DNA of 37,923 nucleotides from Promethearchaeota archaeon. Its GTDB lineage: Archaea > Asgardarchaeota > Lokiarchaeia > Sigyniarchaeales > SOKP01. The stretch covers positions 1 through 37,923 of the forward strand of contig JAEOTH010000141.1 of assembly GCA_016839915.1 (NCBI GenBank), given 5' to 3'. Within the stretch, counting starts at the first letter, position 1; each line of letters starts with the position of its first letter. The notes under the pieces are model-generated. The model did no database searches, was not told the DNA's origin, and saw only the letters and a list, made by a program, of their open reading frames with translations. Shown here in pieces: positions 1-37,923 of this stretch. Made by a program: the position numbers and the translations under genes.

Positions 1-2
1 AT

Positions 3-1442
3 TATCAAGAATGGCAGAGTTTTTATCCTTCTCCCTCATTTGTTGAACAAAATGCCAATACATGGTGGGATTCAATTAAAACAACAATAGAGAAAGCAAT
101 AAAAAAAAGTGGAATTGATAAAACTGAGATTGTAAGTCTTTCAGTGACGAATCAGAGGGAAACAATTGTACCCGTCGATATAAGTGGAAATCCACTCCAT
201 AATGCATTAGTTTGGCAGGATAGAAGGACAATAGATCAGGTGGAATATATTAAATCTAAAATTGGTATTGATAAAATATATGAAACAACAGGATTAACAA
301 TTGATCCATATTTCTCAGCCACAAAAATTCTATGGTTTAAAGATGAAAAACCAGAAATTTATCAGAAAACTCACAAATTTTTACTTGTCTCAGATTTCAT
401 TATTCATAAATTAACAGGCAAATTCTGTACTGATTTTTCAAATGCCTCACGAACAATGTTATTTGATATTAATAAATTAAAATATTCAGAAGATATTGCA
501 TCTGAATTGGAGATAGATTTAGATAAGATGCCAGATGCATTAGAAAGTGGACTTGATATTGGAGAGATTGTAACTGAAGAAACATTATTTGATAAAAAAA
601 CCTTAGTAGTAACTGGAGCAGGAGATCAACAATCTGCTGCTTTAGGCGTAGGGGTAGTATCTCCTGGTAAAATTAAATGCACAACAGGAACAGGGAGTTT
701 TATTCTGGCTTATTTATCGCAACCAAAATTCGATCCCGAGAAGCGTGTTTTATGTAGTTGCCATGCAGTTCCGGGTACATGGGTACAAGAGGCAAGTATA
801 TTTACAACTGGAGCAGTACTTAGATGGGTTCGAGATCAATTAGGATATGCAGAATGCCAAACTGCTCAAGAAGGCCAAGATCCTTATGATTTAATTACCG
901 CTGAAGCAGAGAAGTCATCGATTGGGGCAAAGGGAATACTCCTCATTCCCCACTTCGTTGGTTCTGGAGCTCCTCATTGGAATCCTCATGCAAAAGGTAT
1001 CATTTTTGGTCTAGCTTTGGGTCATGAACGTAAAGATCTTTATAGGGCTGTACTCGAGGGCGTGGCTTATGAAATAAGAAAAAATATCGAAGTTTTTAAA
1101 GAATTAGGAATTGAACCAAAAGAATTAATGTTAACTGGGGGAGGATCTCGTTCTGATTTTTGGAATCAGGTTTATGCTGACGTTTTAGGCATAACTTGCG
1201 TTAGAAATGTTATTGAAGAATCAACTTCACTTGGTGCTGCGATATTGGCTGCTTCGGGAGCAGGAATTTTCCCAGATATTTCAAAAGCAGCTGAAAATTT
1301 ATGTAAAATCGATAGAAAATGGATTCCTAATGATGAACGACATAAATCATATGAAAAAATCTATCAATTTTCTTATGAACTGTATGAATTATTAAAAAGT
1401 AAAAATTTATACAAAAAATTCGATGAAATTACTTTAAATTAA
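3..1442 (+). CDS. FGGY-family carbohydrate kinase, 5'-truncated by window edge (glycerol kinase / xylulokinase-like)
   Basis: ATP-dependent kinase of a polyol or ketose. The reading frame is open to the left edge, so the true start lies outside; a GTG at 144 is internal. The first visible residues carry the family pattern VEQNANTWW, followed by SVTNQRE and VWQDRR, which resemble glycerol kinase, then TGAGDQQ with the presumed catalytic Asp, TGTGSF and a C-terminal TGGGSRS ATP-binding loop. The segment GSGAPHWNPHAKG resembles both glycerol kinase and xylulokinase, so substrate is not assigned. About 480 residues are visible against about 500 for the family, so only the first strand is missing. 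A second, more diverged FGGY kinase lies at 13960. Family assignment is firm; substrate is open. Confidence 0.88.
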   Translation, partial: YQEWQSFYPSPSFVEQNANTWWDSIKTTIEKAIKKSGIDKTEIVSLSVTNQRETIVPVDISGNPLHNALVWQDRRTIDQVEYIKSKIGIDKIYETTGLTIDPYFSATKILWFKDEKPEIYQKTHKFLLVSDFIIHKLTGKFCTDFSNASRTMLFDINKLKYSEDIASELEIDLDKMPDALESGLDIGEIVTEETLFDKKTLVVTGAGDQQSAALGVGVVSPGKIKCTTGTGSFILAYLSQPKFDPEKRVLCSCHAVPGTWVQEASIFTTGAVLRWVRDQLGYAECQTAQEGQDPYDLITAEAEKSSIGAKGILLIPHFVGSGAPHWNPHAKGIIFGLALGHERKDLYRAVLEGVAYEIRKNIEVFKELGIEPKELMLTGGGSRSDFWNQVYADVLGITCVRNVIEESTSLGAAILAASGAGIFPDISKAAENLCKIDRKWIPNDERHKSYEKIYQFSYELYELLKSKNLYKKFDEITLN

Positions 1443-1547
1443 GATTTTAATTAATTACAGAAATTACGTCGTAATAATCAATTTTATATATTTAGAATGT
1501 TATCTTTTCTATAATTAAAATAACTTGCAGAGAAGAAAAAGAAAAAA

Positions 1548-2165
1548 GTGAATGAGATGGAACATGAATCTTCAAGTTTAACGAAAGAATATAGGAAAAG
1601 TCAGAGAGTAATAGCTTTAATCTTTTTTATTATAATAGTTATTGCCACAATAGTTTCACTAGGAGGCGTTGTTTGGACTATTGCAGATTTCTTTATTGGT
1701 ACAACTGGAAAATGGGAACAATTTTTACAACTCAATTTAGGATATCAGATAGCTATCATTGGCGGGCTTCTAGCAGGTATGTTTTTTTTGCTAATCTTCT
1801 TTTTTGGATTATTCAGAAAGACTTCACGATCGTTGATTCAGTTTATATATAAAAAGAGGGAACTTGAAGAACAATATAAAAATCGTACAGATGTCAAGAT
1901 TGCTGCGTGGGGATTATTAATCAGTTTAATTGGCATTATTGGCGGATTGATTTTTGCAATTTTATGGGATATTTTTACTAGTGGTACAGGAGACCCATCA
2001 ATAATTCTCACTCTATTAGGAAGTACAGGTCCTCGAGTGCTATTTATAGGAATAGGACTCTTTATGCTGGTTGGAATAACACTTGGACTCATTTACTTCT
2101 GGCGCAACGGATATTATCTCATATTGAAATTACTTGGTGGATTGGAGAAAGAAAAGAAAAAATAG
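1548..2165 (+). CDS. Hypothetical four-helix membrane protein
   Basis: No family recognised. The protein has about 205 residues with four hydrophobic segments, near residues 22-46, 67-90, 119-142 and 163-185. A charged loop (KKRELEEQYKNR) lies between helices 2 and 3, and the C-terminus ends in a lysine/glutamate-rich tail. There is no signal peptide cleavage site or catalytic motif that I can see. The GTG at 1548 or the ATG three codons later (1557) could be the start; AGTGA just upstream of the ATG could act as a weak ribosome site. It stands alone between the FGGY kinase and the HerA-like ATPase and is followed by T-runs. Probably a real gene because of the clean amphipathic and hydrophobic organisation. 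Confidence 0.7.
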   Translation: MNEMEHESSSLTKEYRKSQRVIALIFFIIIVIATIVSLGGVVWTIADFFIGTTGKWEQFLQLNLGYQIAIIGGLLAGMFFLLIFFFGLFRKTSRSLIQFIYKKRELEEQYKNRTDVKIAAWGLLISLIGIIGGLIFAILWDIFTSGTGDPSIILTLLGSTGPRVLFIGIGLFMLVGITLGLIYFWRNGYYLILKLLGGLEKEKKK

Positions 2166-2205
2166 TATATTTTTTTTTGATTAAATTAGAAATCTTTTGC
2201 TCTTC

Positions 2206-2215
2206 TTTTTTTTTT
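2206..2215 (+). terminator. Oligo-T run, possible archaeal terminator
   Basis: A run of ten T residues lies about 40 bases after the stop of the membrane protein, preceded by a nine-T run at 2170-2178. Archaeal RNA polymerase can terminate at U-tracts without a hairpin, so these are plausible stop signals for the upstream transcript. In such AT-rich DNA similar runs also arise by chance. Confidence 0.35.
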
Positions 2216-2282
2216 ATACAATATTGTTCTCTAATAAATTCAAACCATTATTTTAATCGATCTAATTACCCAATTTGATAAT

Positions 2283-3803
2283 ATGGCTATTAAAGTTGGA
2301 ACAGTTTTTAATTATTTACAATTACCAAATGTATCCAAGTTCCCTTTTGTTATAAATAAAAGACAAGATAATATATTTATTCAAAAAGGATTATTTGTCT
2401 ATACAAAATCAAATGAAGGGTTTTTAATTGGCGTGATCGAAGAAATTGCCATACTGAATGAATATTTTACCGATGCCCTAACAATTAAAGCTTACAATAA
2501 TAACAATAATCCAAATATTTTAAAAGGCCTTTTTCCAAGTGATGATTTTGAATTCGCAATTGCTATTGTAAAATGCTTAGGATTAATCAAATTCAGAAGT
2601 AATAAGTTAGATGAAATCGAGAAAGTTCAACGAATGACTTACCCTGCTAGTCCAGGAAAAGGAGTTTACATTGTAGAAGAAAATATTCTCTTTAAATTTC
2701 TTGGATTTGATACTGAATTTGGATTAAATATTGGCCAAATAAAAGTAACAAATTCCCCTGCGAAAATTAATATGAATAGACTGCTAAACAAACATTTTGC
2801 TGTGCTTTCAATTTCAGGAGGAGGAAAGAGTTATCTTACATCAGTCCTTATTGAAGAGCTACTCTCTAGAAATGAAGATTATGGCACCCCGGCTATAATA
2901 CTGTTTGATGTTCATGGAGAATATACTTATTTAAAAAATATTCCTGAACTAAAAAATAATATAAAAATTCAAGATATTTCATATTTTCAAATTGGAATCC
3001 CAAAATTATCAGTCTATGCCTTTAAGAAATATCAAGAACAAATTTCACATGTTCAGGTAAGGGAACTTTCAAAATACATAAAAAAATTGAAAAAAGAGAA
3101 GAAGAACAAATATAGTTTAAACGACTTAATCGAGCAGATCGAAACAGAATCTGATGGAAATCGGAGTACAAAACAAGCATTGATAGGTTGGTTATCAGAA
3201 TTAGGACGATTGAGACTATTTGGTACTCAAGAAAATCCAATATTAAATAAGATCATAAACAAACAACAAGTAACAATTTTTAACTTTAAAAATGAAATAA
3301 GTATTAGGAAAAAGCAAATAATTGTTGATTATATTTGCAATCGATTGTTTAATCTTCGAAGAATAAATAAAATTCCTCCTTTTCTGCTAATCGTTGAAGA
3401 AGCGCATCAATTTTGTCCTGAAGCCGCACATGCTAAAGCAATTTCGAAACACATTATTGAAATGATTGCTAGAGAAGGGAGGAAATTTATGGCTTGCTTG
3501 TGCTTAATTAGTCAGAGACCAAAAAAATTAAGTACAACAGCTTTATCGCAATGTAATTCTAAGTTAGTTCTAAATATTAAAAATCCATATGATTTAAAAC
3601 ATCTAATGGACAGTTCAGAAGCAATTACCAAAGAATATGCCAGTATGATTTCCAGTTTAGGAGTAGGAGAAATGATAATAATGGGAAATGCCGTGAATTA
3701 TCCTGTATTTGTTGATATAAGAAAGAGAAATTTTAAATCAAAACGTGATGAAATTTCATTAGCTCAATTTTGCTTAAACTGGCAAAATGAAGAATTAAAA
3801 TAG
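2283..3803 (+). CDS. HerA-like hexameric ATPase (DUF87 family)
   Basis: FtsK/HerA-superfamily DNA-translocating ATPase; family members drive DNA end resection with NurA, Rad50 and Mre11. The N-terminal 150 residues look like the HerA beta-barrel (HAS) region. The P-loop is SISGGGKS (residues 176-183), a variant of the usual GTTGSGKS; LFDVHGEY follows near 208-215; Walker B is FLLIVEEAHQF (367-377); REGRKF near 397 and SQRPKKLSTTALSQ near 410 are HerA hallmarks. Length of 506 residues matches HerA. No nurA, rad50 or mre11 lies beside it, so it may be a paralogue with another role. Its 3' end overlaps by nine bases the convergent small ORF at 3795. Confidence 0.85.
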   Translation: MAIKVGTVFNYLQLPNVSKFPFVINKRQDNIFIQKGLFVYTKSNEGFLIGVIEEIAILNEYFTDALTIKAYNNNNNPNILKGLFPSDDFEFAIAIVKCLGLIKFRSNKLDEIEKVQRMTYPASPGKGVYIVEENILFKFLGFDTEFGLNIGQIKVTNSPAKINMNRLLNKHFAVLSISGGGKSYLTSVLIEELLSRNEDYGTPAIILFDVHGEYTYLKNIPELKNNIKIQDISYFQIGIPKLSVYAFKKYQEQISHVQVRELSKYIKKLKKEKKNKYSLNDLIEQIETESDGNRSTKQALIGWLSELGRLRLFGTQENPILNKIINKQQVTIFNFKNEISIRKKQIIVDYICNRLFNLRRINKIPPFLLIVEEAHQFCPEAAHAKAISKHIIEMIAREGRKFMACLCLISQRPKKLSTTALSQCNSKLVLNIKNPYDLKHLMDSSEAITKEYASMISSLGVGEMIIMGNAVNYPVFVDIRKRNFKSKRDEISLAQFCLNWQNEELK

Positions 3804-4070
3804 TTCTTTTGTTAATCCTTCTCTTATAGCTGTATTATTTTTATTAAAAACTATCATTTTTTTGTTCTTTGAGACTCTAAAAACATTAATGATGTTCATA
3901 CTTTCTAATTTCATAAAGAGTTCTTCTAATAGTAATGAATTCACAAATGGAAATTCCTTTTTAAGAAGTTCTTCAAGCCTTTTATCTAATATTTCCCCTT
4001 TATTCTTTATTAAAATATCAATTACAGAGTTTAATATTGGGTTTTGATTCCATCGTTGCGATTCGATAAT
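3795..4070 (-). CDS. Small putative winged-helix-like protein with non-standard start
   Basis: Reading the minus strand gives about 91 codons with lysine/glutamate-rich, well-spaced hydrophobic composition typical of coding sequence here: SVIDILIKNKGEILDKRLEE, then LLLEELFMKLESMNIINVF, ending GLTKELF. The helix-turn-helix rhythm followed by a short strand pair suggests a winged-helix domain, but this is inferred from pattern only. A TGA lies just upstream and there is no in-frame ATG, GTG or TTG near the beginning; the first GTG would delete the first half. AGGTGA at 4079-4074 sits 3 bases before ATT (4070) and 6 bases before ATC (4067), which are candidate starts. It follows the CDC48 gene by about 70 bases and could be co-transcribed. 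This ORF fills the otherwise empty stretch 3804-4143. Confidence 0.5.
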   Translation of the reverse strand: MIESQRWNQNPILNSVIDILIKNKGEILDKRLEELLKKEFPFVNSLLLEELFMKLESMNIINVFRVSKNKKMIVFNKNNTAIREGLTKELF

Positions 4071-4143
4071 ATTTCACCTGTTAAAATTTAGAAATAAAGA
4101 TTTAATTTCTAGTATTTATGGTAAATAATTAATTTTATGGAAT

Positions 4144-6372
4144 TTATACAAATAATCTTTCTTCCTTAGACTCTTCAATTCTCCTACTTTTTAACTTTTC
4201 ACCAAATGTTTCATACCATTTAATTACTTCAGAGGTTAAAGTAGGGTATACTACATCTCTTGCTTCCTTAAAATGCTCGAAGGATACTTTACGAGCTCTA
4301 ATATTTTCTCTCAAGGCAATCATAGCCGCTTCACGGCACCATGTTTCAATATCAGCTCCAGAAAAGCCTTCAGTCATATCATTTAGTTTCTCTAAAGATA
4401 TGTTACTCGTTAAGGGCATTCCTTCAGTAAATATTTTCAGTATTTCAAATCTTCCCTTTTCATCTGGTGATGGTACTAACAATATCCTATCAATCCTTCC
4501 AGGTCTAATTAATGCGGGATCTAAGATATCTGGACGATTAGTAGCTGCAATCACTACAATATCTTTCATTACTTCTAATCCATCTAATTCGGTCAAAAAT
4601 TGAGACAAAACTTTTTCAGTTACACCAGAATCTGAGGTATGTCTTCCCCTACTTGGTGCGATCGAATCAAATTCGTCAAAAAAGATAATACAAGGAGATG
4701 CCATTTTAGCTTTGCGAAATACTTCTCGAATTGCCTTTTCGGATTCCCCCACCCATTTAGATAATAGTTCAGGGCCTTTAATAGAAATAAAATTAGCTTT
4801 ACTTTCAGTAGCCACTGCTCTTGCTAATAAGGTCTTACCGCAACCAGGTGGACCATAAAGTAAGATACCTTTTGGGGGTGTTATTCCCATACGAACAAAA
4901 ATACTAGGATTTGATAATGGCCACTCGACAGCTTCAATTAACTGTTGTTTTAACTCATCCAAACCACCTACTTGATCCCATGGCACATTTGGGACTTCCA
5001 CAAACACTTCTCTTATTGCAGAAGGCAAAATTTCTTTTAACGCTTCCTCAAAATCCTCTTTAGTAACTTCAATTTGTTCTAATAATTCAGGATCAATTAT
5101 CTCTGACTCTAAGTCAATTTTCGGTAAATATCGACGTAATGCTGACATTGCGGCTTCACGACAAACTGCAGATATGTCTGCCCCTACAAAACCATGTGTT
5201 ATTTGAGAAAATTCCTTTAATGAAATATTTTTGACAAGAGGCATGTTTCGTGTATGTATTTGAAATACTTCTCTCCTTCCTTTTTCATTTGGTACTTTTA
5301 TTTCAATTTCTCTATCAAATCTTCCAGGGCGTCGTAAGGCAGGATCCAAACTATTTGGTCTATTGGTAGCTCCTATCACAATAACTTTTCCCCTACCATG
5401 TAAACCGTCCATTAAAGCTAATAATTGTGCTACTACTCTACGTTCTACCTCTCCTGTGACAGTTTCTCTTTTTGGAGCTATAGCATCGATTTCATCTATA
5501 AATATAATAGCAGGACTCTTTTCCTCTGCTTCAATAAATAATTTTCTTAACTTTTTTTCAGATTCGCCATAAAATTTACTCATTATTTCTGGACCATTTA
5601 TCGAGATGAAATACGCCTCACTTTCATTAGCTACAGCCCTTGCTAATAAAGTCTTTCCACAACCAGGAGGACCTCTTAGAAGAACTCCTTTAGGGGGATC
5701 TATACCTAATCGTTTAAACAATGAGGGATGTCTTAAAGGTAATTCAACCATTTCTCTAACACGCTGAATTTCCCTGTCTAATCCACCAACATCTTCATAA
5801 GTTATATAACTAAGACCCCTTTCCACTTCTTCAGTGATTCTATCACTTAAATTAAGCACAGTGTCTTGCCTAATTTGACAAACTCCTTGAGGCCTCATAC
5901 TTATAACTTTAAATGTGATCTCTCTGCTAATTCCAATAGATATAAAAATATAATCATCAATAGTTATTGGATAACCATTTAACTTCCTTTTTACAAAACT
6001 TTCAAATCTAGGATTATTTTTTATAGGAAAATTTGATGGAGCTAGAACAACATTCTGTGCAGTCTCTGCTTTAACTTTTTTAATTTCAATTGTATCATCT
6101 ATTCTAGTTCCAGTATTTTTCTGAAGTCTAGAATCTACTCGCACAATTCCTAAACCATTATCCTGAGGATAACTTGGCCATGCAATTCCAGCGCTCTCTT
6201 TCTTACCAATAACTGCTATTACATCGCCAGTTTGAATTTTTAGCTTTTCCATTGTTTTAGGATCAATTCTGATAATATTTCGCCCAATATCCCTTTTTTT
6301 AGCCTTTTGAACACGTAAGGTAACACTTGCATATTCATCCTTCTCCTTATCATTATTGCCTTTTGATGACAT
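4144..6372 (-). CDS. CDC48/VAT-type double-ring AAA+ ATPase
   Basis: Protein unfoldase that extracts and unfolds substrates, in archaea often for the 20S proteasome. Order of domains: double-psi barrel N domain (about 15-190); D1 with Walker A GPPGCGKT at 234-241, Walker B FIDEIDA at 291-297 and arginine-finger region RRPGRFD near 348-353; D2 with Walker A at 507-514 and Walker B FFDEFDS at 564-570. Pore-loop aromatics appear as KFYG in D1 and KWVG in D2. Length of 742 residues is normal. The last three residues are Leu-Phe-Val, which resemble the HbYX proteasome-docking tail with Phe replacing Tyr. It is the last large gene of a minus-strand block beginning with aIF5A; the gap to FEN1 is 99 bases. 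Confidence 0.96.
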
Positions 6373-6471
6373 AATAAATCAATTTTCCTATAATTTTTAT
6401 ATTCTAATATTGAGAATTATTAATTTCGTAAAAATTTTTGCTTTTTCTCAAGCAAGTTTTTTCATTTTTTT

Positions 6472-7521
6472 TTACTTAAAAAAATCATCCAATGATACTT
6501 GAACTTTTGAAGTATCTAATTTCCTCAATCTTTCAAGAGCATTTTCTACCCTTTTCCGTGAGAAATTGTGTTGTTCTATTAGTAATTCTTCCAGATTATC
6601 AAATTTAATCTTTTTTTGTCTGGGTTTTTTATAATCCTTTTTAACATCGGGTTTCAAAAATATATCTTTGATTTGGGCAACTAATTCTAAGTTTAAAATA
6701 ATTTCTTTTCCCCCTATCTTAATTTGATTGTTCAATATATTTTTTATCGTTCCATATTTCCTAATTAAATCTAATGCCGTTTTTTGACCGATACCTTTAA
6801 TACCAGGAAAAAAATCAGTTCCAATCAGTATTCCCATCTCAATAAGTTGCTCTCGTGTTATTCCAAGATTATTTAAGAATTTATTTAATGAAACATATTC
6901 TATATCTAATGTAACAGTTGTATCTTTCACTTTTCTACTTCGACTGATGGCAAAATTTCTTAACAATCTTTCTCCTCCGAATAATAGAGTATCATAATCT
7001 TGAGATGCACATGCCCACGCATCACCCTTATCAACAATATAAGCTGATTGAGCCTCACCTTCAGAATCGGCTTGAATTATTGGTATTCCCATAAAATCGA
7101 TCAATTTTTTACTCTCTTCAATCATACCTGAATCCAGAGTAGAAGTAAATTGAGCAAATTTTTTAGCTTCTCTAAAATCCTCATCGTCTTGAGCTTGAAT
7201 CATTTTCTCTTTGGCATTTTCCTTAACTTTTTTCCTTTCCTTTATCGTGTCTAATTTTAATTCAGAAGGAGTTCCATCAAAAACATAAATTGGTTTAATA
7301 TTGTGTTCTAAAAAATTAATTGATCTATAAAATAATCCAGAAAGATGTGATGTTACATTTCCTTGATAATCCTTTAAAGGAGTTCCATCTGTCTGTCTTA
7401 TTATAGCTAGGAACTGATAAATTGTGTTAAATGCGTCAATTGCTATGCTTTTTTTAAAGAGATTTTCAAATGTAATAGTTCGCTTAACTTCATTTACTAA
7501 CTCTGCTAATTTAATTCCCAT
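6472..7521 (-). CDS. fen: Flap endonuclease 1 (FEN1)
   Basis: Structure-specific nuclease that removes 5' flaps during Okazaki fragment maturation and repair. The N-terminal block begins MGIKLAEL and continues with AIDAFNTIYQFL, FDG (VFDGTPSELK), a second acidic cluster SEGEAQSAYI, and QDYDTLLFG, all metal-binding regions of the XPG/FEN family. The helix-hairpin-helix is GIKGIGQKTALDLI. The C-terminus carries a canonical PCNA-interacting motif QVSLDDFF at residues 341-348, just before the last Lys. Length of 349 residues fits archaeal FEN1. It lies between nob1 and CDC48 on the same strand, with 71 and 99 base gaps. Confidence 0.96.
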   Translation of the reverse strand: MGIKLAELVNEVKRTITFENLFKKSIAIDAFNTIYQFLAIIRQTDGTPLKDYQGNVTSHLSGLFYRSINFLEHNIKPIYVFDGTPSELKLDTIKERKKVKENAKEKMIQAQDDEDFREAKKFAQFTSTLDSGMIEESKKLIDFMGIPIIQADSEGEAQSAYIVDKGDAWACASQDYDTLLFGGERLLRNFAISRSRKVKDTTVTLDIEYVSLNKFLNNLGITREQLIEMGILIGTDFFPGIKGIGQKTALDLIRKYGTIKNILNNQIKIGGKEIILNLELVAQIKDIFLKPDVKKDYKKPRQKKIKFDNLEELLIEQHNFSRKRVENALERLRKLDTSKVQVSLDDFFK

Positions 7522-7592
7522 ATCTTAATTTTACTCTGTTTCTATATATAGTTATGATCCACCTTATATAATTACCACTAAAATATAATATA

Positions 7593-8129
7593 TTACTTTT
7601 TTGGTCGTCTTCTTATTTTTGAACCGCAGATTTCGCAAACTTTATTTAATTCTTCAGCCTTATAGATATTTTTGCATTGGGGGCAGTAAATTTCCCAAAT
7701 TATTTTTGAGGCAATTCCATCTTTATATAATGAAGAAAAGGGAATACCCAGTTCAGAGCATACATTTTCAATAGAATAGTCATTAGAATAGATTTTGATA
7801 TCGCCACCTTGTTTTTCTTTTAACTCTAAAGTTAATGCTATAAGTTCTTTATCTGCTTCTGAAAGAGCATTGAAATCCCCTGTTTTTTTAGAAATTTCTC
7901 TTATCTTAATAATAAATTCATTTTGAGGGATTTTTAAGTTTAATTTTTTGCTCTCAATTGCGACATTGATTTTGTTCAATATATTTCTATTTTTTTCTTC
8001 AAATTTGCTAACTTTTACTTCCTCAATTATAGAAGGGGTCGTATATATAGTTGCTTCGATAATATTAAAATCAAGTCCAGTTAGGAAAATATTAGCATCA
8101 AATATATAAATTGAAGCTTTTTCTTTCAT
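7593..8129 (-). CDS. nob1: Archaeal Nob1-type PIN endoribonuclease
   Basis: Endonuclease that cleaves the 3' end of precursor 16S rRNA in small-subunit maturation. The N-terminal PIN domain starts with YIFDANIFL, where Asp11 is a metal ligand, and has further acidic residues in SEADKELIAL and in YSNDYSIENV. The C-terminal zinc ribbon has Cys149, Cys152, Cys165 and Cys168 (CPQC and CEIC), followed by a basic tail RRRPKK. This PIN-plus-ribbon layout and the length of 178 residues match archaeal Nob1. It is in a minus-strand row of housekeeping genes, 53 bases after the NAD kinase and 71 bases before fen. Confidence 0.88.
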   Translation of the reverse strand: MKEKASIYIFDANIFLTGLDFNIIEATIYTTPSIIEEVKVSKFEEKNRNILNKINVAIESKKLNLKIPQNEFIIKIREISKKTGDFNALSEADKELIALTLELKEKQGGDIKIYSNDYSIENVCSELGIPFSSLYKDGIASKIIWEIYCPQCKNIYKAEELNKVCEICGSKIRRRPKK

Positions 8130-8182
8130 AGCACTAATCTTCGGTGATAGAAATAATTTTCATGCATATTATTTTAAAACAT

Positions 8183-9082
8183 TTATTCTTCAGGAGAATC
8201 ATCAATAGGTACTCTTCTTACTGTACCAATTATTTTCTTTCTTAAGCGTGTATAATAACTTCCGCTAAATCGTATAAATTTATTTTTAGATTTTGCTTTA
8301 CGAACTCTAATTTTAGTATTAGGAGCAATACTTTTAATGATTTGTTGTCCATCTATCACAATTTTACCATCTAATCTTGGTCTTAAAAGCTGAATCTCGA
8401 TTTCAGAATCAATAGGTACTATTATGGGTTTTAAACCTGACCCAGCAAAACTATTTAGAGGAGTCAATTGCATACTTTCCATAATGGGATTTACAATTGC
8501 CCCACCCGCACTTAAATTATAAGCTGTTGATCCAGTAGGGGTTGAAATAATAATTCCATCTAAATAACTTCGATTTAGAAATATTCCATCAAGTCTAATT
8601 GAGACTTGTAAAACTTTAGAACTTTTAGATGATGCTATTAATACTTCATTTAATGCATTACTCAACTGAATCTCGCCAGAATTTTTTACGATATAAGCTG
8701 TTATTTTGGAACATATTTCTAAGGTATATTCTCCATTCAAAACTTTAGTTAAATCTTTAAATATCGTTCTCCCATTAGATTCATCTAAAAAACCTATAGA
8801 ACCGACGTTTACACCTAAAAGAGGAGGAGGATTTTGTTGAAATAAATTTTTAGCTACTCTTAATATTGAACCATCTCCACCAACGATTACAATGAATTTA
8901 ATATTCTCTGCATTCATTTCACCAAGATCCATACCATTATGTGGAAAAATTTTAGGAGCTATTCTTGTTTCCAAATAAACTACTTCACCTTTTTGAACTA
9001 AAAATTCAAAAATTCTCCTTGTTAATTTAATTGCTTTTTCCGAATCCATCCTACAAGCTAAAGCAATTGATTTTTTTTCCAT
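8183..9082 (-). CDS. nadK: NAD kinase
   Basis: Phosphorylates NAD to NADP (polyphosphate- or ATP-dependent in archaea). The signature GGDG is at residues 68-71 (VIVGGDGSILR), the conserved Asn-Glu pair at 145-146 (NALNEV), and DGIIISTPTGSTAYNLSAGG at about 175-194 is the diagnostic NAD-binding block. The C-terminal section has the usual VIDGQQ strand. Length of 299 residues is normal. Start ATG at 9082. Placed between aIF5A and nob1 on the minus strand. Confidence 0.94.
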   Translation of the reverse strand: MEKKSIALACRMDSEKAIKLTRRIFEFLVQKGEVVYLETRIAPKIFPHNGMDLGEMNAENIKFIVIVGGDGSILRVAKNLFQQNPPPLLGVNVGSIGFLDESNGRTIFKDLTKVLNGEYTLEICSKITAYIVKNSGEIQLSNALNEVLIASSKSSKVLQVSIRLDGIFLNRSYLDGIIISTPTGSTAYNLSAGGAIVNPIMESMQLTPLNSFAGSGLKPIIVPIDSEIEIQLLRPRLDGKIVIDGQQIIKSIAPNTKIRVRKAKSKNKFIRFSGSYYTRLRKKIIGTVRRVPIDDSPEE

Positions 9083-9146
9083 AACCCTCGGATTTTATAC
9101 TCTAAAAAAAATAATGGATATTTAAGTTTAGTCACATTCAACCTTT

Positions 9147-9587
9147 CTAATTACTAAAAACTCTACTTATAAGTGTTTTATTTGCCAATTGCCAATACTC
9201 TACTTGTGCACTTGAGATTTTATTAGGATCCGCTTGAACTTCCTTTAATTTATTCTTTAAATTCTCATCTTGGGGCCAATCAACATCGAATGATTCATAA
9301 GACTCTAAATCCATGATATTGATTGATAAATCCTCAATAAAGTTAATCTGAGCATTACCTTTGATAATCTCTGGAACTTCAACCATATGACCGCTTGGAA
9401 TGGTTAGTGAACGTTTATTATTATCAAACATGCCTACGCAAACAACTCTAACTTTAGCATGACCATGTTTTCCACTTTTAGATCGCTCAGTAGCTTTAAT
9501 AATACATGGTTCTTCATCCACCATTATATATTGCCCAGTTTTTAATTTTTGTATCTCTGTTCTTCTAATAGACAATTTCTTATACAC
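9147..9587 (-). CDS. eif5A: Translation factor aIF5A (hypusine-containing)
   Basis: Archaeal homologue of eIF5A and EF-P, which relieves ribosome stalling at difficult peptide bonds. The hypusination loop KSGKHGHAK is intact, with Lys40 as the residue modified by deoxyhypusine synthase. The fold is an N-terminal SH3-like barrel followed by an OB domain, which ends in VEYWQLANKTLISRVFSN. The GTG at 9587 is part of AAGGTG, which could instead serve as the ribosome binding site for a TTG four codons further in (9575); the exact start is therefore unsure. First gene of the minus-strand block and divergent from SRP54. Confidence 0.93.
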   Translation of the reverse strand: MYKKLSIRRTEIQKLKTGQYIMVDEEPCIIKATERSKSGKHGHAKVRVVCVGMFDNNKRSLTIPSGHMVEVPEIIKGNAQINFIEDLSINIMDLESYESFDVDWPQDENLKNKLKEVQADPNKISSAQVEYWQLANKTLISRVFSN

Positions 9588-9640
9588 CTTAGTTTGTTAA
9601 TTCTCATCCAAAATTTTTTAATACTAGTCATTTCTTTTAA

Positions 9641-9660
9641 TTTATAATATATTATATTTA
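9641..9660. promoter_or_regulatory. TATA-rich element between aIF5A and SRP54
   Basis: The 140 bases between the divergent aIF5A and SRP54 genes hold a TATA-rich run (TTTATAATATATTATATTTA) suited to an archaeal TBP site. It is near-symmetrical and could serve either strand. For SRP54 a transcription start some 25 bases downstream would leave a leader of about 40 bases before the ATG at 9728. Confidence 0.4.
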
Positions 9661-9727
9661 TTCAAAAAAAAATATTAGTTTTTACGTATTATTTCAAATA
9701 CTCTAAAAAAAAAATGGCGTGTACTTA

Positions 9728-11101
9728 ATGGTTTTAGAAAAACTAGGAAGATCTTTGGATGCGGCAATTAGAAAGATAAGACGTCTTCCAAAAATAGATA
9801 AGGATGTTATAAATGCGCTGATTCAAGAATTACAGCGTAGTCTTCTTAGTTCAGACGTAAAAGTAGAACTTGTATATGAAATGACTGAAAATATCAGAAA
9901 AGAGGCTATGAATACCCAACTTCAGAAGGAATCTCCTTCAAGAAGGAGAGATTTTATTATTAAGTTAGTACATGATGAACTAATACGACTTTTAGGGGGT
10001 AAACCCGCTCCAATTCGTATAAAGTCTGGTAAAAAGAATGTGATTCTGCTTGTTGGTATTCAAGGTTCCGGAAAGACTACAACCATAGCAAAATTAGCTA
10101 AATTTTATAAAAGTAAAGGGTATAAAGTTGCAACGTTAACAACTGATACTTGGAGACCTGGAGCCTATGAGCAACTCGTTCAATTATCAGAACAAGTAGG
10201 TGTGAAATGTTACGGAAATCCTAATGAGAAAAATGCGATTAAAATTGCAATTCAGGAAACTAAAAGAGCAATCAATGATGGAAATGATATAATAATTGCA
10301 GATACGGCTGGTAGACATAAAGAAGAAAAAGAATTAATGAAAGAAATGGCAATTATCGAACAAAAACTAAAACCAAACGAAATAATATTAGTAATTGATG
10401 GCACTCTAGGTCAACAAGCATTCAATCAAGCAGAAGCATTTGCTCAAACAACTAAATTGGGATCAATTATTGTCACTAAATTAGATGGAACTGCTAAAGG
10501 TGGTGGTGCCTTATCTGCTTGTGCTGCTTCTAATGTTGGTATTAGATTCATTGGTGTTGGTGAAAAAATTGATGATTTTGAAGAATTTGAATCATCAAAG
10601 TTCGTAGGTTCGTTGCTTGGAATACCCGATATTGAATCACTAGTCCAAAAAGTACAAGAAGCAGAAGTAGATATTGATTCTGACGTTGTCAAGCGGATGG
10701 TGCATGGCAAATTTACTCTTGATGATTTATATCTACAGTTAAAAAGTATTAAAAAAGTAGGAAAATTTCGGCAGATCTTATCTATGATGGGTGGTGGAAA
10801 TATCCCAGACGCTTTAAAAGAGGATGCTGAAGCAAATCTTGCAAAATGGGAAGTTGTTCTTAATTCTATGACACAAGATGAAAAAGATAATCCAAAAATC
10901 ATTAAAAAAACTCGAAAAAGGCGAATTGCTATAGGAAGTGGAACTGATTACTCAATAATAAATAAAATGCTCGATCAATTCTCCCAAATGAAAAAATTTA
11001 TGAAGAGATTTCTTCAAATGCAGAAAAAAGGGAAAAGTATGCCCGGAATGCCAGGTGGAAAAGCAGCAGCAGATTTTATGAAAAAGTTAGGTAAGTTTTA
11101 A
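9728..11101 (+). CDS. srp54: Signal recognition particle protein SRP54
   Basis: GTPase that binds SRP RNA and signal sequences for co-translational targeting to the membrane. The N domain helical bundle comes first, then the G domain with GIQGSGKTTT (G1, near residue 110), DTWRPGAYEQL, DTAGRH (G3), and TKLDGTAKGGGALSA (G4). The methionine-rich M domain follows from about residue 315 (QILSMMGGGNIPDAL and MKKFMKRFLQMQKKGKSMPG). The ATG at 9728 gives the usual MVLEKLGRSL beginning; a GTG three codons earlier is less likely. The 457-residue product is normal in length. It heads a plus-strand row with TrmY-like, dihydroorotase and AMMECR1 genes. Confidence 0.97.
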   Translation: MVLEKLGRSLDAAIRKIRRLPKIDKDVINALIQELQRSLLSSDVKVELVYEMTENIRKEAMNTQLQKESPSRRRDFIIKLVHDELIRLLGGKPAPIRIKSGKKNVILLVGIQGSGKTTTIAKLAKFYKSKGYKVATLTTDTWRPGAYEQLVQLSEQVGVKCYGNPNEKNAIKIAIQETKRAINDGNDIIIADTAGRHKEEKELMKEMAIIEQKLKPNEIILVIDGTLGQQAFNQAEAFAQTTKLGSIIVTKLDGTAKGGGALSACAASNVGIRFIGVGEKIDDFEEFESSKFVGSLLGIPDIESLVQKVQEAEVDIDSDVVKRMVHGKFTLDDLYLQLKSIKKVGKFRQILSMMGGGNIPDALKEDAEANLAKWEVVLNSMTQDEKDNPKIIKKTRKRRIAIGSGTDYSIINKMLDQFSQMKKFMKRFLQMQKKGKSMPGMPGGKAAADFMKKLGKF

Positions 11102-11124
11102 TTAATTTTGTATAATTAAATTGT

Positions 11125-11781
11125 TTGAGTGTCTTGGTTAATATATTATTACTAATTGAAGAAATCGTAAATTACTCAAAACTTGATATTGATAAGGGAA
11201 TAACACCTCCTATTATCTATAAAATATGTTCTTGTGTAAGAGAAACTTTCTGTTTGTCTTATTCCATAAGAAAAGACAATAATTTTTATCTTTTTTTCCA
11301 GGAAGAGCATATTTTAATAAAATTTGAAGGAAAAAGATTACGCTTTCTAGGTCCAGATGAAAGATCTCAAGCATTACTTTTAGAAAAGATTTTACATAAA
11401 ATGCAAAAAGACACTGATCTTAATAATTTAGGATGGATAAAATCAACTCCTGGAATATTTGGCCACAAATTTTCAGATAACATTAAATTTATTGAATTTT
11501 ATAGTTCAATTTCATATGGAAAAACGTATTTTATTTTAGATGATTCCCTAGATGTTGAACAAGGATTAGAAGTGGAAAATTTAGAAGAAAACTTCCCACC
11601 AATCGAGGAAAATAATTTCTTTATCATAGCAACATATAATTTTGTAGGAAAAAATACAAATATTTTAGACTTATTCAAAGAATTAAAAACTAGTAAAATT
11701 ACTTCACTTCCAAAAATAAAATCTGTCGAAGATAAAATTTTATATATTAATTTTCGAAAAGATCTACAAAATAGTCTATAA
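11125..11781 (+). CDS. Divergent TrmY-like tRNA (pseudouridine-54 N1) methyltransferase
   Basis: TrmY is a SPOUT-class SAM-dependent enzyme that makes N1-methylpseudouridine at position 54 of archaeal tRNA. The match rests on YSIRKDNNFYLFF, then IKFEGKRLRFLGPDERSQAL, which corresponds to the family block with HxxRxD, GxxLRxLSPDER and the following helix. Later pieces STPGIFG and YFILDD fit the expected order. The C-terminal SAM-binding knot is atypical: the family GDH-like loop reads ATYNFVG here and the usual SH / HN residues near the end are not clear. Length of 218 is slightly long. The start is a TTG at 11125 or 11134, as no ATG is available. It follows SRP54 by 23 bases and precedes dihydroorotase by 13. 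Confidence 0.66.
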   Translation: MSVLVNILLLIEEIVNYSKLDIDKGITPPIIYKICSCVRETFCLSYSIRKDNNFYLFFQEEHILIKFEGKRLRFLGPDERSQALLLEKILHKMQKDTDLNNLGWIKSTPGIFGHKFSDNIKFIEFYSSISYGKTYFILDDSLDVEQGLEVENLEENFPPIEENNFFIIATYNFVGKNTNILDLFKELKTSKITSLPKIKSVEDKILYINFRKDLQNSL

Positions 11782-11794
11782 AAATTTGAACAAA

Positions 11795-13189
11795 ATGATA
11801 TTAAAAAATGCTAAAATTTATTCTCAAGGGTTAATTCGTGAAGGAGTTCTCCTTATTAACAATGGTGTTATAGATCAAATTAAATTTAACCCAGAAGAAA
11901 AAGAGTTAGTAAAATTAGTTAAAAAAAACCAAGATAAAAAGGAAATTGAATGCCATGGTAAATTAATTCTACCAGGAATTATAGATATTCATTCTCACTT
12001 GAGAGATCTCGGTCAAAGCGAAAAGGAAACATTCTTAACTGGAACAATGGCAGCAGCCTTTTCAGGAATCACAACTGTTTTCAATATGCCAAATACCATA
12101 CCTCCTGCAATATCATCGAACCAGATTAAGTTATGGATAAAGAAAGCAAAACCTAATATTCATGTAGATGTCGGATTAATTGCGGGATTTCCTAAAGAGC
12201 TTGATGAAGATGAGATAAAAAATATGATTAAATTAGGAATTATTGGCTTTAAGATATATCCTCTCAATGCTCTTAATAATATTGATTGGTTAAATTCAAA
12301 AAACCTCCAAAATATTCTCGCTATTTCGTCTAAATATCAAATTCCTATATTTATTCACGCTTCTTATCCTTTACATGAAGCAGAAAAAGAACAAATTATA
12401 AAAAATTTTAATCAAAAGCAAGGAACTATTTTAGAGTATCATAATAATTTTAATCCCGTCAAAGCAGAAAAAAAATATGTAAAGTTTGTAATTGAACAGT
12501 ATAAAGAATTTATTGAAGTTAATCATTTAAAATATAAGCTCTATCCTTTAATCCATTTTTGCCATATAAGCTCCATAGAAAGTTATCAAGAAATCAATAA
12601 AGAACAACTTTCAAATAAAAATCTAAAAATATCTTTTGAAGTTACTCCGCATCATCTACTCTTATCTAATAAAATCATATTAAATAATGAGAATTTCGGT
12701 AAGGTGTTACCTCCTTTAAGAAATCCAGAACATCATAAATTTCTATTTAAAGAGTTAAAGGAAGGTAATATAAAATTAATCGGAACAGATCATGCACCAC
12801 ACACAATAGAAGAAAAATCTCTAAATTATTTCGATGCACCCTCTGGATTCCCAGGTTTTGAAACTTATCCTTTATTGATCCTTAAAAAGGTATTTGATTA
12901 CCAACTTACTCTGGAAAAATTCGTCATGGTAGCCTCAGAATATCCTGCTCTACTTTTTAATTTGGAAAAAAAAGGCTTTATTAAAGAGAAATACGATGCG
13001 GATTTATTAATTGTTGATAAAGTTCCAGAATACTCAATTAATCCTCAAAATTTTAAAACAAAAGCAAAATTTTCCCCATATGAGAAATTAAGCACAAATG
13101 TTCAAATTTGGAAAGTCTTTTTGAGAGGAATTGAAATCAATACTGAAGAATGTACTCCAAATGGAAAAATTATCAAAAGAATGATATAA
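11795..13189 (+). CDS. pyrC: Dihydroorotase (amidohydrolase family)
   Basis: Cyclises N-carbamoyl-aspartate to dihydroorotate in pyrimidine synthesis. The zinc-binding motif DIHSHLRD is at about residues 64-71, followed by TVFNMPNT, which binds substrate in class I dihydroorotases. GFKIYPL carries the Lys expected to be carboxylated; later metal ligands are in FIHASYP, HFCHISS and GTDHAPHT. The C-terminus has the amidohydrolase beta-sandwich with DADLLIVDK. The ATG at 11795 gives MILKNAKIYS; a TTG three codons earlier is less likely. Allantoinases share much of this pattern, but the MPNT motif and core gene surroundings favour dihydroorotase. It follows the TrmY-like gene closely. Confidence 0.87.
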   Translation: MILKNAKIYSQGLIREGVLLINNGVIDQIKFNPEEKELVKLVKKNQDKKEIECHGKLILPGIIDIHSHLRDLGQSEKETFLTGTMAAAFSGITTVFNMPNTIPPAISSNQIKLWIKKAKPNIHVDVGLIAGFPKELDEDEIKNMIKLGIIGFKIYPLNALNNIDWLNSKNLQNILAISSKYQIPIFIHASYPLHEAEKEQIIKNFNQKQGTILEYHNNFNPVKAEKKYVKFVIEQYKEFIEVNHLKYKLYPLIHFCHISSIESYQEINKEQLSNKNLKISFEVTPHHLLLSNKIILNNENFGKVLPPLRNPEHHKFLFKELKEGNIKLIGTDHAPHTIEEKSLNYFDAPSGFPGFETYPLLILKKVFDYQLTLEKFVMVASEYPALLFNLEKKGFIKEKYDADLLIVDKVPEYSINPQNFKTKAKFSPYEKLSTNVQIWKVFLRGIEINTEECTPNGKIIKRMI

Positions 13190-13248
13190 AATATAAAAGT
13201 CTACATGCTATAATAATATATAAAATAGTTTATAATAGGGACTTTAAA

Positions 13249-13887
13249 ATGCCTGATGAAGATGAGTTTAGCTTAGAAGAAGGTAAAATCCTAATAAAAT
13301 TTACTCGAGAAAATATTGAATACTTTTTAAAAAATAGTAGACGTGTTCCTGTTCCGGATCAAATAAAAGAAAGATTTTCGGAAAAATATGGAGCTTTTGT
13401 GACATTAAATCAATATAATGTCAGTGGAAATCCATTAAGAGGGTGTATTGGTAATATTGAACCAACTTATTCTTTAATTGATACAATCCATAAGGTTTCA
13501 ATAAGTTCAGCAACTGAAGATCCTCGCTTTCCTTCCGTAACTTTTGAAGAAATGAACAACATTGTTATTGAACTTTCAATTTTAACACCCCCTAAATTAC
13601 TAGAAGTAAATGATCCAAAAGAATATCTTGATAAAATAATTATTGGGCGAGATGGTTTAATTGCTCAAAAAGGAAAATGGCGTAGAGGATTATTACTACC
13701 ACAAGTTCCTGTTGATCATGGGAGAGACTGGGACGTTGAAACGTTTTTGTCACAGACATGCTACAAAACGGGCTTGCCAATGGATTCTTGGAAAGATATT
13801 AGAAATGTTAAAATTTATTCTTTTCAAGCTATACTTTTTGAGGAAAAAGAACCTCGAGGCGAAATAATAAGAAAGTATCTTAAATAG
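13249..13887 (+). CDS. AMMECR1-domain protein
   Basis: Conserved protein family of archaea, bacteria and eukaryotes with unknown biochemical role. The invariant LRGCIGNIEP motif lies at about residues 62-71, followed by ATEDPRFPSVT and ELSILTPP, then GLLLPQVPVDHGRDWDVETFL near 145-165 and the cysteine-containing SQTCYKTGL. The ATG at 13249 gives a 212-residue product beginning MPDEDEFS; a frame extension upstream to 13150 overlaps dihydroorotase and is not needed. It stands 59 bases after pyrC on the same strand. Identification of the family is firm, function is not known. Confidence 0.92.
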   Translation: MPDEDEFSLEEGKILIKFTRENIEYFLKNSRRVPVPDQIKERFSEKYGAFVTLNQYNVSGNPLRGCIGNIEPTYSLIDTIHKVSISSATEDPRFPSVTFEEMNNIVIELSILTPPKLLEVNDPKEYLDKIIIGRDGLIAQKGKWRRGLLLPQVPVDHGRDWDVETFLSQTCYKTGLPMDSWKDIRNVKIYSFQAILFEEKEPRGEIIRKYLK

Positions 13888-13959
13888 AAAGATTATAAAC
13901 CTCTAAGGTATTTTTTGTGAAAAATAAAAATTTAAAACGTAATAAAGAGATAAAGGTAT

Positions 13960-15465
13960 ATGGGAAATTCTGACAAAATACTTTCGGTTGATATATCTTC
14001 TAAAAAAGTTAAAGTTGGTATCATTTCTAATAAATTGGAAATAGAAGCGTTCTCTATTCAAAATTATGATATCATTGATGAAGATGTCGATGGTTTTGCG
14101 AAAAGATTTAATATGGATGATATATGGAATAAAATCAAATTAGGTATAAAGAAAGTTATCAAAGAAAACAAACCTGAAAATATTATTGGGATTTCTTCAT
14201 GTGGACAAAGAATGGCTACAGTTTTCTTAGATAAACATGGAAATGAGCTTTATGGAGGTCCTAACACTGACATGAGGGGCATTGATTCAGCATATCTTAT
14301 TGAAGAAGAATTTTCAGATGAAGATTTATTTAAAATAACTGCCCATAGTCCATTCTTAATGTTCACATTAGCTCGATTATTATGGTTTAAAGAAGAGAAA
14401 GAACATCAGTATGAGGATATTAGCAAAATATTAATGCTAGATGATTGGATTGTTTATAAACTTACTGGAGAAGTTTATTGTGATTATACTTCTCTCGGAG
14501 AATCACTACTCTTTGATATTAATAAAAAAATATGGAGTCAGGAAATCATCGAAGCTTTTGACATAAATCCAGATATACTTCCTGAAATTGTTCAATCAGG
14601 TACTATTGTTGGAGATTTAAAATTAAATCTAATAAAGGAAATTGATATAAATCAACAAGAACTCCCTGTTTTGAAAGGATGTGGTGATACTCAAGCTAAT
14701 CTATTAGGTATGGGCGCAATTGAGGATGGAAACATCGGAATTAGTTTAGGGACAACTGCACCAATTCATTTAATAGTGAATAAGCCAATAATAGATCCTA
14801 ATCAAAATTTCTGGACAAACTGTCATGTGATTAAGGATAAATGGTTGATTGAAGCTAATACCGGAGGTACAGGTAGGGTATATGATTGGTTCAAGAGTGC
14901 GTTTATTTCAGAATCCAAGAGAGATGCAAATGAAATTATGAATGATTATTTAAGTAGCAATGAGCCAGGGGCAGGTTCGACTTATGCCTTTTTAGGCCCA
15001 GAACTCATGGCAATAAAAAATCAAACATCAATTAAGAGAGGAGTTTTTATATTTCCCCCGCCCAGCATGATTGGGGAGGAATTACCGAGATTAGGAAATT
15101 TTGCTCGAAGTGCTATTGAAGGTATTTGTTTTGGGATTCTTGAAAATTTCCAAGCTTTACATCCATTTGCACAATCAGAAATAAAAACATTTTGTGCTGG
15201 AGGAATGGCTAAATCTTACGAATTCTGTAAAATTCTTGTTAATATTCTTAATCAAGAAATTAATGTTCCTCAATATAAAGATTCTGCTTTTCTTGGATGT
15301 GCAATAAATGCCTTAATAGGGTTAAATCTTTATCAAGATTATAGGAGTGTTGTTGAAGATCTTCTAAAATTTGAAAAATTTTCAGTTGAACCACGCATCT
15401 CAAATGAGTATAAGAGAATATTTAGAAGTTGGAAAAATTTAAAAAACTATATAAGCAAAATGTAG
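13960..15465 (+). CDS. FGGY-family carbohydrate kinase, diverged (xylulokinase-like)
   Basis: Sugar kinase fold with both actin-like halves. Visible motifs are GISSCGQRM and TDMRG in place of the more usual GISGQMH and WNDxR, then TSLGESLLFDINKKIW, GCGDTQANLLGMG with the presumed catalytic Asp, GTTAPIH for the phosphate loop, and FCAGGMAKS near the C-terminus. At 501 residues it has the family length. The sugar-facing motifs differ from those of known xylulokinases and glycerol kinases, so the substrate may be unusual. ATG at 13960, preceded by AAAGGT. It converges with the FilR1-type regulator, three bases apart. An isomerase and class II aldolase about 9 kb away would complete a standard sugar pathway. 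Confidence 0.88.
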   Translation: MGNSDKILSVDISSKKVKVGIISNKLEIEAFSIQNYDIIDEDVDGFAKRFNMDDIWNKIKLGIKKVIKENKPENIIGISSCGQRMATVFLDKHGNELYGGPNTDMRGIDSAYLIEEEFSDEDLFKITAHSPFLMFTLARLLWFKEEKEHQYEDISKILMLDDWIVYKLTGEVYCDYTSLGESLLFDINKKIWSQEIIEAFDINPDILPEIVQSGTIVGDLKLNLIKEIDINQQELPVLKGCGDTQANLLGMGAIEDGNIGISLGTTAPIHLIVNKPIIDPNQNFWTNCHVIKDKWLIEANTGGTGRVYDWFKSAFISESKRDANEIMNDYLSSNEPGAGSTYAFLGPELMAIKNQTSIKRGVFIFPPPSMIGEELPRLGNFARSAIEGICFGILENFQALHPFAQSEIKTFCAGGMAKSYEFCKILVNILNQEINVPQYKDSAFLGCAINALIGLNLYQDYRSVVEDLLKFEKFSVEPRISNEYKRIFRSWKNLKNYISKM

Positions 15466-15468
15466 AAA

Positions 15469-16254
15469 TTAATTTCTCTTTTTTATAACAGAGTCTATAT
15501 CAACACCTTCCTTCCAATACCAATCAAATAATTCTTTTGCCCATTTTATAAAAATTGCATTTTCATCATATATACATTCACTATAATCAATTTTTCCTTC
15601 TTTACTTAAAAAAAGTATAGCTCCTTTATCAGTAACTAGGAGTGAGAAATGTATCTTTTTTAACATACGAATATTTTGTGAAATATCTATCTTTTGATAA
15701 AAACTATGGCGATTTTCTAGTTTTTCATAACCTTTTGATGTTAACACATTTATATCTACAAGAGCTTTTATCTTAATTGACATATTATTAATTTTACGTT
15801 CAACAGCAGGTAAAATTGAATCCTGAAATTGATCTGAGATCGCTAAAATAAATTTTTCTGACTTTTTAATTATATCTGACCATAGTTCTATATTTTGCAT
15901 TGTACCACTATTAATTTTTATAGTTTTTAAATTTCCTAACTGTAAAATTAAATTCAAGGGAAAATAGTTAATATCATGACTATTAAAAAAATTTTCATGT
16001 CTTAAAGACACGGCAAAAAGCTCTAATACATCTAAGAAAACTTTCCCGATGTTAGTAATTGTATATTTATTATCTAATGTTTTTTTAACTAAATTTTTCT
16101 CTATAAGTCTCTTTAAGTGACGAGAAATCTCTGATCCACGAATATCTAATTCTTTTTCCAATTGGTTATGCCTTTTCCTTCCCTCATATAAACTTTTGAA
16201 GACATTAAATCGGCCTTCATTTGAAAGCTCAAAAAATAAATCATTAATTTTCAA
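15469..16254 (-). CDS. Winged-helix transcriptional regulator with FilR1-type (DUF1724) domain
   Basis: ArsR-like DNA-binding domain (about 1-75) with recognition helix RGSEISRHLKRLIEKNLV and wing TLDNKYTITNIG. The remaining 170 residues match the archaeal FilR1/DUF1724 sensing domain in layout, ending with the typical WAKELFDWYWKEG. Such regulators are archaea-specific and respond to unidentified ligands. The gene is divergent from the SCP2-like protein and the dehydrogenase-aldolase fusion, with a 222-base intergenic region that holds a direct repeat, so control of those genes is plausible but inferred. It converges on the FGGY kinase at 15465. Confidence 0.83.
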   Translation of the reverse strand: MKINDLFFELSNEGRFNVFKSLYEGRKRHNQLEKELDIRGSEISRHLKRLIEKNLVKKTLDNKYTITNIGKVFLDVLELFAVSLRHENFFNSHDINYFPLNLILQLGNLKTIKINSGTMQNIELWSDIIKKSEKFILAISDQFQDSILPAVERKINNMSIKIKALVDINVLTSKGYEKLENRHSFYQKIDISQNIRMLKKIHFSLLVTDKGAILFLSKEGKIDYSECIYDENAIFIKWAKELFDWYWKEGVDIDSVIKKRN

Positions 16255-16320
16255 AACAACTCAACTTATGTTAATTTAAAATCTTTTATTCGAATTCTTT
16301 AATAGTATATGATTTAGATC

Positions 16321-16376
16321 AATTAAAAATTGTTTTTATCATTCTAAATTCTTTTCTATAAATTAAATTGTTTTTA
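16321..16376. repeat. Direct repeat AATTAAA(AA)TTGTTTTTA, possible operator pair
   Basis: AATTAAAAATTGTTTTTA at 16321-16338 and AATTAAATTGTTTTTA at 16361-16376 are near-identical copies 40 bases apart (about four helical turns) in the region between the FilR1-type regulator and the SCP2-like gene. The position and spacing suggest a repressor or activator binding pair. AT-rich sequence makes chance repeats common, so this is tentative. Confidence 0.3.
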
Positions 16377-16476
16377 GAACTATTATAGGGATTGTTTATT
16401 ACAGCTTGTTATCTATTTTAAAATACCAATATGAATAGTAAATGTATTTTAATAAATAGATGGAAAAGTGAAAATA

Positions 16477-16827
16477 ATGACAGGATTTAAGGAAATTGAA
16501 GAATGTTTAGAAGAAATAAAGAATCGATATAACAATAATGAAAAAGTAAGGAAAAAATTGGCTAGATATGATGACCCTATCCAAATCAAATTTTTAGACA
16601 CAGAAAGAGAAGTTTTAATTTTGGTTAATAAAGATGAGGGAATTGAAATAAAAGATAACAGTGGAGATGACACAGCACCAGTAAAAATTGAATTTGCTGG
16701 AGAAGAGGTAATGATTAATTTATTCAACAAAGAACTAGGGGCTGTAAAAGCGTACTCTGATGGGAAAATAAAAATAATTGAAGGAAGTATAAGAAGTCTA
16801 ATGAAACTTCGAAGTTTAATGTTTTAA
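16477..16827 (+). CDS. SCP2-like (sterol carrier protein fold) small protein
   Basis: A product of 116 residues with the C-terminal pattern of the SCP2 lipid/small-ligand binding fold: an alternating strand region VKIEFAGEEVMINLFNKELG, then a helix and the SDGKIKIIEG strand, then SIRSLMKLRSLMF. In this family such a domain carries or presents hydrophobic ligands. The N-terminus is a charged helix (KEIEECLEEIKNRYNN). ATG at 16477 is preferred; a GTG three codons earlier is also possible. It is followed after 34 bases by the dehydrogenase-aldolase fusion on the same strand and is probably co-transcribed with it. Confidence 0.6.
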   Translation: MTGFKEIEECLEEIKNRYNNNEKVRKKLARYDDPIQIKFLDTEREVLILVNKDEGIEIKDNSGDDTAPVKIEFAGEEVMINLFNKELGAVKAYSDGKIKIIEGSIRSLMKLRSLMF

Positions 16828-16861
16828 CATTAAAATTTATTTAAAAAAAAGAGTGTGTATA

Positions 16862-18544
16862 ATGAGAGCCATAATAACAGCAAATATTACAGAAGAGTGT
16901 TTGAATGAATTAGAAAAATTGATGGAAATAACATATGAACCATGGAGAGAAACAGGGATAATATATTTTGATGCAAAAGAACTTGTTGAAAAACTTAAGG
17001 ATTATGATATTTTTATAACTGAAGCAGATGATTTAAAAAAAGAAGATCTGTTTGAACGTACTAATCTGAAGCTTATTATATCTTGTAGAGGTGATCCATT
17101 TAATGTTAATTTGAAAGCAGCTACTAAAAATAACATTCCCATTCTTTTTACTCCACTAAGAAACGTAGATGCTGTAGCAGAATTAACAATAGGATTGATG
17201 TTAATGTTAGCTCGAAAATTACAGAAAGTCGATAGGATAATTCACTCAAATGACTTTGAAATAATTGAATTTGAAGATTTTGTTGAGTATTTAAATAAAT
17301 TTCAAGGTGTTGAATTGAAGGGTAAAACAATTGGAATAATAGGTTTGGGGCAAATTGGAAGTAGAGTTGCAAAAAGATTAAAACCGTTTGAAGTTGATTT
17401 TCTGATATATGATCCTTATGTAGACGATGAAATCATCAAGGAATATGGGAAAAAAGCAGATATTGATCATTTAATGAAAAATTCAGATTTTATTACTATA
17501 CACGCAATTGCGACTGATGAAAATTTGAATCTTCTCAATGAAAATAGAATTCAGATGATGAAAGAAACTGCCTATTTAATTAATACATCTAAAGGGAGTA
17601 TTCTTGATTATGAAGCTTTACAAAAAGCGCTAAAAGAAGAAAAAATAGGAGGTGCTGCTCTTGATGTCTTCCCTCTTGAACCTATTGATGAAGATAATGA
17701 ATTCATTGAATTAAAAAATGCAATAATCACACCCCATATTGGAGGGGATACACAAGAAGTAGTTGAAAGACAGTCTGAAATTATATTAAACGATCTTACA
17801 TTATGGCTAAATGGTAAAAATCCTCAATTTATTATGAACCCTGAAGTGCTTAATAAAGTAGAAATAAAGAATTCTCGAATAACTGATAAGATTACTGACC
17901 TAAAAAAAGAAATGGTAGAACTGTGTAAACATTTATTAAAGGAAAAGCATGTGATTGGTTCAGCTGGTAATGTTAGCATTAGAATAAAAAATACTGATAA
18001 TGAATGCGTTTTAATAACACCAAGCAATGTTGCCTATGATGAAATGTCATCTGAAGATATTCTTACAATTGATATGGAAGGAAGAGTTATCGAAGGAAAT
18101 AGGAATCCCTCTGTGGAAAAAAAAATGCACTTGGGGATATATAAAGAAAGGGATGATGTTAACGCAATTATTCATGCTCATAGTATTTATTCTACTGTTC
18201 TTAGCGCATTAAAACTTACTATCCCTCCAATCTTTGAAGAATTTGTTCCATATATAGGCGGTGAAGTTCTATGTGCTGAATATGGAGAATCAGGAAGTGA
18301 AGATTTAGCAGATGGTGTTTTAGCAGCTCTAGAGGAAAGAAATGCTGTTTTGCTGGCAAATCATGGGAACTTATGTTGTGGTAGTCATTTAGATGGTGCT
18401 TATACAGTACTACAATACCTTGAAAGAGGAGCAAAAATATATTACTTAGCTAAACTCATTAAAGATCCAACTTTATTACCAGAGGATACAATCGATTATG
18501 AAATGGATATCTTTGATATTTTTAAAGATTCTAAAAAAATCTAA
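16862..18544 (+). CDS. D-2-hydroxyacid dehydrogenase / class II aldolase fusion protein
   Basis: Two enzymes in one 560-residue chain. Residues 1 to about 325 form a D-isomer-specific 2-hydroxyacid dehydrogenase: NAD-binding GLGQIG at 161-166, an acidic residue in YDPYV, INTSKGSILD, Glu273 in PLEPIDE and catalytic His292 in TPHIGG. The position that is Arg in NTARG of normal enzymes is Lys244 here. After a linker, residues 345-535 form a class II aldolase/adducin domain with SAGNVSIR, ITPS, SVEKKMH, zinc-binding HAHS (His438, His440) and LANHG (His501). The ATG at 16862 gives MRAIITANI. The pair could oxidise or reduce a hydroxyacid and cleave or dehydrate a phosphorylated sugar or sugar acid. 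It converges with the TIM-barrel gene with a gap of three bases. Confidence 0.9.
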   Translation: MRAIITANITEECLNELEKLMEITYEPWRETGIIYFDAKELVEKLKDYDIFITEADDLKKEDLFERTNLKLIISCRGDPFNVNLKAATKNNIPILFTPLRNVDAVAELTIGLMLMLARKLQKVDRIIHSNDFEIIEFEDFVEYLNKFQGVELKGKTIGIIGLGQIGSRVAKRLKPFEVDFLIYDPYVDDEIIKEYGKKADIDHLMKNSDFITIHAIATDENLNLLNENRIQMMKETAYLINTSKGSILDYEALQKALKEEKIGGAALDVFPLEPIDEDNEFIELKNAIITPHIGGDTQEVVERQSEIILNDLTLWLNGKNPQFIMNPEVLNKVEIKNSRITDKITDLKKEMVELCKHLLKEKHVIGSAGNVSIRIKNTDNECVLITPSNVAYDEMSSEDILTIDMEGRVIEGNRNPSVEKKMHLGIYKERDDVNAIIHAHSIYSTVLSALKLTIPPIFEEFVPYIGGEVLCAEYGESGSEDLADGVLAALEERNAVLLANHGNLCCGSHLDGAYTVLQYLERGAKIYYLAKLIKDPTLLPEDTIDYEMDIFDIFKDSKKI

Positions 18545-18547
18545 ATT

Positions 18548-19273
18548 TTATTTATATTTACTATTTAATGAACTTAAGGCAATTTTGGTTGATTCTTCTG
18601 CCTGTTGTTTGGTAACCATTCCAATTGTTACTGCGCAAATATTATGATTAGCAATATATTGAAAAGCAATGTCTGGTTTAATCTCTCCTGCAGCTAAGGT
18701 TTTCATCCCTATAAAATAAAAATCTTTAGTATTATCGACAATTTTTTCTAATTTCTTCGCGTTTCCCATTAAAAAACCATTTGCATTAAAGGGTATTAAA
18801 AACACTTTTACATTTAAAGATTGATCTAAACAATATTGAAATGTTGGAATAGGATTATGAGTAGCAATACCTGGAATAATTCCATAATCCGAAATATCAT
18901 CTAAAAGTCTCAATACATTTGAATCCTTATTATCAGAAACCATTCCGTGAATGAATATTATATTTGCTCCCTTTTCGATTAATATATCTACCTTAGGGTC
19001 TATGCCGGGATATGTAGATCCTGTTATCACATAATCGTTATGTGTCTCACTCATTATTTGAGCAGCTTCCATTATTTTTCCACTAGGGATTACTTCAATT
19101 CCGCGAGCTCCATTAACATAACTTGTTTCTAATATCTCTAACATAGCTTTTGGATTATTTAAAAATTTCCTACGCCATTCAAATGCCTTAAATCCAAATT
19201 GTCCTGCTCCAATAAACGGAGAAGTCCCCGTGGAAACGAGTGGAAAATTGAGATCATCAATTTTACAGAAAAT
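18548..19273 (-). CDS. Unidentified TIM-barrel-like protein, probable AUU start
   Basis: No specific family recognised. Alternating strand-helix units (ARGIEVIPSGKI, DYVITGSTYPG, ANIIFIHGMV, GIIPGIATHNP, VKVFLIPFNANG, FYFIGMKTLAAGEI, ICAVTIGMV) give a beta/alpha-barrel rhythm, resembling aldolase or aldo-keto-reductase type barrels. The first ATG (19144) would remove about 43 residues that look like true protein: STGTSPFIGAGQFGFKAFEW. The frame continues to an ATT at 19273 with GGAAGGGG five bases upstream; a stop lies further up. With that start the product has 241 residues. It is divergent from the DapA-APH fusion and convergent with the dehydrogenase-aldolase fusion, so it is likely part of the same pathway. 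Confidence 0.72.
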   Translation of the reverse strand: MFCKIDDLNFPLVSTGTSPFIGAGQFGFKAFEWRRKFLNNPKAMLEILETSYVNGARGIEVIPSGKIMEAAQIMSETHNDYVITGSTYPGIDPKVDILIEKGANIIFIHGMVSDNKDSNVLRLLDDISDYGIIPGIATHNPIPTFQYCLDQSLNVKVFLIPFNANGFLMGNAKKLEKIVDNTKDFYFIGMKTLAAGEIKPDIAFQYIANHNICAVTIGMVTKQQAEESTKIALSSLNSKYK

Positions 19274-19421
19274 ATTTACCCCTTCCTTTGTTATTATTTT
19301 AAATTTGATAATTGATTATTATTAAGAGAATTATAAAATTTTAATTCAGAGATCATATTAATACATAAAATCAAATAAAAATTCTCAATTTAACTTCTTA
19401 TTTATTGAAGAGGAGATAAGA

Positions 19422-21500
19422 ATATCACTATTTAATGGCATTATTTGTGATGCTTTGACTTTTTATAATCAAGACCTTAAAATCATCAACAATCTTAATT
19501 CACTCCTTATCCGTCATATTCTTACAAATGAAGCAAATTCTCTTCTTCTTTTTGGGAGTATAGGTGATGGAGATCTATATTCTACAACAGCAAAGATAAA
19601 TCTTGTAGAAATGGTATCAGAAATCACAGAAAAGAAAATACCTATCCTTATAGGAATTTATAGTGATCAGGTAGATGACACAATAAATCAGATTGAAAAT
19701 CTAGGTAAGAAATTTGAATATCTTAGTTTTTTGATTTCTCCTCCTCTTTCAGAAAAACAATCTGAAGAGGAATTAAAAAGCTTTTTTGAAAATATTCTGG
19801 GTTCGAACACCATAAAAAATCAAATATATTTGATTAATAATCCTCCTCTATTCGCTGGAAATGAGATTGACTCAAATTTACTAGATTATATACTGCAATT
19901 CTCAAATTTGAAAGGTATAATCGACGCTTTTTATAATATTAAAAATTGTAAATCATATATTCAAAATTTAAGCAGTGATTTTACTATTATTTGTGGGATG
20001 GAGCAAAATTCTCAAACATTTCTCCAACTAATTCCAATAGATATGAGAAAATATAGTGGTATCCTCTCTAGTCTTAGTAATATTAGTAATATGTCTTCAA
20101 AATTATATAATTACGGAATAGAAGACAATATATTAGAACTTCTCCAAATACAAGAACAAATTAATGATATTAGAGACAAAATTTATGAAGTTAAAACCAA
20201 TGATGTAAGGGAGAAAGTAGGTTTAAAATATGCTTTTTTACATTTGTATAGGGATTTGATCTCAAGAACTGACACAGATATTAATTCTATCTACAAGGAA
20301 TTACAAACTCAAATTGACCCGATTAATAGAGAACGAATTGAGGCTACTGTTAATTACATGCAAAATAATAAACAAATTTATAAATTATACTTTCTTGGTA
20401 AAAAAGAGCTTTACCAATTTGATGAAATCATCAATACTTTTTCAAAAATTGATGTTTTAGTTGAACAAGGCAAAGTTAAAAAAATCAAAGGTCCTTATAT
20501 CGACACTAGGAACATACTCTATAGAGTTAATTTTGAAAAGAGTCGATTAGTTTTTAGATTTCGTACAAGTCAGTTTAACTATCTCCAGAATTTAATCAAA
20601 GAAAAACTGCTATATCCATTTTTGGATAATTCTTTGAATCCCAATGATATTGATTTAAGAAATAAAGTAAAGGAGATCATCAATACCAGAACAGGTGAAT
20701 ATATCTTCAATAAAGATAACCCTCCAATAATTCCAGTTTGCAATTTGATTTACTATGATGAAACCAAGGAAGTTATTCCCAATATTTTCTCAGTACAAGA
20801 ATATATTAGAGGAAAACCTTTATTTCAACTCATTAATCAGTATATAAGTGAAGGTAAAAACTTGGCTACTAAAAGATTTCTAAATTTATTTAGTAATTTA
20901 GGTGAACAATTAGGTCATTTACATGAGGTTAAATTTGATTCGTATTACAACAATATTAATGATATTGGTAAAAAAAAGAAAATTTCCTATTCAGAATATT
21001 TCGAAAATGAATTAGAACATAGATTACAAGAAGCAAAAAAAAATAAAATAGATTTTTGCAATGAAATTAGGGATTTTTATCGAGATAATAATTCATTAAT
21101 TGATGATGAAACTGATTACGTTCTTTTGCATAATGACTTTAAAAGTCAAAATATTATAGTTAAAGAAGAATTAGGGATTGTAAAAATTAATGGTATTGTA
21201 AATTTTGATATTTGGTGTGTTGGTAGCAGGGCTCAAGATTTTATCAAGATTGATTATTGGATATTAAAACCTTTGAATAATCCCTCCTTTTATAACGCTT
21301 TTTATAATTCATATTCTAAACATTATAAAGTAAATGTTGATTTTAAGAAAAAAATAGATTTATACAAATTAGTCTGGCTATTAGATGAATACAATTTAGA
21401 ATCTGCTTTAATAAAAAAGTCAGATCAGATGGAAATCATGAAATCTCCACAATTCTCGTTAGAAAACTATTTATTTGAAATCAAAGCAATAATTCGGTAG
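19422..21500 (+). CDS. DapA-fold domain fused to APH-family small-molecule kinase
   Basis: The first 290 or so residues read like the DHDPS/N-acetylneuraminate lyase barrel (FNGIICDALTFYNQD, LLLFGSIGDGDLYS, IPILIGIYS, NNPPLFAGNEI, FTIICGMEQ). The Schiff-base Lys position (GIK in the family) is Ile167 and the Tyr of the YNxP motif is not present, so aldolase chemistry is doubtful. A helical linker follows, then an aminoglycoside phosphotransferase-type kinase (about 340-680) with NILYRVNF and VFRFR in the N-lobe, Brenner motif HNDFKSQN at 570-577, and NFDIW (Asp596) for metal. TTG 19455 would cut the first barrel strand; ATA at 19422 with GAGGAG six bases upstream keeps it. APH members phosphorylate choline, methylthioribose, homoserine and hexosamines; substrate is unknown. 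Confidence 0.8.
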   Translation: MSLFNGIICDALTFYNQDLKIINNLNSLLIRHILTNEANSLLLFGSIGDGDLYSTTAKINLVEMVSEITEKKIPILIGIYSDQVDDTINQIENLGKKFEYLSFLISPPLSEKQSEEELKSFFENILGSNTIKNQIYLINNPPLFAGNEIDSNLLDYILQFSNLKGIIDAFYNIKNCKSYIQNLSSDFTIICGMEQNSQTFLQLIPIDMRKYSGILSSLSNISNMSSKLYNYGIEDNILELLQIQEQINDIRDKIYEVKTNDVREKVGLKYAFLHLYRDLISRTDTDINSIYKELQTQIDPINRERIEATVNYMQNNKQIYKLYFLGKKELYQFDEIINTFSKIDVLVEQGKVKKIKGPYIDTRNILYRVNFEKSRLVFRFRTSQFNYLQNLIKEKLLYPFLDNSLNPNDIDLRNKVKEIINTRTGEYIFNKDNPPIIPVCNLIYYDETKEVIPNIFSVQEYIRGKPLFQLINQYISEGKNLATKRFLNLFSNLGEQLGHLHEVKFDSYYNNINDIGKKKKISYSEYFENELEHRLQEAKKNKIDFCNEIRDFYRDNNSLIDDETDYVLLHNDFKSQNIIVKEELGIVKINGIVNFDIWCVGSRAQDFIKIDYWILKPLNNPSFYNAFYNSYSKHYKVNVDFKKKIDLYKLVWLLDEYNLESALIKKSDQMEIMKSPQFSLENYLFEIKAIIR

Positions 21501-21567
21501 AGTAATTTTTGCTGTTGTAGTAACAACTTTATTATGCCTGAATGGTTTTTTAACAGAATTAAAAAAA

Positions 21568-21597
21568 AATATGGTACTATATAGTATATACCATATT
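21568..21597. promoter_or_regulatory. Inverted repeat around a TATA-like core upstream of the phosphatase gene
   Basis: Perfect nine-base arms AATATGGTA (21568-21576) and TACCATATT (21589-21597) flank the core CTATATAGTATA. The core looks like a TATA box about 30-40 bases before the ATG at 21619, so the repeat may be an operator overlapping the promoter. It could also act as an RNA hairpin terminator for the upstream fusion gene. Confidence 0.45.
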
Positions 21598-21618
21598 ATT
21601 TTCTTTAAAGTTTAACTC

Positions 21619-22548
21619 ATGTCGCACTATAATAAAGAGCTAAAATTCGCAATTGAAATTGTTAGAAAAGCCTCAATAATAACTGAATGGTTTAAAAAAA
21701 AAAATTTCGGCTCTTTTTCCTATAAAAAGCCTGATCAATCACCTGTAACACTGGCAGATTTTGCTTCTCAGATTTATCTTAATTCCCAGATAAGGGAATA
21801 CTTCCAAGATGATCAAATAATAGCAGAAGAAGAAAACGTAGAATTTATCGATTTAAAAGCTGAAAATCTGATAAAACAATGTTTCAAAGAATTAAATATA
21901 AATAAATTAGAAATCCTAAAAGAAAATATCAGGTATCATGGTAAAACTTCAGAACGCCAATGGACAATAGACCCGATTGACGGTACAATTGGATACCAGC
22001 AAGGATTGTCTTATGCTATAGGTGTGGGATTTATGATTAACTCAAATCCTAAAATATGTGCTATTGCTGTACCAAATTACAATGTAGATTTATTAGCTAT
22101 TTTTTCTGCAGAAGAAAATCAGGGTGCTCAGGTTTCATATAGCAATAATGTTTTTAAGCCGATTAAGGTAAATCATAATGAAGATTTACGTAATATTCGT
22201 TTGTGTCATTCGTTACATTATGATCAGCCTTGGGTTCTTAAATTTGCTCAAGACATTGGAATTAGAAACTTTATTCAGATTGATAGCATGGCAAAATTTT
22301 GTATGGTAGCTGATGGTACTGCTGATCTATATATAAAACCTCTAGACCTGGAACATTCCTTCACTTGGGATTTTATGCCTGGGGATCTCCTCGTAAAGGA
22401 AGCAGGCGGTAATGTCACAGATTTAAATGGTGAACACTTAAAATTTAAAGAAAAGAAATGTACATGGACAAAACCTGGAATTATTGCTTCAAATAGAAAA
22501 CTCCAAAAAAAAATATTAGAGTTAATTAAAAGAAAACCTCCTAATTAA
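21619..22548 (+). CDS. Inositol-monophosphatase-superfamily phosphatase, HAL2/CysQ-like
   Basis: Li-sensitive, Mg-dependent phosphatase fold. Motifs in order are SPVTLADFASQ (near residue 40), IIAEEEN for the metal-binding Glu pair, WTIDPIDGTIGYQQG (about 114-128), and WDFMPGDLLVKEAGG near 254-268. The SPVT-AD and DPIDGT-G pattern is closer to 3'(2'),5'-bisphosphate nucleotidases (PAP phosphatases) than to inositol monophosphatases, but sugar bisphosphatases of the same superfamily cannot be excluded. The 309-residue length is normal. A TATA-like palindrome sits just upstream. It follows the DapA-APH kinase by 118 bases and faces the Y-family polymerase gene. Confidence 0.85.
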   Translation: MSHYNKELKFAIEIVRKASIITEWFKKKNFGSFSYKKPDQSPVTLADFASQIYLNSQIREYFQDDQIIAEEENVEFIDLKAENLIKQCFKELNINKLEILKENIRYHGKTSERQWTIDPIDGTIGYQQGLSYAIGVGFMINSNPKICAIAVPNYNVDLLAIFSAEENQGAQVSYSNNVFKPIKVNHNEDLRNIRLCHSLHYDQPWVLKFAQDIGIRNFIQIDSMAKFCMVADGTADLYIKPLDLEHSFTWDFMPGDLLVKEAGGNVTDLNGEHLKFKEKKCTWTKPGIIASNRKLQKKILELIKRKPPN

Positions 22549-22563
22549 TTTGATATTGAAAAA

Positions 22564-23652
22564 CTAAGTAGAGGCATAATATATCAAACTCGTTTGTCGA
22601 GCTTTTGGAGTTCTTTCCAAATTTGATAATTTTATACCTACAAGCCTAATTTTTTTTTTATTATTTGAAAACTCCCTAAATAATTGTAATATAATATTTA
22701 ATACATATTTCTCGTTTTGAATATGGAATGGAAGTGTTTTAGAACGAGTATAAGTCTGAAAGCCCTCAAATCTTATCTTTAAAGTGATTGTCTTATAAGC
22801 AATCTGATGTTTTATTATTGATTTATGTATTTTTTTATTAATATCTTCAAATTTAGATAAGATTTCATTAAAATTATCTGTATCTGTAAAAAATGTCCTT
22901 TCTGCACTAATAGATTTTCTTTCTTCATGAAATTCTTTGACTTTACGGTTATCCAAACCATTAGCGACATTCCAGATCCACTTCCCATGCTTTCCAAATA
23001 ATTCTATCATTTTGAGTAATGGTGTATTAATTATATCTCCTATTTTTCTTATTCCCTTTTTATAGTAATATACTTTAGATTTCTTTCCAATCCCAGGAAT
23101 ACGAGTTATATCCATATCTTTTAAAAAATTATGAATTTTTTCAGGCTTTACAACTGTAATACCATTGGGTTTATTTTCATCAGAGGCAATTTTTGCTAAA
23201 GATTTTGTGGGGGCGATCCCTATTGAAATTGTAATACTAATCTTATCTTGGATTTCTTTCTGAATTTTTTTCGCAATTTCTTCCGCTTCCTCATAATTTT
23301 TAACTATTTCTGTTAATTCTAGATACGCTTCATCTACTCCAACTCTCTGGAAATCATTACTATAAGTCTCAAGAATATCCATTACTTCTTTTGAAATTTT
23401 ATAATACTTTTTACCATCTGGTCTTAGATAAATTCCATGAGGACATCTTCTATAAGCTTGAGATATAGGCATTGCTGAATGTAAACCAAACTTTCGGGCT
23501 TCATAATTACAAGTTGATACTACTCCTCTTCCCGTTCCTTCTTTTGGATCTGCTCCTATTATAACTGGTTTACCTTTATATTGTGGATTATCTTTTATTT
23601 CAACTGCAGCGAAAAAGCAATCAAGATCACAGTGGAAGATAAACCGATTCAT
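22564..23652 (-). CDS. dbh: DNA polymerase IV (Y-family, Dpo4/DinB)
   Basis: Translesion DNA polymerase. From the ATG at 23652 the protein begins MNRFIFHCDLDCFFAAVE, with Asp9 and Asp11 in the palm and Phe14 at the steric-gate position. VGVDEAYLELT carries the second catalytic Asp-Glu pair, and GIAPTKSLAKIASDENKPNG and DMDITRIPGIGKKSKVYY (helix-hairpin-helix thumb) follow. The little-finger domain is near residues 235-345. The end, ARQTSLIYYAST, resembles a PCNA-binding box but is one residue short between Leu and the aromatics. A frame extension upstream of the ATG is hydrophobic and unlikely. The 362-residue length is normal. It lies in the middle of the metabolic region on the opposite strand. 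Confidence 0.94.
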   Translation of the reverse strand: MNRFIFHCDLDCFFAAVEIKDNPQYKGKPVIIGADPKEGTGRGVVSTCNYEARKFGLHSAMPISQAYRRCPHGIYLRPDGKKYYKISKEVMDILETYSNDFQRVGVDEAYLELTEIVKNYEEAEEIAKKIQKEIQDKISITISIGIAPTKSLAKIASDENKPNGITVVKPEKIHNFLKDMDITRIPGIGKKSKVYYYKKGIRKIGDIINTPLLKMIELFGKHGKWIWNVANGLDNRKVKEFHEERKSISAERTFFTDTDNFNEILSKFEDINKKIHKSIIKHQIAYKTITLKIRFEGFQTYTRSKTLPFHIQNEKYVLNIILQLFREFSNNKKKIRLVGIKLSNLERTPKARQTSLIYYAST

Positions 23653-23815
23653 TATTTGGAGAAATAGAGTAATTAGTAATTTTATATATCTTAACAATTT
23701 TCATATTTAAAATTACTATTTAAAAAAAAGGACTTTCAAGAATTAATAAAAAGAAATATTATGGAGAAAAATCAAGTAATATAATATTTTTAATTGTAGT
23801 TTGATTATTTAATTT

Positions 23816-24496
23816 ATGTCATTAAATAAAGAAGATCAACTTCGGATGGAAGTTGTTAAAGGAGCTAAATCAATATTTTCAAAAGGGTTAGTAGAAACAG
23901 GAGAGGGTAATGTCAGCGTAAGAAATGGTAAAAAAGAAGAATTATTTATCACCCCTTCATTTAATCAATATGATACGCTCAGAAAAGATGAAATTGTTCA
24001 TCTTAATTTTGAAGGGATCGCTTTAAGTGCTGGAAAATTACCGTCTACAGAAGCAAAAATGCATATAGCCATTTATAAATCTAGATCTAAAGTACAAGCA
24101 GTAATTCACACACATTCCCCTTTCGCAACTATGCTCTCAATCGTACAAAAAGGCATTCCAATTATAATGGAAGAAATGTTCATATTTCTAGGGGGTCCTG
24201 TCGATGTTTCTGAATTTGGAGAGGCCCATACCAAAGAAATTGGTGAAGTAGCCCTTAATGCTTTGGGGATAAAAAACGCTGCTTTATTAGCCAATCATGG
24301 TGTAATTGTTTGCGGAAAATCATTAGATCATGCCATTAAATTTGCAGAATTAGTAGAAAAACTAGCAAAAATATATTGGGGTGCTTTGCAAATAGGACAA
24401 CCACAGATAGTATCTAATCAACATCTTGAAAGATTTCAAAAACTATTCGAAAGTCTTTTTGCAAATTATCCACGCAGTATGCGGAATAAGATATGA
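23816..24496 (+). CDS. Class II aldolase/adducin family protein (fuculose-1-phosphate aldolase-like)
   Basis: Zinc-dependent aldolase or related epimerase/dehydratase. Residues in order: TGEGNVSVR, ITPSFNQYD, STEAKMHIAIYKSR with the acid-base Glu, VIHTHSPFATM with two zinc-binding His, and LLANHGVIVCG with the third. The 226-residue length fits L-fuculose-phosphate aldolase or L-ribulose-phosphate 4-epimerase, which cannot be told apart here; methylthioribulose-phosphate dehydratase is a further option. It is followed after 16 bases by the sugar-isomerase-like gene, so the two are likely an operon. It is about as long as the aldolase part of the fusion at 16862 but is a separate protein. Confidence 0.88.
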   Translation: MSLNKEDQLRMEVVKGAKSIFSKGLVETGEGNVSVRNGKKEELFITPSFNQYDTLRKDEIVHLNFEGIALSAGKLPSTEAKMHIAIYKSRSKVQAVIHTHSPFATMLSIVQKGIPIIMEEMFIFLGGPVDVSEFGEAHTKEIGEVALNALGIKNAALLANHGVIVCGKSLDHAIKFAELVEKLAKIYWGALQIGQPQIVSNQHLERFQKLFESLFANYPRSMRNKI

Positions 24497-24512
24497 AAAT
24501 TAAGTGAAAGCT

Positions 24513-25343
24513 ATGGAATTAGGTATTAGTTCATTAGGACATATGTTTGATATTGGTCTTACTGGTAAATTTAAAAATCTAATTGATTTACAAATTAAAT
24601 CAATAGAGCAATGTCTCAATTTTGCAGAAGAATTTGGGCTTAATATAGTAGAATTAGTAATAGATCCACTAGAAGTATTTAATAATGAATATCAAGAGAA
24701 CTTAATAGATCTTATAAATTCTTATTCATTAAAAAAGCAGGTCCATGGTCCTTTTATTGATTTAAATTTATGTTCTAATAATAAACGTATATCTAACGCA
24801 TCTATAGAATCCTATATTGAATCAATTAGAATTTGCTATCAAATAAATGCAAAATTACTCACAATTCATCCAGGGTTAGCGAGTTATGCTCTAAGCTCAA
24901 TAAGAGAATTCAATAAAAAACAGTTAAAAAGGGCTATCCATAAATTATTGGATTTTACGAATAATAAGAAATTATTAATTTGTCTGGAAAACATGCCTCA
25001 AAATTACAATATCATGACTGATAATAGAAATATTAATGAAGTATTTGATATAATTGATCGGAAAGATCTATTTTTGACCTACGATACTAGTCATTTTTAT
25101 ACTTGTGATGGAAATGTGAAAAATTTATGGGCTAAATTTTATAGGATAATAAAAAATGTTCATATCGTAGAGAATTACAGTAAAAAATCAGACACGCATC
25201 CCCCTTTAGGTACAGGAAAGATAGATTTTAAAGAAGTTTTTGATACAATTAAAACTTATAAATATAAAGGACCAATTATCATCGAACTATCTTCTACGAA
25301 TTCATTAGATCAAAGTATTAATTTTATAAAGAAATTTTTATAA
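24513..25343 (+). CDS. Sugar phosphate isomerase/epimerase (xylose isomerase-like TIM barrel)
   Basis: TIM-barrel protein of the AP-endonuclease-2 / xylose isomerase-like superfamily. Strand-end motifs with likely metal ligands are VELVIDP, QVHGPFIDLNL, LTIHPGLASY, ICLENMP (Glu), LTYDTSHFYTC (Asp and His), KNVHIVEN and PIIIELSS (Glu); LGTGKIDFKEVFD is also typical. Members isomerise or epimerise sugars, sugar phosphates or inositols; a few are DNA endonucleases IV. Neighbouring class II aldolase favours a sugar role. ATG at 24513 preferred; a GTG three codons earlier would bring it to 7 bases from the aldolase stop. Confidence 0.84.
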   Translation: MELGISSLGHMFDIGLTGKFKNLIDLQIKSIEQCLNFAEEFGLNIVELVIDPLEVFNNEYQENLIDLINSYSLKKQVHGPFIDLNLCSNNKRISNASIESYIESIRICYQINAKLLTIHPGLASYALSSIREFNKKQLKRAIHKLLDFTNNKKLLICLENMPQNYNIMTDNRNINEVFDIIDRKDLFLTYDTSHFYTCDGNVKNLWAKFYRIIKNVHIVENYSKKSDTHPPLGTGKIDFKEVFDTIKTYKYKGPIIIELSSTNSLDQSINFIKKFL

Positions 25344-25383
25344 TATATTCTTAAATTTTAAAAGAAATCATTGTAAAGTAAAA

Positions 25384-25776
25384 ATGCCAATAATCTCTCT
25401 ACAAGTTAGTGACGATTTATTAGAAAGATTCGAGAAAGTTCGAAACTTAAGTGGTTTTAGTTCTAAAAGCGAAGCATTAAGAGATTCAATAGTTAATTTT
25501 ATTGAAATGTATGAAAAATTTGAAAATTTAGAAGGATATAAACTAATGACTGTAAGTTTAGTATATCCGTTCAAAGAGTTGATTGTTGATCGAATCACTG
25601 AATTATATTCGCGATTTCATCATATTATAAAAACTGTAACGGATTGGCGCATTGCGGAAAAGAAAATTGAAGTGCTTCTGTTAGTAGGGGAATTTGATAC
25701 TATTAAAGATCTTTATAAAGAATTAGCAAAAATAAAAGATATAATTTGCTCAATCCGTGAAATTATTATTGATTGA
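25384..25776 (+). CDS. NikR-like ribbon-helix-helix regulator lacking nickel ligands
   Basis: The first 45 residues form a ribbon-helix-helix DNA-binding domain (ISLQVSDDLLERFEKV and SSKSEALRDSIVNFIE). Residues 52-130 follow the ACT-like sensor domain of NikR, with the strand IEVLLLVG matching the family block CLEIxVxxG. Positions that are His, His and Cys for high-affinity nickel in NikR align with Thr86, Trp88 and Lys94; only a His pair (79-80) remains in the helix. It is therefore probably not a nickel sensor and may bind another ligand or act only through tetramer assembly. It follows the isomerase gene by 40 bases on the same strand and converges with nadC. Confidence 0.82.
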   Translation: MPIISLQVSDDLLERFEKVRNLSGFSSKSEALRDSIVNFIEMYEKFENLEGYKLMTVSLVYPFKELIVDRITELYSRFHHIIKTVTDWRIAEKKIEVLLLVGEFDTIKDLYKELAKIKDIICSIREIIID

Positions 25777-25781
25777 TACTA

Positions 25782-26636
25782 TTAATCAAACCGAAGTGAA
25801 AAGTCTACCTGCTCAGAAGGAAACTGAGTTATTAAACCCAAACTTATCACATTAGGTTCTGACAATAAATAGTCTACAATATTCTCTTGATTAATCCCAC
25901 CGGAAATCTCAATTATAACATTTTCTCTAAGATTATGCTCCTTCAATAAATTAATAGCATCCTCTACCTGATCTGCCCCCATATTATCCAGCATTATAAT
26001 ATCTGCTCCATTCTTAGCAGCATCTAGTGCATCTTCCACTTTTTCAATTTCTATTTCAATTTTTTTCGAAAAACTATTCTTAATTTTTGCATCATTTAAT
26101 AGTTTTTTAATATCTCCGTTATAAAATTTTAGATGTGTATCCTTTAATAGAACCATATCATCGAGAGAGAATCTATGTGTATCTGCATAACCTAATTCAG
26201 CAGCTTTCTTCTCAAAAATTCTCATGCCTGGAGTTGTTTTACGAGTACAAGCAATTTTGACATTTTTTCCAGAATCCTTTATTATTTTAAAATATCTTCT
26301 AGCTGTAGTTGTTATTGCACTCATGTGAGTTATTAAATTTAGTCCTGTTCTTTCTCCATACAAAATGTTTCTCGTGTTACCTTCTAATTCTACAATTATA
26401 TCTCCTTTATTGACTTCTTCTCCATCTTTTTTCTTGAATGTTGTGGAAACATTCAAACCTGCATATAATAGTTTTAGCTCTTCTAATCCTGAAACATAGC
26501 CTGAGCTTTTAGCAAAGATCTTTGCTGAATTTCTTGCATTCTCTGGTATAATTTTAGAACTTACATCAATAAACATACAATCTTCTTGCAAAAATTCTCT
26601 AATTTTCTGCTCAATTAGAATCTTGTTATAGCTCAT
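25782..26636 (-). CDS. nadC: Nicotinate-nucleotide pyrophosphorylase (quinolinate phosphoribosyltransferase)
   Basis: Converts quinolinate and PRPP to nicotinate mononucleotide in de novo NAD synthesis. Key blocks are GERTGLNLITHMSAITTTAR, CTRKTTPGMRIFEKKAAEL with substrate-binding Arg and Lys, THRFSLDDMVLLKDTH, and later IEIEKVEDAL, ADIIMLDNMG and EISGGI. The usual GG-NH around HR reads GYADTHR, slightly unusual and seen also in related ModD-type proteins, but no molybdenum genes are close. ATG at 26636 (MSYNK) is preferred over the GTG three codons earlier. The 284-residue length is typical. No nadA or nadB is present in the window; NAD kinase is at 8183. Confidence 0.88.
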   Translation of the reverse strand: MSYNKILIEQKIREFLQEDCMFIDVSSKIIPENARNSAKIFAKSSGYVSGLEELKLLYAGLNVSTTFKKKDGEEVNKGDIIVELEGNTRNILYGERTGLNLITHMSAITTTARRYFKIIKDSGKNVKIACTRKTTPGMRIFEKKAAELGYADTHRFSLDDMVLLKDTHLKFYNGDIKKLLNDAKIKNSFSKKIEIEIEKVEDALDAAKNGADIIMLDNMGADQVEDAINLLKEHNLRENVIIEISGGINQENIVDYLLSEPNVISLGLITQFPSEQVDFSLRFD

Positions 26637-26691
26637 ATTTCGCACAAACTTGTATAGTATTATTATTATAGTTTAAAAATTAAATAAAATT

Positions 26692-27330
26692 ATGGTAGAA
26701 AAAGAAATATTATTCATTAAAAATAATGAGTTAAAACTCGAAGCTGAATACTATCAATCAAAAACTAATAAAAAAATCCCAGTAGTTTTAATATGTCACC
26801 CTCACCCCCAATATGGTGGTAATATGTATAACAATGTTGTATCTGGAGTTTTCAATAAATTAGTTAGTAATGATATATCTTGTTTGAGGTTTAATTTTAG
26901 GGGAGTAGGGAAATCAAATGGTACTCATTCAGATGGGACTGGAGAATTAGCTGATGTGAAAGCTTGTATCGATTTTTTAATAAATGAAAAAAATCATGAA
27001 AGGTTAATAATATGTGGTTATTCTTATGGTGCTGCAATAGGCTGTTCAGCTATAAATTACTCAGATAAGGTTATCAGCTATATTTCTCTCTCATTTCCTT
27101 GGGATTTTTTGGATTCTAAATATAAAAAATTATCACAAACTGATAAACCAAAATTATTTATCCAAGGTAATCACGACTCAATTGCGAGATATGAAAGTTT
27201 TGAAGAAAATTTCGATTATTACAAAAAACCGAAAATTAGAAAGATAATTGATGGAGCGGATCATTTTTATTGGGGATTTGAAGAACAAATCGCTAATGAA
27301 ATCTTGAAATTTTATGACTCTTTAATATAA
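26692..27330 (+). CDS. Alpha/beta hydrolase (COG2945-like)
   Basis: Serine hydrolase of the alpha/beta fold. The block CHPHPQYGGNMYNNVV near residues 36-51 is characteristic of a prokaryotic hydrolase family of unknown substrate; RFNFRGVGKSNG follows as the oxyanion region. Nucleophile Ser lies in GYSYGAAIG (near residue 110), acid Asp in QGNHDSIA and His in GADHFYWGF. The 212-residue length fits the family. It is divergent from nadC with a 55-base gap. Confidence 0.88.
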   Translation: MVEKEILFIKNNELKLEAEYYQSKTNKKIPVVLICHPHPQYGGNMYNNVVSGVFNKLVSNDISCLRFNFRGVGKSNGTHSDGTGELADVKACIDFLINEKNHERLIICGYSYGAAIGCSAINYSDKVISYISLSFPWDFLDSKYKKLSQTDKPKLFIQGNHDSIARYESFEENFDYYKKPKIRKIIDGADHFYWGFEEQIANEILKFYDSLI

Positions 27331-27446
27331 ATAATTCAAGAAATTTTTAGCAATGCATTCATATTGAAGTAAAGTTTCCATATTAATTTTTGAACTTACT
27401 CTTTATATTGTAAAAATAAAGGTTTAAAAATCAAAAAAAAGTAGGG

Positions 27447-27845
27447 TTATAAACTTGAAAGCTTTTCTAAATCAGCTTGTGAGTTTTCTACTGCCCAATT
27501 AAGGAGTTGATCAAAATATCGCTCCACATCTTCACTTTCAGGAGCTTTTGATAAAATTGCTAATAGGAATTGATTCTTATTATCAGGCATATTAATATTT
27601 CTCATCATTATGAAATCATCTTTATATTTAATCTTCATACTTTGGATTTCGGAAAGTTCTAGTTCTTCCGCCGCTTTGTAAGCAGAATCACTCAATAGGG
27701 ATCCCATAGCAGCTATCACGCGTTCATCTATTTTTTCTTCTTTTTGAGATGCTAATACCAACCCGGTTGAAGTTGCAAAAAGAGATGCTCGAAAATTCCC
27801 ATTTTCATTAAGTTCTTTAAGGACTAATTCAAGTCTACTTACCAA
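27447..27845 (-). CDS. Roadblock/LC7-domain protein
   Basis: A 132-residue single-domain protein with the roadblock pattern: helix VLKELNENGNFRASLFAT, strand STGLVLASQ, helix IAAMGSLLSDSAYKAAEEL, strand MKIKYKDDFIMMRNI and strand QFLLAIL, then a C-terminal helix. In bacteria such proteins are MglB-type GTPase-activating partners, and in eukaryotes they form dynein light chains and Ragulator parts; Asgard archaea carry many copies beside Ras-like GTPases. No GTPase gene is adjacent here, the nearest being at 37414. The start is TTG at 27845; no ATG is available in frame. No gene lies in the next 220 bases to the right. Confidence 0.85.
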   Translation of the reverse strand: MVSRLELVLKELNENGNFRASLFATSTGLVLASQKEEKIDERVIAAMGSLLSDSAYKAAEELELSEIQSMKIKYKDDFIMMRNINMPDNKNQFLLAILSKAPESEDVERYFDQLLNWAVENSQADLEKLSSL

Positions 27846-28065
27846 ATTAACACACTCTACAAAAATTATTTTAATATTACCTTAAATAAAGGTTTATAAT
27901 TTATATATAATATCTAATACGCTTACATAAAATTTCCTTGTATAAATATTATGAGTTATTTACTATTTAAAATTTTTTATAGTAGATTTTATCCGAATTG
28001 GTAATATTTTAATTGTAACTTATACCTTGTTTTACTGCTATCATTTGGAATAATATCAAATATGC

Positions 28066-28584
28066 CTAGATTTTAAGGTTGATAATAAATGTTGATATAA
28101 TATCATTCTCATCCGTATTTAAAATCATTACACTTGGCCTAGCTATAGGTTTCATAAATCCAGGTCGTTCAGGTGGAGCTTCTGGTTTTGTTGGAGATCC
28201 GGGATTTAGTAGGAGCAAGTTAAATTCTGTTCCTTTGATAAGAGGTTGATGTGTATGGCCAAAAATAAGGATATTTAAATCATGCCTCTTGGCAAATTCT
28301 TTAACATTCTCAGGTAATTGATGAGTCACACCAATATTGTATTTACCTGTAGAAAATTTGATAAAAATCTCTAAATTATTAATATTATCAAGATTTCCCT
28401 TGACACATTTTGTTGGTGCAATCTTCCTAATCTCTTTTAAAAAAAAAAATTCACAGACATCTCCCGCATGAACAATTGTGTCAACATCTTTAAAGGCTTC
28501 TTTAATATGAATTATTAAATTTGAAACTTTTTCCTTATTAGATTCATTAGTAATATGAGTGTCTGAGATAATCCCCAACTTCAT
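28066..28584 (-). CDS. YfcE/MJ0936-type metallophosphoesterase
   Basis: Calcineurin-like phosphodiesterase. Metal-binding motifs are SDTH near the start, HAGDV, KGNLDN, VTHQL and FGHTHQP, followed by NPGSPTKP, all in family order. Proteins like MJ0936 and YfcE hydrolyse phosphodiesters in vitro; the natural substrate is unsettled. ATG at 28584 gives MKLGIISDTH, the normal beginning; an upstream TTG-type extension adds only a few residues. The gene lies 15 bases after the CPBP protease stop and is probably in the same transcript. Confidence 0.92.
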   Translation of the reverse strand: MKLGIISDTHITNESNKEKVSNLIIHIKEAFKDVDTIVHAGDVCEFFFLKEIRKIAPTKCVKGNLDNINNLEIFIKFSTGKYNIGVTHQLPENVKEFAKRHDLNILIFGHTHQPLIKGTEFNLLLLNPGSPTKPEAPPERPGFMKPIARPSVMILNTDENDIISTFIINLKI

Positions 28585-28599
28585 TAAATCACAACTCAC

Positions 28600-29673
28600 T
28601 TATATCATAATAATGAAACCCATAATAAAAATTAAAAATCCCATAACAATATCAAAGAAAACACGAAAAATAGTATCTCCTATTGTGGCTTCCATTTTTT
28701 TTTCTCGTTTAAAATAATTTTTAAGCATGCCCACGCCAATAGTAAGACCTTCTTTTATTTGAGTATAAAACCATACGAATAATATACAGCCAATAATAAG
28801 GAGAGGATAGTACAGATATAGACCAACAATTGAAAAACTAATCCCTTGCGAAAAACTCCAGATTGCGTGCGCAGAGATGATATTATTTAATGCATGGGCA
28901 ATAATAACAGGAAAGAGCCATTTTCTTCTCAACACTAATAAGGAAAGAACTATTCCAATAATAAATGCTTCTAAAAACCAAATAAACGGATACCAAATGG
29001 GGTACGACCTGCTCTCTAAATCGAAGAAATAAGCTAAATGACCGAATCCCCAATAAAGTGCCGATATCATCACAGCAGACATTCTGGAATAATGTTCACT
29101 TCCTCTTTTGGTTAATAAACCCCTAGAAATAGTCTCTTCAGCTATAGCTACTGAAAATTGAATTACGATTGCTGAAATTAAAAATATTAAGTAATTAGAG
29201 GATAATAAATATACATCTGCTGTATTATAAATTATGGAAACTGATTGGTACTCAAGCATCCCTGGTATTAGAAGATAAGTAAAAAAATCAATAGGTAAAA
29301 AAACAAGAAAGAAAATCAAAATGCCGTAAAGAATTTGATACTTATAATTCTTTTTAGTCATTTTAAATAATTTTAAATGTCCTTTCGCAGGCGAAACATC
29401 TTCTTCGATTATTACCTTTCGTTTTTGAGGTTCAAATATTAGATTAGAAAGAGGGAATAAAAGTGGTATTCCAATAATCACTAGTATTGCTCTTGATAAA
29501 TACAAAATTACTCCATAAAGTGGAGATGCAGTGTCCATTATTGAAGGAAGTAAGATACTCGGTACTAATAAAAACAAAAATATAATAATAAATCCCCAAA
29601 CTACTTCCTGATAAAAAAATCGAAATCTGTCCTTAGCAATTTCTTTCTTTCTGTTTCTACCCAGTCTTACCAT
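28600..29673 (-). CDS. CPBP-family intramembrane metalloprotease
   Basis: Membrane protease of the CAAX-processing/bacteriocin-processing family (Abi). Hydrophobic segments occur near residues 25-46, 57-77, 113-138, 161-179, 200-216, 231-249, 253-268, 275-300 and 335-356. The motif set is EETISR (Glu179, Glu180, Arg184), FGHLAY with His212 and IIAHALNN with His260, as required for zinc binding. Length of 357 residues is long because of an extra N-terminal helix pair and a C-terminal helix. Eukaryotic relative Rce1 cleaves prenylated CAAX proteins; the small GTPase in this window does not end in CAAX, so no link is implied. Confidence 0.88.
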   Translation of the reverse strand: MVRLGRNRKKEIAKDRFRFFYQEVVWGFIIIFLFLLVPSILLPSIMDTASPLYGVILYLSRAILVIIGIPLLFPLSNLIFEPQKRKVIIEEDVSPAKGHLKLFKMTKKNYKYQILYGILIFFLVFLPIDFFTYLLIPGMLEYQSVSIIYNTADVYLLSSNYLIFLISAIVIQFSVAIAEETISRGLLTKRGSEHYSRMSAVMISALYWGFGHLAYFFDLESRSYPIWYPFIWFLEAFIIGIVLSLLVLRRKWLFPVIIAHALNNIISAHAIWSFSQGISFSIVGLYLYYPLLIIGCILFVWFYTQIKEGLTIGVGMLKNYFKREKKMEATIGDTIFRVFFDIVMGFLIFIMGFIIMI

Positions 29674-29800
29674 TTAAATTCACAAATTATTTGAATAAAA
29701 AATTATGGTATCAAAAAATTATAAATTTTTTTATTTAGCATCAAAAAGATTTTAATGTTGACTTATCAATATTAAAAATTTTATCCATAAATAAATCTCC

Positions 29801-30982
29801 CTATTCATAAATAAAAGAGCCAAATTCAGATTTTATTTCTAACATGTTTTTGCCCTTTATTGGAGATTTTTCACAATAACCTATTATTTTAGAATCAATT
29901 TCATACTTTTTCGTAATTTTTATTATTTCTGAGGCTATGGATTCATTACATAGCAGTTCCATTCGATGTCCCATATTAAAAACACTGAACATCTCTTTCC
30001 ATTGAGTTTCAGATGATCTTTGAATTAATTCAAAGATTTTTGGTATTTTAAAAAAATTGTTCTTTATGTATTTTATGCTATCACCAAACTTGAGAATTTT
30101 GGTTTGACCTCCACCTGTATTATGAATTATTCCATGGATCTGATTTTTAAACTCCTTAATAATCTCGTTTAAAACTGGAGCATAAGTTCTTGTTGGTGAT
30201 AACAATGCTTTTCCTATGGTCAAATTAAGCTCGTCAACATTATCTGTTAGAAGATATTTTCCAAAGAAAACAAATTTCTCGTTAAGACTTTGATCATAAC
30301 ATTCTGGATATTTTTTATAATAATCATGTGAAAGGATACCATGCCTAGCTAAAGTTAATCCATTACTTCCAATTCCGCTATTAAATTCATCTTCATAAGA
30401 AGCTTTACCATAACTAGTTAATCCAATTATAACATCATCAGTTCTAATATTTTTTGCATCAATTACATCCTTCCTTTTCATTGATGTGAAAGCAGAGGCA
30501 TCAACAACAAGGGTTTTAATAATATCTCCCATATCTGCAGTTTCACCCCCACACATCTTTACATTTAAGCCCAGAGAAGTTAAATATTTGCTATAGTCAT
30601 AATATTCTTTAATTATTGTTTCTACAATATCTCCTTTTATACGATAACGGTTTCTTCCTAGATTATTTGAAAAGAAAATACTACCTGTTGCTCCCACACA
30701 CAAAATATCGTCTAGGTTCATAACCATTGCATCCCTAACTATGCCTTTAAAAACCGAAATATCGCCCGTTTCTTTATAATACATATAAGCTAAACTTGCT
30801 TTTGTACCGGCTCCATCAGCATGAAAAACGGAGCAAAAATTTTTTCTATTGTCAATATCTTCTATTATTTTACAAAAAGCACTTGGAAATAAACCTTTAT
30901 CTACTGATTTTAGAGCATTATGAACATCTTCTTTTTTGAATGAAACTCCAAGTGTTTTATATATATTATTATCTTCAGCCAT
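29801..30982 (-). CDS. purM: Phosphoribosylformylglycinamidine cyclo-ligase-like (PurM/AIR synthase)
   Basis: Ring closure of FGAM to AIR in purine synthesis. ATP-binding and active-site blocks are FHADGAGTKASLAYMY (near residues 53-68), GIVRDAMVMNLDDILCVGA, CGGETADMGD, GLTSYGKASYEDEFN, GSNGLTLARH, SPTRTYAPVL, IHNTGGGQTKIL and SVFNMGHRMEL. The 393-residue length and the KEDVHNALKSVDKGLFPSAF beginning resemble the longer PurM-like form that I associate with Bacteroidota rather than the common version of about 340 residues, which hints at transfer or an old paralogue. It follows purB by 10 bases on the same strand. Confidence 0.86.
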   Translation of the reverse strand: MAEDNNIYKTLGVSFKKEDVHNALKSVDKGLFPSAFCKIIEDIDNRKNFCSVFHADGAGTKASLAYMYYKETGDISVFKGIVRDAMVMNLDDILCVGATGSIFFSNNLGRNRYRIKGDIVETIIKEYYDYSKYLTSLGLNVKMCGGETADMGDIIKTLVVDASAFTSMKRKDVIDAKNIRTDDVIIGLTSYGKASYEDEFNSGIGSNGLTLARHGILSHDYYKKYPECYDQSLNEKFVFFGKYLLTDNVDELNLTIGKALLSPTRTYAPVLNEIIKEFKNQIHGIIHNTGGGQTKILKFGDSIKYIKNNFFKIPKIFELIQRSSETQWKEMFSVFNMGHRMELLCNESIASEIIKITKKYEIDSKIIGYCEKSPIKGKNMLEIKSEFGSFIYE

Positions 30983-30992
30983 TTTTTTAAAC

Positions 30993-32351
30993 TTAAATAC
31001 TATATTTACTCTTTAGAAATATTATCAAATTATCAACTTGCTCAACAGCTTTCCCAATATATTTGTGGGGATCAAATAAATCATCTAATTCATTTTTTGA
31101 GAACTTTTGTTTTATTTGTTGGTTTTCAATTAGAATATCTTTCATATATAAATCTTCTTTCCTGGCTTTTATAGATGCTTGTCTTAAGATTTCATGACCT
31201 TCTTGTCTTCCTATTCCTCGCTTTACTAATTGAACCATCACTTTTTCCGTAAGACAAGCACCTTTAGTAAGATTAAGATTCTCTTCAATTTTTTTTCTGT
31301 TAAATTCCATTCCTTTTAAATTTTGAATTAATTGCTTTATCATATAATCTAAGAAAATGAAATTTTCAGCAAATATCACTCTTTCAGATGCAGAATTTGT
31401 AATATCTCTTTCATCCTCTAAAATTATGTTGTCTAAGGCGACAATTAAATTAGATTTTAGAATTCTCGCTAAACTGCAAATTCTTTCTGCTTTATGAGGG
31501 TTTCTCTTGTGAGGCATAGTTGAACTACCAACCTGGGTTTTTTTAAAAGGCTCAAAAATTTCTGATATTTCATTTCTTTGGAGAATTCTGTTTTCTCTTG
31601 CGATTTTTGCCAATGTTTGACCGATTAGGGATGTGATAAATATGACTTCAGCGTGTCTATCTCTTTGTATAACTTGATTTGCAATTAGAACAGGATTTAA
31701 ATCAAGTTTATCCATTAAATTTTTTTGTATTAATATACCCTTATCATCAAAACTTGCCATTGTTCCCACCGCACCAGACATTTTCCCGAAAGATATTCGA
31801 TTTCTAATTTCAAGAACCCTATCAAGATGTCTACTTATTTCATATGTCCATATGCCAAATCTCATGCCATAAGTAGTAGGAATTGCATGTTGGCCGTGAG
31901 TTCTTCCTATACAAATTAGATTTTTTTTTTGTTCTGTAATTTTTAACAAAATTTTTAATAAATCCAATAGGGATTCATAAATGTAATTTAAAGCTTCTTT
32001 TAATTGTAAAGCAGTAGCGGTATCCTCAATATCATAACTTGTAGCTCCAAGATGAACGTATTTACCTGCATCATCTTCACATTGTTCTGCCAAACCTTTA
32101 ACCATAGCCATTAAATCATGATGAATTTCTTTATCTATTTCTTTTACTCTTCTTAATTTTACATACTCTAGATTTGCTTTTTTCTTAATTTCATCTGCGG
32201 CTTTTTGTGGAATATTTCCTAATTCAGCATGAACTTCAGCCAGTGCAGCTTCAACCTTCAACCAATTTTCTAATTTCTTTTCTTCTGTAAAGACATTAGC
32301 CATTTCAGTTCGATAACGAGTTTCTATTGGATGAATAAATTTATGATCCAT
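30993..32351 (-). CDS. purB: Adenylosuccinate lyase
   Basis: Cleaves SAICAR and adenylosuccinate in purine synthesis. The family signature is SSTMPHKRNPHKAERI near residues 275-290. Other blocks are HHDLMAMVKGLAEQ, YVHLGATSYDIEDTA, GRTHGQHAIPTTYGMRF with the catalytic His, and NSASERVIFAENF. Length of 452 residues is normal. ATG at 32351. First gene of a purB-purM pair, divergent from the DUF1922 gene. Confidence 0.94.
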   Translation of the reverse strand: MDHKFIHPIETRYRTEMANVFTEEKKLENWLKVEAALAEVHAELGNIPQKAADEIKKKANLEYVKLRRVKEIDKEIHHDLMAMVKGLAEQCEDDAGKYVHLGATSYDIEDTATALQLKEALNYIYESLLDLLKILLKITEQKKNLICIGRTHGQHAIPTTYGMRFGIWTYEISRHLDRVLEIRNRISFGKMSGAVGTMASFDDKGILIQKNLMDKLDLNPVLIANQVIQRDRHAEVIFITSLIGQTLAKIARENRILQRNEISEIFEPFKKTQVGSSTMPHKRNPHKAERICSLARILKSNLIVALDNIILEDERDITNSASERVIFAENFIFLDYMIKQLIQNLKGMEFNRKKIEENLNLTKGACLTEKVMVQLVKRGIGRQEGHEILRQASIKARKEDLYMKDILIENQQIKQKFSKNELDDLFDPHKYIGKAVEQVDNLIIFLKSKYSI

Positions 32352-32498
32352 TATTCTTACTCCTGTTTATTTATTCTTAATTAAAATAATGAAACATCCA
32401 GAAATATATCTTATTTTATTAGAGATAAAATAATAAAATCCAACATTAAGAATCTCATTATTTTTTGCCTTTTCTATTTGAATAATTGTATAATGGAT

Positions 32499-32511
32499 AA
32501 GTATATATTAA
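32499..32511 (+). promoter_or_regulatory. TATA-like element upstream of the DUF1922 gene
   Basis: AAGTATATATTAA lies about 55-65 bases before the ATG at 32566. A transcription start 25 bases downstream would give a leader of about 30 bases. The rest of the 214-base gap to purB shows no gene. Confidence 0.4.
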
Positions 32512-32565
32512 AAAACTATATGTGAGTTTGAAGTTAAGTGTGATTTTATAATAACTCTTCTCTGT

Positions 32566-32763
32566 ATGTCAAATGGATATAAATATTATTTTTACCGATG
32601 CACTTCTTGTGGAGAATGGTATTATACTAATCGAATTATCAAAACAAAGAAGTGTTGGAAATGTAACCGCTCGTTTCTCTTTAAAAATTCTACAAAATTT
32701 GCACAGAATTGCTCAATTAAAGAGGCAATCGCAATTGTTAAGAAATTAAAGAAAAGGGGTTAA
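32566..32763 (+). CDS. DUF1922-type zinc-ribbon protein
   Basis: A 65-residue protein with two Cys pairs (CTSCGEWYY and CWKCNRSF) separated by about 14 residues, after a short YKYYFYR strand, followed by a helix SIKEAIAIVKKLKK. This matches the archaeal DUF1922 family (MTH1184-like) of unknown function in both length and motif order; KTKKC before the second pair is typical. It is a lone plus-strand gene followed by TldD after 106 bases. Confidence 0.8.
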   Translation: MSNGYKYYFYRCTSCGEWYYTNRIIKTKKCWKCNRSFLFKNSTKFAQNCSIKEAIAIVKKLKKRG

Positions 32764-32773
32764 TAAAAAAGAA

Positions 32774-32784
32774 ACATATATAAG
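32774..32784 (+). promoter_or_regulatory. TATA box upstream of tldD
   Basis: ACATATATAAG preceded by GAAA, a BRE-like purine stretch, is a good match to an archaeal promoter. It is about 87 bases before the ATG at 32870, so the tldD-tldE transcript would have a leader of about 60 bases. Confidence 0.45.
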
Positions 32785-32869
32785 CTATTCTTCTCTTTTT
32801 TGGTTAACAACTGACAATTACTACACTATAATTCATATATTGAAGAAGTAATACACTTAAGCAAGAAAG

Positions 32870-34321
32870 ATGGAACTTTTAGACGATTTAAAACAAATTG
32901 ATGAAACGTTAATTACACAATTAAATCAGATTGCGTATAATAAAGTAGGATATTGGGATATCAGAACTGAAGTAAATAATGGTACTAGTATAGAGTTCAC
33001 TAACCAGAAAAGTAAAGAAATTTCTTCATTTGACATTATTAATTGTGGAATTAGAGCTTTTAGAAATGGTGGCTGGGGTTTTTCTGTTTTAAAAGACTTG
33101 AAAAGAGAATCTATTAAAATAGGATTCCAGAAAGCTATTAAATTGGCTAGACTTTCTGAATCATTAACTAAAATCAAATTCAATATTGCCAAAAACAACC
33201 CATTGAATAAAAAATTTATGAGTAGTACAAAAAAGAGTCTAACCAATATAGATGTCGAAGATAAAATTAACCTTGTTAAAAGCCATGAAAAAATCGCATC
33301 AAATTATTCCCCATATGTAAAAAATACTCATACCATCTATATGGATGGATCTTCTCAAAACTTATTTGTAAATTCTTTTGGAAGCAAAATTATACAAGAT
33401 CTATCCGTTTTACGGTTATTTTGCATGGTTTATACTAATAAAAATGGGGTTACTCAAAGTTCTGTAAACTCAGTAGCTGGTATAGGGGGTTATGAAATTG
33501 CTGAGACAGAAAAAGCTGCTAATTTAAGTAAAAAAACTGCTAAAGAAGCTGTGGAATTATTGAATGCTAAATCTCCAGTTGGAGGTAAATTAACGGTTAT
33601 TGCAGATTCCAAATTAACCGGAACAATTATACATGAAGCATTTGGACATGCTTGTGAAGCTGATCTGGTCCTCAATAATGAAAGTATTCTAGAAGGAATG
33701 ATTGGTGAAAAAGTAGCATCAGAAGATGTTTCTATAATAGATAATCCCTCGATGGGCCAAGGAAAGCAATTTAACCTGCCATATGAGCTATTTGGTAGTT
33801 ATTTTGTGGATGACGAAGGAATTCCTTCACAAAAAACTATAATTATTGAAAATGGAATACTTAAAAATTATTTACATAATTTAGAGACATCTTCTAGAAT
33901 GAATGTACCGCCAAATGGCCACGGTAGAGCATCAGTGAGTTCTGAAAGACCTCAGGTACGTATGGGATTTACATATATAGAGCCCAAAGATTGGAGTTTA
34001 GACGACATAATTGAAGATACAAAAGAAGGAATATTATGTGAGGATTTTCAATATGGATATACTGCTCCAACAACAGGTAATTTCCAGTTTAAATGTAGAT
34101 TTTCTCATAAGATTAAAGATGGAGAAAAAAAGGAAATAATGAGAGATGTATCTCTTAGTGGAATGATTCTTGAAGCCTTAAATAAGATATCCGCTATTGG
34201 TAATAAAAAAACATTTAATTATTCAGTGGGAATATGTGGAAAAGGTGGTCAACGTGTTAGAGTATGTGATGGAGCACCTTATATACGAATAGACGATGTA
34301 ACTGTTGGAGGCTTGAATTAA
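32870..34321 (+). CDS. tldD: TldD-family metalloprotease
   Basis: Active subunit of the TldD/TldE zinc protease, which degrades unfolded peptides and matures modified peptides such as microcin B17. The zinc motif HEAFGH is at residues 255-260 in TIIHEAFGHACEAD; a Cys in QFKCRFSH can supply the third ligand as in characterised TldD. Other family blocks are SPVGGKLTVIADSKLTG, DDEGIPSQKTIIIENG, GRASVSSERPQVRMGF and CGKGGQRVRVCDGAP. Length of 483 residues is standard. It is directly followed by the TldE gene, with the stop and next ATG touching. Confidence 0.94.
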   Translation: MELLDDLKQIDETLITQLNQIAYNKVGYWDIRTEVNNGTSIEFTNQKSKEISSFDIINCGIRAFRNGGWGFSVLKDLKRESIKIGFQKAIKLARLSESLTKIKFNIAKNNPLNKKFMSSTKKSLTNIDVEDKINLVKSHEKIASNYSPYVKNTHTIYMDGSSQNLFVNSFGSKIIQDLSVLRLFCMVYTNKNGVTQSSVNSVAGIGGYEIAETEKAANLSKKTAKEAVELLNAKSPVGGKLTVIADSKLTGTIIHEAFGHACEADLVLNNESILEGMIGEKVASEDVSIIDNPSMGQGKQFNLPYELFGSYFVDDEGIPSQKTIIIENGILKNYLHNLETSSRMNVPPNGHGRASVSSERPQVRMGFTYIEPKDWSLDDIIEDTKEGILCEDFQYGYTAPTTGNFQFKCRFSHKIKDGEKKEIMRDVSLSGMILEALNKISAIGNKKTFNYSVGICGKGGQRVRVCDGAPYIRIDDVTVGGLN

Positions 34322-35695
34322 ATGGAAAGTTCAGATATTTATTCATTATCAGAATTATGTTTGAAATTTGTCGAAAAAGAGAGTTCAAGGATTAAGTGTG
34401 CCGATATTTACTTTGAAAAAAGTAATTATATCAATGTTGAGATTGAAGAAAATTCAATAAAATTTAGTGAAACTGGAGAGGGTAACGGAGTTTCAATACG
34501 AGTTATTGATAAAAATGGATCCTTAGGTTTTGCATTTTCAAATAAATTGGAAAGACCTACCATAGAAAAACTATGTAAAACAGCTATTAAAATGATGAAA
34601 GTTGCTACACATGATCCTGATTTTAAGGATTTACCGAGTTCCTTTAAGAATTATCCTGTAGTTCATGGTTTATTTGATAAGAATCTAAAATATTTAGATA
34701 TAAAGGATTCTATGAAGTATGTAAATGAATTAATCAATGTTTGTAAAGATGATGAGATGGCAATTTCACAATCAGGTAATTTTGAATCCGCTTACTCGAA
34801 AACCTACATTTTTAACTCAAATGGTTTAAATGTTTCCAGAAAGGAAACAAGCTGCTTGATTTCATCAAATATCATTGTAAAGGATAAAATAAGTAAGGAA
34901 ACATCTTCTGGTTATGAAAGGCAAATTGAGAGAAGTTTAAGTAATTTAAATGCCTTAAATATCGCAAATTTGGCTCTTGAGGATGCTAAACGAAATCTCA
35001 ATAGAAAGAAAATTAAAAATATGAATGTACCAGTCATTTTAACACCAAAGGGAACGATAAATTTAATTTTAAGACCTATTGCTGCCGCTATAAATGCAGA
35101 AACTTTCCAGTATAAAAGAAGTTTTTTAGTAGATAAAAGGAGTGAAAAAATAGGCTCAGAATTGCTAAATATTGAAGATAATGGATTGATTGATGGTGCA
35201 GCTGGCTCTCAGATATTTGATGACGAAGGAGTTCCGTGTAAAAATAAAAAGATAATAGAAAAAGGAAAATTTCTCAAAACTGGATTATTACATAACAGTT
35301 ATACAGCAGGAAAAGAAGGAATTGAAAGTACTGGAAATGCAGCTCGCAACTCCTATATTTCAATACCCTCAATTGGGATTACAAATTTTATTATGAAACC
35401 AGGAGAAAGAATGTTAGAAGAGATAATCAAGGATATTCCAAAGGGAATTATGTTTAATAGTACAGGAGATTCACCCAATATATCTACTGGTGATTTTTCA
35501 GGATTAATATTACATGGAAATTTAATAAAAAATGGGGAAATTAAAGAGCCATTGAATGAAACAATGATAGGTATTAACCTAATAGATTTATTTCAAAAAA
35601 TAGATGCAGTTTCAGAAGAATTTAAAGTGTATGGTGCATTTCAAGCGCCATGGGTAAGAATAAAATCTGTTAATATTATCGGTGGAGCAAACTAA
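34322..35695 (+). CDS. tldE: TldE/PmbA-family subunit
   Basis: Partner of TldD in the heterodimeric protease; the subunit keeps the fold but lacks the HExxxH zinc motif, as seen here where the matching region reads RPIAAAINAETFQ. Conserved pieces are FSETGEGNGVSIRVIDKNGSLG-like start, VPVILTPKG, DDEGVPCKNKKIIEKG, GNAARNSYISIPS and TGDFSGLI. The 457-residue length is normal. The ATG follows the tldD stop without a gap, indicating coupled translation. Its last four bases overlap the convergent DUF1616 gene. Confidence 0.93.
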   Translation: MESSDIYSLSELCLKFVEKESSRIKCADIYFEKSNYINVEIEENSIKFSETGEGNGVSIRVIDKNGSLGFAFSNKLERPTIEKLCKTAIKMMKVATHDPDFKDLPSSFKNYPVVHGLFDKNLKYLDIKDSMKYVNELINVCKDDEMAISQSGNFESAYSKTYIFNSNGLNVSRKETSCLISSNIIVKDKISKETSSGYERQIERSLSNLNALNIANLALEDAKRNLNRKKIKNMNVPVILTPKGTINLILRPIAAAINAETFQYKRSFLVDKRSEKIGSELLNIEDNGLIDGAAGSQIFDDEGVPCKNKKIIEKGKFLKTGLLHNSYTAGKEGIESTGNAARNSYISIPSIGITNFIMKPGERMLEEIIKDIPKGIMFNSTGDSPNISTGDFSGLILHGNLIKNGEIKEPLNETMIGINLIDLFQKIDAVSEEFKVYGAFQAPWVRIKSVNIIGGAN

Positions 35696-36213
35696 CTAGT
35701 TATATTCAATTGAAGGTATAATATATCAAAATATTCATCAATACCACGGTTAATTTGCCATAATTCAGCGATAATCATCTGATCCTCTCCCACTTCTGAG
35801 AAGGAAATATTCAATTGATTTGACATAAAAAACTCGTTATTTCTTAATGTAAAATTACCGATTGAGTAGTCTAAAGTACCATTTGATGGTATTATAGGAC
35901 TTAAATGAGTGGTACTATTACCTTTTTTAATTTCAATGTGAAATATAAAATCTCGATTTAGATAATTACCAACTGTTAGATAAAAAAATATTGTCTCATT
36001 TACTTGAGCTTTTTTTGTATAGCTTCCAGCTTCTTGATTCTCGTTTAAGATTCCGAATGTAATATCACCCGGTTCAGGAGTTAGAAAATAATAAAGAATA
36101 AATCCTGAAACAACAATTATCCCGATAATGAGACTAATTTTAACTAATTTCTCGAAGAGTATATTGGAGATTTTTGAGTCTTTATCTTCATCTCCCCTAT
36201 TTATTTCATTCAT
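35692..36213 (-). CDS. Membrane-anchored DUF1616-like protein
   Basis: One transmembrane helix (near residues 25-44, ISLIIGIIVVSGFILYYFL) after a charged cytoplasmic N-terminus, then about 125 residues of beta-rich extracellular domain. FGILNENQEAGSYTKKAQVNETIFFYLTVGN and following strands fit the DUF1616 fold common in archaeal surface and glycan-related gene clusters. Several N-x-S/T sites (NGT, NIS, NFT, NITS) could be glycosylated. ATG at 36213 is preferred; a TTG six codons earlier (36231) overlaps the epimerase gene more. It overlaps the upstream epimerase by eight bases and is probably translated from the same mRNA. Confidence 0.74.
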   Translation of the reverse strand: MNEINRGDEDKDSKISNILFEKLVKISLIIGIIVVSGFILYYFLTPEPGDITFGILNENQEAGSYTKKAQVNETIFFYLTVGNYLNRDFIFHIEIKKGNSTTHLSPIIPSNGTLDYSIGNFTLRNNEFFMSNQLNISFSEVGEDQMIIAELWQINRGIDEYFDILYLQLNITS

Positions 36214-37276
36214 TATCTTTAAACCAAGCAATAGTTTTCTTTAATCCTTCTTCTAAAGATGTTGTCGGTTCCCAATTCAGAATATTTTTAGCTTTTTCAA
36301 TGATAGGACATCGATATATAGGATCATCAATAGGTAAAGATTTAAAAACTATTTTTGAATTAGAATTAGCCAAATCTTTTATAATACGAGCTAGTTCTAA
36401 TATTGTGTATTCCCTGTTATTCCCTAAATTAATAACTTCTCCAATAGCTTCATCTTTATGTACCATTCGAAGAATACCTTCTATCTCATCCACTACATAA
36501 ATAAAAGATCTAGTCTGAGATCCATCACCAAATACAGTTATATCTTCATCATGAATGGCTTGTTGTATAAAGTTAGGGACAACTCTACCAAATTCAGACC
36601 CATGTCGTATCCTAGGTCCTGAAGTATTAAAGATCCTTACAATTTTTGTCCTCATTTTATGCTGAAGTTCATAAGCTTTAATAAAAGCCTCTCCAGCTCT
36701 TTTAGATTCATCATAGCAGCTTCTAGGTCCAACAGGATTTACATGTCCAAAATAACTTTCTGGCGTTGGAATAGCTTCTTTTGGGGGATTCCCATAAACC
36801 TCAGAGGTACTGGTATAAAAGAAGATAGCATTGTGGAACTTAGCAATACCCAGAGAATTCAATGTTCCAAGAGTATTACTTCTAAGAATGGAAATTGGCT
36901 CCCTCTGAAATTCAAATGGAGATGCCCTGCTCGCCATATGCATGACAATGTCAATCTTTTTGATATCCCCTATACATATTCCTAAAGGATGATAAGAAAA
37001 TCCGAAATAAATAGGATAAGATATATCATGATTAATAAAGCGAAAATTGTCTTTATCCATTAAGTGTAAAACGTTTTTAGGTTTACCAGAGGATAAATTA
37101 TCCAAACAGATACAATATGCCCCCTGTCCAACTAGAACATCACAAATCCATGAGCCAAGAAACCCCGCACCTCCAGTTACTAATATTGTTTTGTCTTCAA
37201 AAGAAATATTATCTTTTCTAAGCCTTTTTATAATCTCTTGAATATCTTGGTTAATATCATAGTTCAATTTTAACAA
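36206..37276 (-). CDS. NAD-dependent epimerase/dehydratase, UDP-glucuronate decarboxylase-like
   Basis: Extended short-chain dehydrogenase acting on nucleotide sugars. NAD-binding TGGAGFLGS at residues 34-42, HMASRASPF, STSEVYGNP, catalytic YDESK with Tyr188 and Lys192, RIFNTSGPRIR and FGDGSQTRSFIYVVDE. The stretch ESYFGHVNPVGPRSCYDESKR is closest to UDP-glucuronate decarboxylase (UDP-xylose synthase); dTDP-glucose 4,6-dehydratase is the alternative. Length of 356 residues includes about 28 extra N-terminal residues. It probably supplies a sugar for surface glycans; the overlapping DUF1616 membrane protein fits with this. Confidence 0.87.
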   Translation of the reverse strand: MLKLNYDINQDIQEIIKRLRKDNISFEDKTILVTGGAGFLGSWICDVLVGQGAYCICLDNLSSGKPKNVLHLMDKDNFRFINHDISYPIYFGFSYHPLGICIGDIKKIDIVMHMASRASPFEFQREPISILRSNTLGTLNSLGIAKFHNAIFFYTSTSEVYGNPPKEAIPTPESYFGHVNPVGPRSCYDESKRAGEAFIKAYELQHKMRTKIVRIFNTSGPRIRHGSEFGRVVPNFIQQAIHDEDITVFGDGSQTRSFIYVVDEIEGILRMVHKDEAIGEVINLGNNREYTILELARIIKDLANSNSKIVFKSLPIDDPIYRCPIIEKAKNILNWEPTTSLEEGLKKTIAWFKDNE

Positions 37277-37413
37277 CCTTAGTACTTAATATAGTTTTTT
37301 TTATTTATTGTGGCAAATAAATTTTTCTTTCTAATAATAATCATTTTTTAGTATTTAGATTTACTAAATAACATTTTAAAAGATTGAAAGGAAAAGAGTA
37401 TTGAATAAAACAA

Positions 37414-37923
37414 TTATCTTGTTTTGGAACCACAATATTGACAAAATTTTAATTCTAATGGATAATGTTTTCCACATTTGGGACATTTCTTTAAAGAATT
37501 TTTAAGGATTTCACGTCCTAGCATCTCAAAAGCTCTTTCAACATTTTCACCTGTTTTTGCGGAAGTACTTAACATTTCTCCTTGAAATTTATATTTTTCA
37601 AATAATTTCAGGGCTTCCTCTCTTTGTATTTTCCTTTGTAAATCAGTTTTTGCTTCAATTAATATTTTTGTCTTGGGAGAATTAGGGACAGAAGATATAA
37701 CATTTATCCAGTCGTAAAGATCATTTAAAGAATCCTTATTTGTAACGTCATATAACATTAAAGCTCCGGAAGCACCAGATACATAAGATGGAAAAAGTAA
37801 TCGAAATTTTTTCTCTCCCGCAAAATCCCAAATATTCAATAATATTTCTGTATCATCAACTACTACCTTTTTTGTCTCAAAATCTACACCAATAGTAGAT
37901 AATGTTGATTTCTCGAATTTACC
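37414..37923 (-). CDS. Rab/Ras-like small GTPase with C-terminal zinc ribbon, 5'-truncated by window edge
   Basis: The frame runs off the right edge, so the P-loop is mostly outside; the first visible residues GKFEKSTLSTIGVDFETKK include the end of G1 and switch I with the conserved Thr. G3 is WDFAGEKKF, and G5 is STSAKTG. The G4 position, normally NKxD, reads AKTD (LIEAKTDL), so the Asn is replaced by Ala. After the last G-domain helix comes a zinc ribbon with two Cys pairs, CPKCGKHYPLELKFCQYCG, then three residues. There is no prenylation Cys at the end. Such GTPases are abundant in Asgard archaea. An ATG at 37839 is internal. Gene is isolated from neighbours by 137 bases. Confidence 0.88.
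   Translation of the reverse strand, partial: GKFEKSTLSTIGVDFETKKVVVDDTEILLNIWDFAGEKKFRLLFPSYVSGASGALMLYDVTNKDSLNDLYDWINVISSVPNSPKTKILIEAKTDLQRKIQREEALKLFEKYKFQGEMLSTSAKTGENVERAFEMLGREILKNSLKKCPKCGKHYPLELKFCQYCGSKTR

Follow-up and report, generated by a model that had tools for sequence, protein, structure and literature searches.

A DHDPS/NAL-type barrel without its Schiff-base lysine fused to an APH-type kinase domain in Lokiarchaeota

One gene of the window, the 37,923-nucleotide stretch of DNA analysed here, encodes a DHDPS/NAL-family barrel that lacks the Schiff-base lysine and is joined in one reading frame to an APH-type kinase domain. We consider it probable, with a probability of about 0.6, that an aldolase-kinase gene pair became fused, and that the barrel ceased to be an enzyme and is retained as a module of the kinase without a catalytic role of its own. 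The fusion, the residue losses, the relatives with all checked residues, the shared synteny and the purifying selection were all observed in this study; we infer the direction of that history, the activity of the kinase and a regulatory role of the barrel.

Architecture of the fusion gene

The fusion gene forms a single uninterrupted frame of 692 residues. Its annotated features, with the basis of each assignment, are the following:

19410..19415, + strand: Shine-Dalgarno-like GAGGAG, 5' of the fusion gene start (read directly)
19422..21500, + strand: fusion gene of 692 codons and a stop, with ATA at 19422 as the inferred start codon (open frame)
19431..20189, + strand: DHDPS/NAL-family TIM barrel, Schiff-base Lys absent (PF00701 match, Foldseek, eight model strands)
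19554..19571, + strand: remnant of the GTTGE motif, GSIGDG, residues 45-50 (aligned with GSTGEG of the separate-gene relatives)
19833..19835, + strand: Ile138 in place of the catalytic Tyr, in IYLINNP (motif alignment with relatives)
19920..19922, + strand: Ile167 in place of the Schiff-base Lys, in GIID, predicted strand beta6 (alignment and model)
20442..21497, + strand: APH-type kinase domain, about residues 341-692 (PF01636, and Foldseek of a relative's separate kinase)
21129..21152, + strand: catalytic loop HNDFKSQN (HxDxxxxN), residues 570-577 (read in the window protein)
21201..21203, + strand: Asn594 at the canonical metal-binding Asp position, in VNFD (motif alignment)

Two Pfam domains were found above their curated cutoffs, DHDPS (PF00701) in the N-terminal half (residues 4-256, E 2.9e-19, 69.3 bits vs a cutoff of 22.1) and APH (PF01636) in the C-terminal half (residues 437-610, E 3.3e-8, 34.0 bits vs a cutoff of 23.2). 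The AlphaFold2 model of the window protein, which was built from a 34-row alignment that included half-length rows, had a mean pLDDT of 89.6 and a pTM of 0.78 and contained eight barrel strands followed by a kinase-like region. All 50 Foldseek matches listed for this model were DHDPS/NAL-family structures (best E 3.8e-14). The profile match, the eight strands and the structural matches thus agree with the first-pass annotation, which had read the N-terminal half as a DapA/NAL barrel.

The gene seems, from its sequence, to start at an ATA codon behind the GAGGAG. In the start column of the 17 orthologues ATG was found nine times, GTG and TTG once each, and ATA or ATT six times; these six are the window copy (19422-19424) and the orthologues in loci L003, L005, L006, L008 and L012. 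The exact GAGGAG was present at the same place in 10 of the 17, including all six with ATA or ATT. No in-frame ATG, GTG or TTG lies upstream of the window gene, and the first downstream one is at codon 12. In genomes G008 and G007 no such codon was found in frame upstream, nor within 60 codons downstream of the start. A filtered start-codon count over 26 loci, some from one genome, gave ATA 8, ATG 3 and ATT 2 together with the control-like codons AAG 2 and TAT 2; it supports the ATA start weakly, since its ATA cases are confined to the fusion gene and one 483-codon frame (in L036, L039 and L083).

Catalytic residues of the barrel and the kinase

The roles of the aldolase and kinase motifs are established in known enzymes, the GTTGE motif of the aldolases having a role in binding. 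In the window protein residues 163-168 read LKGIID and make up predicted strand beta6, with Ile167 on the Schiff-base lysine position at the strand end, which bears out the earlier reading of GII in place of GIK. Profile alignment with the solved aldolases 4uxd and 4xky likewise set the GLND of the family on their GVKD and GFKD. This lysine is replaced in 29 of the 31 fused proteins, by Asn in 15 and by Ile in 14. The catalytic Tyr of YNxP is also lost in the window copy (Ile138), as had been noted, and it is retained by seven of the 29 Lys-less homologues; therefore, its loss is not fixed across the family. The GTTGE motif is absent from the window protein, and both of its Thr columns vary among the 29 Lys-less rows.

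The first-pass annotation had also stated that an alternative conserved lysine at the Schiff-base position would speak against it. As candidates for a substitute we took the columns with Lys in at least 60% of the 29 Lys-less homologues; in the model all of them appear in helices or loops and none at any strand end, and they were rejected by this position only. K227 and K317, the only Lys columns occupied in 29 of 29 rows, are placed by the model one in a helix and one in a loop.

In the kinase half, the HxDxxxxN motif was correctly described as kept (HNDFKSQN, residues 570-577). The statement that the metal Asp is also kept did not hold for the window copy, in which the canonical IDF-type Asp is Asn594 (GIVNFDIW). 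This position is Asp in 14 of the 17 window-genus members, the others being the window Asn and two Gly, and the next Asp, Asp596, is invariant in the 17. Among the 31 fused proteins, the metal Asp is present in 27 (Asn or Gly in G000, G005, G007 and G038), the HxD Asp is present in 27 (Asn in G001, G002, G007 and G015) and Tyr replaces the kinase His in one (G016). Eight of the 31 proteins carry one or more of these H/D changes, and seven of the eight belong to the window genus, 10 of whose 17 members retain all checked kinase residues. The same residues are canonical in all 13 fusions analysed from genera g7 and g8, 12 of which are Lys-less; in these genera the kinase residues have outlived the aldolase lysine. 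It must be noted that the 31-protein table omits G070 (in-frame stop), G018 and G048 (both partial), and that the kinase motif table omits two kinase pieces of G031.

The fold of the kinase was examined in a relative in which it is a separate protein. Its model (pLDDT 88.9) matched APH-fold kinases in Foldseek from E 3.7e-10, the named matches including APH(2'')-IVa and APH(2'')-IIa and, lower down and with low TM-scores, homoserine kinase (2ppq) and N-acetylhexosamine 1-kinase (4wh1-4wh3); identities were 14-16% and TM-scores about 0.45-0.53 by query length. The Fructosamine kinase family (PF03881) scored 20.5 bits in the window protein, below its cutoff of 22.4; in four other fusions it was above the cutoff in two (23.1 and 29.6 bits) and not listed in the remaining two.

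Relatives, genomic setting and selection

A profile search for further DapA-APH fusions, as the first reading had suggested, found them in genera g1 (the window genus), g3, g7 and g8 of family f1, that is, in three genera besides that of the window. Of the 19 genomes of the window genus, 17 carry a full-length orthologue, which is 54-74% identical to the window protein; in one further genome the orthologue is partial and sits at a contig end, and G012 has none. The family profile matched at E 1e-10 or better in 42 of the 83 class genomes, not all of these matches being fusions, and about half of the family genomes had no copy. The kinase profile at E 1e-12 was found in 44 of 227 phylum genomes: 34 belong to the fusion lineage (including two cut by contig ends; in G048 only the kinase part is visible), five carry separate genes and five have weaker kinases (G027, G137, G138, G141 and G144), for which no DHDPS-like ORF was found in the sequence stretches examined, several of which may be too short to include one. 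A GTDB contig scan, covering close relatives only, gave 11 loci, all from Lokiarchaeota or Lokiarchaeia. With regard to an origin outside the phylum, the plasmid protein search gave no close kinase, with three weak haloarchaeal records, and its 432 DHDPS-like records were all below 60% identity.

The two domains exist as separate neighbouring genes on one strand in four genomes of family f4 (G078, G079, G081 and G082). In these four complete pairs the aldolase carries GSTGEG, YNNP and GIKDSS or GFKDSS, and the kinase carries HNDxxxxN and IDFDNW. In addition, G031 (family f3) has an aldolase of the same type followed by a kinase start that is cut by the contig end, and a class II aldolase behind a kinase end. 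The neighbours of the separate genes are otherwise unrelated (thiamine genes, a transglutaminase-like gene), and in G081 and G082 no Pfam match was obtained for the ORF that immediately precedes the separate aldolase. Among the 31 fused proteins, two retain both Lys and Tyr, namely G047, a fusion with both sites intact, and G038, which has Asn at the kinase metal position; both adjoin AMMECR1-PyrC-SRP54, as many Lys-less fusions do. In a tree calculated after removal of the Lys/Tyr-type columns, the Lys or not-Lys state needs two changes, and a single clade of all 29 Lys-less rows was not rejected (AU p 0.43), so that one or two losses of the lysine are possible. We chose to root the tree on the separate-gene forms, for which the tree tool flagged long branches and odd composition; therefore, the direction from separate to fused genes is not proven by the tree.

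The shared setting of the fusion loci is seen in AMMECR1, which lies upstream of the fusion in 18 of 23 loci compared; these 23 include two genomes twice, and several of the loci lacking AMMECR1 are truncated. PyrC and SRP54 lie beyond AMMECR1 where the stretch is long enough, and an FGGY kinase and a dehydrogenase-aldolase gene are sometimes found between this block and the fusion. This dehydrogenase-aldolase neighbour is present in eight of the 19 genus genomes (E 1e-60), vs 18 of 19 for the fusion (one partial); hence, the neighbours do not strictly co-occur with it. Class II aldolases, the FGGY kinase, an inositol-monophosphatase-family gene and a sugar-isomerase-like gene are found near the fusion gene. 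In the window, positions 16853-18544 encode a fusion of a D-2-hydroxyacid dehydrogenase and a class II aldolase domain; 46 of the 83 class genomes contain relatives of its dehydrogenase part at E 1e-60 or better. Next to it, 18548-19279 (- strand) is a divergently oriented ORF of 243 aa for which neither Pfam nor NCBIfam gave a family above cutoff. ORFs of its type are present in 44 of the 83 class genomes; in 10 of the 11 GTDB-scan loci a homologue directly precedes the fusion, the eleventh locus being cut there. Its PDB sequence matches look spurious; most are to repeat proteins and span about 35 residues.

Both halves of the gene are under purifying selection in the 12 close pairs tested, all Lys-less, with dN/dS between 0.127 and 0.389 over the aldolase half and between 0.102 and 0.305 over the kinase half. 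These pairs were drawn from a set of 26 proteins that omits g7_G047, g8_G056, g8_G053, g8_G057 and g3_G038. Whole-gene dN/dS in two pairs was 0.202 and 0.157, the neighbouring genes ranging between 0.115 and 0.549 and between 0.064 and 0.211, respectively. Over 32 hand-chosen columns of the former pocket, mean conservation in g1 was 0.847 vs 0.762 at random (73 of 10,000 draws as high), in g8 a marginal 0.868 vs 0.823 (5.6% of draws as high), and in the separate-gene forms 0.950 vs 0.669, a strong signal. Judged from these alignments, the pocket conservation is compatible with a retained binding pocket, and barrel structure alone could also explain it.

Between loci L036 and L039 (G003 and G006), synonymous divergence is 0.02-0.07 in the four genes upstream, from SRP54 to the 18548-type ORF, and rises to 0.27-0.52 in the five genes that begin with the fusion gene, a step that would fit a recombination breakpoint where that gene starts.

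Origin of the fusion, rival readings and known systems

According to the history that we favour, the ancestor would have been a two-gene unit composed of a class I (Schiff-base) DHDPS/NAL aldolase and, directly behind it, an APH-fold small-molecule kinase. The two genes would have fused in an ancestor within Lokiarchaeota family f1, after which the barrel would have lost its Schiff-base lysine once or twice, leaving the Asn or Ile seen today, and the Tyr as well as the threonines of GTTGE would have become variable. Deprived of Schiff-base chemistry, the barrel may have been kept as a scaffold or oligomeriser or as a regulatory domain that binds a ligand, in which case the former substrate or product may control how active the kinase is; such regulation by the old ligand is plausible in the light of the sequences. 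Given their intact kinase motifs, the g7 and g8 proteins should be active small-molecule kinases. In the window genus the kinase appears to be partly eroding, and the window copy, in which Asn replaces the metal Asp, may have little or no activity; in this genus it is doubtful that the kinase is active, because the window protein is without the metal Asp and seven of 17 members are without the His, the HxD Asp or the metal Asp.

The first-pass annotation had seen in the protein a pseudo-aldolase serving a small-molecule kinase. The Lys-less barrel, the APH fusion and the purifying selection speak for that reading, and its active kinase is less secure here than in g7 and g8. Since separate genes and fusions with catalytic residues exist, a pseudo-aldolase that arose by loss is more likely than a layout built as a sensor. 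We advance only tentatively the more specific proposal that the barrel is a repurposed metabolite sensor allosterically controlling the fused kinase via the old pocket and that in part of the genus the entire protein has turned into a non-catalytic signalling or scaffold protein. If that were true, the relatives would represent successive natural stages, namely a gene pair, a bifunctional fusion, a pseudo-aldolase/kinase and a double pseudoenzyme, and the fused stages would share one syntenic site.

Other readings draw on the same observations. In part of the window genus the protein may be a double pseudoenzyme, acting as a metabolite sensor, a scaffold or a partner protein, a possibility that we regard as real and somewhat unlikely. 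The lysine is absent in 17 of 17 genus members, in which the HxD Asp has become Asn in four, the metal Asp has become Asn or Gly in three and the His has become Tyr in one, with at least one change in seven; the dN/dS well below 1 for both halves in six g1 pairs would suit a kept, non-catalytic protein. However, 10 of the 17 members keep all checked kinase residues, the invariant neighbouring Asp596 might serve the metal, and Asp to Asn is a mild change. A barrel with a different, lysine-independent chemistry, kept or gained in a remodelled pocket (DxFYNI in g1), would account for the invariance of D168, F170, Y171, N172 and I173 at the former KDSSG site of all 17 genus members, as well as for the above-average conservation of the g1 pocket columns. 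The nine g8 proteins carry other replacements at this site (IDSCDN in six, IDSFDN in two and IDDFEN in one), hence there is no single new site common to the genera, and we know of no DHDPS-superfamily enzyme that works without the lysine; we therefore hold such chemistry to be improbable.

Least of all do we expect the gene to be decaying and functionless, its conservation reflecting recent ancestry. The fused copy of G070 (locus L062) has an in-frame TAA in the kinase half, due either to decay or to an assembly error, and the gene is missing from the genus genome G012 and from about half of the family genomes, as decay would predict; but 31 of the 32 near-full-length copies are open throughout, and dN/dS was 0.10-0.39 in 24 half-gene comparisons, which makes this reading highly improbable.

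The profile built from the fused and separate barrels had its best solved matches in 4uxd, the Picrophilus KDG/KDPG aldolase (E 8.6e-31), 3di0, a DHDPS (4.1e-28), and 2v8z, E. coli YagE (1.3e-27). We name no substrate, because a KDG/KDPG aldolase is the best match but a DHDPS the second, and because the scores against NCBIfam aldolase subfamilies fall well short of their cutoffs. One might guess at 2-keto-3-deoxy-gluconate by analogy with the barrel-profile match, or at N-acetylmannosamine by analogy with the N-acetylhexosamine kinase and N-acetylneuraminate lyase matches. A pathway was also sought in the neighbouring genes, from which no substrate could be derived.

Each of the two domains is known, as is the concept of a pseudoenzyme domain in general. 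In searches of open-licence PMC articles, no title or abstract opening dealt with a DHDPS-APH fusion or a Lys-less DHDPS-family pseudoenzyme; as far as could be checked in that material, the DHDPS-APH combination and its graded natural series are new. Pseudoenzyme domains are usually visible only as end points, and here the relatives show steps: separate genes, an intact fusion (G047), Lys-less fusions and copies with an eroding kinase. With such graded relatives it becomes testable whether a dead aldolase barrel turns into a regulator of its former partner. Additionally, the carbon metabolism of Lokiarchaeota is mostly inferred from annotation, and annotating the window gene as DapA or as an aminoglycoside kinase would mislead.

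With DHDPS/NAL aldolases (PF00701) the window protein has in common the barrel fold and the sequence frame; unlike them, it is without the Schiff-base Lys, the Tyr and the GTTGE Thr and has a C-terminal kinase attached. With APH and other small-molecule kinases (PF01636) it shares HxDxxxxN, the fold having been matched in the separate-gene relative; unlike APH kinases, it has Asn for the metal Asp and no aminoglycoside context. Finally, a DHDPS-Fae fusion (PF00701 with PF08714) in the same genus likewise has a second domain fused to a DHDPS-family barrel. In contrast to the window fusion, it keeps the lysine (GIKDSSGDY) and its partner is a formaldehyde-activating enzyme domain. The single copy scanned, in L023 (G000:C77:9115-9678), matched PF00701 at E 7.6e-79 and PF08714 at E 1.2e-55, and the five loci read among the ten of this type (L020-L029) were alike.
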